The notes beneath the pieces were generated by a model. The model ran no database searches. It was not told the origin of the DNA and saw only the letters and a list, made by a program, of their open reading frames with translations. From Sternotherus odoratus (taxonomy: Eukaryota; Chordata; Testudines; Kinosternidae): 64,000 nucleotides of DNA. Made by a program: the position numbers and the translations under genes. This document shows, one piece after another, positions 1 through 64,000 of the stretch (position 1 is its first letter; every line of letters starts with the position of its first letter). Where the stretch lies: NCBI GenBank assembly GCA_032164245.1, contig JAVMKO010000005.1, positions 41,382,133 through 41,446,132 of the forward strand, read 5' to 3'.

Positions 1-370
1 CCAGTATTGCTACCCGGCTACCATCATTAACCCTGTGCATACTCTTGAGAGGGAGCCAGCTGGCCCTCGGAGAGTGCACACAGGGACAGCCTCAGCCAGT
101 CCGAGTCTGTTCTCACTAGCCTGAGGCCATCTCCATGGTGAAGTGTCCCTGAAGAACTGGGGTCAGGATGGGGAATCCAGTAAAAATCCCTCCCTGCCCA
201 GCAAGCCATTCAAGAACGAGCAGGACTGAGCTGGACCATGCTCTGTAGGCCCATTATTATTGCTGCACTGGGGTCTTTGCATCAAGGACTGGCCTAGGAA
301 GGGGTAGCAGGGCCACTTGCCTGTACACATTGGACTGATTAATAAAATAATTAGTCCATGTATACATAAG
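1..370. other. Intronic sequence, nothing recognised
   Basis: No exon, RNA gene or recognisable repeat is visible before the SINE that begins near 371. The short open frames here have no protein-like composition. Confidence 0.5.
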
Positions 371-431
371 CAGAAAGGTAGCTGTGTTAGTCTGGAATTG
401 CAGAAGTGACAAAGAGTCCTGTGGCACCTTA
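371..431 (+). repeat. tRNA-derived turtle SINE, 5' half (split by a MITE)
   Basis: The sequence from about 371 has the B-box-like GGTAGCTGTGTTAGTCTGG head and the GTCCTGTGGCACC segment of the turtle Pol III SINE. It stops at TTA (429-431), where a Harbinger MITE is inserted, and resumes at 1776 with TTA AAGACTAACTA. The same head appears at 42855 and 26332, so the family assignment is internally consistent. Confidence 0.85.
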
Positions 432-1775
432 GGGTATGTCTTCACTACAGGACTAGGTCGATTTCCCTTAATTCGATTTTCTAAACTCGACTTTAGAAAA
501 TAAAATCAGTGTGTCCCCACCAGGACAGCAGGTCGACAGTGGTCGACACTGTCTGTCCTAGAACTTTTGCAGGGGTCGACATAGCCCGCATTGCACTGTG
601 GGTAGGTAGCCCACAGTGCAATGCGTGCCGGACCCCCTTTCCCCCCCGCCTGCCTAAGCAGCCCCACGGACACACCCCCCCGCCCGCCGGAGCAGCCCCG
701 CTCCAGACCCCCCCGCCCTCCCAAGCAGATCTGTGAACCCCCCGCGCCCGCCCGAGCAGCCCCGCGCCGGACCCCCCGCCCGCCCGAGGGGGGGGGGGAG
801 CCGGCGCCGGGCTGCTTGGGCGAGCGGGGGGGGGGGGAGGGGCTGTCCGCGGGGCTGCTCGGGCGGGCGGGGGGGTTCTCGGGGCTGCCCAATCACAACC
901 TTTGAATTCCCCAGTATGAAATTGACCAGGCAGCTGACCCGCTCGCCTGAGCAGCCCTGCGCCGGACCCCCCGCCCGACTGAACAGCCCCGCGCTGGACC
1001 CCCCTGCCTGCCTGAGGGGGGGGGGGGGGGAGCCGGCGCCAGGCTGCTTGGGGGGGGGGGGGGGTCCGCGGGGCTGCTCGGGCGGACGGGGGGTCCGGCG
1101 CGGGGCTGCTTGGGCGAGCGGGTCAGCTGCCTGGTCAATTTCATACTGGGGAATTCAAAGGTTGTGATTGGGCAGCCCCGAGAACCCCCCCGCCCGCCCG
1201 AGCAGCCCCGGGGACTCCCCCCCCCCCCCCCCGCTCGCCCAAGCAGCCCGGCGCCGGCTCCCCCCCCCTCAGGCGGGCGGGGGGTCCGGCGCGGGGCTGT
1301 TCAGGCGGGCGGGGGGGTTCGCAGGGCTGCTCGGATGGGCGGGGGGGTCCGGCGCGGGGCTGCTTGGGCGGGCGGGGTGGGTTCACGGAGCTGTTTGGAC
1401 AGGCGGGGGGGTCCAGCGCGGGGCTGCTTGGGCGGGCGGGGGTGTTCGCGGGGCTGCTCGGGCGGGCGGGGGGGGGGTTCGCAGAGCTGTTTGGGCAGGC
1501 GGGGGGTCCGGCGCGGAGCTGTTTGGGCGGGCGGGGGGGGAGGTCCATGGGGCTGCTCGGAGGTCGGAGGCTTACCATCAGATGCCTCTTCACTTCCTCA
1601 CAATAGACGTAGAGAAGTCGATTTTAGCCTTACTTCTCTCATCAAGCAGGAGTTACAAAGTCGATTTTGAGGGCCCTTTAAATCGACTTTAAGGGCATGC
1701 AGGTGAAGACAGGTACACGTTTAGTTCGACTTAACATTGTTAAAGTCGACCTTAAGTCCTAGTGAAGACATGCCC
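432..1775 (+). mobile_element. Non-autonomous Harbinger MITE with GC-rich palindromic core
   Basis: The ends are inverted repeats: GGGTATGTCTTCACTA on the left and the complement of GGGCATGTCTTCACTA on the right. They are flanked by TTA at 429-431 and 1776-1778, the 3 bp duplication expected of PIF/Harbinger. The first ~190 bp resemble the 5' end of Harbinger C at 59275, including GTCGACATAGC and GCACTGTGGGTA, so this is probably an internally replaced relative that the C transposase could mobilise. The interior (about 640-1560) has no gene. It consists of C-rich then G-rich minisatellite units around GGGGCTGCTCGGGCGGGCGG. It is inserted in a SINE. Confidence 0.9.
851..1209. repeat. Perfect 97 bp inverted repeat inside the MITE
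   Basis: Bases 851-947 and 1113-1209 are exact reverse complements by direct reading, separated by 165 bp. The arms contain an ordinary-composition stretch (around CAACCTTTGAATTCCCCAG) between GC-rich blocks. Weaker complementarity continues outward to about 790 and 1280, so the core is a quasi-palindrome of roughly 490 bp. Confidence 0.9.
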
Positions 1776-1845
1776 TTAAAGACTAACTAAAAACGAAGTG
1801 GGTATTAGCCCACGAAAGCTTATGCTTCAATACTTTAATTATTTT
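1776..1845. repeat. SINE 3' half with inverted tail
   Basis: This continues the SINE interrupted at 431. After AAGACTAACTA the tail appears in reverse complement (CGAAGTGGGTATTAGCCCACG, then AAGCTTATGC) compared with the normal copy at 42855-42973. The 5' part is therefore forward and the 3' part is flipped. Confidence 0.75.
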
Positions 1846-3195
1846 ATCTAGAGCATGCTCAGTGCTCCCAGGGCCATAGGCTTCCCTCTGCCCGACCTTT
1901 CTTGTAAAATCAGAACCAGCCTTGTATCGTAGTGCTGGCCTGACAGCTCTGGAGTTTGGTTTCTTTTAGCCTCGGAACAGGTGTAGTAGCAGCAGGTGAT
2001 GCTTTTGCTCCATGCTGTCCCACCAACAGACCTCACTCTTACTCTAAAGGGTGAGAAGGTGTTTTACCGCCCCGGCCCATTCAGCCAATGGCTGTTCTGA
2101 TTATACTGCCCCCAAGGAGGCCAATCCGCACCAAGCCTGATGGTGATTGTAACGTGGGGCTCAAATCCTACAGGGCCAGTCCCCAGAGCTGTAATACTGT
2201 GCTCACAGGTTTTGACCCATCCCACACTGAGGTGTGGGGTTTCTTCTGAGGTCACCCCAAGGTCTCGCAGCGACATAGTAGCCTGACCAGGCTTCTGAAG
2301 GGCTTACAACCCTGTCACCCAAATAGACACCGAAGAACTGGAATCAAATGCCTGAGAATAGTTAATCCCTGCATAAGGAATGAAATCCCTGTAAATTCCC
2401 ACCAGCCCAGTGTGCTAAGATGCTTTTTTCTGAGTGGGCTCAGATCAGGCTGTTTCCTCTTCCCTTCCCCCACTTGAAAAATTAAAACTCCTCCCCCCTC
2501 CTGCCTAAAAAATCCCATTCCTCCATCCTGACAAGTTTAGTCAAATGGAGCTAGCAGAGTTGCTGTGGAGCGGCAGGGAGAGAATGATCTGCATCAGCCA
2601 ATATTATTTTTGTTGTTCCATTTTCTTTCCAATTTAATTTTCCAGAGATTAAGATCCAGTTCATCTCTACTCCTGGAACCTGGCTGCTCTGATTCTGTTT
2701 GTTCTTTTACTCCGTTGGATTTTCCTTTCTCTCTTTATTTATTTATTTTTAAAGTCTCGAACTCCCGCTGAGTTCAGTGGAGTCCCCGGGCCTTCAAATC
2801 AACAGGGAGCTGTGCATCAGAATTGGCAGCACGGTGTCGTCCAACGTTAGGCCCTGATCCTGAAAAAACCTTTGTTTTCCTCCTCCAACTGGTTCAGAGT
2901 TACCAGCTGAAGTGCCTCTTGTGTAACGGTGGCCTGGGAACTGCTAGCTGTTTCCCCCTGTGAATCAGTCCAGTTGGAGGCTACCACCCCTGTGTTGCTA
3001 ACAATCTCTTCTCTCTTAGCTGCCTTCTGTGTAGCATTCTGCTTTGGGCCAGTGGACATATTGCCTACTGACTCCAGTGAGAGTTTCATCCCACTCGTGC
3101 CAAGGATGAATTTGATCTTATGGGTTTGGCAAAGTGTTTGAAGGGAGACTCATATCTTTAAGGCTGCAACTGGGAGATGTGTTTGTAGCACGTGT
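1846..3195. other. Intronic sequence, no gene seen
   Basis: No exon-like or repeat-like structure is recognised apart from a short T/A-rich run (TTTATTTATTTATTTTT near 2737). From about 3190 to 3301, and again from 7339 to about 7431, there are weak GTGTAGACG / TGTCTAGACATG ends. They may belong to an older MITE into which Harbinger A inserted. Confidence 0.45.
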
Positions 3196-3663
3196 AGACG
3201 TATCTAAGTTAGCTTTGAAGCTGTGGGTAGTATAGGCAGCCCCTGCGTGAGTAGGAACCTGCAGTCTGAGGCAGGTGGGGCTAGCTTGGAACAGCTGTCT
3301 GAGACCATGGTTACACTTACAGGATTATAGCGCTTTTGGTTATAGCGCATCCCATATACAGCAATAGGTATTGTACTAGAGCTTGTCCACACTTTGACCC
3401 GCCAGCGCTAGAGCATGGCCACATTTGCGGCGCTTCAGGCGGCATTAGGAGCAGCGCTATAGGGCAGGAGCAACTCTTCCCAGTTTGGCGCAATGCCTTG
3501 TGGGAAGGGGGGCGTCACTTGCGGCCATTCTGCATCCTGTTCCAACTCCCCGTGATGCTTTGTGTCATATCCCAGCAATCCCTGTGTTTCCGTCCAACTT
3601 GGGCGCCATCTTTCAACGGTTTCAGCAAGGCGCGCTCTGTCGTCTGTTTTTTCGTGTGCCGTA

Positions 3664-4884
3664 ATGGATCGCGAACTGCTGAGGAGCATGCTGGCGACTG
3701 CGCAGCGGAGTTCATTCTTGACATGGAAGGTGACAGTAGTGATGGGTCTGAAGAAGACGAGCTCAAGCCGAGGAACGCATTGGACACTAAACTGATCGTC
3801 GCTTTAACGGACATGTTCATGACAGTGGAACACCGCTTCTGGGCATGGGAAACAAGCACTGACTGGTGGGATCGCATCGTCATGCAAGTGTGGGATGATG
3901 AGCAGTGGCTGCAAAACTTTCGCATGAGAAAAGCCACTTTCATGGGACTGTGTGCTGAACTCGCCCTTGCCCTGCAGCGCAAGGACACCAGATTGAGAGG
4001 TGCCATCCCGGTGGAGAAGCGGGTGGCTATAGCACTCTGGAAGCTGACCACCCCAGACAACTACCGATCGGTGGCCAACCACTTTGGGGTGGGAAAGTTG
4101 ACCGTTGGAGTCGTGTTGATGCAAGTGTGCAGGGCTATTAATAGCCTCCTGCTACGAAACATCGTGACTCTTGGTGACGTGTGTGAAATCGTGGCTGGCT
4201 TTGAGCAGATGGGGTTCCCTAACTGTGAAGGGGCGATCGATGGGACACATATACCTATTCTAGTGCCCGACCACCTAGCAGACGAGTACATTAACTGAAA
4301 GGGGTACTTCTCCATGGTTCTTCAGGCACTTGTGGATCACCATGGGCGTCTTACTGACAGGCTGGTCGGGAAAGGTGCATGACGCACGCATCTTCTGCCA
4401 CACTGGCCTGTTCAGGAAGCTGCAAGAAGGCATTTTTTTTCCAGACCAGAGGATCCCCCTGGGGGAAGTTGAAATGCCCATTGTGATTCTTGGCGACCCC
4501 GCTTACCCTCTAATGCCCTGGCTCATGAAACCCTACATAGGGAGCCTGGACAGCAGCCAGGAAAGGTTCAACTACAGGCTGAGCCACTGTCAAATAACTA
4601 TGGAGTGTGCTTTTGTGCGTCTCAAGGCGCGCTGGCGCTGTCTTTATGGGAAACTAGACTTGGCAGAGGGAAGTATTCCCGTAGTTATTTCCGTGTGCTG
4701 TGCCCTACATAATCTTTGTGAGCAGAAGGGCGAAGGCTTCACTGTGGCATGGTCCTCGGAGGTTCAACAGCTGGAGGCCACGTATGCACAGCCAGAGAGC
4801 AGGGCTCTTAGAGGGGCCCAGCGCGAGGCTACAAGGATCAGGGATGCCTTGAGCGAGCATTTTGATGCTGAAAGCGAGTTCTAA
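3664..4884 (+). pseudogene. Harbinger transposase (DDE_Tnp_4 type), broken
   Basis: This is the nuclease that would excise and insert the element, homologous throughout to the intact transposase at 59625. Visible landmarks are the ETSTDWWDRI block, the GVGK HTH-like stretch, GAIDGTHIP with the first catalytic Asp, HDAR, GDPAYPL with the second Asp, and MECAFVRLK with the catalytic Glu. Breaks are an in-frame TGA at 4296-4298 just after the DEYIN block, a small deletion and frameshift near 4360 just before GKVHDAR, and probably another frameshift near 3700-3720 between the start at 3664 and the MEGDSSDG segment. A polyadenylation signal AATAAA lies at 4980-4985. The copy cannot encode a full enzyme. 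Confidence 0.88.
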
Positions 4885-5108
4885 TGGGAATTCCAGAAGG
4901 AGGGAGGGAGGTAGGGTGCATTCTGTTAATAGGATAAGGCATTTGCTTTTCTGTAGCCATTAGATATAGATGTGCACCGAATAAAGAAACCCATTTATTA
5001 AAAATAATTCATTTATTGAACAGCTTTTTCAGATTTTGAAATAAAAGTTGAAAAAAAGTAAAATGTGTGAGGGAGGAGGGGGGTGCAATTGGGGTGGGAA
5101 GGGGTCAG

Positions 5109-6935
5109 TCAGAGATTGACGTACATCCTCGCCTCATACCCTCCAATGCCCTTCGAGTTGCTGTGTTCCCCCAACCCCATTTGCGGAGGGCGACAATGCT
5201 TGTTATTGGGGGTTAAGTGCAATGGATAAAGGTCCTGTGTCTTTGGGTTGGTCGGTGAAGACAGGGGACTTGGAGGCAGCCGTGGGTGGTAATAACCAGG
5301 GAACTGTTGATAGTGGCCCGAAGGGGACAGAGGGCCAGAAGGGGAAGGATTAGGGGGCAACTGAGAATGGGAGCGGTGAGCACAGTGCTTCTTCTCCTCC
5401 TCAACGGCGGCGATCCGCTGCAGAGTCTCTACTTGCAGCTGTAATAATGTAAACAGCTTGTCAGCATGCTTTTCAGCACGCTGCTCGCGAGCCATCTCCC
5501 TCAACTGGATCTGTTCATCCCTCCGCTTGCTCTCATTCTCCCGCCACTGCTGTGCAACGTGATTCTCCATTACAGCCTGTTGCATAACTTGTTGTAAAAG
5601 ATCTTCCTTGCTCTTTTGCGGTCTCTTTCTAATCCTCCTCAGCTTCTCAGCTTCAGATAAGACAGACGGTGATGGGGTGTTCAAGGTCGAAACTAGGGAA
5701 AGTCAATGCAAAATTAAAACAGAGGATTCCCTTGTTCACAACAGACAGTGCTATGATTCCCCCGCACTCCAACTTTCTCTGTCCCGTTTGCCTGTCCCAC
5801 ACACAGCTAGAGCAACGGAGCCCCTGCCATGGTGAGTTGTCTCAGGATGCAGGGGGAATGATTGTTTCCCTGCCTTGCTGTCCTATGGCTTGGGGGGAGC
5901 AGAGGGCATTTGTGGGAACTGTACTCTGAGCACTGTCCCAACATTCTCTGTGTAGATGTTCGTGTTGGAAGATATCTCGCTGTTGTGGGTGATGGAGCAA
6001 GAAAGGGAGGGCATTCTAATGAGATGTGGCTTTCGGCCAGGGCCATATGCAGCTTTCCTCTGTGCAGCAATGCTCTCCCCACCCCTTGTAGAACAGTGGC
6101 GGAGACTAGTGACCGTGGACGGGACAGGGACCATGCTGGCTGTCCCGAGAAACCTGCGCAGGCACATTGCAAGAGCTCTTATTGAGACCTTTGAAGAAAC
6201 CATGGATGACGATTACTGTGATGTGATAGAGTACATCAATGCACTGTTCCACATGTAGGCAAGCATGCAGCAAGCATCCCTTTCCACCCTCGCCCAAGTT
6301 GCCTGCCTTCCCTATAGAAAAGTAGCTGTACCTGTGCAATCCGCTGCTGCTGCCCTTCCCCCCGCAACCGCTGGACGCTGTGGCTGGCTCTGGCTGCCCT
6401 CCGGGCTTGAGAAGAGTTCCTGGCTGCATGTGTCCTGTGACTCCTCCGTGTCCTGGGTCGCTGCTGCGGCCGCTGCCTCTTCTCCTCCTCCTCTGCCTCT
6501 CTGTCCTGCTCCTCTCCGTCCTCCTCTTCTTCGCCTCCTCTCCTCCCCCCCACCCCTTCACTAGTGGGCTGGGAAGAAGTGTCCTGGGTGCTCGATGGTG
6601 TGCACGTTGGATCACCACCAAGTATCGCGTGCAGCTCATTGTAGAATTTGCAAGTCACGGGCTGCCCCAGAGTGGCTGTTTGCGTCGCGGGCTTTGCGAT
6701 AGGCACTCATAAGATCCTTTACTTTTGCCCGGCACTACAGAGTGTCCCGGTCATGGGCTCTTTCCACCATGGCCTGTGATATCAGGACATATGTATCGTA
6801 ATTCCTGTGGCTAGACAGCAGCTGAGACTGGGCAGCCTCTTCCCCCCAACAACTGATGAGGTCCATCACCTCGCCATTGTTCCACGGTGAAGCTTGCTTA
6901 TTGCGAGGAGGCATAGCACGTGGAGTCATGGGCAA
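5109..6935 (-). pseudogene. Harbinger Myb/SANT-like DNA-binding protein, two exons, broken
   Basis: This is the accessory Harbinger protein that binds DNA and the transposase. Exon 1 begins near 6935 (MTPRAMPPRNK, then a Trp/Leu-rich trihelix-like domain) and ends at 6333 before donor GTACAG. Exon 2 runs from 5692, after a CCCTAG acceptor, to the stop at 5109-5111. The splice joins in phase 1, as in copy B. Exon 2 encodes a long, highly charged coiled-coil-like helix (EKLRRIRKR through LQVETLQRIAAVEE) and a Pro-rich tail. Exon 1 is broken by a TAG in RDTL*CRAKV near 6733 and by a frameshift near 6660; exon 2 is open. The acidic Glu-rich part followed by QELFSSPE matches copy B. Confidence 0.82.
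5956..6258 (+). CDS. Harbinger third ORF (ORF3), copy A, intact, 100 codons
   Basis: An uninterrupted reading frame on the transposase strand lies wholly inside the intron of the antisense Myb-like gene (6332-5693). It aligns along its length with the ORFs at 39833 and 63615. Shared features are an N-terminal D-I-(S/T)-L-L block, the motif PGPxAA at about residues 27-33, LPxNLxRxIxRxL (here VPRNLRRHIARAL) in the C-terminal half, and a terminal EYIxxLF. TGTGTAG lies directly before the ATG and could be a splice acceptor, implying a non-coding leader exon. The function is unknown: I recognise no domain. It looks mostly helical with no signal peptide or membrane segment. It remains open although both other genes of this copy are broken. 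Confidence 0.75.
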   Translation: MFVLEDISLLWVMEQEREGILMRCGFRPGPYAAFLCAAMLSPPLVEQWRRLVTVDGTGTMLAVPRNLRRHIARALIETFEETMDDDYCDVIEYINALFHM

Positions 6936-7159
6936 GCAAAATGGTTACCTGCAACGATTGCCTGAGGAGCACTCCATGCCTGGCTGGCGCAAACAGGAAG
7001 AGGATTTTTCAAATTTCCCTGGGAATTTAAGGGGCGGGTCTGACGTGTGGTCACCTGAGGATGCGACAGAAGAGTTTGAAAGTGATGACCAGAGTGGCTC
7101 GAATGGGAATTATGGGCCAGGCTGGAGGCTAATTAACGCACAATGGGTGTCCACATTCG

Positions 7160-7332
7160 CGCCGTAGCACTACAGCGGTAGCGCTACAGCCCTTATTCCC
7201 CGTGTGGAGGTGGATTACCACGAGCGCTATAAACTCGGACTTATAGCGCAATTCGTGCCTTGCCAGTGTGTACGGGTAGGGAGTTATAGCGCTCCTGGAG
7301 GCTTTATAGCGCTATAAAGTGCCAGTGTAACC
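7160..7332. repeat. Subterminal TATAGCGC repeats of Harbinger A
   Basis: AGCGCTAC, AGCGCTATAAA, TTATAGCGC, TTATAGCGCTCC and TTTATAGCGCTATAAAG occur within 170 bp of the right end. TTATAGCGC also occurs twice near 3326-3347 at the left end. Repeated motifs of this kind are usual transposase or Myb binding sites in Harbinger elements; binding itself is inference. Confidence 0.6.
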
Positions 7333-7431
7333 AAGTAAGCTGCTGCAGCTTCACTACTATTGTTGCTTGAGCTAGTTGTGATCCAGTTAACTTGGGACTG
7401 TGTCTAGACATGCTGCAGTCTCACCTCCCAA

Positions 7432-8914
7432 ATGCAGTCATTCCCTGTCCTCAGGGAAGTGTAACTGCTTTCTTTGATGCTGCTTTCCTTCTCATTGGTT
7501 TGCACACGGGGAACTTCAGGCTGTGGGCTCAGGCTGTTACAAAGCAGTTCCACCGACTAGACTCTCCCAGAATCCCAGCTGTGTATATTGTAGAGGGGCA
7601 TGTGGGGGCGCCATGTGTTTCTTTTGGGCTCTGGGGCAAGGAGGCTCCCGTACTGGAACACAGGTTGAGGGAACAACCGCAGTCCTGACCTCCTCCATGG
7701 CTATTGAGGACTGTTGTTCACTGGGCCTCTGAAATATCCAAACATTTCCATTACTCTGTGCAGGCTGCCCAGGTGTCTGGGGTCTGCAGTGACAAATTAT
7801 GCAGATTTCTATCCCCACCCCGCTTTTACTTCCCATTATCTGCCTTGGTAGAGGCTGTAATTTTATTGCAATTCGCAGCCTTATAATTTGGGTTTTTTTT
7901 ATTATTATTTCCAGGCTTTTCAGAGACAGCATCTCTGTGTATCCCAGTGCATTTCATTGTTGGGTTTCAGGTTTCCCACCCTCCCTTCCTGGTTCTGCTC
8001 TCTTTTTGTAACTTACTCATACGGTAGCTAAATTATTATTGTGCACTCAATAAAAAATTGCATATAAAAAGTGATAACTGAAATGACATTTAACGTGGAA
8101 AGCACTTAAGCATAATTACACTATATGCATTACATCATTTGGTGTCAGTTATTAAAAATATCTTCACAGTTTTGTCATTGGAGTCTGGGGGGGGGCGGGG
8201 AATAGCAAGTGTGTATTGCCATTTTGTGGTTTTTAGAAACATATTTTTATTTTCTCTGGAGGGTTTTTTGTATTGCTCTTCCACAAGCACAAATCCTGTT
8301 TGTGTAGTTGGATGCTCTCCACCACTACCGCTCTTTACCCTTCTTGATCTTCAGTAACTCCTGCTGAGGGAAGCTGCGACCTGAAGTACCTCATATCTCA
8401 ACATAGTGGATTTGCCTCAGTGATTCCTGCAAGGGTTGGTGTGGATTGGAGCTCTGCACCATTCCCTAAAGTGCCCCCTTCTAGGAGAAGCTGGGACTGG
8501 AATAGCTTGGAGATTCCCCACAACCAATGCTCTGTATCATTCCCTATATTGACTGAAATAGCTAGGAGCCACCACCTCTCCTTCTCCCGTGCAGCCGGCA
8601 CCACTCCAAACTTCTGTCTATACACCCCTGCTGGCATAATACCCTCTTCTTTACAGAAGCTCCAGAGAGCACTGTGACTGGGCAGAGCTCTGAGTTCCTA
8701 TAAGGCCATTGTGAAAATGGAGAGCCACACCTTTGCATTGTGAGGTGTGATGGCAGGATATGACTGATGGGATTCAGAGGCATGGAGAGAACTGAAAGTG
8801 AAGTCAAGGCAACTGATTTTTTTTTTCTAGAATAAACAGTGGATGGGAGCCACAGATCTTGGCATTACCAGTCTAGGTGGATTTCTGAGCAAAGTCTAAA
8901 TCCATGGATTCCCA
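7432..8914. other. Intronic sequence, nothing recognised
   Basis: AT-rich in part (7880-8160), with a G run near 8190. No exon with good splice sites, RNA gene or mobile element termini could be recognised. Confidence 0.45.
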
Positions 8915-9235
8915 GATTCCCAGGCTAGAAGAGACCATTGTGATCCCCTGGTCTGACCTCCTGTATGACCCAAGCTTTAGCACCTCCCAATAATAATTCA
9001 TAGAGTGGAGCATTTAGGAAAACATCCAGTCTTGATTTAAAAGTTGTCAGTGACAGAGACTTGACCACAACCTTTGGTAAAATTTTCCAATGGTTAATTA
9101 CCCTCACTGTTGAAATTTTTTTACCTGGTTTTCAGTCTGGATTTGTCTAGCTTCAACTTCCCCAGCCATTGGATCACGTTGTAGCTTTCTCTGCTAGACC
9201 AAAGAGCCCATTATCAAATATTGCTCCTCACATAG
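8915..9235 (-). mobile_element. CR1-type LINE 3' fragment (old)
   Basis: The stretch resembles the reverse complement of a reptilian CR1 3' region: GACCATTGTGATCCCCTGG, CTGACCTCCTGTATGACC and TGGTTAATTACCCTCACTG are characteristic phrases. It has no open reading frame and is clearly diverged. The assignment is by recognition of these phrases, not by alignment. Confidence 0.55.
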
Positions 9236-10289
9236 ATAACTAGATTGTATTCAAGTCACCTCTTAATCTTCTTTTTGTTAAGAGAAGGTACCTGAAGCGC
9301 ATATTTCCTGGAGTCATACCTGGGAATATTTGATGGGTGTGTATGTAAGAAATGCCCCAGCATAGATGCATGTTACTGTACGAGTTGGAAGAGCGGATTG
9401 TAGCGGGCAGGGCGAGGAGCATAGTGGAGGAAAATGACACAACATAGAAGAATTCATTTTAAAGAAAGAGGTGAGTCCGTTAGATCATTAGACTCCCCAG
9501 AACTTCCCAGTGTTTCCAGAGAGACGTGATGCTTTGCTTTTCTATTTTTGTTGTTGTGTTATGTGATTTGCCCTTCAAGTTAATAAACTGTTAATCACTT
9601 TAAAAGTTTACGGGTCATTTCTTTCCAAACATTCACAGAAGCATCTTGAAGCAGAAATTAAGGCATTTCAAGAACTTGGGCATTTTTTTTCCTTCTTCAA
9701 ATGCACACATAACTAGAAACCATGCAGAGGCAGTAATAACTAACGTGACTGGAGAGACTGTTCTGTGTGTCTTGCAAGGGAAAAAGGCATGCCGCTCTCG
9801 CTTGTTTTTTATGTATTTGTCTGCTCAGATTTTCTTAACTCAGATTGGGGGGAGCAAAAAAAGAGCAGGAAAGAATCCAACTATAACATTCTCATCAACT
9901 TGACGATCAGTCCCAGCTGGGAATTACCAGGCATTATGTTGGCTTAGCTCATTAATAGCAATATAAAGAGCATAAAAAAAGGATATCACTACTGAGAACA
10001 TTTAATTCCTGGAAACAAGTTGATTTTTGTAATGTCACGTGAGCCCTTTTGAGTGTAAATTATTCTGAAACAACCCAGCAATGTCCCTGGAAATAAAAAA
10101 CGAGAGAGAGGGGGGAGTGGTATTCTTTCAGCCGGAGCTACGTTACAGGAGGAGACAGGAGATGGAGGGGGCAGCACTGGAGTTTTCTCATCACCTGAGT
10201 TGTGGGAGGGTTTGGAGGGGTGATGTTGCCAGTGTCTCGTGTCCTGGCATCATGAAGGCCGGTGACCTGCATTGAGGCAGGTGCTAAAT
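9236..10289. other. AT-rich intronic sequence with a possible conserved block
   Basis: No gene or repeat is recognised. The block 9900-10110 is AT-rich, has no low-complexity or transposon features, and contains homeodomain-like TTAATAG and TTTAATTCC words and a CACGTG E-box (in GTCACGTGAGC near 10035). It may be a non-coding regulatory element; this is inference only. Confidence 0.35.
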
Positions 10290-11096
10290 CAGGCATGGGC
10301 AAACTTCTTTTTGGGCCGAGGGCCACATTGGGGTTGCAAAATTGTACAGAAGGCCGGGTAGGGAAGGCTGTGCCTCCCCAAATAGCCTGGCTCCTACCCC
10401 CATCCAATCCCCTCCTACTTCCCTGCCCCTGACTGCCCCCCTCAGAACCCTGATCCATTCAATCCCCGCTGCTCCTTGTCCCAGACTCCCCCTCCAGAGA
10501 CCCCCCACTCCTAACCACACCCTGGGACCCCACCCCCATCTAAGCCCTCTGCTCCTTTTCCCCTGACCACCTCCTCCTGAGACCCACTCCCGAACCGTCT
10601 CCCCAGGACTCCACCCCCCACCCAATGCCCCCTGTCACCTGATTGCCCTGACCCCTATCCACTCCCCCACCCCCGAGAGATCCTTGGGACTTCCACACAC
10701 TAACCCCCCTGTTCCCCACTTCCACCCCCTGACAGACTGCTGGGACTCCCATGCCCTATCCAGCCCCCCCATTTCCCATCCCCTGATCACCACCACCCAG
10801 AACCTCTGGCTCCTGGAACCCCCTGCCCCCTAGCCCCCTTACCATGCCACTCAGAGCAGTGTGTTTGGCTCTGCGTGGCCCGCCGGAGCCAGACATGCTG
10901 CCCCCCAGGAATGCGAAGCGCCGCTGGAGCCATGCCGCTGCAGCGCTGCCCGGGAGGAGCCGCAGGCCAGAGCACTGCCTGCATGGCGTACTGAAGCTGC
11001 AGGGGAGGGACCAGGGGGTGCCTCCCTGGCGGGGAGCTCAGGCGGGCCAGTTAGGAGGGGCTGGATGTGCCCCGCAGGCCGTAGTTTGCCCACCCA
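10290..11096 (+). mobile_element. hAT-like non-autonomous element (GGGCAAAC family), + copy
   Basis: The left end CAGGCATGGGCAAACTT is mirrored by TAGTTTGCCCACCC on the right. Flanks TGCTAAAT and AGTTAAAT agree at 6 of 8 bases, consistent with an eroded 8 bp hAT duplication. The interior is pyrimidine-rich (CCCCTGACTGCCCCCCTCAG-like blocks) followed by a GC-rich segment near 10850-11060; no transposase is present. Three more copies lie on the other strand near 13450, 27590 and 50090. Confidence 0.72.
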
Positions 11097-12103
11097 AGTT
11101 AAATGATGTCAAAGCAAAGTTTGAGTGAACCGCTTTGCACCAGGGACTGGGCCAGTGGGTGGAAGCAGATCTCTGCTCTTCTAATGGTCCCACACCTAAC
11201 AAGTTTTGTATTTGTGATTCTCCTTCGTGCACTTATTCCCATCCACAAACTCTTCAGCTTCTAAGATAACAAAGATGAAACCTCCCAGAATGTGCTTCTT
11301 GTTGAAAACACAGCTAAGCCATGCACGATGTGCTTTCTAAAAGGAGGCCCTGGGACGGGGCTTCATTATCTCTGCTGTGTTACAGCACGGTATTGGGGAG
11401 CTTAACACCAAAACACATTTACAGTCTATCTTTCTATGTCGTCAGAGTAAGGCCATCATCATACTATCTGAGCCTCTGACTGCTGTACAGTAGTTTGTTT
11501 TCCACTGTGTAGAGAATGTAGCCTTCTTTCGCTGTCTCCTTCTGAATCATCTGTGAACCAGTGCAGATTTCTGCACATGGATTTGTTATTTATAACTATT
11601 CCCCTGATCCTTTAGACAACTGTGGTCAGCCTATGGGATGGCTATGAATTGTTCACTTCAACTATGTGCTGAGGTGTGTAGTTGGTCAACTAAGACGTAT
11701 GGCATTTTCTGCTCCCTGCTTGGATGAGAAACTTTTTAAATAGGACAGTAGAAAATGGCATATAGTGAACAATGACTAATGAAGAATATACTTTCGGCAC
11801 AACTTTTTTGACAAATAATTGGTGCTAGCAGGTTGGGGTGCTGGTTGATCAGCTGAATACTCAGATACATCTATATGTAGAGCATGTTCGTTATCCCTGT
11901 GTACTAATATAGAGTCGGAGAGCAAAGTCATTGTTATTCATGCATATAACTGCACATTTGTTTTTCTGTTGTTTGACCAACTAAGCTCTGCTTTGATACC
12001 ATCCCAGCATCACACAGTCTGCAGGGCTCAGGCACAGTAGCTTTGCTGTGGTATGTTACAGAAGCTACAGTGCTGAGACCATGACAGTGCTACTGATGCC
12101 ACA
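11097..12103. other. Intronic sequence, nothing recognised
   Basis: AT-rich, with no recognisable exon, repeat family or RNA gene. Confidence 0.45.
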
Positions 12104-12106
12104 TTA

Positions 12107-12356
12107 GGCTGTGTCTACACTAACACTTTCAGCACTAAAACTTTAGTTGTTCAGGGGTGTGAAAAAACACACCCTGAGCAATAAAAGTTTTAGCACTGAA
12201 AAGCGTCAGTATAGACAGCATGGCTCCCGGGCGATAAAGCTACCACCGCTCATTTGGGGTGGGGGTTTTTATCACCAGAGAACTCTCCCCTGGCAATAAA
12301 GCGCGTCTACGCTGTCCACGTCACAGCACTGTAATGTGGGCAGTATAGACATACCC
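12107..12356. mobile_element. Small Harbinger-type MITE
   Basis: GGCTGTGTCTACACTAA at the left is mirrored by GCAGTATAGACATACCC at the right. TTA precedes it (12104-12106) and TTTA follows. Internal palindromic blocks (CACTAAAACTTT / AAAGTTTTAGCACTG) are typical of turtle Harbinger MITEs. There is no coding potential. Confidence 0.7.
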
Positions 12357-12479
12357 TTTAGAGTGTAGCAGTGAGAACCACTGGTATGGTGATGTGAGTG
12401 CCGCACAGAAGCCCTGCATTCCAGACACCATATTCCAGTACATCAGCCTGAATCTGATGGCACTGAGAAACAATGGCAT

Positions 12480-12720
12480 CCTTCCTGGGAAATTGTATTG
12501 TTTTTAGACTGAGAGTTTTTAAATGGTATTAAATAGGAAACCGAAAAGAGCCTGCTACATCACCCTTTCATGTACATCTCAGTTTTAGCTTAATCATCTC
12601 ATGCATGAAAGAACTCCATAATCAGGTTTCCTTTAAAGCAGTCGGCGCTTGCTCAGGTTTAGGTTGTTGCTACTGCTGTTTAGCGTAATGCAAATTAACA
12701 TTCTGGGCAAAGGAAAAAGA
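12480..12720. other. Possible conserved non-coding element
   Basis: This is a repeat-free, AT-rich stretch with a perfect octamer-like ATGCAAAT near 12688 and neighbouring TTAATCATC and CATGCATG words. Nothing in it is coding. Regulatory function in the CACNA2D2 locus is only a suggestion. Confidence 0.3.
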
Positions 12721-12900
12721 GTGGGAAAGGGAAATGCTTGAGTTTTAAAAGCCACTTTGCTCTTCGGGCACTATTCTTCCAGGGGGTTGATTTTACCTGT
12801 GTGTGTATCCTAATTTAAAGCTCTATAAGACTGGCATTTGGCCTTGTGTCTTGACTTGAGTTTGCATGTTTGTTCACATATCCATCTGCCTGTGCATGCC

Positions 12901-13012
12901 TTTGTGGTTGTGTGTGGATCTGAAGGGTGTGTGCGCATGCATACATATGATGTATGTGTAGGGTGTGTATGTGTGTGTATATTTGTAGGCAGGTATGTGT
13001 GTGTTTACATAA
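12901..13012. repeat. TG-rich microsatellite region
   Basis: Interrupted (TG)n and (TGTA)n runs such as GTGTGTATGTGTGTGTATA make up most of this interval. Confidence 0.8.
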
Positions 13013-13444
13013 GAATGAAGCACATGGCAAGGCTGGTCCATGCTACAGGTTTTCCATCGCCTTTATGACAAGCGAGTAGGAATTAAATTAGAAACTGGAA
13101 ACATGCTCTCAGGAAGGAATAATTTCTGTCTCTGATTAATGTTATGCTAGGATAGCAGGAGACTATCCCATACTGTCTGTATATGGAGTCTGATGTGTTT
13201 CAAGGCATTTTCCTCAAGCAGAGCTCATTCTATGCCCACTCTCCTGATCCTAGAGAGCCAAGAGATGAGGGCCTGGTCTTATAGGCTTACCAAGAGTCCA
13301 AGGACACATCCTGTGCTGATGGAAAGCATGTGCAGAGATCTGGTGGTATTTTGTGTGTCTGACATGAAACATACAAAAGTTTTTGGTTCCTCTGTGTTAC
13401 TTTTAATGCACCCAGTCTCTTTCTTCTGGAGTCTCAGGCAGGAT

Positions 13445-13848
13445 AGGTGTGGCTCTGGCAGGATAGGGGTGGGAGTCCCGGGGGTCTGTCAGGGTGGGGG
13501 TGTGGATGGGGTCGGGGCAGTCAGGAAGCAAGGGGGTTGAGTGGGGCAGTTAGGGTTGGGGGGGTCTCAGGAGGGAGAGGTCAGGGAACAGGGGGGTTTA
13601 AGGGAGCAGCTTTGGGGGTGGTTAGGTGTGGGAGGAGTCTCTGGAGGGAGTGGTCAGGGGACAAGAAGTGGGGGGTTGGAATGGATTGGTGGTTTCAGGG
13701 GGGCAATTGGGTTGGGAAGTGGGTGGGGTCAGTTAGGGGGTGGGGCCAGGCAGCTTGAGGAGGCACAGCCTTCCCTACCCAGCCCTTCATACAATTTTGC
13801 AACCCCAGTGTGGCTCCCGGGCCAAAATGTTTGACCACACATTGGTTA
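13445..13848 (-). mobile_element. hAT-like element (GGGCAAAC family), truncated copy
   Basis: Read on the minus strand it matches the right part of the copy at 10290. Shared phrases are GAGGCACAGCCTTCCCTACC, ACAATTTTGCAACCCC and the terminal TTTGACCACA. The other end is lost in G-rich degenerate repeats (GGGGGTCTGTCAGG). Non-coding. Confidence 0.6.
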
Positions 13849-16800
13849 ACCCTATTGCTTGTAGGCCAGGAAAAGAACCTCATTAGTTATGCTCATCACC
13901 TGGCAGATTATTAACTAATTGCCTCATGGCTTGGCTGTATAAGGAGCTGAGGGAGCTCAGCAGTGGGGAGAGACCCATGAGAGGCGCTAGGGCCTTTCTC
14001 TCCCTAGGAAGGGACAGGGAATGAGACAAGGCCAGGAGAGGTGGAAGGTTAGTTCCAAGTGGCACTTGGACTCCGGGCAGGGCAGAGCCTGGCGCGGTCA
14101 GTACCTTGACAAGGGCAAGGAATTGAAGTTGAGCTAGAAGGGATGAAGGATGTTTTGTTTAGGGTTAAGTCCAGGTGGGGCAAGAGACTGTTAGTTTAGA
14201 GCTGAACCTGGGAAGGGGACTGAGTTTTTGTGTGTCTTGGCTGGAAGTCTGAGCCATAGAACACCTAGCAAGAAAGTCTGGAGAAGAGATCAGTTGGTCA
14301 TCGCGACTGAGAAAATGGCCTTAAGAGAAGTGTGAGGCAAAATCCCCAGGCTGTGTCCAGACAGGAGGGGGCACTTAGAGGCAAAGGCATGCATTGATGT
14401 GACCATTAGGAGTTCGCTGTGTGGCGACTCCCAGCACACAAGAAAACACTGAGTCGGTGTCTTTGTCTTCATTTTGTTTGTTATCTCGCTGCTAAAAAGA
14501 AAAAAGAAAAATGGATCATTATCTCATGGTGAAGTCCTAGGGTGGAGACAAGAAGCTGGCTGTGTTTACTGTGAGATAGCTAGGCCCGGTCAAGACTCCC
14601 CTTTGCCCACATTCTAGTTTACTTGACAGTAAAACTGAAGTGCCTTGTCTTCACTGAGCTTTCCCCACAGGACACCTAAGGCGTATTCGTTACCCCGCAG
14701 TAAAAACACACCTTTCTGGTCAGTGAAGACAGGCCCAGTGTTCTCTGGCCTTGGGTTGTTCCATATGGTTTTGGGGGGCTGAGGCAGTGGAGAGCAGCTT
14801 CCTTCCTAAGTCGACCCTACACAGCAGAATCACAATCTGTGTGGAGATCCCGAGTGGAAGGTGTGGAAAGCATTGTGGCGCTCAGCCTCTCCCTTTCTAC
14901 ATGCCCAGAGGAGAAGTGCTGGATGATGACCGGCTCCTGTGTCTATGCCCACACTCATTGGCCAGGACGATCTCCTCTGCCCCATGCCAAGCGCCACAGG
15001 TGTCTGATGCAGGGGCTATTCGTGTTCAGCGTCGACACAGCTAAACGAGGGGCTGATTGAGGGCTGAAGCCGCTGCAGGGGGAAGGTGATTTGCTGCTCA
15101 ACTAAGAGGTCCCCATTGTATTTTTCTCTTTAATTTGAAGGGTTTCCTCAGCATGCTGTCAGGGTTGTGATGCGACAGCTGCACCTGCATTTCCCTGGGA
15201 GGCTCTATGCTAACAATTTGTACATGTAAATAGCACAGAGTGGTATCATCGCAGCAGTGGAGAGATGTCTTCAGCAGGGTGTTCTGGCTGAGGGCTGTGT
15301 TTTTTCTCCGATGTAACTAATCTGTATAGTTGTGACAGCCTGGGGGTCGAGAAGCCAGACGAGGTCAGACATAGGAGAGAGGGGTGCTGTTTAACCCATC
15401 ACTAACAGCTCTGCCAATGCACATTAGTGGTGGTCTGCATCCACCAGCCCTGTTGCTCTGTCATGAGTGCATCTTGCTTCTGACCTGCAGCACGCCGAGC
15501 TAATCCAGTCCTGGGATCCCACACAGCTTTACCAACATGCCTCAATCCTGCCCCTTGCTGTTCCAGTCCTACCACTCTCCCCGTGCCCTTCAGACTTGGT
15601 CTGCTGCATCCCCTGCTATTTCAGTCTTGGGATCTCACCCAGCCTTCTCAGTGCACCTCACTGCTCACTTGGGGTCCTCCCCACCCCATATTGTTTCTGG
15701 ATATCTTGTGATCAAAGCCTTCTAGCTATGTCAAATACCATGGTAACTTGTGAGATGCTTCCAAACAGAGTCTAGGATGGAACTCCCCAAGTTTATTTCC
15801 ATTTGTGACCTTCATCATAGCTTGAACCCAACCCTCCCAAAAGATGCAAAGCCAATAGTCTGCACTGCCTCCCCAGTGTGTTTGAGCTCCCCACGGCAAG
15901 GTGACGTAGACCTCTCAGATGTTCTGTAGAAATTAATCCTTTATTTACCTTTTTGTAAACTAGAAAAACATGAGGAAAAACCTACTCTGATTAGTAAAAG
16001 TTTATTAGAGAGCTTTAATGAGGAGGACCTTGTTCTTAGTTAATGGGAGCCTTGTCTCTTGGTGGGTTCATTTTGGGGACATTTTGGGGTTTTTTTATGG
16101 GTTGCTTACAGACACCATGTTTCCCTCCAGCACCGCTGCACTTGTCCTGGATCAAATGGCTAGGGATGGTGTTCTGAAAACAATGGACAGGAAACGTCAT
16201 GTTCAGGAGATGAACTGTCAGTCCATAATGGAGTTGAGTCTGTCAGCCTATAAGCTAGGAGGAACTGACTAGTCCGTGGTGGCAGTCGAAGATGGGACAT
16301 AGATGGCAAAATATTCATGGGTTCAGTGAGGTTTCTTTGGAAGTGAAGAGCTGGATAACAAATGTCTTTGGCTGATGCCATGCGGCCAACTTTTCAGATT
16401 TTATTGAGTCTCTCATGATATCTGCTGCTTTTCTGAAAGCCCCAGCTGCTGGAGTCAGGAGATGATGGGAAAATCTCAGCTTACATTTTTTAAAAAAATT
16501 TCTAGCTCTTGTGGTTGAGAGAGAGTGAAAATGTGACCCCCTAATGTCTCTAAAACCAGAAAGCAAATAACAAGAATCACACATTTAACTTTTGTAAGCA
16601 AGATTTTTAAAGCAATCTCATTATGTGTTTTTGGGACCAACTCTGTTAATATCATTGGTAGCATGGCCCCACTGGCCCAGATTTTGCTCTTCCTTGCTCC
16701 AGTGTAGATTCAGTGTGTTGGTGGTGATACCCTGGATTTACATTATTGTAATGGAGAGCAGAATTGTGTCCTTCATGGCTGCAAAAAGAAGGGAAAATAC

Positions 16801-17281
16801 CAGGGAAGGGCACGGCATTCTGTGTGGTTGTTTGCTGGTAAAAGGACAGCCTAAAAAATAAGTTCACATGAAAACATTAATGAGGCCTCTGTAACAGAGC
16901 TCTTCCTACAAGCCAGAGATGCTTTTCCGGCATCTTTCTTCGGAACGAGCACCCGTCATTTATCTTAGAGCTAGCAAGTGTATAGTCTCATGATAAGGGC
17001 CCACAGGTCCCTGCACTGCTTATTTAAAAATAGGATCATCTGATTCTAATACAAAACAAACAAAGGATGCTCCTTCTGGGTGGGGGAAGCAGTTTTCTCC
17101 GAGCAGCAGCAGCTGCCCCCTTGTGTGAGACCGCTCCTTTTATAGGTGCTTTGGAAAGTGAGGGAGAATTCTGCGGGATTGATTTCTAAGGCTCTAGGAG
17201 CTATGCCCCTGTTAAGATGGTTAGTGGACAGAGTTAAGGTTGTCTTTGGAATATGCAATGTGTCAAACATGGATAAATGTA
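13849..17281. other. Intronic sequence with one doubtful MITE
   Basis: From 14583 to about 14738 there is a segment with GGCCCGGTCAAGAC at one end and AGTGAAGACAGGCCC at the other. It may be an eroded Harbinger-type MITE (confidence about 0.35). The remainder shows no exon or element that I recognise. A TATA-like GTATAAGG near 13936 lies in sequence that might be an old LTR, which I could not delimit. Confidence 0.4.
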
Positions 17282-17563
17282 GGCTGTCTACACTACAGCT
17301 TATGTCGGCATAATTTATGCCACTTATGGGGAGTGAATGAATCACCCCCAAGAGCAACATAAGTTACAGCAACCTAAGCGCCAGTGTGTACAGCGCTATG
17401 TTAGCGGGAGAGCTTCTCCTGCCAACATAGCTACTGTTCCTCGCAAGGGCTGGAATAGTTAAGCTGATGGGTGAGCTCTCTCCTGTCTGCTTAGAACAGC
17501 TACATTAAAGAGCTTACAATGGTGCAGCTGCGCTACTGTAAACTCTCTAGTGTATCCGTACCC
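17282..17563. mobile_element. Harbinger-type MITE
   Basis: The ends GGCTGTCTACACTACAG and CTCTCTAGTGTATCCGTACCC are imperfect inverted repeats, followed by TTA at 17564-17566 and preceded by GTA. The interior has AGCGCCAGTGTG and AGCGCTATG words shared with other Harbinger-type MITEs. No coding sequence. Confidence 0.6.
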
Positions 17564-17566
17564 TTA

Positions 17567-18065
17567 GAGATCATTTGATCTGTCAGGGTGTTTGAATATT
17601 ATCTCTGTTCCTGTAGCTCTTTTCTTGTATGTGCTTCACTGGAGCATGCTTCAAGGAACTTGGGCCCCAATCCTACCATGAGCTCTGTATGGGTGGGCCC
17701 CTGTTGACATTGATGGTGCACCTGCAGGAATCAATCTGGACAGAGCTTCTCTTAGAATTGGAGCCTTATCATTGTCACTTCTGTTGTTGTCTGTCTGGAG
17801 CATCCTAGCCCAAAGGAGTAGCCGTAATGGCAAGTTAGCCAATGTTTGTCTTACTGAATTATTGAGGGAATGTTCCCACAGACCACTTGACCAGGAGAGT
17901 CATGACAAGTGCTGTCCTGTACGAGGATGTGGGCTAATGCTGACCTTTGGAGCTTGGGACGAGGTTTCCTGCGAAGGGACTGTGTGTAACTGGAGCTAAT
18001 ACCATGTTGTAGCCCTTTTGTCCCCCTCCCCTTTGTGGCTAGGTCACAGGTAGAGATTTGTGTCC
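17567..18065. other. Intronic sequence, nothing recognised
   Basis: Unique-looking sequence between two MITEs with no exon or RNA gene apparent. Confidence 0.45.
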
Positions 18066-18073
18066 ATGGCTGC

Positions 18074-18665
18074 CAGGGCCGGCGACAGGAATTTTGGGGC
18101 CCCGTACGGAGATCGTGCGCCCCCCCCGGTCTCGTGCAGCCCCTCCCGCCGCCCGCGGGCCCCCCCCCGGCCATCTCCCGTGGGCCCCCCAGCCGTCTCC
18201 TGCTGCCCGCGGACCCCCCTGGCCATCTCCCGCCGCCCGCGGCCCCCCCCCGGCCGTCTCCCGTGGGCCCCCCGGCCATCTCCCGCCGCCCGCGGGGCCC
18301 CCCGGTCTCCCGCCGCCCGCGGGCCTCCCCCGGCCATTCTCCCGCCGCCTGCGCCCTCCCCCCCCTCCGGCCATCCTGCCGCCCGCGGGGCCCCCCGGTC
18401 TCCTACCTCCCACGGGCCCCAACCCCCGCATACGCTGCAGCCGCGTGGCCGGCTGGGAGAAGCAAAGGGGGGCGGGGGGAGGCTGCTGGGTGCCGGGGGA
18501 GGGGGCTGGTGAGCGCTGCAGCGGCTGCCTGGAGCCGCGCCTTGCTCACAGCCCCGGTGATAAGGGGGTACAGCTGCGTACCGGGCCCCGGACTTCAGGG
18601 GGCCCCCCCTGAAGTCCGGGGCCCGGTACAGCTGTACCCGTTGTACCCCCCTGTCGCCGGCCCTG
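18074..18665. mobile_element. hAT MITE with perfect 8 bp target duplication
   Basis: The ends CAGGGCCGGCGACAGG and CCTGTCGCCGGCCCTG are perfect inverted repeats. The element is flanked by ATGGCTGC at 18066-18073 and 18666-18673, the 8 bp duplication of hAT elements. The core (18115-18420) is a C-rich minisatellite built on CCGGCCATCTCCCGCCGCCC. A second palindrome, CCCCGGACTTCAGGG with its complement, sits near 18587-18622. There is no transposase. Open frames here are translations of the minisatellite, not genes. Confidence 0.93.
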
Positions 18666-18744
18666 ATGGCTGCCTCTGAGCTAGAAGATCCAGAGGTCAC
18701 CGGATTGGCCTGGTTTGCTCTCCCCACTGATTGTGGAGCAGTGT

Positions 18745-18766
18745 TGTAGTGTAGTGTAGTGTAACT
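18745..18766. repeat. (GTAGT)n microsatellite
   Basis: Four to five tandem TGTAG units. Confidence 0.8.
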
Positions 18767-20574
18767 CATGTAGTGGAACAGCGTGCCGCTTGATATCTGG
18801 TGGGTGCTTTACAATGCCTTGCCTCTTGTGATGCAGAGGCCATCCCCTGGTTACAGAACCTGGACACTGAGTTCTGTATACTAGGAGAGGGTCACAGGTT
18901 CAATCTCTGCAGATAACCTACTGCACAAGAAATTAACTGGAAGAGAAGGGAGAATGTGCATCCATCGGACAATGGGTGACAGTGCAGAGCAGGTGCTGTA
19001 GGAGGCAAAGCCATCCAACCTTTCCCCATGGAGGAGGAGGGGCTGCCTTGCCTTTCCCTGTCCCACTTGTCCCATGTAGTATGGCTGCCTTTTGGTGAGC
19101 CGTTTCTTTAAGGAATCAGGCTTTTGTGTTCTGCAGTTTGCTTCGTTATAGCTAGCTGTCCCTGAGGAGCAGCTTACCTGCCTCACTTTACTGCTCCTGT
19201 AGCAATGTTGCAATGAAACTGCTAGGACAGGTGCTTTTTTATTATTAAATGGGTAGTGGGAGCAAAGGTGTCATGAAAGCTGTTTGTCTGGAGGGAGAGG
19301 GTTTTTTTAAAATGTCAGGTTGTCTCTTCCCTTCCTTTGTTATCCCTCATGCACATTCCACTGCTATAGGAAAAAGGGTCCTTATTGGGGGCATGCTGGA
19401 GGTTTAGGGACCTAGGGAGGGAAAGGGTGATTGCAGTTCCATCCTCCAGACTGGCTTCCTCCCAGCATTCAGCTCCTGAGTCAGCAACATGTGCCTCCAT
19501 CTAAAATTGGCTTATTGCTCCCCCCTGAGATCAGGGAAGAGTCAAGATCCCTGAGCAGCAGCAGCAAGGGCTGGGAGGCTCATTGTGCTACTGCAGCTCC
19601 TGTGATAATGGTTCTGATCGAGCTGGCTCTGAGGAGCAGCGTGCATGGGGGCCAATGTGCCCCGTCCCAACCAGGCTGCAGCACCGTCTCTCTCTTGCTG
19701 CTTCCTCCTCTCTCCTGCCTTTCCTCCTCTTAGCTCACTTCTCTCTTTGCTGCCTCTATTGCCTTCCCTTTACAGCCTCTTCTCCGGTAACCACTCTCCT
19801 TTTCCCTCCAGCTGCCTCTCCTTTGGGTTGCATTGCCTCCCCCTCTGCAGTGGTGTATGATCTCCTCTGTGTAACATGCTGAAGACAGCGCAAATTGTCC
19901 CAACGCGCTGACAGCAAGGCCGGTGTCATTTTTATCACTGCCTGCTTGATTATCCCTGATGCTGCACAGAAGCTGACATCCTGTTAATGTAATATAGACA
20001 CCACAGTGATTATAATCATAGCATGAAATATAAGCACCAGGCGATGAAATTTAAGAACAGTAGGTACAGCAGAGGAGTGAGAGCGAGATGGGAATCTGGT
20101 TCTTTATGTCTCTGCTTGCAGCACGAGCCGTCGCTAAGCTTGGGGAGGCCTTGTCCAGGTGCCGTGCTCTTTGCTCAGTGTGGAATAGTCAAGTCGGACT
20201 TTTTTAAACTATTGATGTTGCCTGATAACTTTTTTACTAAGCTGCCTGTGAGTGTTGGGCAGACCTGCTCCCTTATTCTGGAGTTCTCAGCTCTCTGCTC
20301 CTGTTGGAGTGTTCACCCTTCTTCTGGGAGCCCTGGCCAGACCAGGAGGCAGGCCACAAAAATCATGAGATAGGCTTGAAAATATTGTGATGTTTTGTAA
20401 GAACAAGAAATGTTGAGTTCTTCTGGATTTAGAACATGTTCAAGCATTTTCTCTGCAAGTAAGTGGGCTAGAATCTTACCTTTTTACAAACAAACAAACA
20501 AACCCAAAGCTGAGATTTTCATATGATTCCAGGAGCTGGGGTTTCCAGAAAACAACCACTTATCACAAGACTCG
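18767..20574. other. Intronic sequence, nothing recognised
   Basis: No supported gene. There is a short (CAAA)n run near 20486-20501 and a CT-rich stretch around 19690-19810. Confidence 0.45.
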
Positions 20575-21391
20575 TGTCATAAACATACAGCTAAGGGTAG
20601 CCTAGAATTCTCTCTTACCTGTAAAGGGTTAAGAAGCTCAGATAACCTGGTTGGCACCTGACCAAAAGAACCAATGGGGAAAGAAGATGCTCTCAAATCT
20701 GGCAGGAGGGACAGCTTTGTTTGTGCTCTGTTTGTGTGGGTGTTCGTTCTTGATATTGAGAGGGACCAGACAGGAACCCATTTCCTCCAACCAATCCTGA
20801 ACCCAGTCTATAATATTGCAGAAAGTGTAAGTAAGCAGGCCAAGGCGTGTTAGATTATCTTTTGTTTTAGCGTGTGGATTTTCCCTTTGCTAGAGGGAGG
20901 TTTATTCCTGGTGTTTTGCAACTTTGACACTAGGGCTAGAGAAGGTTCCTCTGTGTTTTGAATCTTTTGTTACCCTGTAAAGTTATCTTCCATCCTGATT
21001 TTACAGAGGTGATTCTTTTACCTTTTCTTTAAATAAAATTCCTCTTTTTAAGAACCTGATTGATTTTTTTCAATGTCCTAAAGACCCAGGGATTGAGTCT
21101 GTGCTCACTTTGTAACCAATTGGTTAGAGTATTATTCTCAAGCCTTCCCAGAAAAGGGGTGTAGGACTTGGGGGTGGGGGGGATATATTGGGGAAGATAG
21201 GGCTCCAAGTGGTCCTCCCTGAATGTTTGTTTAAATCACTTGGTGGCGGCAGCCATATCAAGGGCAAGGAAGGAATTTGTGCATTGGGGAAGTTTTTAAC
21301 CTAAGCTAGTAGAAATAGGTGTAGGGGGGATCTTTCATGCGGGTCCTCACATCTGTATCCCAGAGTTCAGAGTGGGGAAGGAACCCTGATA
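20575..21391 (+). mobile_element. Probable solo LTR
   Basis: It starts TGTCATAAACATACAGC and appears to end GAACCCTGATA, a decayed form of the TGACA that would mirror TGTCA. A TATA-like TCTATAATATTG lies near 20809 and AATAAA at 21032-21037, the usual order of a forward LTR. There is no adjacent internal region and no coding sequence. Target duplications were not found, so the right boundary is approximate. Confidence 0.6.
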
Positions 21392-24300
21392 GCTTGTAAT
21401 AAAATGGATGCAATTGGCAACTCTGCAGTTATCTATGCCCCATGAATGGCTTGAGCACTGAGCACTGGCAAGTCTTAGACACCAGTGGGAGCTGGGCTGC
21501 TCTCTGGATGAGGCACTAATTGGGCACCATGGGGTGAGGTGGAGGAGAAGGGAGCTGAAAGAGTGTTGGTGCAGTCGTTGTCTTTCTGCAGTGGCCAAGG
21601 CTAGTGATGGTTCTACCCAGGATAGGCCCAGTAAAGAGCATTTCAGGATCCCCTCTGAACACCACTGTCCCACGGAGCAGCACCAGCACTGGGAGAAGCC
21701 TTTTCTTTCATGCCATGTGGCCTTTCATACTATGACAGGTTGCAAGCGAGCCCGTGGTGCTTGGGTCAGGGCCCTCAGCTCCACCCGGTGCTTCAGTATA
21801 GCTAGCTTGAGCTTCCTGGCCCAGTTATTTGCATGGTGGAGACAGATGGCTGGCTGGTGTGGGGATAAGGAGATGATCCTGCTGCTTGGACCTCCTAGGA
21901 GCAGAGAGAGTCCAGGGGAGAAGACGCAGAGCTCCCCAGGAGCTAGCAGCATGAGGTTTCAGATAGGGGAAGAGTGAGAAGCTAGGCTCTTTCTGTTCCC
22001 TCTCACACCTGGAATAATTTGTTGGTCTAGGAGAATTCCCTCCCTTCCACTTATCTAAAATTTATTGGCTTATCCTGGGATTGAGCAGAGCTGTACCAAA
22101 GGCCTTGAGAAGATTTGGGGTCCAGAGGAGGTGCAGTGACTTGGAGGGGGTTGAAGAAGTGACTCTAAGATGGGGGGCAGCCAGTATAGGCAGAGTACAG
22201 GAAGATTTTTCCATGCCATAGTCTGGCTTTCAGGCTCTTATCTCACTGTCAGACTCAAATAAACCAGGTTTGCAACCTGGAACAGTGAGGTGTGGTGGTG
22301 TACTGAAAACTGTGTTAAAATTAGAAACTATCACTTTAATTTGAAACAGGTTTTCTGGTGCTACTAGTAGGCTAGGGCCCTCTTTAGACATGTGATTTGG
22401 GTCTTTCAGACGCAGTCTGACAAGAGCCAGTTTAGAGGAATGAGGGGTGAGTTGTGTGTTTCTGTTTTAGGGAGCAGCTGGTTTGTCTCTTTTTGGTTTG
22501 GGCTCTTGGGTGTTAGGGTTCTGAACATTAAGTCATAAAGTAATATTACGTTGCAACTTTCCAGTGAGAGTATTTGTTTTTAATCTAACATCTTTGTGCG
22601 TATGCTGTAAACATAACAGGTGGGGGGGGGAGGGGAGGGGAGGGGAGGGGAGGGCTGTTGAAGTTCAAACCTGGTTTGATTCATGCAGTGAAGTGAGAAC
22701 CTGGAAAAACTAGTCCCCCTCCCACTCTCTTTCTTTATTTATATACAGTATAATAACTTTAGAGTGCAGTATGCAACAAAGTCCAAGTGTTATGCTCTTT
22801 GGCTGTTTGTCACACACTGGCAGGTGTGAGAGCTGGGATGGAGCAGCCTCCCAGAGAGGCAGAGAAGGGAACTCTAGCAGGTGGAGGTCTGTGACGGCTT
22901 TTACTGGAACTTCTGAGTTCCAGCTCTGAGCTTTACACCAAAAGAAACCCAGTAACGGTGGTGCTTGTGCTGGTGGCACGAGGTGTGTTCGGGCTCAGCC
23001 AGGGGTGAAGAAACAGTTAGTTTTGCTGATAGATGTCCCTCATTACACCAGTGAACCCAGTCAGCTCTCACCACCTCCTGTCCTGGTGCACAAGAGGTTT
23101 TCAGAACCAAGTCAGAGTCTGCAACAAGGACTTCCCCAGAGAGGCAGGGAAGGGTTGCCTTGGGTTGGATTCTCACTATTATTCTTGGGGAGAGTGAGTG
23201 TTCTGACTTGTACACTCTGTTGAACAAATGCATCCCTGATGGGATGGTGTCTCTTCTTTTCCCAGTGTAACTGTTGTCCCCGATGGTGGGGGACCCTGGC
23301 CCTTTTGCAAGACTTTTTGCTGTATTAATAATTTGCCGGGTGTTGCGGGGACGAGAATTGTATTGATAAGGCTGAGTGAAAGGAGCTTGCCCTGTAGATG
23401 CTTCAGAGCTCATTAGGACTTGGCAGAGGGGGGAAATCTGTTTCAAATCTCAGTTTGCCTCTGTTTCTAGCCTGTCTTTATCTTTAGTGCAGACAGCAAA
23501 AATCTGGGAGCTCCCCGACCATCTCTCCCAATACTGCACTAATCTCACACGTGCCTGTGTGGGATAAGGTGATCTGCTGACACAGAGCACTTCACTATAG
23601 TTCTTCAATAGATATTCAGGGCTGTCCGTTCAATGGATTTCTAATGGGGCAGGAAACAAAGCATGGCCTCCAACCTTAGCTCCACAGGCTAAGTCTGTCC
23701 ATTTCTACCAGCTAAGCGAGGTTGGGTGGGCCATCTGGTGGCGGTGAAATCTCCAGGAAGTACCTAGTGCCAAAGGAAACAATTCAGCCTTCTTCCTCTT
23801 GAGTTGTTTACTTAGTCCCCCCAGCTGACTTTATGGGGCACCATGCTGAGATGTCAGAAGCTCAGTTCTGCCACATAGAATGAACACCCCAAAGTGAGGG
23901 GGTTGAGCCTGCTGTCTGTGTTTAAAGTGCATGTTAGGTAACTTCATCTTGCAGACTCAGCTGGATAGTTCATTCTTCACTCCCTGTGCTAATGTATTGT
24001 GTGGTGGTGCCGTGGACTGCTGTGCACTGGAGTGACGTGATCTCCACACCCCATGTCCCTCACTGGCTGTTGTGAGGGTTTATCCCTGTTTGCGAAGAGC
24101 TTTTGGCGAAAGGTGATAGAGAAGGCAGAGCATTACTCAAAAGCTTCCATTGCAGTGAAGTTGTTTTTTCCCCTTCTTGATTCTTCCTCCTAGGTGCCTA
24201 CGCTTCTGGAGCGTGATGTAGGGAACCTCCTTGCATTGCCTGGGAGATGGTCAAGTTGATCCAGTGGGTCTCGTCTACCTCTAACGTCTGTGGTTCTCTA

Positions 24301-25165
24301 ATGGACTCTTTTTTGCAGTCCACACCTTATTAAGTATATAATTACATTATTCTGCACCATGGGTTCTCCAAGGAGGTCGCAAAAGGGTATCGAAGAGCAT
24401 GGCCATCCTGTCTATCTCAGGCTAACAGCTGATGCAGGGTATTGGTTATAGCTGAATGGGAGAAGATTCCAGGCGGTCCTGTTATGGAAAAGGTAGAGAA
24501 CCCCCATTCTGTGCTAATGGTAAAGGGGCCATCTTGCAGTAGTTAGTACAGTAGTCCAGTCCATTACTGTAGGATATTTGAGTATTGCAAAGTAGCTTCC
24601 CTTTAGTATCTGACAGCAAAGCTGCCCACTCAGCGAAGAGGAAGCCAAGAATTGATGGCAGCAGCATGATCAGGGTTGCCAGGGGAATTTTGATCTGTCA
24701 TGGATGCCCACATTTCCATGGGAAGCTTTGTAACAGAGCTGAGGAGGGAGCAGCTGTCAGCTTCAGCCCTAACTTCCCTGGTGCTTTGTATCTCCAGAGA
24801 GTTCTGTAAATGCTAAATAATGCTCCCAGATCCCCCATGAGCTAGGCCATTACTATGTATTTTTCACTAGCTTCGTTCTCAGAAACGGCTGTTCTGTTTT
24901 GGCTGAAATTTTCCAAAACTGTTCAGCCCAAGGCAGACATTCAACATGTGCATGTAAAAATTCAGCTGAAACAATAAAAGTTAGTTATACGCATCTGAAA
25001 ACAAGGTCTTGTAATAGGAAGTGTTGGGGAATCTTACCAGGCAATGCTACCACCCCGCCTGACTCTTTTTTTTTTTTTTTTTTTTTTTTTGGTCACCCTT
25101 TCTTTGAATTGAAATGTTCTCATTAACCTAGATGGACAAAAAGCCTGTTTAGGCCTATAGCTGTA
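21392..25165. other. Intronic sequence with one G-rich microsatellite
   Basis: At 22622-22653 there is a run of AGGGG units that could form G-quadruplexes on the + strand. At 25067-25091 there is a run of T. No exon, RNA gene or delimited mobile element was found in the rest. Confidence 0.45.
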
Positions 25166-25170
25166 GAGCA

Positions 25171-25391
25171 GGGGTTCTCAACTGGGGGTCGGGACCCCTC
25201 AGGGGGTCACAAGGTTATTACACGGAAGGCTGCGAACTGTCAGCCTCCACCCCAAACCCCGCTTCACCATCAGCATTTATAATGGTGTTCAATATATTAA
25301 AATGTGTTTTTAATTTATAAGGGGGGGGGTCATACTTAGAGGCTTGCTATGTGAAAGGTGTCAGCAGTACAAAAGTTTGAGAACCACTGCA
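25171..25391. mobile_element. hAT MITE (MER-like)
   Basis: CAGGGGTTCTCAACTGGGGG at the left and AAAAGTTTGAGAACCACTG at the right form imperfect inverted repeats. CTGTAGAG precedes and GTGTAGAG follows, close to an 8 bp duplication. The interior is AT-rich and non-coding. Confidence 0.75.
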
Positions 25392-26331
25392 GTGTAGAGG
25401 GTGTGTGATAGGGGCTGGGGAGCATTGCTTGATTTTACTATTCTCCCCACTGTCCTGCCCACAATGGGTAGGCACAGTTTCTGCCGTAACCAATGGAAGC
25501 TGATTTTCCGTTTTATAATAGGACAACATGAATGTCAGGATGCCCTCTTTATCCAAAGCTTTCTCCTTGAAGATTGTTCTTCTTCTTTTGCTTCCCTAAT
25601 TGCTGCTGCTCAGCTGGAAGGTAGTGTGCCTTCAAAACACATTATTTTGTTATGCTGTTACTTATCAAAGGAAAAAAGAGAGTGAGGGAGAATATAATTT
25701 ATGTTCAGTTTTCTGTCTTTAACCCGTTCTGTGCCTGGGCAAGATTCTTTCCCAGAAGAGCATCCATTGCTATCAGCAGCACACACAGCCTGCTGGGACC
25801 CCAGCTGTGTGACAAGGACCTGAAATGAGGGGCGCTCACAGATTATTCATGCAGGATACTTAAAATGTCTGTGGGATGCCTCCTTTTATTGTAAATAATT
25901 CTGTTACCCCAGATCCATGAATCTTTATTTCTGATGTCAGTAATTTCCAACAATAAAAGCTGTGGGAACACCAGATCGATATGGAACATAGGATGACTTG
26001 GGGGCTTTCCTTAGGGGCATGTGGTTGCAATTGGTGAGGCAAACAAATCACCTCCTGAGCCTCTGCTCTGTGGGGTACCAGAGCACACTTCCACTCCCTG
26101 CCCTACCAGCCCTATTCTTGTGAGCCAATAATACAGAGAAATTGACAAGAACTTTCCATAGGCTCAGAATAGGGGAGTCTTGCAAATTTCAACATGCTGC
26201 TCCTGCTAGTTAGAATGCAGCTGACAGGCACGTTGGTGGAGGAAGATTGCTATTCCATTTGCAAGGAAAGCTGGCACCCAGGGTAACTTGATTGAAACCA
26301 TGACTGTTTGGGAGAGATGATATCCCTCCTA
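25392..26331. other. Intronic sequence, nothing recognised
   Basis: Unique-looking, with no supported gene. Confidence 0.45.
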
Positions 26332-26463
26332 TATCAGAGGGGTAGCCGCGTTAGTCTGGATCTGCAGAAGCGACAAATGCATCTGACGAAGTGGCTGGGT
26401 TATGCTCATTCTCTAATACATCAGTTAGTCTATAAGGTGCGACAGGACCCTTTGTCGCTTTTG
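26332..26463. repeat. Rearranged turtle SINE (head forward, remainder inverted)
   Basis: TCAGAGGGGTAGCCGCGTTA and TCTGGATCTGCAG form a normal SINE head. From GCATCTGACGAAGTGG onward the sequence is the reverse complement of the SINE tail and middle, ending TAGTCTATAAGGTGCGACAGG then CCCTTTGTCGC. AGAAGCGACAAA near 26365 is complementary to TTTGTCGCTT at the end, so the copy can fold back. Confidence 0.75.
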
Positions 26464-27585
26464 GATATCCCTCCAGTAAGTTCTGGGAGCAGAGCCTTGT
26501 GCTGGAGTGGTATTTCTGGATGAAAGGTCAGCATGAGGTGGCCGTTGTCAGGAATGCACCAGCAGCACAGTAGAAAGGAGAAATCGGGCACATCACAAAT
26601 AGCTTGGAGGGAACAGCAACTACAGCAAGGGTCTGAGAAAATGAGGCTGGAACCTGGGAAACAATCCTGAAGGAGCTCTGGAGAGACTGTCTGAGAGGCG
26701 AAGCATCTTTTTCCTTGGCCTCAGAAAGCAGCATGCAGCCTCTGCTTCGGTAACCATTTGTCTGGGCAACCGGGGAAAGGTGGGATTCAGACACTTGAAA
26801 TTCACCTCCAGCTGCCTTCAAATTATCAGACGCTTGTTGTCCACTGAGAAACCGCTTCATGCTCCAGCTCAGGTTTTCAGGGAAAGGGTGGAGGGGATGG
26901 AAACATCAAAGGAATATATCCATGGGGTTGGTGTCTGCATCCTTCTGCTGGGCTGTTTTGGAGGGGTACTTTGAAGATTGCCTTAGGAGGGCAATACGGT
27001 GGCCTTCCCTATCCCTAAATAGTAGCATTGGGCATATTCTAGTACAGGAGTTTTCTCTTCATTAGGCCTGGTGCAGGAGCTGGTGTTTGTCTAGTTAATT
27101 AAACATATTCTTTGTTTCCTGCTGGTGGAGCTGGAATATAGAGTAGGAGTTCTCATTCCAGCTTCCTTAGAGAGCATAGTGCCAGTGGCACTGGCCCATC
27201 TGCTGGGATCCTGACCCCATCACCAGCTTCTGGGAAGTGGAGCCCCACCTCACCTGACCCTGAAATGCACCTATCTACTGGTGTAATGCAGTGTGTATAG
27301 AGCACAGCCACCCTTCTCCAGGGCATGTTCTGAAGCACCAGCTTTCATTGCTCTGATCTGAGCCTGCGTTACCACCAATGTTCCTGTTGGTCATAGTGTT
27401 ACCCACTCAGTGGAGAAGAGATTGTTTCTGGCCCTGTCTATCCTTAATCTATCCACTGAGGCTGCCAACACTGGGCCAGGTCTGGTAACTTTTGTGGAGT
27501 GTTTTGTCTGCTGGAGAGGGGCCTCAGCTGAGACTCCCAGCATGTTGCACACAAGCCACCACAGACGTATTAGATGGATTACAGT
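26464..27585. other. Intronic sequence, nothing recognised
   Basis: No supported gene or element. Confidence 0.45.
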
Positions 27586-27589
27586 AGGC

Positions 27590-28004
27590 TGGGGCTGCGG
27601 GGTTGGAAAAGGGGCAGAGGATCCCAGGGGGCAGTCAGAGGGCAGGGAACTGGGTGAGGGTGGGTGGGTGGATAGGATCTGGGAGTCTCAGGGGGCCTAT
27701 TGGGGTGAGGGTGTGGATAGTGGTTCGGGATGTCGGGACAGGGAGATGGGGAGGTTGGATAGAGGGTGGGGTTCCGGGTGGGGGGGCATTTGGGCAGGGG
27801 GCCATGGGAGGGGGCGGTCAGGAAACAAGGAGTAGGGAGGGTTGGATGGGTTGGAGGTTCTGAGGGGGGCAGTCAAGGTGGGAGGGGGCAGATAGGGGGT
27901 GGGAGCTAGGCTATTTGGGGAGGTACAGCCTTCCCTACCCAGCACTCTGTACAGTTTTGCAACCCCGATGTGGGCCTCGGGGCAAAAAGTTTGCCCACCT
28001 CTGA
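27590..28004 (-). mobile_element. hAT-like element (GGGCAAAC family), truncated copy
   Basis: It ends with GAGGTACAGCCTTCCCTACC, ACAGTTTTGCAACCCCGATG and GTTTGCCCACCTCTG, the reverse complement of the left part of the element at 10290. The rest is degenerate G-rich repeat. Confidence 0.65.
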
Positions 28005-28005
28005 T

Positions 28006-28818
28006 CTAGCACTGACCCGTGGCTGGTGGGACAGATCAGTCCCCAGAGTGGCTCCATTGGAACTGCAGTGGGTTTCCTGGGGGCTGAATGTGCTTAGTTA
28101 GGGTGGTTTCCATCCGTGTGAAGGAGCATGTTGCAGGAGTAAGGCTGTAAACTTTAGAAACCTAAATGAGTAGTCGTTTCAGGACTTTTTTCTTTGCTTT
28201 CACCACGAGACAACTTCTTTCGCCCTTCTCCAGCACAGGTCGGCCAAATTTCATGTTTACTGGGGAAGTCCTAGATTTTATCCCAGTTTCAGTCCGATCT
28301 GGCTGGCCAACCTTCCCTCTGCCCCCTGTTGACTTGGCACTGGGTGGCAGTGCCATCTGCTATCAGCCTATGTGTCTTTTGAACTATGGGCCCTGGTGTG
28401 TGGCAGTGGCTCTTCTTGTAGTTACCTGGTCTGGCAAGTGAGATCTGGAGTGTGAATTGTACCTGGGATCTGGAGACGTAATTTAGAAACTGAAAAATGG
28501 GTGAATAAATTGGGGAGGCATTGACTGCTTTGTACATTTGTGTCACCAGAGGTGTGGGCGGCCATTGCACTGGGATGTCTCAGGCCTTGGAGGAGGAAGG
28601 GCCCTTGGTGTCTCTGCTGGAAAGCCCAGAGGGATGAGCTTCAGACCATATCCTCGTGCACACCTTGCTTGCATGCTAAGCCTCCCAACTTCCAAATCCC
28701 ACTGCCCCTATCTTACCCATGCAGTACAATCCCTTGGCACTGTAGGGCTGGGTCATCTGTGTTTCTCATGTCTTTATGTAATGGTGACAGTCTCTCTTCC
28801 TTTTATTCCCCTTACTAG
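28006..28818 (+). other. CACNA2D2 intron immediately upstream of the exon
   Basis: Unique sequence ending in a strong acceptor: a pyrimidine-rich tract (CTCTCTTCCTTTTATTCCCC) followed by TTACTAG at 28812-28818. Confidence 0.6.
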
Positions 28819-28935
28819 ATCTACAATGACAACAGGAACCTGTTCGAGGTCAAGGAGAACGTCCCCAAGAAATTAGTAGAGAAAGTGTCGGGAGACATTG
28901 AGAGCCTGTTGGCCAAGAAAGTCCGGGCTTTAAAG
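28819..28935 (+). CDS. CACNA2D2: CACNA2D2 exon: calcium channel alpha-2/delta-2, N-terminal region
   Basis: A 117 bp phase-0 exon of 39 codons lies between a pyrimidine tract with AG (28817-28818) and the donor GTAAGG (28936). The peptide begins [11 protein letters not shown] and ends [14 protein letters not shown]. This matches the segment of the alpha-2/delta-2 subunit just before its VWA_N domain; the DNRNLFE and LVEKVxGDIESLL phrases separate it from alpha-2/delta-1 and -3. The protein is a secreted-side, membrane-anchored accessory subunit that raises surface delivery of high-voltage-activated calcium channels. No signal peptide, VWA/MIDAS or Cache exon is seen here, so the flanking introns must be long. 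The frame is intact with no sign of decay. The gene symbol rests on remembered family sequence, not a search. Confidence 0.88.
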
Positions 28936-29985
28936 GTAAGGGACCTGCCTGGTGCATTGGTCTCTTGTGGCGGGTTTGGGGTGTCTGAGATGGGATGATC
29001 CTGGCGGAATGGTGTGACTTTGCCAGCAGAACACAGTGACATGCTCTCTCCTAGGCACTGCATCTCCTAGGGTTTGCATATCTTAACGTGAATATTTCTG
29101 AAAGGGTGTGAAAGACACATGGAGTGGTAAATTTCAGCAAATCTCCAGTATAGGGGAATTTTCAAGTAAGGCATCGTCGTTGGTCTCAGGATAACTGCAG
29201 TGTGTGCTGCTAAAGTTAGAGATGTTGGCTTCTGAACCTTGCCAGTGTATTCTCCCCAGCTACTGAACGAGGGAAAGTAACTCTGTTCCTTAGCACAACT
29301 TACAAAAAGTGTTACCAAGGGATAGCTTTGGCTCTTTAAGAGGACGCAACCTGAAGTGCTTGCATGCCTGTGTCTGATAGTCCAGATGGACAGTGCGCAT
29401 ATCCTGTGATATAAGTGTGAGTTTTCCACTTGGGTTTCTGTGTAAGTTTCCAATCTCACTTCCCATTTTGTGTCATTTTCTCTTTGAGTGAGCTCATTTC
29501 ATCAGTGCTGGAGCAAGATAACCTGGTCACGCTGCCATGTTGTCAGAACGTGACCCTCTCTGCGATCATGTTCAGCATTTGGAGTTTTTGTGCCACTCTC
29601 AGTAAGTTTAGCTGAGGAAACAACAAGGATTTTATCTCCGTAGAACAGAGAGCTTGTGCCTGGGTGGGAGTGAAGCTGTTTCATTTATTGAAACTGTCGC
29701 TTCCTGTGGAGTGCTTGATTTTGTGAAACTTTGTGTGTGGTGAAGTTCTGCACCTGGGAGCACAGTTCAAGTGGCGATGCCGGCCTAACTGGGCATGCAG
29801 CTGAGTTAACCAGGGGTGATGGACGAGGTGTCGTGTAAGGATGTGTGGGTGCAGCTGGAGAGATCAAAGGTCCCCCTTCATCTTGGTAGAAGGTGGGGCT
29901 GGACTGCAGGGAAAGTCCACACTGTAGCTGTTTGGAACAGGCTTTCATTGCTGTTATGTAATATTAAATACAAACTCTGTGCCTT
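28936..29985 (+). other. CACNA2D2 intron downstream of the exon
   Basis: It starts with GTAAGGGACC. No further exon of the gene and no clear repeat is recognised up to the LINE fragment near 29990. Confidence 0.5.
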
Positions 29986-29989
29986 AATA

Positions 29990-30110
29990 AGAGAACCAGA
30001 GACAGAGCTTTCTTAGGGGCCTGTCCCAGACTGTGGAATGAACTCCCACAGCAATTAAGAACTATCACAAATCATTTCTATAACACTGATTTGCTTTCCT
30101 GCCATGTCAC
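29990..30110 (+). mobile_element. LINE ORF2 C-terminal fragment (CR1/L2-like), old
   Basis: CTGTCCCAGACTGTGGAATG, followed by AACTCCCACAG, reads LGACPRLWNELPQQLRT, which resembles the C-terminal xxLWNxLPxxLR motif of CR1/L2-group reverse transcriptase proteins. It is a single short fragment; the clade is not assigned. Confidence 0.45.
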
Positions 30111-30919
30111 ATGAAGTATGCCAGTCTTTCCACCTCTGTCTGTCTCATGACACATTTCTTGCTTCATCCCAAACTTTACTGCCTTCTGCTCAAAGGGCAT
30201 GGCATCTTTCTAAGCCTGTGACAGTGTTAGTCCTGATGCTTAATGCACTGGTGGAAGGTGCTCAGATCCTACTGTGTTAAGCGTGGAATAAGAGTAGAAT
30301 AGGATAGAACTCCTCAGGGAACTGCTTATCACAGGGAATGATGCTGGGGGCTTTACAGCCTGGTGTAAATACATCTGTGGGGTCAGTCACTGCCTCGTTC
30401 TGGTTCATAGGCAGTTCTGAAAAGCGGCTGTGCATCTCCTGTTGCTAAGGTCAGGCTAGGAGCGGCCCATATGGTGCCAGATGGACTTAACCTCAGTTGT
30501 CTTCCAGCTTGATTCTATCTCTGGCATTGGCCAGTCTGTGATAAGAACCCCCAATTCAGTAGCCCGGCATGTTGGGGTGATTCGTATTTATCCAGGGCTG
30601 AGAGAGTCTGTGGCTTTATTGGATTTCAAATCCTGATTTGAATGTGTCTTCTGAAGCATGCACTTTCAGAATGAGACCCTGTGTGGATCTGCTCTCATCA
30701 AGCCAGTTTGAATGTCCATACACCTCAATTATAACATTTTAGTAGTGCTCCTGGTCTCTCCTCCCAGACTGGTGATAGGCAATAGACTCTAGGGATGTGG
30801 GAAACTTATAGGCTCCTCCAGTCCCTCGCCCTGCCAGTGCAGGACTGTACAGTGCCAAAGGGGCCAGGATCTAAGCCAGAGCTCTCCCTTCACTGCCTTT
30901 GGGAGTCTCTGCCACTGCC
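30111..30919. other. Intronic sequence, nothing recognised
   Basis: No supported gene or element. Confidence 0.45.
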
Positions 30920-31055
30920 TAAGACTATGTCTACCCAACAGACCTTGCAGTGACACAGCTGTGCCGCTGTAAGGTCTCCCATGGACATAGCGCTGTTCTC
31001 ACCCCTGATCGACAAAAGTTTTGCTGACAAAAGTGCTAGTGTAGACAAAATCTTA
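30920..31055. mobile_element. Small Harbinger-type MITE
   Basis: TAAGACTATGTCTACCC and its imperfect complement GTGTAGACAAAATCTTA bound the 136 bp segment. The interior (GTGCCGCTGTAAGGTC, GATCGACAAAAGTTTTGC) has the short palindromes usual in these MITEs. Confidence 0.65.
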
Positions 31056-32029
31056 CACAGCTCTTCCCTGCGAGGAAGTTTTTCCTCATCTCCAACCTAT
31101 GTTTTCTTCTGCCTCAGCTCTCCTTCCAGTTGAATCATCTCTCTGAGGCATTTGCGGACCCCCCCCCAATGACTCATGGGAGCGATGATGATTTTCCTTA
31201 CATGATTTTTTCAGCGGCTAAATCAAGTGTGACTGATGTGTGTCAGTGAGAGTGGGAGGGGGCATCAGGCCTTATGTACCACAATTTTTGTGGCACCTGT
31301 ATGCTTCTACTGCTGGAAAAGTAGTCCCCTCCCCACTCTGTATTGTTGCTGTAGGAGGTGTAGGACGTCTCACAGTGAGCAGGGTTTTTGGAGGAAGGTA
31401 CTAGCTAGCCTTTCGGCACGCTGCACAGGCACTGTATAGGAGTCACATTCAAATTAGACGATGATTTAGCCCATTCATCAAAGAGCCTGCTGTTCCCAAT
31501 TTCAAAGCAAAACATTAATGCATCCTGATTAAAGAAAGTTAAGCTGTGTCCAGAGCTTTTATTAATAGTATTTACAGTCCCCCCTGCTTCCTTATAGAAA
31601 CAAGAATTAAACACAAGAAACCATACTTGGTGCTGACTTTCGGTGGCAGTGGCTTGACGCAGCCTTATGACTGCAGCAGGGGTCTGGCGATCACAGGCAT
31701 TCTTATTTCCCATGTGCATTTCAGAGTAATGTGGGGGCAGGAGAGTGATTGCTTCCCTCAGTAAAGCAGAGCTGCAAGGCTGGGCACTTAGCTACTGCTC
31801 TTCCTCTTTACACTGGAGCATCTCTGTCTGTTTCCTCATGAGACAGGAAAAATTCCCAGCAGAATCTGTCCGCAACATTCCTTTCTTGTTCCCTCCAGAT
31901 TCGTTTCCCTCTGACCCTGTGGGGTTAGTGCACTCCGCCGGATACCAGGAGACTTTTTGCTGGCCCACCCTGCTCTCCAACCATAAGCATGAAATCAATA
32001 CGGAGCTGCCTCTGTCCCCAGTGCCCGTT
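31056..32029. other. Intronic sequence, nothing recognised
   Basis: No supported gene or element apart from a short C run near 31160. Confidence 0.45.
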
Positions 32030-32037
32030 GTCTAGGG

Positions 32038-33001
32038 CAGGGGTGGGGAACCTTTTTTCTGCCGAGGGCCATTTGCACATTTATGATGTCGTTCGTGGGC
32101 CGCTCTCCCCCCCCCCCCCCCCCAGGAAGCCCAGGCTGGCAACGGGAGCTGAGACTCCCAGCTGGCAAGGGGCCAGCGGGGGAAACTCCAAAGCAGTGGC
32201 AGGCGGAGTGCTTAGCCCTGCACTGCTTTGGGGTTTCCCCCGCTGGCTCCTTGCCAGCCGGGGTCCTGCCACCTGCCCCAGTCAGCTCCCGCTGTCAGCC
32301 TGGGTGTAGGCCAGGGGGTCATCTTCCTTTACCCTCGCCCAGCCTCCCCCCCATCTAACCGCCTTCCCTCCCCCACCCCTGCCTGGCCCATCCCACCAAA
32401 CCTAACCTCCTCCCCCCTCCCACTCCCAACCCAGCCTCCTGCCCCCCATGCCTGACCCGCCTAGCCCAGCCTCCCCCCACCAAACCTCCTTCCCTCCCGC
32501 ACCCACGCCTCGCCCACCCCATCCAGCCTAGTCTCCTGCCCCCTTGCCTGCCCCCCCCACCCCTTTGCCTGCCCCCAGCCCAGCCTCCCCCCCCACACCC
32601 CCTTTGACCATCAGCTCCCCGCGGCTCCCCCAGGCGCTTCCCGGCCCCTACTTTCAGCGCGGAGCCGCCCCCGCCTGGCGGCCCGCGCGTGTCTTCTACC
32701 CCCGCCCCCAGGCGCTTCAGCGCGGGGCCGGCTGCAGCCCCGCGCGTCTTCTACCCCCGCGCGTGTCTTCTACCCCCGCCCCCAGGCGCTTCAGCGCGGA
32801 GCCACCCCCGCCTGGCGGCCCGCGCGCGTCCCTGGCCGGTGGCAGCCCCAGGCGCTTCAGCGCAGGACCACCCCCGCCTGGCGGCCCGCGCGCGTCTTCT
32901 CCCCGCGCCCAGTGCCTGACTCAGCCGTGACCCGTCGCGGGCCGGATAGAATGACTTGGCGGGCCGTATAAGGCCCGCGGGCCGGAGGTTCCCCACTCCT
33001 G
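32038..33001. mobile_element. hAT MITE with perfect 8 bp target duplication
   Basis: CAGGGGTGGGGAACCTTTTT at the left and AGGTTCCCCACTCCTG at the right are inverted repeats. GTCTAGGG occurs at 32030-32037 and 33002-33009. The interior has CT-rich sequence, then a tandem array (32640-32925) of units around CCCCAGGCGCTTCAGCGC and CCCGCCTGGCGGCCCGCGCG. Near 32140-32300 there is a palindromic GCTGGCAAGGGGCCAGCGGG segment, also found in the MITE at 54464. Non-coding. Confidence 0.93.
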
Positions 33002-33049
33002 GTCTAGGGGAAGCCCCTTTCACACCAACCCAGCCCCATGTTAACTCTC

Positions 33050-33272
33050 TTAGGTTACAGCTACACTACCTGCCCGGCGGGTAGCGCTCAATGTGTTGGG
33101 GATCGATTTGTCGCGTCTCATCTAGACAGGATAAATCGATCCCCGAATTGGCTCCTGTACTTCACCTTGGCAAGAGGACTAAGGGGGAGCGATTGCGGTC
33201 GACTCGCTGCCGTGGAGACGGCCAGGTAAGTCGACCTAAAATACTGTGACTTCAGCTATGCTATTTGCATGA
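33050..33272. mobile_element. Harbinger-type MITE fragment
   Basis: TTAGGTTACAGCTACACTACC at the left is typical of a Harbinger MITE end. The interior has AATCGATCCCCGAATTGGC and GGTAAGTCGACCTAAAATAC, and the right end ACTTCAGCTATGC is degraded. Confidence 0.6.
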
Positions 33273-36200
33273 ATCACCTACAATCACCATTCCACTTGCT
33301 TCCTAGTGTCACCGGCAGGGATGGAACCCTAGGCTTTCATTCCCAAAAGCACAGCCCTCAACTTTGAGCTAATGGAGTAACTCTGCTAGTAGTTGTAGTA
33401 TGCTTGTATCATAGTTGGCTGACACTAGAGGATACAACATACTTAGCCAGTGTGTCGCATCAGATGAGTTATAGGGAAACTGTATGGATGGCTCTGATTA
33501 CTTTCCTGCATCACATTCTGTGGTGCTTCTTGACCTGGACCAACAGTTGCCCTGTTCTGCCCAGGAAATATGTCTTCCCCCAACCCTTGCAAAAGTGTTG
33601 TCAGCAACTGCCAAATGACTGATGGTGAGTTGATATCCCGGTTATGCCCGACTGCACCTTTGACCCTTCTGTTGGGACTTATAGTTGGTTTGCTCATGAC
33701 TTGACAAGCTCTTCAGTCCAGACTTTCTCTGAGTCTCTAGTCACTCATTTACCAAACTTATTTTTTTCTTGGCATTCTGCTCTTCTGTGGTGGTTTCTCT
33801 CCCTCCCACCCCCCAATTCTCCCTTCCTTCCCCCCTTCTGTCACTCGAGTCCCTTCCCACCTCTGTACATGCACGGGAAAGTTTGTGCTCTGCACCATGG
33901 GATGCCTTTGGGGAATTTGTCCAGGGAACTGACCCATTCATTATGGATTGTGCTTTGGGCGTTTGTTCTGAGGCTTTATGTACAGTTCCGGTGAGCTTAC
34001 CAGGGCTCAGTGTTAGGCCTCAGCCTGGCCCCAGGCAGCTTCTGCAGGGTTTACTTACCAGTTCCCCCAGCTTTAGCCCTCCCCTTCGTGTCTGCACTGG
34101 CCCAGGTAGGGAAAGGCAGACAGGGCCTCCAGTGATAAGAAGCCTCTCCCATGGCTGCTCTCCCTCCACCCCACTGTTCAAAACTCTCAGCCCGCACCCC
34201 ATATATTCCCCCCTCTCCCAACTCAAACCTCAGTACTAACCCCTCCCCACACCCCCTTTGCTGGAACCATACCAGGAAAGAAATGCCCCCGTCACATGGT
34301 CTGGGTCACTGTAGAAGCCAGCACTATGCTCCCGAGCTCCATGGCCATTGCTCTGCTTCTCCCTGCTTCCCCAGAGCAGCCCCCTCCCAGCCCTGGCTCC
34401 AGCTAGGGAGGGTGGTCTGGAAATAAGACAAAAGCAACAGAGCCTCCATCTTCATGAGACTGTCCCTCCGAATGCCTGCAGAAGGAGAGGGCTGGCTGGC
34501 ATTGCCTCCATCCCCTGCTCCATTCACTGGTGGTATTTTTTTAACCTGAGTTAACAAGTTTCTATTGTGCCCCGCCCATCTCTGGAGAGCACCAAACCTC
34601 TGTGTTCGGGCGCTCGCTGGGTGGGGAGGAAGCGCCAGTTCCACACAGATGAGGTGGCAGTGAAGAATCCAGTGTCAGCAATCAGGCTTGGGTGTTCAGG
34701 CTGCAGCTGCAGCGGCTTCTGATGCACTGGGCTAATGGCTGGATTTTGCTGGTGCCACTTACATAAGCAGCCCTGCTGAAGTTAGTGTTTGAGCCAGGGG
34801 AGTCCTAAGGGAATCCATGATTGATGAGGACGCTGGAGACAGCAGGTTTTATGGGAGAAGGATGACAGTTTCCCCCTCCCCCATCTCTCTGGGTCCCCCT
34901 TCTCCACATCTGCATTGTTGCTCTTTCTGAAATCCCGGTGCTGCTCTGTGCATTGAACAAGTACAGGCCATGCTGCCTAGATGTACTGTATTATAATGGT
35001 GCGTCCGCTGTGTAATCGCTGCCTGCAGAAGAGTTTGGGAGAAAAATTTAAAAAAATCAGGCCCATTTAGTAAAATTTATTATTGGCTATGGATAGATTT
35101 GGGTGGTTTTACTTCTTGGAAGTGTAATCCCCTTCAGTGATATTGCTGCTGGCTTCTTCTCCCTCCCTTCTGGCCCTGTTGAGTGTTACTTCCCATGCCC
35201 ATGATTAGCCACTCTCCAGGGTGGCATCTGCCCTGGGGTCAGGAGGAGCTGATGACCAGGACAGACTGGAGAGGAAGGGGACCCAGCACGACAGTTAAGG
35301 CAGAGGTTTGCTAGTTTCTTGTGCTTTTGCTTGCTACCTGGATGTGCAGATAGAGTAGTAATTGCCTCGTGTTAAGCTGTGCATGCCACTTCCATGGCTT
35401 CCTCCACCGACGCTCTGCAGCTGCGTGCCACTGATGTGCTCCACTCAGCCCAGACTCTCTTCCTAACCAGCTTTGTAAATGCCAAGCTGCAGCACAGCAA
35501 AGGGGGGAGGGCGGCAGGGGTTGTGGTTTGAGCTAATGTCGGATTTCAGAAAGCATCAGTGCAAACAGCTGATATGCCACTGACATTTTCCAGAGGTGTT
35601 AAGTGGCACAGGGGAAATATTTCTTAATTGCAGCAAAAGACATGATACTCTGCCAGAGTAACTCTCTGAAACATGGGAGGCTGCGCTTTCCATGGGCGGG
35701 AGCTTCTGGAACTCCATGCGCCCGATTCCCACCATGTCACTCTCCCCTTGAATCCCATGGTGTTATCCCAGTGTAGGGGAGATGAGAATCTGGTTCCAGG
35801 GCTGTGGCAGCAGTGTCCTTTTCTCTGTTTGCTGAGCAGTTTCTCAGAGCATCTCTCTGTAACTAAAGTCAAACACAAGTGGAAAAGTCACTGGTGCTGA
35901 TTAGCTCCACTCGACTCAGTGTGGTAAAACAGGGCATCGTCTCCCCTCAGGGCCATGCAATGTCCCATGATGGCTTTTTTTGGTAATCAGCAAGGCGTGT
36001 GAGCTGGGTGTGCAGTTAGTATCCAGATCTGAATTTTCTCCACATTCTTAGAGGTTGGGGGCGGGATGGAAAGTTTTGAACAATCCTGGGTTTCATTTGG
36101 GGCTTTTCCCATGCAGACCTCTGAAGGCTAATTCGACTGCTGGTTGGTTCCCGTTTCACAGGCTTAGCCACAGATGATTTGCTTTGCCTCATGATGGCTG

Positions 36201-37256
36201 TACATCCCATTGTTTACCGTTGGCTATGCTGAGTTATTTATATACTGTGACTTGCCCAAACAGTGCTGGCTGTGTTGGTGTTCTTTCACCTTCTCTAAAA
36301 GGAGTCTATCTGATGCAATAAAATAAGATACAAATATCTATACTCTCTGATGTTATTTAACCTGGAACGCTGGGAATGGGAGATGGAGACCAGAACCAAC
36401 AGACCCTAGGCAGTCCAGGTTCCAGCTCCTCTAGCAATTGCCCATTTATCCACGATCCAGCCTGGCAGCTGGATTTAGCTGGGTCACTCTGCCTGTTGCC
36501 CCCAGAGGTTCGGATCTAGGAACTAAGTCTTGGGGTGGTGCTCAGTGCTGAAGCCGACCTCTCTCCTCCTGTTGGACTGCCTGCCCAGGGTCTTTGCACA
36601 GGCCTGAAGGGTGGGCAGCTGAGGCTGTATTTCTCAGTCTGCCCAAATTCTAGTGGCAAAATAGAAAAGTTTAAGCTTCCTTATGGTGGAGACCTGTTTG
36701 TCGTTTCCTGTAGCCAAGGTGTTGGAGTCGGTGCCGCTGAGGAGTGGCTAGTTAAATGGGTCCTGTGCTCTTTCCAGTTCCTGTGTGGATGAGCCATGGG
36801 CTTTAACATCTGTTTATCTCCAGTGCTCTGGTGAAAGGACCTCTTTGGTAAAGGTTCAGCATTCCTGTCCCTTCAGTTAAGCTGCAAGAGCTCACCATGT
36901 TCCCAAATCATCCTCCAGCAAAGGCAGAGAAGATCAGGCATGGCCTTCCACATTACCCTAAGGCAAAACACACGCAGCAGGAGCAAAGCTCTAGGGGTGT
37001 ATTTTTATTTAAAACATTTTTTTCAGATCTCCTGAAAGAGATTTCCTGGGGGTGTTGCTGTAGGGGCTTCTATTACTGAGGAGTGTGTTTTCCTTCTCCC
37101 TGGGCTCCAATTCCAAAGATGGTGCTTGGCAGCACAGGCTGTGCAGTGCATGAGAAAGGGGACAGCATCTTAATGGTGTCAGCATGTGACCAGACATCGG
37201 GGGACCTGGCATCACCCAAGAGATTTCGAGAAACTGAATAACTTTTTGTGCCTTGG
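33273..37256. other. Intronic sequence, nothing recognised
   Basis: Nearly 4 kb of unique-looking intron. I found no exon with paired splice sites that reads as protein, no RNA gene and no terminal repeats. Confidence 0.45.
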
Positions 37257-37269
37257 TCTCCCAATCATA

Positions 37270-38052
37270 GGCTGACCATATGTCCCGTTTTGAACGGGAC
37301 AGTCCCGTTTTTTACATATTTTCGGACTGTCCCATCTTTTTAACACAAATATCAAATTTGTCCCGTTTTTGCTTTTTGCAGGGACCCACGGCCGGGTCCC
37401 GCCTCCTCCCCCCCCCCCCCCGCAGTCCTTCAGTCCCTTCCCCTCACGGCCTCGGGCCCCCCTCCCTGGCCTGCTTCCCCCTCCCCTCCGCCGCCGCAGA
37501 GCCCGCGCGGTGCGATTGGCTGGGCCGCCCCCACGTGCGGCGGAGTGGAGCTGCTGGCCGGGCAGGGGCTGCCTGGCGCCTCGCTCCCCCCGCCCCCTCC
37601 ATGTGGAGGAAACGCCACGTGCGGCCCAATAAGGGGGCGGCGTGGAAGGCGGGAGCGCGGGGATTGCGAGCTCAGGGAGCAAGGCCGGCAGCTGGGGCGG
37701 GTGCCGAGCGGAGCCGGAGGCAGCGCGAGCCCGGGCGGGGAGGAGGCGGCGCCGCCCCGGGCCCCATGGATCTGGAGAACATCGTCCCCAACAACACTGT
37801 GCTGCTCAAGGCGCGCGAAGGTGGGGGGGGGGAATGGGGGGGAGGGGGGAGGGAGTATGGGGGGGCATGGCTGCGTGTGAGGGGGGCAGGGGGAAAGAGG
37901 GGTGCATTGGGGCCATGTGTGAAAGTGGGTGGAAGTGGGGGACACAGGGTTGTGTGTGAAGGGAGGTACTGGCTGGAGCTGCATGTGAAGAGGGGCACAG
38001 GGGAAGTGGGGGGGGGGGGCATGGCTTCTTGTGAAGGGGGTGGTAGGTGGTG
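37270..38052 (+). mobile_element. GGCTGACC-ended element carrying a GRK-like promoter and exon 1, copy 1 (truncated)
   Basis: The element begins GGCTGACCATATGTCCCG, with repeated GTCCCGTTTT / AACGGGAC motifs to about 37378. It then switches to a CpG-rich, promoter-like segment (37380-37765) with CCAAT-type boxes (GATTGGCTGGGCCGC near 37515, GCCCAATAAGGGGGCGG near 37625), a coding start at 37766 and a G-rich minisatellite. It ends abruptly at 38052, where Harbinger B begins, so its other terminus is missing. The same sequence, in inverse orientation and nearly identical, is at 57093-56280. Confidence 0.75.
37766..37820 (+). pseudogene. Captured first coding exon of a GRK4/5/6-type kinase, copy 1
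   Basis: ATG at 37766 opens 18 codons reading MDLENIVPNNTVLLKARE plus one base. It ends at a donor-like GAAG/GTGGGG (37821), exactly where GRK5/GRK6 exon 1 ends. The family N-terminus (MELENIVAN-TVLLKAREG) differs by one substitution near residue 8, one extra Asn and Asp for Glu at residue 2. The N-terminal helix of these kinases docks on active receptors, but only this helix is present; there is no RGS-like or kinase domain. A chimeric transcript could start here; there is no evidence that one does. Confidence 0.72.
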
Positions 38053-38331
38053 ACCCCGCAGCACTAAAGCATGGACACATTTGTGGCGCTTCTGGCGGCA
38101 CTGAGAGTAGTGCAATAGGGCAGGTATCCCACAGAGCACCTCTTCCCAATCTGTCACAGTGCCTTGTGGGAAGGGGGGAGTCACTTGTGGCCATTCTGCA
38201 TCCGGTTCCAACTCCCCGTGATGCTTTGTGTCGTATCCCAGCAATCCCTGTGTTTCCGGCCACCTCGGGCGCCATCTCTCAACGGTTTCAGCAAGGCACG
38301 CGTGCTCAGTCGTCCGTTTTCCTGTGCCGTA

Positions 38332-38657
38332 ATGGATCGCGAACTGCTGTGGAGCATGTTGGCGAGTGTTTCCAGCACAACTCTCTGTGCCGCTGTCGAA
38401 TGACTGTGGAGTGTACCTTTGGGCGTCTTAAAGCCCGCTGGAGATGCCTTTATGGCAAGCTAGACTTGGCAGAGGGAAGTATATCCGCGGTTATTTCCGC
38501 GTGTTGTGCCCTACATAATCTCTGTGAGTGGAAGGGCAAAGCCTTCACTATGGCATGGACCTCGGAGGTTCAACAACTGGAGGCCACGTATGCACAGCCA
38601 GAGAGCAGGGCTCTTAGAGGGGCCCAGCGCGAGGCTACAAGGATCAGGGAAGCCTAG
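38332..38657 (+). pseudogene. Harbinger transposase remnant, catalytic core deleted
   Basis: ATG at 38332 gives MDRELLWSMLA as in copy A. Around 38365-38395 the sequence jumps to the equivalent of about 4565 in copy A, removing roughly 0.9 kb including both catalytic Asp motifs. From there VECTFGRLKARW (catalytic Glu) and the C-terminal LHNLCE and LRGAQREAT segments follow, in a different frame from the start, ending at 38657. It is non-functional as a transposase. Confidence 0.85.
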
Positions 38658-38968
38658 AGGGAGCATTTTCTGGCTGAAAGCGAGTTCTAATGGGAATTGC
38701 AGAGGGAGGTTTGGAGGGAGCAGTCTGTTAATAGGATAAGGCGTTTGCTTTTCTATACCTATTACACACATTTCTGCACCGAAAACAGAAACCCATTTAT
38801 TAAAAAGAATTCATTTATTGAACAGCTTTCTCATAATCTGAAATAAAAGTTGAAAAACATTAAAGTATGTGAGGGAGGAAGAGGTGTGAAATTGGGTTGA
38901 GGGAGGAAGAGGTGTGAAATTGGGTTGAGGGAGGAAGGGGTGTGAAATTGGGGTTGGAAAGGGGTCAG

Positions 38969-40790
38969 TCAGATATTGGCGTATGTCCTGGACTCATAAC
39001 CTCCAATGCCCTCCGAATTGCTGTACTCTCCCAACCCACTTTGCGGAGGGCGATTATGCTTGTTAGTAGGGGTTGGGTGCAGTGGATAAGGGTGCTGGAT
39101 CTGTGGGTTGGTCGGTGAAGGGAGGGGGGTGGGAGGCAGCTGTGGCTGGTACTAACCAGGCAGCAGTTGATAGTGGCCTGATGGGGACAGAGGGCCAGAA
39201 GGGGAAGGGTTAAGGGGCAAGTGACAATGGGGGTGGCAAGCAGGGGGCTGCTGCTCCTGAACAGCAGCGATCCGCTGCAGAGTCTGTACTTGCAGCTCTA
39301 ATATTCTAAGCAGCTTGTCAGCGCGCTTATCAGCACGCTGTTCGCGAGCTATCTCCCTCTGCTTCATTTGTTCCTCCCTCCGCTGTTCCCGACGCCTCAT
39401 CTCCTCCTCCCTCCGTTCGCTATCAGCGCGGTTGTCCATTGATGCCTGTTCCAGAACTTGCTTCAGAAGCTCCTCTTTGCTCTTCCTCGGTCTGCTTCGA
39501 ATTTTACTTAGTTTTTGAGCCACAGATAAAGCTGGTGAGGATGTCAAGGACAAGGCTGGAGAAAGTTACAATTTCACAGTTAAAACATAAGATCCCATTG
39601 TTTGCAACAGACAGTATTGGGGAGTCCCATGCATTCCTTGAATCTCTGTGCAGTTTCCCTGTCCAAATAAGCCATATCACACTCAGAGGTACCCACGGAT
39701 CCCCGGGCATGGTGAGTCGCTGGGACAAACACTGTTTCCCTGCCTTTCTATACTATTGTTTTGGGAGAGCGGAGGGCATTAGTGGGAACTGCAGTCTGAT
39801 AAGCATTCTCCCAACATTCTATGTAGGTTTTCATGCTGGAAGATATCTCTCTGTTGCGGGTGACGGAGCAAGACAGGGCGGGGATTTTAAGGAGATGTGG
39901 CTTCCGCCCAGGGCCATACGCGGCTTGCATCTGTGCGGCGATGCTGCCCCCACCGCTCTTAGAAGAGTGGCGTGGACTGGTGACCGTGGCCGGGACAGCG
40001 AACACGCTGGGGCTACCACGAAACCTCCGCAGGCACATTGCAAGAGCTCTTATTGAGACCTTTGCAGAAATCACTGATGAGGATTACCGCGAGGTGATAG
40101 AGTACATCAATGCACTATTCCACATGTAGGCAAGCATGCACGCATTCCTTTCCACCCTCGCCAAAGCTGTCTGCCCTCCCAATAGAAAAGTTTCTGTACC
40201 TGCGCAAACCGGTGCTGCAGCCCCAGCACCTGCAGCCGCCAGACGCTGTGGCTCGCTCTGGCTGCACTCTGGGCTTGAGAAGAGTTCCTGGCTGCATGTC
40301 TCCAGTGACTCCTCCGTGCCCTGGCTCGCTGCCGCGGGCGTGGCCGCCTCCTCCTCCTCGTCTACGTCCTGCTGCGAATCGCCATCCTGCTCGTCTCCAG
40401 CCTCCTTCCCCCCCCTTCAGTGGTGGGCTGGGAAGAAGTGTCCTGGGTGGTCACTGGAGTGCACGTTGCATCACCACCCAGGATCGCATCCAGAGCCCTG
40501 TAGAACTTGCTAAACACAGGGGCTGCCCCAGAGCGGCTGTTTGTGTCGTGGGCTTTGCGATAGGCAATCCTAAGCTCCTTTACTTTTGCCCGGCACTGCA
40601 GAGTGTCTCGCTCATGCCCGCTGTCCCTCATGGCCCGTGATATCAGGGCATTGGTATCGTAATTCCTGCGGCTAGACCGCAGCTGAGACTGGACAGCCGC
40701 TTCCTCCCAACAACTGATGAGGTCCAGCAACTCATGATCGGACCATGCTGGAGATCGCTTATTGCGAGGAGGCATGGCACGTGGAGTCAT
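38969..40790 (-). pseudogene. Harbinger Myb/SANT-like protein, two exons, lightly broken
   Basis: Exon 1 (from about 40790, MTPRAMPPRNKR) contains the DLISCWEEAAVQSQL / NYDTNALISRAM trihelix-like domain and LDAILGGD. It then appears to shift frame in a run of eight G near 40405; one base less restores the acidic EAGDEQDGDSQQD tract and SQELFSSPE. It ends at 40200 before donor GTACAG. Exon 2 starts at 39555 after CTCCAG and encodes the charged helix REEQMKQREIAREQRADKR. A TAG at 39152-39154 (after SGHYQLLPG) cuts the last ~60 codons, which remain readable to 38969. The intron phase is identical to copy A, supporting the two-exon model. Confidence 0.82.
39833..40129 (+). CDS. Harbinger third ORF (ORF3), copy B, intact, 98 codons
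   Basis: Open from ATG 39833 to TAG, it lies entirely within the Myb-like intron (40199-39556) on the opposite strand. It matches copy A nearly collinearly, with many third-position differences, and matches the distant copy C in DISLLRVTEQ, RPGPYAA, LPRNLRRHIARALIETF and VIEYINALF. CTATGTAG lies just before GTTTTCATG, again a candidate acceptor. There is no recognised domain; 98 residues, helical character, basic patch around residues 63-71. Function unknown. It is the only gene of copy B that remains complete. Confidence 0.75.
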   Translation: MLEDISLLRVTEQDRAGILRRCGFRPGPYAACICAAMLPPPLLEEWRGLVTVAGTANTLGLPRNLRRHIARALIETFAEITDEDYREVIEYINALFHM

Positions 40791-41401
40791 GGATCAAGCA
40801 AAATGGTTACCTGAGGAGCACTCCACGCCTGGCTGTAGCAAACAGGAAGGGGATTTTCAAATTTCCCTGGGAATATAAAGGGCGGGTCTGACGTGTGGTC
40901 ACCTGAGGACGCGACAGAAGAGTTTGAAATGATGGCCAGAGTGGCTCGAATGGGAATTATGGGCCAGGCTGGAGGAGGCTGGAGGCTCATTAACGCGCAA
41001 TGGGTGTTCACATTCGCACCGTTGCGCTATAGCGCTAGCGCAAAAGCCCTTATTACCCTCGGAAGGGTGGTTTACCAGTAGCGCTTTAAACTGAGACTTA
41101 TTGCGCAAAATGTGCCTGCAAGTGTGTACGGTTAGAGAGTTATAGTGCTTCTGGAGGCTTTTTAGCACTGTAAAGCGCCAGTGTAACCAAGCCCTTAGAG
41201 TGGTGCCTTTATAGCGCAGTATATATGACCCTGCTGACCCGCCCCTCGCTCAGTTCCTTCTTACCGCCCTGAGGGTCACTGGAACAGCTAGAGTCGTTAG
41301 CACTCACTTAGTGGTATTTGACTTGTCTTGTGTATTTAGTTAATGTTTGTTGTAGTTAAATACCTGTAAATAGTGTAAATAGTTTGATAGAACTTAGATA
41401 G

Positions 41402-43380
41402 ATGACCTCCGGCCAGCCGCTGCGGAGGTTCCTTCGCCACGGCACCGGGCCCGGCATGCCTCTTCTGTCGGGGTTTAAGTCCTGTGAGTCTTGCGGTAAG
41501 CCTATGCCAGCCAGTGACCCGCACTCAGTGTCTGAAGTGCTTGGGGGAGAGCCACCAGACGGACAGGTGCTCTCTTTGCAGAAGCTTCAAGCCCCGCACC
41601 AAAAAAGAATGCGACTCCCATTTAAAACTTATCCTCATGGAGTCCACGCTGCAGCCGCAATCAGAACAGGCCCCTTCGGTGCATAGCTCACCGGCCTCTG
41701 TGCGAAGCACACAGGCCTCGAAGAGGGACTCCTCCCGGACCCGCTGGCACAAATCCCCGGCATGCAGGTCCAGCACCTCTAGACGGCACCGCTCCCAATC
41801 TCTGGTGCCCTTAAAGAAGAAGAGACCAGAAAAGGGTCAATCCCCAACTTCCTGCCCTCACGGTGTCCGCGATGCAGAGCGGCCCGTGACGGAGCTGGCC
41901 CCTCGGGGCCGACAGGAACTGACAGCCACGGTACCAAGTGCTGCGGTTCCGCCTTCGGTACCGGTGCAGCCAGAGTCACCCCCGCGTGACCTGCAGGACG
42001 ACTTAGATCTTCCATCCACACCGGACACCTATGAGGCTGCCCGAGACCTCATTAGCATGGTGCAGGTTGTACGGCCACCGGCACCGCCATCAGTACCAAA
42101 TGCCTGCCCGGGTACCGTTGCACCGGTACTGGACTATACCTTTATGGTACCGTCATGTGTGCCCTCCACGTCGTCCGCACCGCCTCCGGTACCGGCCGTG
42201 TCGGACCCTGGCCCGCTCCCATCAGTGATACAGCACCGAGGTAAACCGACGATGATGTGGCACCGCTCCCTGCACCGAGCCGCGGTACCAACGGGCTCCG
42301 CGCCCCCATGGTCGGCATCGGACTATTCGTCGGAGTCGGATGTGGGGTCGTCCCGGTCACGACACAGTCACCGGCACCGCTCGCGCTCCCAGCATGGCTC
42401 TCAGCACCGCACTCGGGGGGAGCAGCCTCACTCGGCAGCAGATTGGCCCCCTCAGTGGCAGGGGCCAGGCCAGTGGCCCTTTTGGACCCTGTGGGCGTAC
42501 CACCAAGCCCAGGGGTGAGATTCCAGGACCACTTTGGTGATCTCTGGTACCAGGGCTCCTCCAACAGCCACTTCTACATCCTGCACATCGCCTAGGGCTA
42601 TTTGAACCCATGGGCCTCAATGGGTCAAGACCCTGCACTAGCCGCACCCCCAGTTCCCCCGGGAGCTTCGGCTATTCCTCCCCAGCCTCACCGCGGGGAA
42701 AAACTGGTGGACCATGTGGTACGCTGCTCCTCCTCCTCCTCTCCAGACGAGGTGGTGGCGGGCACGTCCTCCGGCCTTCCCCCAATGGACGTTAAGGGCC
42801 ATCAAGACCTCCTCCGCCGGGTGGCAAAAAGCCTAAAGCTCCAAGTGGAGGAGAGAATCAGAGAGGTAGCCGTGTTAGTCTGGAATAGCAGAGGTAACAA
42901 AGTCCTGTGGCACCTTAAAGACTAACTATAAAGTTTTGAAGCATAAGCTTTCGTGGGCTAATACCCACTTCGTGTGGAGGAGATCACTGAGGATCTGGAC
43001 CTGACAGTCGACATCCTGGCACCCGACGGCCCATCCAGGGTAGCCCTCCCTTTCATCAGTTCCATCGAGACAAACGCCAATGTGCACTGGCAAACCCCGG
43101 CCTCGATCCCGCTAACCGCAAGGGGAGTCGAGAGGCGATAGTTTGTCCCCCAGCGCGGATATGAACATTTCTTTACACATCCTGCACCGGGCACGCTCGT
43201 GGCAGACGCAGTTAACAACAGGGAGCATCAAGGCCAACCGGGGTCAGCCCCCAAATCCAGAGAAGCCAAGAAACTGGATCTCTTCAGCCGTGAGGTCTAT
43301 TCCACGGGCGCCCTACAGCTCCGTATCTCTAACTAGCAAGCCGCCCTGGGCCACTACTCCTACAATGCCTGGTCGTCCTT
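41402..43380 (+). pseudogene. DIRS gag-like ORF, broken
   Basis: It begins at ATGACCTCC (41402). A cysteine-rich segment (CESCGKPMPASDPH, then CLKCLGESHQTDRC) resembles the zinc-knuckle-like N-terminus of DIRS gag, but the two halves are in different frames, so there is a frameshift near 41520. A Ser/Arg- and Pro-rich middle follows to 42518, with further frame changes. The C-terminal segment (RVAKSLKLQVEE at 42820-42854) is interrupted by a SINE. Beyond the SINE it continues with DILAPDGPSRVALPF and WQTPASIPLTARGVERR, then stops near 43140 and 43337. Confidence 0.8.
42855..42973 (+). repeat. Full turtle SINE inserted in DIRS gag
   Basis: AGGTAGCCGTGTTAGTCTGG, CCTGTGGCACCTTAAAGAC and AAGCATAAGCTTTCGTGGGC lie in normal order, ending ACCCACTTCGT. 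A perfect 10 bp duplication GTGGAGGAGA flanks it at 42845-42854 and 42974-42983. This is the reference copy used to judge the rearranged SINEs elsewhere in the window. Confidence 0.93.
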
Positions 43381-43423
43381 AGGAAAATTTCAGGCCGTCG
43401 TTCCGCCTGTAGTACAAAACACT

Positions 43424-45592
43424 TTGCAGGACCTTCCCTTCGACCGGGAAGGCCTCTTTGCTAAAGAAACGGACAAGCGTTTTCATGGCCTAAAGGACTC
43501 TAGGTCCACACTCAGATCCCTGGGCCTCCACACCCCAGCGCCTCAGAGTCCCCCTCTCGGTTTTACCAACCGCCACCTAGACGGGAACCCGCTAGGAGGA
43601 GGGGGAGGGGTAATAATCCCAATAACAGAAGGCGTTCCCGACCCCCCAGCGGGCAAGACCAAGGGGCGTCAAAACCTCCACCTGGCCCAAAACCAAATTT
43701 TTGAAGGTTGCCACGAGGACGGCATTCCAGACACCAGCACGGATCCTTCCCCTCCCTTTTGGAACAGTCTATCCCGTTTCTATGGGGCGTGCGCCCAGAT
43801 CACGTCCGATCGCTGGGTCCTCAGCACGATAGAAATGGGATACTCTATCCAATTTTCCTCCTTCCCGCCCTGCCACCCCTCTTCCCCGTCCCTCTTCAGG
43901 GACCCCTGTCACGAGCAAATCCTCATGCAGGAGGTTCAGTCCCTGCTCCTGTTAGGGGTTATAGAGCAGGTCCCCCCTCAATTCAGGGGGAAGGGGTTCT
44001 ACTCCCGATATTTCCTTATCCCCAAAACCAAGGGGGGCCTTCGGCCCATCCTAGATCTATGAAACCTGAACGCGTACATACGAAAGTTCCGATTCTGTAT
44101 GATCTCCTTGGCCAGTATTATCCCCTCCATGGATCTGGGGGACTTGTATGCCGCCCTCGATTAAAGGATGCCTACTTCCACATCTCCATACTTCCATCCC
44201 ACAGGAGGTTTCTGAGATTTGTAGTTGGGGAGGCGCACTACCAGTTCAGGGTGCTCCCCTTTGGCCTCTCCACTGCCCCGAGAGTCTTTACCAAGTGCAT
44301 GGCAGTGGTGGCGGCGTTCCTACGCAAACACCAAGTACAAGTGTACCCCTACCTGGACGATTGGCTTATAAAAGCAAAGTCACAATCCCTAGTGACCGAG
44401 CACGTAGCTCTCGTCAGGGAATCCTTCCTCAGACTCGGCATTCTGCTCAGCGAGCAAAAATCCACTCATTTCCACCCAAACCATAGAGTTCATCGGAGCG
44501 GCGCTCGATGCCACAGCCAGGCTAGCGTCCCTCCCACTGCCACGCTTCCAAACCCTGACGCGCATCATCATGTCACTATTGCAGTTCCCGACAACAACGT
44601 CCAGAAACTACATGGTGCTGCTAGGTCACATGGCAGCTTGTGTATACGTGGTACAGTTCGCCAGACTGCGCCTGCGTCCCCTTCAGTCGTGGCTCACTCG
44701 GACGCACACACCATGCAGGGACCCCCTGGACATGGTGGTTACTCTCCCCCAACAGATCCTGGACTCTCTTCGCTGGTGGCTCAACCCACAGAACGTGTGT
44801 GCAGGGGTGCCCTTCGTGAGGCCCAAGCCGACTCTGGTCCTTGTAATGGACGCATCAGCCATGGGCTGGGGCGCTCACCTCGGGGACCTCAGGACGCAGG
44901 GCCACTGGTCCCAATCAGAACTCGCCCTACATATCAATGTGAGAGAGCTCAAAGCAGTCCTCCTGGCGTGCCAGACATTTCTCACCAGTCTGCGGGGCAA
45001 ATACATATCAGTCTTAACAGACAATACTGTGACAATGTTTTATATCAACAAAGAGGGTGGAGATTGCTCCTCTCCCCTCTGCCGAGAAGCCCTAGAACTG
45101 TGGGAGCTGTGCATCGCGAACTCAATAGTCCTACAGGTCTCCTACCTCCCGGGGCCCCAGAACGGGTTAGCGGACAGACTCAGCCGCTCCTTCCTCTCCC
45201 ACGAGTGGTCCCTCAACTCACACATCACATACATGATTTTCCTTTACTGGGGTGCTCCCCTGATAGATCTGTTCGCCACGCGGGCCAACAGAAAATGCCA
45301 CCGATTCTGCTCCCTCCTCAGCCACTCTCCCGGGTCGATAGGGGATGCCTTTCACCTCCCGTGGACAGGGGGTCTGCTTTACGCGTTTCTGCCATTCCCC
45401 CTTCTCCACAGGGTCCTCCTGAAGGTCCGCAGGGACAAAGCCTCCCTGATTCTCATCGCCCCGTCCTGGCCCCGCCAGCACTGGTTCACGCTCTTCTTGC
45501 GGCCCCGCCCATCACATTGCCAATATTCCCAATGCTGCTATCCCAGGAGCACGGGTGCTTACAACACCCCAATCTCCGCTCCCTGCACCTGA
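43424..45592 (+). pseudogene. DIRS reverse transcriptase / RNase H, broken
   Basis: RT motifs are visible: SRYFLIPKTKGGLRPILDL (about 44006-44059), KDAYFHI (44166), FGLSTAPRVF (about 44270), and the catalytic YLDDWL (44349). RNase H shows LVMDASAMGWGAHL (first Asp), NVRELKAV (Glu), LTDNTVTMFYINK (Asp) and LPGPQNGLADRLSR (Asp). Breaks are a TGA at 44060-44062, a one-base loss near 44161 next to KDAYF, and another frame change near 44475. The RNase H part (44490-45592) is open. The polyprotein cannot be made from this copy. Confidence 0.87.
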
Positions 45593-46647
45593 CTGCATGG
45601 AAGCTCCATGGCTGAACCCCCTTGAACAGCAGTGCTCTTCCGCAGTAAGGGAGGTCCTGTTGGGCAGCAGAAAGCCTTCCATGCAGGCCACCTACACAGC
45701 CAAGTGGAAACGCTTCTCTATTTGGGCAACCCAGCAAGGCGCTGTGCCCCTATCGGCCCTGGTACCTCTGGTGCAGGACTACTTACTCTCCCTCAAAGAA
45801 CAAGGCCTGGCCGTGTCCTCCCTGAAGGTTCATCTAGCGGCCATTTCCGCCTTTCACCCAGGTGTACAAGGGAGATCTCTCTTTAGTGACCCTATAGTGG
45901 GTAGGTTCCTCAAAGGGATGGAGAGGCTGTACCCTCAGGTACGCCTGCCAGTGCCCCCATGGGACCTTAACCTAGTCCTATCATCCCTCATGAGACCCCC
46001 CCTTTGAACCCCTAGCAACCTGCCCCCTCACTTACCTGTCCTGGAAGGTGCTCTTCCTCGTAGCAATCACTTCAGCGAGGAGGGTGTCCGAGCTAAGGGC
46101 CCTTACATCTGAACCCCCCTACACAATTTTTTATAAGGACAAGGTGCACCTGCATCCCTACCCGTCCTTCTTATCCAAGGTGGTCTCCGCTTTCCACATC
46201 AACCAGAATATTTTCTTACCGGTTTTCTGTCCCAAGCCGCACGCCACAGACAGGGAACGTGCACTCCATACCCTGGACGTTAGAAGGGCATTAGCCTTCT
46301 ACATTGAAAGAACGAGACCGTTTCGTAAATCACTGCAATTGTTTATTTCAACAGCAGAAAGAATGAGGGGTATGCCAGTCTCTTCACAGCGATTGTCCTC
46401 CTGGCTCATCTCATGCATTAAGTTGTCTTATGAACTGGCAAATATTCCGGCACCACCCTTGTCTGCACATTCCACCAGAGCACAGGCAACGTCCACCACC
46501 TTCCTGGCTCGGGTCCCGCTTCTTGAGATCTGCAGAGCAGTGACGTGGTCTTCCGTCCACACGTTTACCGCGCACTACGCCATCACCCAGCAGGCGAGAG
46601 AGGACGCCGGTTTCGGGGTGGCAGTACTGCAGTCCGTGACCAGATGA
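45555..46647 (+). pseudogene. DIRS tyrosine recombinase, one frameshift
   Basis: The integrase of DIRS elements, overlapping the RNase H end in another frame as usual for the group. The N-terminal SAM-like core-binding part includes ATYTAKWKRFSIWATQQGA and VHLAAISAFHPGVQG. The catalytic domain shows TSARRVSELRAL (first Arg), AHSTRAQATS (His-x-x-Arg) and TWSSVHTFTAHYA (Tyr). The two halves (45555-46007 and from 46011) are in different frames because of a C-run length change near 45995. Otherwise all four catalytic residues are present. Confidence 0.87.
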
Positions 46648-46721
46648 ACTCTGGACCCTCCGCCAAGGTAACTGCTCGCAAGTCACATCTTGGAATGCAC
46701 GTGAGCAATCACTTGAAGAAG

Positions 46722-47036
46722 AAAGAACGGTTACTTATCTCCTAACTGTTGTTCTTCGAGATGTCCATTCATGTCCATTCCAACACCCTCCCCCCTCCCC
46801 CCACCTCCCCTCTGTCGGAGTTCCGGCAAGAAGGAACTGAGCGACGGGCGGGTCAGCAGGGTCATATATACTGCGCTATAAAGGCGCCACTCTAGGGGTC
46901 TCCCCTGCCGACCCTACGGGTACCGCTAGGAAAAGCTTCCGGGACCGTGCCTGCACGGTGCGCACACACATCTTGGAATGGACATGAGCAACACATCTCG
47001 AAGAACAACAGTTACGAGGTAAGTAACTGTTCTTTA
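46722..47036. repeat. DIRS internal complementary region and right terminal repeat
   Basis: TAACTGTTGTTCTTCGAGAT (46744) is complementary to ATCTCGAAGAACAACAGTTA (46995). GTCCATTCCAA (46771) is complementary to TTGGAATGGAC (46973). The segment can therefore fold, as expected for the complementary region that templates replication of the unequal DIRS ends. Confidence 0.8.
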
Positions 47037-50000
47037 AGGAGCTTTCTGGGGATGGTAGCTGGTTGGTCAGGGTGCTTGTAGGGTTGGCAGCTCATCCTCT
47101 GATGCTCTTAGCCCTGGTGTATACTGCCTGGTTCTATTCCACTGGGAGTTGTCTCCGGCTCAGTCTGAGTCTAGCATATATGATGCATGCAGAGGGGATT
47201 TAATTGGACAGGTTTATCCCTTTAACAGCTCTGATAGCCATGAGATTTCCCTTACAGGTATTGGGTAATGGAGTCTTTATCAGTCCTTCAGCTCCTTGAT
47301 AGGCAGAGTGAAAGGTTTCACTTGTCTGAAGGCTTGCAAAGATTGGCATGCAACAAAATGCTCCTTGGCTCCATTCAGAGTGATTCCCTCCCACCCCCCG
47401 TTGTAAGTAAGTCTTATGGCGCTGTCATTGCAAGTAGTTAGTTCTCCACAGGAGATTTATCTGACTTGTGACAGCAATGTTTGTGCTGAAGGTGGTATTA
47501 GGGCACAGTGGGCTAGGCTAATCCAGTCTGGAACACGACTGCGTCAGGAGCTGCCTCTCTTTGTCCTGTTGCTCTCCATGCTAATTACCTGTAACGTTGT
47601 TCCTCTCTGGCTTCTGGAGGCATGTGATATGGAGGACTGGCTAGCATAGTGAATTAATGCTCATAAGAAGCATTCTCCCCGCTCTTCCCAGTGGCATGGC
47701 TGGGGCTGTCTTGAGTTTTCCCGTCTGGGTGGTGGCCCTGCTGTTGTTAGGCTACCTGCTCAGGTCAGCGGAGCAAACTTGCATTGGTAGCTACAGCCGG
47801 CCTCCTCGTGACAAGCTTAGGGGCTGATGCTGGTAGAGAGAAGGTACTGGAGCCATTGTTGTTTCAACTGCAGAGGAAGAGAGAGCAGGGGTCATTGAGC
47901 TGAAATAGGCAATACTGAACCACAGTCCACCAGATTGTTGGGCTCCCAGGACTCCAGCAGTGTGTGCTACACATGCAGGCCTGTAGGGTTCCTCCCTCTT
48001 ACCTGGACATGGCCCATGGGTTCTACACAGCGTGAGACCTTCGGGCAGGGCAGGAAGAGGATGGACTCCTATACCCAGATCTCCTGGGTCCCAGTCCAGT
48101 GCCCTCTCCACTAGGTCACACTATCTGCCTCTCTTTCCCCACTTCAGATGGCAGGTGACCTATGTGGGGAAGTATTTCCTTCAGACACTGTCTGTGTTTA
48201 ACTGGGAGCTAGGAGCTCCACTGATAGCATGCACACCTCATACTGTGCCCAATCACACAGAGCAGAAGCCCACCCAGCAATAAAGATGGAAATTAGCTTC
48301 CTCTGCTCAGCACTTGCATTTAAAGAGAAGAAGGGGGGGGGGGGGGGGGAGAGAAAATACCACACTTCCTAAACTGCAAACATTTAAAGGTATAATCTTC
48401 TTGCTTTGTTAATTAATAGTAATAATCTGTCCCTTCTCCCACTTGTTTCCTAATTGCTGGTTAGTAGTTTTTGTTTTAATTATATTTTTAATTCACTCCT
48501 AATCAAATTTTGGCTGACTCGCTTCATTTGTTTATTTATTTATTTAGCCTGTATGTGTGCATGTTTCTGTCTCTTCCCTCCCGCCCCTTCTCTTCCTCTT
48601 CCTTCCTCCCTCCACCCTTCCCTCACTGTTCCTGAGCTGGACCTGATCCAATAATCCAATTTGAATCCAATCTCTCAAGTCTGGAATTCTAATTTACAGA
48701 TTGAAGAGAGGGAATTGAACAATGCACACACACCAGGGCGGGAGTTTATTGTCTAATCTAATCAGGGACAATCAGATGTTTGTAACAAGTCTATCAGAAC
48801 TGTATTGGGCCCATTTGCAGAGCAATGTAACCAGCCTTCTAATAACACTAACACGATTTAGGGCTCCGTGCATTTTCATGCAGATTATGTCGTACGTTTT
48901 CCTTTCTTCTTGCGTGTATGCTTGGCAGAAGCCCAGCCCTGTTTGCTTTAATACTTTGTAAGCTACTTGGTGCGCTCTGAGGCTGCAGAGAGATGGGAAG
49001 CTGCACATCCTTCCATTGTGGCATCTGCAGGGCCCTGAGCAATGGTGCCAGTGGTGCCCTGTGTGTGGAAGAGACCAGAGTACTCCCGTACTTCCTGAGC
49101 AGAGGCCTCTCCAACTCGCTCCATGTGGGTCTTCCAAGCAGCCACAGCAGCGTGCCAGGTCTGTCACTCAGGATGCATTTGAGCTGTACTGCTGGGAAAT
49201 AGGAGGCAGTAACACATGCATGGAGATATCTGATAAGTCTCGCCATCGAAGATACTTCCTAACCTTCTGCATATGAGAATGAGCCCTCAGGCACCTTTGG
49301 CTGGGAGAGGATGTTGTCGAAGAATGAATAAATATACAATGCTCTTTTTCTGTTTTGATACAGGGCATGCAAAGCCTGGTGCGTGGCTTTTGTAGATTTA
49401 ATTGTTTTGCTTTATATGTAGAGTGTGCTCGGGCTGTGGGCTCCATCACAGCTCAAGAGCAAGAAACCTGTTTTCTTGTGGTTGGAACAAAGGTCCAGAG
49501 GCCAGGAAAATCCTGGGTTCCAGTTCCTCAGGCATAACTGGCTAGCCTTGGGCAAGTAGTTACCTTGTCTGCTTGTGCTTTCCTAATCAAATAAATGATC
49601 TCTCCTCCTTTCACTATTATCGCCGCCGGTGTCCAGCTTTTATCAAAAAGCTGAGCTGCCTTGGAGTTGGTCACTTACTGTGGGTCGCTGCTGCTCAGTT
49701 GTCTGTACTTATGGGCTTGGGTCAGGAGTTTATTTTGGGCTTCTCTTATTTCCTCATGGTCCTAAAGTATTTTCTCTCTGGTTCTTGCTCCACACTGAAG
49801 TCTCTCCTGAGACAGGTATGACGCAGGCGGCAGTTTCAGTATGCTTCTGTTCATTGCACTGTCCTCCGTTGTGGGCTCTGAGCTCCTAAAATTGCTCTGT
49901 GGGGGCGGCCCAACTGCATTTGACTTAAAGGGTTACAGTTTCTAAATTGGCTGAGTAAAATTTGCTCTGGCACATTTATACCTGGCATACTCATACCTGA

Positions 50001-50080
50001 AAGCAGAAGCCCCATTGGTGCTGGATTGCAAGCACACAAGCCTGGAGGTACAAGATAGACCGGGGTGGGGGGCTGAACTC
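47037..50080. other. Intronic sequence, nothing coding
   Basis: There is a G run at about 48333-48350, a (TTTAT)n stretch near 48527-48546, and CT-rich sequence near 48560-48620. The AT-rich blocks 48385-48500 and 48645-48725 contain TTAATTAAT and CTAATTG-type words and might be conserved non-coding DNA. No exon is recognised. Confidence 0.4.
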
Positions 50081-50089
50081 CTGCTGCTT

Positions 50090-50682
50090 TGAGTGGCATA
50101 GTAAGGAGGCAGGGCTGAGAGCTCCTGTGGGGCAGTGTCTAGCTCTGGCAGGCCGCACGGCCTCCAGACATGCAGCTCTGAGCAGCGTGGTAAGGGGGCC
50201 AAGCTGGTGGCTGGGGGGGGGGGGGGAGGGTTGGATAAGGGACAGGGAGTCCCAGGGACAGTTGGGGACAGGAAGCGGTTGGATGGGGCGGAGGTTCTGG
50301 GGTGGTGGTGAGGGAATAGAAGACTGGGAGGGGGGGAGGGATGGATAGGTGTGGGAGTCCCGGGGGTCTGTCAGGAGGTGGGGCAATGGATAAGGGGTTG
50401 GTGCATTCAGGAGACAGGGAGCGGAGGGGGGGGGGGGTTGGGTGGGGAGGTCCTGGGGGAGAAGTTAGGGTGGGAGGTCTTGGAAGGGGGCGGTCAGGTG
50501 ACAAGGAGTCGGGGATGGGTTGATGGGTTGGGGATTCTGAGGGGGACAGGAAGTGGGTAGGGGTCGGATAGGGGACTGGGCCAGGCTGTTTGGGGAGGCA
50601 CAGCCTTCCCTACCCGGCCCTCCACACAGTTTGGCAACCCCGACGTGGCCCTTGAGCCAAAAAGTTTGCCTACGCCTGAGAT
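50090..50682 (-). mobile_element. hAT-like element (GGGCAAAC family), long copy
   Basis: On the minus strand it starts with TCAGGCGTAGGCAAACTTTT, contains GGTAGGGAAGGCTGTGCCTC, and keeps the GC-rich part (CTGAGCAGCGTGGTAAGGG near 50178) also present in the copy at 10290. The interior is degenerate G-rich repeat. Non-coding. Confidence 0.68.
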
Positions 50683-50721
50683 ACACTCTAAGCTCTTTGG
50701 GGCTCTTTGCCTTTTCATTAT

Positions 50722-50868
50722 GAGCCTGATTCTTGTTTGCATTAAGGCTCCTTTACGCTACTCTGGCAGCATTCAGGAGCCTTAAAGAGGACAGGTGCCT
50801 CCTTAAGGCTCTTCACACTGCCACAGTAGTTTACAGAGGCTTCCTTAGGGTAAATGAGAATCAGGCCC
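50722..50868. mobile_element. Short palindromic MITE
   Basis: GAGCCTGATTCTTGTTTGC and AATGAGAATCAGGCCC are inverted terminal repeats. The inner CATTAAGGCTCC and GGAGCCTTAAAG segments extend the palindrome. It is 147 bp and non-coding. Confidence 0.72.
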
Positions 50869-51229
50869 TATATATCTATACTCTGCCTAGCACAACAAGC
50901 CCTGGTTCCTGACTGGAGTCTCTTGCTGCTACAATGCAGATGTAATAATGGGGTGACACAAGTGATGTGGGTGGATCTTACAGGAGATGGCACCCTGTGA
51001 ACATTTTGGCCCAAATTTTAAAAACATGTAGGGGGCTGCAGTCCCCTGTTAACCTTTCTCATTGCTACTGTTGCAAGGGCCCCCGAGACCCCTGTGACTC
51101 ACAGAATAGAAAGAGGGGCAGGTTTTTTAAAAGTTTGCCAGTAATGTTTAGCTTTGTATTTGACAGCACTTTGCTGTCATACAGCTATTGCTGTCACTCT
51201 TTCTCAAGTTCCCCTGTTGTATTGTGGTT

Positions 51230-51299
51230 CGTCCATCAAGTTGATGAGGACCACCCAGTGTCATCAGTTTGTTTGGGAGTGGGTTCTGAGATGGCTAGT
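51230..51299 (-). pseudogene. LINE ORF2 C-terminal tip, separated from its body
   Basis: Read on the minus strand from 51299 it gives SHLRTHSQTN and a stop. This completes the zinc-finger-like end (CPQCNRQFRARIGL) of the LINE fragment at 52885 once the TIR element is disregarded; one base is also missing at the junction. Confidence 0.7.
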
Positions 51300-51301
51300 T
51301 A

Positions 51302-52882
51302 CCGTATTTTCCGGCGTATAAGACGACTTTTTAACCCCGGGAAATCGTCTCAAAAGTCAGGGGTCGTCTTATACGCCGGGTATAGTCTTATAGGGCGGGT
51401 GCTCCGCTCGCCCGGTGGCGCGGGGTTGTCCCCCCCCCCCCCGGGACTCAGCGTGGGGTTGGGGCGAGGCGAATGACACCAGGGACACGGACGAGAGCGC
51501 CTGGCTCCGGCTAGTCCCGGCTGTACATGAGGCGCCCGCAGCCCGGGCGGGGCGCGGCGCAGCGACCCATGCGGCTGCGCCAATTTTCCATGGAGTTCTC
51601 CCTCCTGAGTCCAGTAACTGCCCCTGCCCCCCGCGGCGCCCCCCTCACCCAGCCGCCCCGGCGCCCCTCGTCACCAAATGTCCCTGGGCCCGCGGCTCCC
51701 CCGCGCTGCCTTTCACCGGCTCCCCTCGCTTCCCCCGCGCTGCCTTTCACCAGCTCCCCTCGCTTCCCCCGCGCTGCCTTTCACCGGCTCCCCTCGCTTC
51801 CCTGTCACCAGACCCCGCTGTGTGCCCCCCCCCCCCGTCCCCCTTCACCGGCTCTCTGGTCCCTCCCCGTTCCTCCCCCCTCCGCTCCCATTCAGCAAAT
51901 CTCCCTCCCCCGGGCTTCACCTCGCCAGGTCCTGCCCTCCGGCTCCCTCCCTCTGCTCCAGAGCTCCTACTCCTCGTTTTCCTTCTTCAGAACCTGAGCT
52001 CCCCCGTCACCAGACCCAACCCCCTCGGTTCCCCAGCCCACGCTCACCAGGACCGTCACGCGAGTGCCGCCCGGGGCTTCCCCTTCTTCACTCTACAGTC
52101 TGTAGTTCCCCCATCCTCTGCCCCCCCCGGGGTGCTCTCCCCTCCCCCAATACTCTGTGTCCTCTCATGGGATCCGCCTCCCCCCCCCCCCCCACTCACC
52201 ACATCATCTGTGTTCCCCCCAGGACTCTGTCGCTCCTCCCCAACAGACCCTCTGTATCCTCCCCTCCACCCAACCCTCTGTGCCCCTTCTTGGGGCTTCC
52301 CCCTCCACTTGACCCTCTGTGCCCCCCCCCCCGTCCTCCCAACCTGATCCTCTGTGACTTCCCTAGGGCACTGTCCCCTCCCCCATACCCAATCCTCTGT
52401 GCATCTGTGCCTTCCCCTGGGACTCTTTGCTCCTCCCACCAGACCCTCTGCACCCCTCTTGGGGTGCTCTTCCCCCCCCCGACTCTCCTTCCCACCCCAA
52501 TCCTCTTCCCACCCCCCAGGTTCTCCTGTTCCCCTCACCGATCCTCTCTGCCAACCCCCTCCACTCCACCCGGACTCTCCCTTCCCCCTCATCCGATTCT
52601 CTGTGTCATCCCCCTTCGCCCCACTCTGTGACTTCCTTGCGCTCTGTCCCCCAACCCTTTGTGTCCCCCAGTGCACTTTCTCCCCCATCACCCAATCCTC
52701 TGTGCTCCCTCCATACCAGATCCTCTCCCCCCATGTTGCTCGTCACCAGGACCCCTTTCTCTAACTCTAACTAAAATATTTTACTACAGTATTTGTTTCA
52801 GAATCTTTTTTTTCTAGATTTTCCTCCTTTAAAATTAGGTGCGTCTTATATGCCGGAGCGTCTTATATGGCGAAAAATACGG
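51302..52882. mobile_element. TA-target TIR element inserted in a LINE ORF
   Basis: CCGTATTTTCCGGCGTATAAG and CTTATATGGCGAAAAATACGG are terminal inverted repeats flanked by TA at 51300-51301 and 52883-52884. A second internal copy of the motif (GTCTTATACGCCGG at 51366, GTCTTATATGCCGG at 52844) lies inside each end. The interior is C-rich, with tandem CTCCCCTCGCTTCCCCCGCG units at 51718-51800, and has no transposase. The element splits a LINE: sequence on both sides joins into one reading frame region. The superfamily is probably Tc1/mariner-like by its target, not confirmed. Confidence 0.85.
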
Positions 52883-52884
52883 TA

Positions 52885-53341
52885 GTCCAATCCGAGCCCG
52901 AAATTGACGGTTGCATTGGGGACATGAAAAGTCAGGCTGCCGACCGAGGGAAGAGAAGATACCAGCCCTGGACTTGCGAAGAAGACGTTTCTCTATAGCA
53001 TTCCTCAGTCTCTTTTGTTCGTAGGCTGTTGCACCATCATGAACTTGTCTGCACCAGGCAACGCGATCATTAGCGATGCTCTCCCAATTTTCAGGATCTA
53101 TGTTACAGTTCTTAAGGGAGGCCTTAAGGGTGTCTTTGAATCTCTTCTTTTGACCACCAAGAGATCGCTTGCCATGTTGTAATTCACCATAAAACATCTT
53201 CTTGGGCAATCGTTCATCGGGCATTCGCACAACATGGCCAGCCCATCTAAGTTGTGCCTTGCAAAGCAGGGTGTGGATGCTTGTCATATCAGCCTGTAAA
53301 AGGACGTCGGTGTCTGGAATTTTGTCCTGCCATCTTATCAA
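52885..53341 (-). pseudogene. Non-LTR retrotransposon ORF2, C-terminal segment
   Basis: It is open for about 150 codons and reads AQLRWAGHVVRMPDERLPKK, then GGQKKRFKDTLKASLK, AWCRQVHDGA and SCPQCNRQFRARIGL. These are characteristic of the C-terminal domain of a vertebrate LINE reverse-transcriptase protein that ends in a C2H2-like finger. The reverse transcriptase core itself is absent (5' truncated). The clade is not assigned. The 3' tip lies at 51230-51299 because of the TIR element insertion. Confidence 0.78.
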
Positions 53342-54337
53342 GTTCCCCTACATAATCAGTGTCTCATGTTATTTCTGTGGCTCTTTCTTCTGTGTAGTAC
53401 CAGTTTTTCTTAAAAGTCAGTCTTAATGGACTGAATTTCAAGTTGGTAATATCCCTTGAAGCAACATAACAGCTATAGAATACCAAAGTGAACAACCCAC
53501 GTACATTTAAAACCTGGCAAACCCTAGCTTCAGTTTTACTGCTGCCGTTTTTTAAAAAAAGCCAAGAACGTGAAGGAGCTTTTATGCAGAAAATCCCCAC
53601 GAGCCCTGCATAGTTATGAATATTCCCATAGCTGCAGACTGGCACTGAGCAGTGTTTATTAGAGAGGAAATTGAACATAGCCAGTTGATGCACTCTTTAG
53701 TCCCTGGAGACTCGGGTTTGCCTAGCTTAGGTTGTCGTGTAGTTTGTGGATGTTTGTTTTACCCACATTTACACATTAGTGTTAATTAATGTGTTCATAC
53801 TAGTTAATGTTTGTAAAGCACTTTGAAGACATAAAGTGCTCTGCAGTCTGTTCTAAACATAATGCATTTTCTGACCCAAAGCTTGATATTGCTAGCAATT
53901 GCAGCTGCATCCCAGCTGGGAATATATGGGTGTTTAAATTCAGGACTGCCGTGAATGGGGAGAACTACAGGCCAGGATTTAGGTGCTTTCATAGAGACAT
54001 GTAGCGCCCCAGGGCTGGAAGAGCCCGGGGTGCTGTAGGTCAAGATTAAGGTGCATAGGCACAACTGTGTTGGCATCTAGGACCTTCATTCCTACCCCTG
54101 TTCAGCTTAATTCTACACTAGATAGGCAACTTTAAGAGCTTAGTTCGAGATTGTAGTTACTGTGGATGTTTGTGAAGTTTTGGGGCTAGTTCATACTAGT
54201 TAATGTAGGATCTTGAGAGCTCAGTTCAAAATCTGCCATGTGATCCAAATGAAAGTGAATTTGGTGATCTCTGCTTAGGAGAGGTGCAGGACTGGAAGAG
54301 ATGGGGCAGGTGAGGAGCATTGGCAGGGCTGTATGGG
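53342..54337. other. Intronic sequence, nothing recognised
   Basis: AT-rich, no supported gene. Confidence 0.45.
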
Positions 54338-54463
54338 TAGGCTGACCATATTTCCTTGAGACAAAAACGGGACATTGGGATAGCAAAAACGGGACGGGGT
54401 TATGTAATATTCTGTATTCATGAAAAAGTAAGATGATAAAAAAAGTTTTATTACATGAACATA

Positions 54464-55363
54464 CAGTAGACTCTCGATTATCCGGGATGATCGGGAAAAC
54501 CTTAATCCCGGTTAATAAAATCCCGGATAATCAAACGTCTACTGGGGGGGGGGGGGTTCGCCGCCGCCCTGGGGTGCGGGGGGGGGGGGGGGGGGAAGGT
54601 GGTGGTCCCACCACCTGCCCCAGTCAGCTCCCGCTGCCAGCCTGGGTGTAGGAAGCCCAGGCTGGCAGTGGAAGCTGAGACCCCCGCTGACAGGAGCCTG
54701 CAGGGAAAGTCTAAAGCGGCAGAGAGCTGAGAAGTGGCAGCAGCAGCCAAGCTCTCAACCCGCTGCTGCTTTAGAGTTTCCCCGCAGGCTCCTGCTAGCT
54801 GGGGTCTCAGCTCCCGCTGCCAGCCTGGGCTTCCTACACCCAGGCTGACTGCAGACTGAGACCCCAGCTGGCAAGGGGCCAGCGGGGGAAACCCCAAAGC
54901 AGCGGCAGGCTGAGCGCTCAGCCCCCCGCCACTTTGGGGTTTCCCCCCACTGGCCCCTTGCCAGCCGGGGTCCTGCCTCCTGCCCCAGTCTGCTCCCGCT
55001 GTCAGCCTGGGTTCCCTGCACCCAGGCTGTCAGAGGGAGCTGAGTGGGGCAGGTGGCAGGAGCCTGTGAAGACAGCCCAAAGCGGCGGCGGGCTCAGCAC
55101 CCAGCCTGCTGCCGCTTTGGGCTTTCCCCCCAGGCTCCTGCCAGCCAGGATCTCAGCCCGCTGCCAGTCTGGGTTTCCTATCACCCAGGCTGGAAGCAGG
55201 CTGAGACCCCAGCTCGTAAGGGGCCAGTGGGAGAAGCCCCAAAGCAGCGGCAGGCTAAGGCTGAGCCCGACGCCGCTTTGGGGCTTCCCCTATTGACCCG
55301 TTTAGACATCCCGGTTAATCCACAGCCTGGTTAACCCGCGCCCGGATAATCGGGAGTCTACTG
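54464..55363. mobile_element. Tigger/pogo-type MITE with TA duplication
   Basis: CAGTAGACTCTCGATTATCC and GGATAATCGGGAGTCTACTG are inverted terminal repeats flanked by TA (54462-54463 and 55364-55365). The inner part has G runs (54544-54596) and repeated inverted blocks of CCAGGCTGGCAG / CTGCCAGCCTGG spaced about 190 bp, making several hairpins. The TIR matches the Tigger type known from vertebrates. Non-coding. Confidence 0.92.
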
Positions 55364-55414
55364 TATTGACTTGAGCTAACAATTATTCTTCAGTGACAGA
55401 ACTCATACAAAAAT

Positions 55415-55562
55415 TTAGGTAGACATAAAGGGGGACTTTATTTCACCACGATCGCACCATGAATATTTCTCCGATGAAGTAATTTTACGCAGCAAATTTC
55501 GGTCTTTCAATACCTTATCATAAAACTCCTCACACTCCATGATTCTCTTCAGACACCTCAAA
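55415..55562 (-). other. Short protein-like frame inside the GGCTGACC element
   Basis: The minus strand from about 55562 reads LKRIMECEEFYDKVLKDRN and, further on, ITSSEKYSWCDRGEIKSP before a TAA at 55415-55417. Its composition is protein-like, unlike the minisatellite frames nearby. It could be the C-terminal exon of a lost transposase or a second captured host fragment. I do not recognise it. Confidence 0.35.
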
Positions 55563-56544
55563 TGACCCCCTATTTGCCTCCCCCAACCACATCAGCTTGT
55601 GGCTATGGCTCAGTTTCCTGCATAGCATCTCACAGGCAGAAGCTTGTGCAACAAGAGCTTCCCTCAGGCCAGCCACTCTGCCTTCCTCCTCCAGGCAGGC
55701 CCCCAACCGCCTCCACTATCAGTAACCCTTCTGACTGACCAAGTCCTCTCCCTACATCTGCAGCAGAAACACGGCTTCTCACCAACCCCACCGCATCGCC
55801 CACGCATGCCACAGCCACCTGCCCAGGCCTTAGCTGTGCCTTGAAGACTGACGCCCCGAATGGGCTCTGAGGCTTGGCCCAACTCCCGCATCCATGTGTT
55901 CAGGGAGGGCGTTAACCATGGTACCCCTACCCACCTGCCATCTCCCCTACCCACCCCCTGCCCCTCTTCACATCCAGCCATGGACTCCCCAGTACCTCCC
56001 TTCACAGACAACCCTGTGCCCCCCACATCCCCCCCACACCTTCACACATGGCCCCATACCTCCCACCCCCTTCACTCACAGCCCTGGACCCCCCAGTACC
56101 CTCCTTCACATACAACCCTATTCCCCTCATTCCATGCCCCCCACTTCCCCAGTACCCTCCTTCACACACAACCCTATTCCCCTCATTCCATGCCCCCCAC
56201 TTCCCCAGTACCCTCCTTCACACACAACCCTGTGCCCCCCATTCCATGCCCCCCACTTCCCCAGTACCCCCTTCACACACAGCCTTGTGCCCACCACCTA
56301 CCACCCCCTTCACAAGCAGCCATGCCCCCCCACTTCCCCTGTGCCCCTCTTCACATGCAGCCCCAGCCAGTACCTCCCTTCACACACAACCCTGTGTCCC
56401 CCACTTCCACCCACTTCCACACATGGCCCCTACGCACCCCTCTTTCCCCCTGCCCCCCCTCACACGCAGCCATGGCCCCCCACCCCATACTCCCTCCCCC
56501 CTTCACCCCATGCCCCCCCCCCGCCCGGTCCCCCCCCCCCCCCC

Positions 56545-56598
56545 CCCGCGCGCCTTGAGCAGCACAGTGTTGTTGGGGACGATGTTCTCCAGCTCCAT
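56545..56598 (-). pseudogene. Captured first coding exon of a GRK4/5/6-type kinase, copy 2
   Basis: ATG at 56598-56596 opens MELENIVPNNTVLLKAR. The Glu codon and the GT donor seen in copy 1 are replaced by a long G run, so this copy has probably lost its splice site. Residue 2 is Glu as in the kinase family, so copy 2 is closer to the ancestral peptide there than copy 1. Upstream sequence (56600-56990) is CpG-rich with the same CCAAT-type boxes. Confidence 0.7.
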
Positions 56599-57198
56599 GG
56601 GGCCCGGGGCGGCGCCGCCTCCTCCCTGCCCGGGCTCGCGCTGCCTCCGGCTCCGCTCGGCACCCGCCCCAGCTGCCGGCCTTGCTCCCTGAGCTCGCAA
56701 TCCCCGCGCTCGCGCCTTCCGCGCCGCCCCCTTATTGGGCCGCACGTGGCGTTTCCTCCACATGGAGGGGGCGGGGGGAGCGAGGCGCCAGGCAGCCCCT
56801 GCCCGGCCAGCAGCTCCACTCCGCCCCACGTGGGGGCGGCCCAGCCAATTGCACCGCGCGGGCTCTGCGGCGGCGGAGGGGAAGGGGAAGCAGGCCGGGG
56901 AGGGAGGCCCGAGGCCGTGAGGGGAAGGGACTGAAGGGCTGCGGGAGAGGGTGGGAGGAGGCGGGACCCGGCCGTGGGTCCCTGCAAAAAGCAAAAACGG
57001 GACAAATTTGATATTTGTGTTAAAAAGACGGGACAGTCCGAAAATATGTAAAAAACGGGACTGTCCTGTTCAAAACGGGACGTATGGTCAGCCTATGATT
57101 GGGTGACCCCTGAATTGGCATAGCAGAGGCTGGTATAGGTCAGGAATGAGACACAGCCTCAAACCTGCATTAAGGCAGCTTGCACTATCCCTATTATC

Positions 57199-57372
57199 AG
57201 GGGTAGACATGTGGCTTATAGACGAACAGACGTATTGGAGCATAAGCTTTCGTGGGCTAATTCCCAGTTCGCCACTGCCTGCATCAGATGAAGTGGGTGT
57301 TAGCTCACGAAAGCTTATGCTCCAATACGTTTGTTAGTCTATAAGGTGCCACAGGACTCTTTGTTGCTTTCC
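57199..57372. repeat. Tail-to-tail turtle SINE pair (fold-back)
   Basis: Forward SINE tail (ACGTATTGGAGCATAAGC, TTTCGTGGGCTAATTCCCAG) is followed within 30 bp by an inverted copy (AAGTGGGTGTTAGCTCACG, AAAGCTTATGCTCCAATACG, TAGTCTATAAGGTGCCACAGG). The two arms are complementary over about 45 bp and could form a hairpin. Confidence 0.8.
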
Positions 57373-58615
57373 AGTCCCTATTATGTGGTTTGACTCTAAG
57401 CCATTGCCGCTAAACTCTATATAACTGGCAGCCCGCCTCATCTTCTCTCTCTTTCTCTCTCAGTGCAAATGATAGGGGCCTGGGATACCCACATCTCTGT
57501 CTGCACCCTTGAAGCAGTGAGTGTGAAACATGGCAGCATCAGGCATAGCCGATGGCATAGAGCTATTACATATTCTCAGGGCAGTTGATGTCCATTAAAC
57601 ATTTGAGTGACATTGGAACAATGTACTAAATATCTACATTAGGTATCTAGCAAATCTTAATAAAAAAAATGCCGACAAGAATGTAAATTGCACATACAAT
57701 TGTGATAACGAGCTGCAGATAACATTAAAGAGATCGTATCAATTTAATGCAAGTTTAGTGCCAAGCTCTGTGATCGGCTCTTTAAAGAGCAATCCTTGTT
57801 AGGCAGTGGAATTTCAGCAGAAATTATGTAAATTGCCCGAGCCTTCTATACCAGCCGTCTCTAAACCTACAACCTCGAGCTTCAAGAAACTGTCTGCTTC
57901 CTGGGGATGAATGAGAAGCTGCCTGGTTGCCATAATATTGATGATATCCTCTGTGTTTTAAAAGAGGCTGCCCAAGCCTGTTGGCCTTTGGGTGCCTAAC
58001 AAACTAGACTTAAAAATACACCTTGCCACAGAGACAGCCCTCTCAGTAGATTCCAGAACCCGAGCAATGCACTTGCCAGCATGTAATCATGTGACTACCC
58101 ACAAGACAAGTGAAACTGATGGAAGCAAAAGTCTTTCCCCAGGAGCACGCCTTGCTTGGACACTGGTTTCTATTGCAGAGTGACTGGATACAGTGGTCCT
58201 AGGCTTCATGTTCTACTATTTAAGAGCTTGACTTACAGTAGCCAAATAATGAGGTAATGATGTTACAGACACTACGTGGGCAAAGACATTGTCTGCAGCA
58301 GCATGAGAATAGCATTTGAGGGTAGATTTGAACAATCCCATAACCCAGCCTAGAACTTGCAGATTGGTATTTCTATCTATGCTAATTCTTACAACAGTCT
58401 CCTGTGTCTTCTGGGCCAACTGACTTCTTTCCCTCTTAAATCTCTTCTTTAGAGGCCACAATTTCCATCCTATAGTCTTTTGATTTCTCCATTCCCCTTG
58501 CATCTACTGAGATGAATTCAGCCAAATAAGACAATTTTAAAATATTGTCAGAGCTGTGCAGTCAGTCTCGAGCACTGTGTGACTGTGGTCCCCTTAGGTC
58601 AGGGCATGAGTTGTA
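57373..58615. other. Intronic sequence with a possible conserved block
   Basis: A CT run lies near 57440-57465. The block 57580-57840 is AT-rich, repeat-free and keeps several CpGs (TAACGAG, GATCGT, GATCGG, CCCGAG), with TTTAATGCAAG and ATGTAAATTG words. It is the best candidate in the window for a conserved non-coding regulatory element, but this is inference from composition alone. Confidence 0.35.
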
Positions 58616-58624
58616 AGTGAAGGA

Positions 58625-59271
58625 TCTGCTGCATTGCCAGCAGATTGAGGGAAGTGATTATTCCCCTCTATTCTGGAATGGGGAGGCCACATCTGGAGTA
58701 TTGCATCCAGTTTTCGGTCCCTGTCACAGGGTCTGTGCCGGTCCTGTGTTCTCTTGCCTGAATAAAGGTCTTGACACCCTTTCTTGGTGCAGCACCCAAG
58801 TGTCCTTTATTTTACAGTGTTTATACTTGTGGCTTTGGTGCTATATACAGTGCTCCCCTCAATCCCCTGACAGTTACCCCACTGTCTTAGCTGCTGGATC
58901 TCCAGGCAGTAGGGAGACTGCCTCCTGTTCCCTGCCTGGCCTCCTCCTGACTGTGAGTCAGGGGTTATTCTAGACCTCTCAGCTACTAGCTGCAGCTGTA
59001 GCCCTTTAACCCTGCCTAGCTCTGTGAGCTAGCACTAATTAGGGCTTTCACCTGGGTCTCCTGCCGGCCCCGGCCCCTGAGCCTCCTGCCAGCAAGCAGG
59101 GTTTACTTGACAGAGGCAGGGCATTCTAGGGATTTTCACCCCAACCCTGCCACAGTCCCCCACTACAGAAAGGGTATGGACAATTGGAGCGAGTCCTGCG
59201 GAAGGCAACTAAAATGATTAGAGGGCTGGAGCATGTGACTTACAAGGAGAAGCTGTGGGAGCTGGGGTTAT
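58625..59271 (+). mobile_element. CR1 LINE fragment, broken by two insertions
   Basis: CTGGAATGGGGAGGCCACATC, then TGGAGTATTGCATCCAGTTTT (58673-58714), and after 59155 CCCCCACTACAGAAAGGGT, GAAGGCAACTAAAATGATTA and GAGAAGCTGTGGGAGCTGG, are the standard order of the CR1 ORF2 3' region. It is interrupted at 58722-59154 by an LTR and cut at 59272-59274 (TTA) by Harbinger C; the remainder would lie past the window end. Confidence 0.85.
58722..59154 (-). mobile_element. Solo LTR with 5 bp duplication
   Basis: Ends TGTCACAGGG and CCCTGCCACA are flanked by GTCCC at 58717-58721 and 59155-59159; removing it restores the CR1 sequence. On the minus strand it shows TATATAG (about 58848) and TATAAACACTGTAAAATAAAGG-type sequence (about 58810), so promoter and polyadenylation signals lie in that orientation. 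It is 433 bp with no internal region or coding sequence: the product of recombination between two LTRs. Confidence 0.93.
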
Positions 59272-59624
59272 TTAGGGTATGTCTTCACTACAGCAGTAGA
59301 TCGATTTCCTTTAAGTCGATTTTTTAAAGCAGACTGTATAGAGTCGATTTTGTGTGTCCCCACAAAGCACAACAAGTCGACAGTGTCTGTCCGCACAACT
59401 GTTGCAAGCGTCGACATAGCGAGCGTTGCACTGTGGGTACCTATCCCACAGTTCCCGGAGTCCCCAGCAGGCACCATTTCGAGTGCTGCACTATGGGTAG
59501 GCATTTCATAATTTCGCGCCCTTTTTTTGCTCCGCCGACCCCATTTCGAGCGGTGCACTGTGGGTAGGCATCCCATTATTCGCGCTCTTTCTCCGCGCCT
59601 CGCTAACGCCGTAGCGCGGCAAGC

Positions 59625-60944
59625 ATGGAGCCTGCTGATGCCACCGCTGCAGTACTGGCCGTTGTGAGGACCTCGCGCACTGTTGTGGATTTTATGCTGT
59701 ACCGTCTGCAGAGGAATGCGATCCGGAGACAACTGCGCTTTCCAGAAGCTGACGACAGTGATGAGGAGATGGACCTGGACGTGCACAGCAGGGACAGGGA
59801 CACTGCGGTTTTTGGAAGTAGGGCGACCGACAATCTGGCAAATTTGGTGGCAATGGGGCAGGCTCATGCCATGGAACGCCGATTGTGGGCCAGGGAAACA
59901 AGCACTGACTGGTGGGATCGCATAGTGCTGTGGGTTTGGGATGACTCCCAGTGGCTCAGAAACTTTTGCATGCGTAAGGGCACGTTCATGGAACTTTGTG
60001 ACTTGCTTTCCCCGGCCCTCCGGCGCAAGAATACCAGAATGAGAGCGGCCCTCACAGTGGAGAAGCGAGTGGCGATAGCCCTCTGGAAGCTTGCAACACC
60101 AGACAGCTACCGGTCAGTTGAGAATCAGTTTGGGGTGGGTAAATCTACAGTGGGGTCTGCTGTGATGCAAGTAAGCAGAGCAATCGTCGAGCTGCTGCTA
60201 CCCAGGGTTATAAACCTTGGAAACCTGCAATCAACAATAGATGGCTTTGCCGCCATGGGATTCCCTAACTGTGGTGGGGCTATAGATGGGACTCATATCC
60301 CTGTCCTGGCACCGGACAACGAGGCCGCAGAGTACAGACACCGGAAGGGATATTATTCTATGGTCATGCAAGCAGTGGTTGACCACAAGGGACGTTTCAC
60401 CAACCTGTACGTGGGGTGGCCGGGAAAGCTTCATGATGCTCGTGTTTTCAGGAACTCTAGGATTTTTAGACAGCTGCAGCAAGGGATTTTCTTCCCCGAC
60501 CAGAAAATTTCCGTGGGGGTGTGTGTGGAAATGCCGATTGTTATCATTGGGGATCCAGCCTACCCCCTAATGCCCTGGTTTATGAAGCCCTACACAGGAG
60601 CACTGGACAGGGGTCAGGAGCTGTTCAACTACAGGCTGAGCAAGTGCAGGATGGCAGTAGAGGGTGCATTTGGCCGTCTGAAGGGGCGATGGCGTTCATT
60701 ACTTATTCGCTCAGACATCAGCGAGAGAAATATCCCCATTGTTATTGCTGCTTGCTCAGTGCTCTACAATCTCTGTGAGAGCAGGGGGGAAACGTTTATG
60801 GCGGGCTGGGAGGCAGAGGCAAATTTCCTGTCCGCTGCTTACCAGCAGCCAAACAGCAGGGAAAGTAGAAGAGCGCACCATCACGTGCTGCGCCTCAGGG
60901 ATGCCTTGAAAACCAGTTTTATGAGTGCCCAAGATGGCGTTTGA
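59625..60944 (+). CDS. Harbinger transposase, intact, 439 residues
   Basis: This is a DDE nuclease of the PIF/Harbinger (DDE_Tnp_4) group that would cut the element ends and target TTA. The frame is uninterrupted from ATG 59625, with an acidic N-terminal segment (residues 41-52). Landmarks are ETSTDWWDRI (91-100), the HTH-like VENQFGVGKSTVG (165-177), GAIDGTHIP with catalytic Asp221, HDAR with Asp271, GDPAYPL with Asp310, and VEGAFGRLK with catalytic Glu346. Length and motif spacing are normal for the family. AATAAA lies at 61029-61034, some 85 bp after the stop. No premature stop or frameshift was found, so the protein may be functional, although the partner Myb gene in this copy has a stop. 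Confidence 0.93.
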   Translation: MEPADATAAVLAVVRTSRTVVDFMLYRLQRNAIRRQLRFPEADDSDEEMDLDVHSRDRDTAVFGSRATDNLANLVAMGQAHAMERRLWARETSTDWWDRIVLWVWDDSQWLRNFCMRKGTFMELCDLLSPALRRKNTRMRAALTVEKRVAIALWKLATPDSYRSVENQFGVGKSTVGSAVMQVSRAIVELLLPRVINLGNLQSTIDGFAAMGFPNCGGAIDGTHIPVLAPDNEAAEYRHRKGYYSMVMQAVVDHKGRFTNLYVGWPGKLHDARVFRNSRIFRQLQQGIFFPDQKISVGVCVEMPIVIIGDPAYPLMPWFMKPYTGALDRGQELFNYRLSKCRMAVEGAFGRLKGRWRSLLIRSDISERNIPIVIAACSVLYNLCESRGETFMAGWEAEANFLSAAYQQPNSRESRRAHHHVLRLRDALKTSFMSAQDGV

Positions 60945-61066
60945 GAACCCGTTCCCTTGCTCTGCTTGGCCCTAAGCCTGCCGTCCTTGCACCCTCTTTC
61001 CCTCCCCCGTCCCGATGCTTGCAGAGGAAATAAATTCACTGTTTTAAAAATCATGCTTTCTTTATT

Positions 61067-61457
61067 CAGTAAAACCTCCATTTAACGGACTAATTTGGGC
61101 GAGGGGGTGTCCGTTAAATCAAAAAGTCTGTTATTTAATAATAATAAAAAATGAGCTGTCGGAGCAGCAGCCCGCCCGCCACAGGGTCGGGGCGACAGCT
61201 CCGCAGCCCGCCCGCTGCCGGGACCCAGGCGGCAGCCGGGAGCCGGCAGCCAGCCCTCCCGGGTCCCGGCTGGTGGGACCTGGGTGGCAGCGGGGAGCCG
61301 GCAGCCAGCCCGCCCGCTGCCTGGACCCAGGCGGCAGCCGGGAGCCGGCTGCCAGCCTGCCAGAAATGGATCAGGAATGCATCAGACTTGCTCAGAAATT
61401 TTGTCCGTTGCATCCGAAGTCAGTTAAATTGAGGTCCGTTAAATCGAGGGTTTACTG
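61067..61457. mobile_element. MITE with Tigger-like ends inside Harbinger C
   Basis: CAGTAAAACCTCCATTTAACG and CGTTAAATCGAGGGTTTACTG are inverted repeats. GTCCGTTAAATC and CCGTTGCATCCG repeats lie just inside. The core (61155-61365) is tandem GGCAGCCGGGAGCCGGCAGCC units. The flanking dinucleotides (TT/TT) do not show the expected TA, so the target is uncertain. Confidence 0.78.
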
Positions 61458-61596
61458 TTGCTTCATCACAAACACAAATACAGGGGATCACTGGCAAGGT
61501 AGCCCAGAACGGGGTGGGGGAGGAGGGAAACCAGCAGTCGCAGTGGTGGAGGAGTGGAGAGAGAAGGGGGGGAGGGGGGAGAGGAGGGGGGCCAAG

Positions 61597-61724
61597 ACAC
61601 AGCAGCTTTTAAAAGTCTTTTGATAAATTCATCCTGCTGCTGCTTGTCCTGGCTTGTGGGACACAGCAGCTTTTTAAAGTCTTTTGATAAATTCATCCTG
61701 TTGCTGCTTGTGCTGGCTTGTGGG
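61597..61724. repeat. 65 bp tandem duplication
   Basis: GACACAGCAGCTTTTAAAAG through GCTTGTGG is repeated immediately with a few differences (TTCATCCTGCTGC versus TTCATCCTGTTGC). Two units. Confidence 0.85.
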
Positions 61725-61825
61725 GTAGAGTGGATCAGTCCCCGGAGCTCTCACCCCCCCCCTCGCCCCGGGTTCTCACCCCGCGTTTGGGTGGGGAAGC
61801 TATGGGACTTGGGGAGGGGTGTTGT

Positions 61826-62540
61826 GCAGAAAACTACACAGGATCTTTTCAGGGGATAAGACAAGAATGTCACGTTTATTATAATACAATAATCAATAGC
61901 TAATATTTAATACCTATGTGTACACAACACACACACACACCAGATGTTCTGCAGCTGCTATATAGTTACCCGTCCTGAACGTAGCTTGAGTCCGTGGCTT
62001 GGGTTTGCAGCTTGGGTTCGTAGCTTGTGTCGGCTAACTGGCCAAGAGAGCCTGGCACAAGGAGGGGTTGGGTCTCTGTCGGGCGCGCACCAATACCCCT
62101 TGGTGTTGGCAGCAGAAGGTTACCCAAAGTCTGCTAGCTCACCCATCCTTTTTATAGGGTTTCAGTTTGAATTTAAAATCTGTAGGTCTTGCTGTGTCAT
62201 GCTGCCTCTGGGATCTGTTGATTGATTATCCGTCAATTGCAGACATGACTTTCAGCCTGGGACCTGGCTTTGATGTTTCTTCAATTTGGACTTTTGTTCT
62301 TTTTCTTTAAGGTTCTCCTTTTGCTTTGTTCTTCAGCAGTTGGTGTTCACACTTTTTCATCAGGACAGGCTGGAGGTTAATTCCATCATCCATGCATATC
62401 TCATTCACACATCTAAACTAATTAGGTTACATCAGGGTTTTGTAGACAAAGTGGAGTGAACATTTTAAAATGGAGTTTAAGACAGGAGTAAAAAAAAATG
62501 GAGTCTGAGTTACAATATGGAAACAAACACAATATGAAAC
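61826..62540 (-). mobile_element. Possible antisense LTR insertion in Harbinger C
   Basis: Read on the minus strand the segment begins near TGTAACTCAGACTCCATTTT and ends with a TAATAAACGTGACATTC polyadenylation-like region, then GTTTTCTGCACAACA. That is an LTR-like organisation. No target duplication could be identified, so it may be another kind of insertion. A short (AC)n lies at 61925-61941. Confidence 0.4.
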
Positions 62541-62574
62541 ATGAACAATTTACAAACAATTTCATTTCTCAGTT

Positions 62575-63006
62575 CTACAGGGGGGGGAGGTGGTTACACA
62601 GAGGCTGCAGAGGCAATCTTTGGTCCTGCTTCAGCTCCACCAGACACCTCAGCTCCACCAGACACCTCAGCATGTCTCTTTGGTCCTCAATTATCCGGAG
62701 CAAAGCATCCATCCGCGTTTCTTCACGTTCCTGTCGTCTTTCTTCGCCCTCCAGTTGTCTTTGTTCGCGCTCCAGCCACATTTCTTCCCTCTTTTCTGCT
62801 GCGTCTCTTGATTCCTACCTTGACTGGAGCAATCTTTCCCTCCATTCCATCTGGCGGGTTGCCTCAGCGCGCGAGTTTTCCAGTAGTTCATTGAACATAT
62901 CATCGCGCGTTTTCTTTTTACACTTTCGTATCTGTGATGCACGGCGTGAGGAGCGGGACGGGGGATTTTGAGATAGTTGTGCAGTTGTGGGCAAAGAAAG
63001 GTTCAA
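62575..63006 (-). pseudogene. Harbinger C Myb-like protein, exon 2, one stop
   Basis: It reads TLNLSLPTTAQLSQNPPSRS, then KCKKKTRDDMFNELL and WRERLLQSR, a TAG at 62815-62817, and continues in the same frame with ESRDAAEKREEMWLEREQ, MDALLRIIEDQRDML and a stop at 62575. The charged coiled-coil-like composition matches exon 2 of A and B. The expected AG acceptor before the first codons is not seen (AT instead), another possible lesion. Exon 1 is outside the window. Confidence 0.75.
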
Positions 63007-63614
63007 GGTTATGAGATAGATGCATTCTCGGACGGATCATAATGGGAGTACTATGCAACTGGCAACCTCAGTATTCAGAGGCCTGATATGATTTCTGTAC
63101 AAGGTCATATTCCACACCTAAAAGTGACTGAATGGCTCACAGAAAAGTCACAGCATCTCACACACATATGCGAGCCTCAGCCTCAACACGGCTTCTGAAA
63201 TCATCCATGCAGCCAGCCATGGTAAGCTGAAATCCATATTTAAAAGAAGCACTTGGATATTCTAGAGTAACCCCACCCCCTTCCCCCCACCACGTGGATT
63301 CCTCCTCCCCCCACTGCGTGGCTCCCAGTGAACCGCGAACTGCAAAACAAAAAAAAATCTCTCGCTAAGGGCTGGCTGGGTTGGGGGCCGAAGGGCGTTG
63401 GGAGCGTGTTCGGTCTTAAGCAGAAGCACCCGCTTGCAGACTCTTCAAAATCCCTGCTAGCTACCGCTACGGGCTGGCGGGGGGGCGGGTGCGCATTCGG
63501 GGGGTGGGGAGGGGGAGGACCCGCACGCGGTCGGTCTTCAGCGGAAAAGATTACTTTGCAGCTGGGAACCTTTATCTCCCTACTAATTGCAGTCCGTATT
63601 TCAAACAGGCAACC

Positions 63615-63905
63615 ATGAATGACATCACTTTGCTTAGAATTTCTCAGAGAGATAGAGAACGCGTGCTGCTTGAGTCACTGCAAAGTCCTGGTCCATTCGC
63701 CGCAATGCTAGCCTGCTCAATGATACCAGACTATTTACTACTTTCGTGGAGTGGGATGGTCTCCTATCACGGGGGGCCACATAAGGCGGCTCTCCCCAAA
63801 AATCTGGTGCGGAAGATTCATCGCTACCTCCTGGATAGCTTCATTGAGATGTCCGTAGAGAACTTCCGGTCAATACCGGAGTATATTGACAAACTCTTTG
63901 AGTAG
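63615..63905 (+). CDS. Harbinger third ORF (ORF3), copy C, intact, 96 codons
   Basis: Open from ATG 63615 (context AACCATGA) to TAG 63903-63905, with its own AATAAA at 63957-63962. TTTCAAACAG directly precedes GCAACCATG and is a good acceptor. Compared with B it keeps DI-LLR near the start, SPGPFAA (24-30), LPKNLVRKIHRYLLDSF (60-76) and IPEYIDKLF (87-95), with many other residues changed. Retention across families this different suggests selection on the protein. It lies on the transposase strand, upstream of Myb exon 2 in the antisense gene's terms, as in A and B. Function unknown. Confidence 0.78.
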   Translation: MNDITLLRISQRDRERVLLESLQSPGPFAAMLACSMIPDYLLLSWSGMVSYHGGPHKAALPKNLVRKIHRYLLDSFIEMSVENFRSIPEYIDKLFE

Positions 63906-64000
63906 AAACTGACCAGCAATGAAAGCACGCTAAGTCCTTAGGGCAAGTTAATCATTAATAAATGCTTCCTTTAAAAATCATGAGTCATGTAATCCCTTAA

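Follow-up and report, generated by a model that had tools for sequence, protein, structure and literature searches.

Known Harbinger elements

The closest described relatives of the elements analysed here are the vertebrate PIF/Harbinger transposons of the PHIS superfamily, which are two-gene elements with a DDE_Tnp_4 transposase, a Myb/SANT protein and 3-bp TWA target sites. Where the literature describes gene content, Harbinger elements are given one or two ORFs (PMC4482050, PMC9179366), the PHIS groups of an 836-genome survey have one or two ORFs each (PMC4482050), and both Harbinger genes are stated to be necessary (PMC9179366). According to PMC12730594, HarbingerS, with SET, and fungal PHISTA, with TET/JBP and one more protein, likewise carry an extra chromatin-type gene beside the transposase. 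However, these extra genes are enzymes, and their domain, host and layout are unlike those of the gene that we describe; moreover, the fungal PHISTA elements differ from ours in being without Myb/SANT (PMC12730594). In the open-licence literature, the BEN domain and Harbinger co-occur in one paper, and there in a reference title and a table. It may be that a third ORF is already present in Repbase, unremarked.

We analysed a stretch of 64,000 nucleotides from the turtle Sternotherus odoratus ("the window"), which holds three Harbinger elements, A, B and C. These share the transposase and the Myb/SANT protein of the vertebrate elements as described, and C has their TWA sites as well; they differ from the described elements by a third gene, ORF3, with a predicted BEN fold. 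Judged from sequence comparison and a structure model, ORF3 is a genuine third gene of Harbinger elements in turtles and is under constraint.

Elements in the window

The features other than ORF3 are as follows; a slash marks an exon boundary here and below.

3555 to 4884, plus strand: element A transposase, split into two frames (3555-4298 and 4342-4884)
6560 to 6926, minus strand: element A Myb exon 1 region, broken; two tblastn pieces
38346 to 38684, plus strand: element B transposase remnant
40362 to 40790, minus strand: element B Myb/SANT exon 1 (PF13837)
59272 to 59293, plus strand: element C left end, with a TTA target-site copy (59272-59274) and then the terminal inverted repeat start GGGTATGTCTTCACTACAG; read by eye
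59625 to 60944, plus strand: element C transposase, 439 aa, DDE_Tnp_4
62590 to 62991, minus strand: element C Myb, exon 2 region, with one stop
Locus L009, about 5377-4852, minus strand, outside the window: element C Myb exon 1, donor ...GGGG/GTAAGTG
Locus L009, 5784-5805 (window about 64951-64972, beyond its end): element C right end, ...CTGTAGTGGGGACTAGCCC followed by TTA; read by eye

Element C is ~5.7 kb long, and L009 is its flank. The DDE_Tnp_4 match has an E-value of 8.6e-33 for the C transposase and 3e-37 for that of a related family, D, and PF13837 (Myb/SANT) was found in Myb exon 1 of B, C and D. Target sites are 3-bp TWA (TTA on both sides of C, by eye; TTA in L013 and ATA in L016, both of family D), so that C and D show the TWA duplication and the inverted repeats starting GGG by which PIF/Harbinger is recognised. 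An end-finding script gave no paired ends for 7 of the 10 copies tried, B and C included.

Two further observations concern the window itself. Long retroelement-like frames, with a YLDDW-type reverse transcriptase seen by eye, occupy 41400-46650 on the plus strand. The segments 37280-38275 and 55860-56934 hold near-identical reading frames on opposite strands, an apparent inverted duplicate.

Homology and gene structure of ORF3

The initial annotation had proposed three open frames on the transposase strand, and all were found on the plus strand:

5956 to 6258, plus strand: ORF3 reading frame A, 100 codons
39833 to 40129, plus strand: ORF3 reading frame B, 98 codons
63615 to 63905, plus strand: ORF3 reading frame C, 96 codons

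It had also held that C shares only scattered residues and motifs with A and B. The likeness is in fact far wider, with 30 invariant columns among the three. The C protein aligns without gaps to B (40% identity over 95 columns, E 4e-28) and to A (35% over 95 residues, E 6e-21), each E-value being that of a single comparison, so the homology is not restricted to A and B. The majority ORF3 sequences of the two families, A/B and C, differ at 53% of nucleotides and are 43% identical in amino acids. In a neutral simulation at this nucleotide difference, a crude null with uniform substitution and no indels, the frame was still open in 2.3% of trials and the observed amino-acid identity was attained in 0 of 20,000.

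The opening ATGs of frames A and B are copy-specific, as an alignment has ATG at either place in 0 of the 8 other A/B-type copies. The shared ATG sits one small exon upstream, at 5829 in A, 39709 in B and 63219 or 63207 in C, which leads to the following gene models.

5829 to 6258, plus strand: ORF3 A, with ATG 5829-5831, intron 5832-5955 and exon 2 5956-6258
39709 to 40129, plus strand: ORF3 B, with ATG 39709-39711, intron 39712-39826 and exon 2 39827-40129; its protein was structure-modelled
63207 to 63221, plus strand: ORF3 C exon 1 coding end, ATGCAGCCAGCCATG, then donor GTAAGC
63222 to 63608, plus strand: ORF3 C predicted intron, 387 bp, GT...CAG
63609 to 63905, plus strand: ORF3 C exon 2, predicted BEN-fold protein (fold taken from the B homologue)
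63957 to 63962, plus strand: AATAAA 3' of ORF3 C

In both families the upstream exon ends in ATG with the donor directly after it (ATG/GTGAGT in A/B, ATG/GTAAGC in C), and the acceptor lies immediately 5' of the frame (TAG/G and AAACAG/GCAA, respectively). Of the 9 A/B-type copies, 8 keep the donor GT, L011 having lost it; among the 8 C-type copies it is mutated in L041 and was not found in L039, which leaves 6 with it. The acceptor AG is kept in all 9 and all 8. The predicted spliced products begin MMFVLED, MVFMLED and MQPAMATMNDI, all in frame. Turtle gene models splice unrelated upstream exons at or beside the acceptor position; because these models are annotation products, they are consistent with the acceptor and not proof of it.

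ORF3 had been placed between the transposase and Myb exon 1. Exon 1 of C was confirmed on the flank, and the placement can be sharpened: ORF3 lies wholly within the Myb intron, on the opposite strand. We rejected the idea that ORF3 is part of the Myb gene, given this orientation and the stops in the antisense frame of C.

Beyond the AATAAA of ORF3 C, and directly ahead of the donor of Myb exon 1, stands an A-rich run (L009 4797-4850, window 63964 to 64017), of which L027 has a shorter version. This run may derive from a processed transcript, or may have arisen by chance.

Selection on ORF3

For the C type, we estimated GY omega from 8 copies, with stop- or gap-containing codons masked. The values are 0.41 for ORF3 (96 codons), 0.47 for the transposase and 0.385 for Myb exon 1, all raised by post-insertion decay of the copies. 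Fixing omega at 1 costs 7.2, 20.8 and 15.7 units of lnL, respectively, in runs where kappa was fixed at 2.2, which is near the ORF3 estimate (2.22) and off that of Myb (1.63). When A is compared with the A/B majority, omega is 0.31-0.35 in frame and 0.43-1.56 in the other five frames. On these substitution estimates, ORF3 is under purifying selection. The proposed test of whether dN/dS is near 1 between families could be answered within families only, by the values just given: dS is saturated between C and A/B (NG86, YN00), so there is no usable ratio, and the maximum-likelihood value is untrusted.

Predicted fold

Structure prediction, which the initial annotation had suggested, was carried out on the B protein and gave a BEN fold: the model matches solved BEN domains. 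We therefore predict, with confidence for the B protein, that ORF3 encodes a single BEN-fold domain. The predicted likeness to the BEN domains of BEND3, BANP, NACC1, BEND6 and insensitive spans nearly the whole ORF3 protein; ORF3 differs from these proteins in being a lone domain encoded by a transposon. At the sequence level, the likeness to turtle BEND3 BEN4 is weak, and shuffle tests give modest support for similarity to BEN. The Pfam BEN model (PF10523) has no match in the ORF3 proteins, nor is ORF3 among that model's 8 matches in its own genome. We also rejected ORF3 as a family known to sequence libraries, as matches in the ORF3 part are at chance level. A Foldseek viral search with the model placed mostly viral BEN proteins at the top and is uninformative on origin.

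According to PMC11472053, solved BEN complexes have helix 5 inserted in the major groove, and the choice of base depends in part on BANP Arg316 or NACC1 Arg469. Unlike solved BEN domains, ORF3 has a helix 5 cut short at about BANP 317. At position 97, which takes the place of BANP Arg316 in an approximate map, 12 of 26 rows have Arg (11 Chelonia proteins and P0019), whereas A and B have His and C has Glu. The net charge of helix 5 is acidic in 19 of the 26 rows, and that of helix 4 is basic in 19. ORF3 may read DNA in an altered way or weakly, or may make protein contacts instead.

Homology, intron position, purifying selection and the predicted fold together support the conclusion that the third Harbinger gene predates the split of the two families, and they bear out the original proposal of a conserved third gene in two divergent families. 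The same lines of evidence make it very improbable that ORF3 is nonfunctional, whether because frames in a young repeat stayed open by chance or because the exon was captured by host genes only, even though it is small and broken in many copies.

Presence and loss in related elements

Among 8,702 candidates, at least 150 match DDE_Tnp_4, and our survey drew on 150 scored matches. The 27 elements counted are the first 20 whose open frame reaches 440 aa, 4 picked by hand, the C flank, A and B, a sample biased to intact, young copies. Loci L003-L008 are parts of counted loci. L001 and L002, which have pieces of an A/B-type ORF3 at their edge, were too short to be counted, at 3.5 kb apiece. C-type elements were defined by a transposase 85-100% identical to that of C; the A/B-type label was given by a recognisable ORF3.

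The expectation that ORF3 would recur in related elements held in part. It is present in some state in all 8 elements with a C-like transposase: uninterrupted to the usual stop in four (L009, L027, L041 and L039, the last with CTG for the internal ATG), ending two codons early in L038, and broken in L017, L019 and L040. Among the 19 others, ORF3 is present in some state in 9 (open in A and B, with one stop in L023, and shifted, deleted or interrupted in the rest), and in 10 it is absent or disabled, being missing or unrecognisable by tblastn. Seven of these 10 are D-type (L013-L016, L018, L021, L024), with no match to any of the three ORF3 queries; L020 is without the ORF3 exon, and in L010 and L028 neither ORF3 nor Myb exon 1 was found. 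Six of the seven D copies were aligned, and all six have ATGCC where ATGGT is expected, with the acceptor and exon start gone. A closed majority ORF3 in other families had been named as evidence against the gene; the frame is open in both families here and closed in family D, so this test is partly positive.

The other genes of D are well kept: the transposase is 414-416 aa in 6 of 6 copies inspected and Myb exon 1 is 215-217 aa in 5 of 6 (144 in L024). Over about 4.1 kb, identity among five D copies is 98.3-99.9%, compared with 88-95% between ORF3-bearing copies and their closest fetched relative (best single alignment). The loss of ORF3 is older than the L021 branch (about 95% identity), well before the latest D copies. 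ORF3 was therefore lost before the latest D burst and is not needed in cis; it is conserved yet dispensable, and family D rules out an essential subunit acting in cis. Retention of ORF3 with transposase and Myb, under similar constraint, would fit a structural subunit of the transposition complex if D copies were moved in trans with ORF3 from other families. We consider this quite unlikely, because the D lineage amplified after losing ORF3, as several copies that share the loss attest, and because two proteins suffice for zebrafish Harbinger.

GCGC motifs cluster within 200 bp of the element ends (4+6 in the D copies L013 and L016; 5+5 in L023, whose ends are uncertain), compared with 0.05 and 0.5 per 200 bp inside elements. 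The arrays are ruled out as ORF3 sites since they are kept in D; perhaps they are Myb or transposase sites.

ORF3 in predicted turtle proteins

The proposed search of crocodile, lizard, frog and fish was made on predicted proteins, where every named database protein with ORF3 comes from a turtle (Chelonia, Caretta, Lepidochelys, Malaclemys, Chrysemys, Emys, Pangshura); another three are nameless (P0019, P0024, P0027). Sixteen of the 37 rows are CENP-Q proteins without ORF3, pulled in by a fused isoform, P0016.

Predicted isoforms of turtle host genes that end in ORF3 include CENPQ X3, TEDC1 X5 and Hsc70-interacting protein X1 in Chrysemys, TMEM59 X3 in Emys, MDM2 X4 in Malaclemys and a KIRREL3-like protein in Chelonia (P0016, P0038, P0039, P0042, P0046, P0012). 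Four Chelonia mydas models (P0007, P0014, P0025, P0041) join an apparent N-terminal part of the transposase to ORF3, whole or partial, and, if real, are transposase-N-BEN fusions without the catalytic domain. A further Chelonia mydas model, P0009, has a complete ORF3 preceded by an extra stretch like the C-terminal half of ORF3 (LPSRNLHKRIAACLQGSF), which may stem from exon duplication.

Role of ORF3

Our best explanation, to which we give a probability of roughly 70%, is that ORF3 is a genuine third gene, with one intron and a BEN-fold product, that lies in the Myb/SANT intron and acts as a regulator of the element rather than as a catalytic subunit. ORF3 would be transcribed from the transposase strand, within the intron of the oppositely oriented Myb/SANT gene, and splicing would remove one short intron right after the start codon. 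The product of ~100 residues, a single predicted BEN-fold domain, would enter the nucleus and, either at the element or at sites of host BEN factors, bind to DNA or to a partner in chromatin, and so modulate expression, silencing or targeting of the element. A young lineage keeps transposase and Myb with ORF3 disabled, which argues against a catalytic subunit, and a lineage recently active without ORF3 makes it look like a helper or regulator outside the jumping machinery. We thus favour a nuclear regulator over a core subunit.

Such a regulator might repress, shield or target the element. A self-limiting repressor could bind the element or compete with Myb or transposase and so hold transposition at a low level, and its loss in D would have aided the burst. 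Host BEN proteins are often repressors, and the most recently amplified family sampled, D, is the one without ORF3; however, this is a single loss event in a biased sample, and it long predates the latest D copies, so we put this forward only tentatively. Equally tentative is the idea that ORF3 protects the element against silencing by the host or directs it into open chromatin, as accessory genes of other DNA transposons may do. Precedents are found in part of PMC12730594, where other DNA transposons carry epigenetic accessory genes; against this, A, B and C all lack the CpG-selecting arginine on the approximate map, and D spread without ORF3.

On a wider and rather unlikely reading, a transposon-borne regulator of the BEN family restrains or shields its element, its loss aided the amplification of a daughter lineage, and turtle host genes such as CENPQ, TMEM59, ST13, TEDC1 and MDM2 now have isoforms whose BEN-fold C-termini come from its exon, which brings a splice acceptor of its own. 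A word of caution applies to annotation, since several turtle gene models may include a transposon exon. A constrained third protein with a chromatin-factor fold alters the view of gene content and control in the Harbinger superfamily, and suggests that BEN-like domains can travel with transposons. Related families with and without ORF3 offer a natural comparison for the study of transposon self-regulation.
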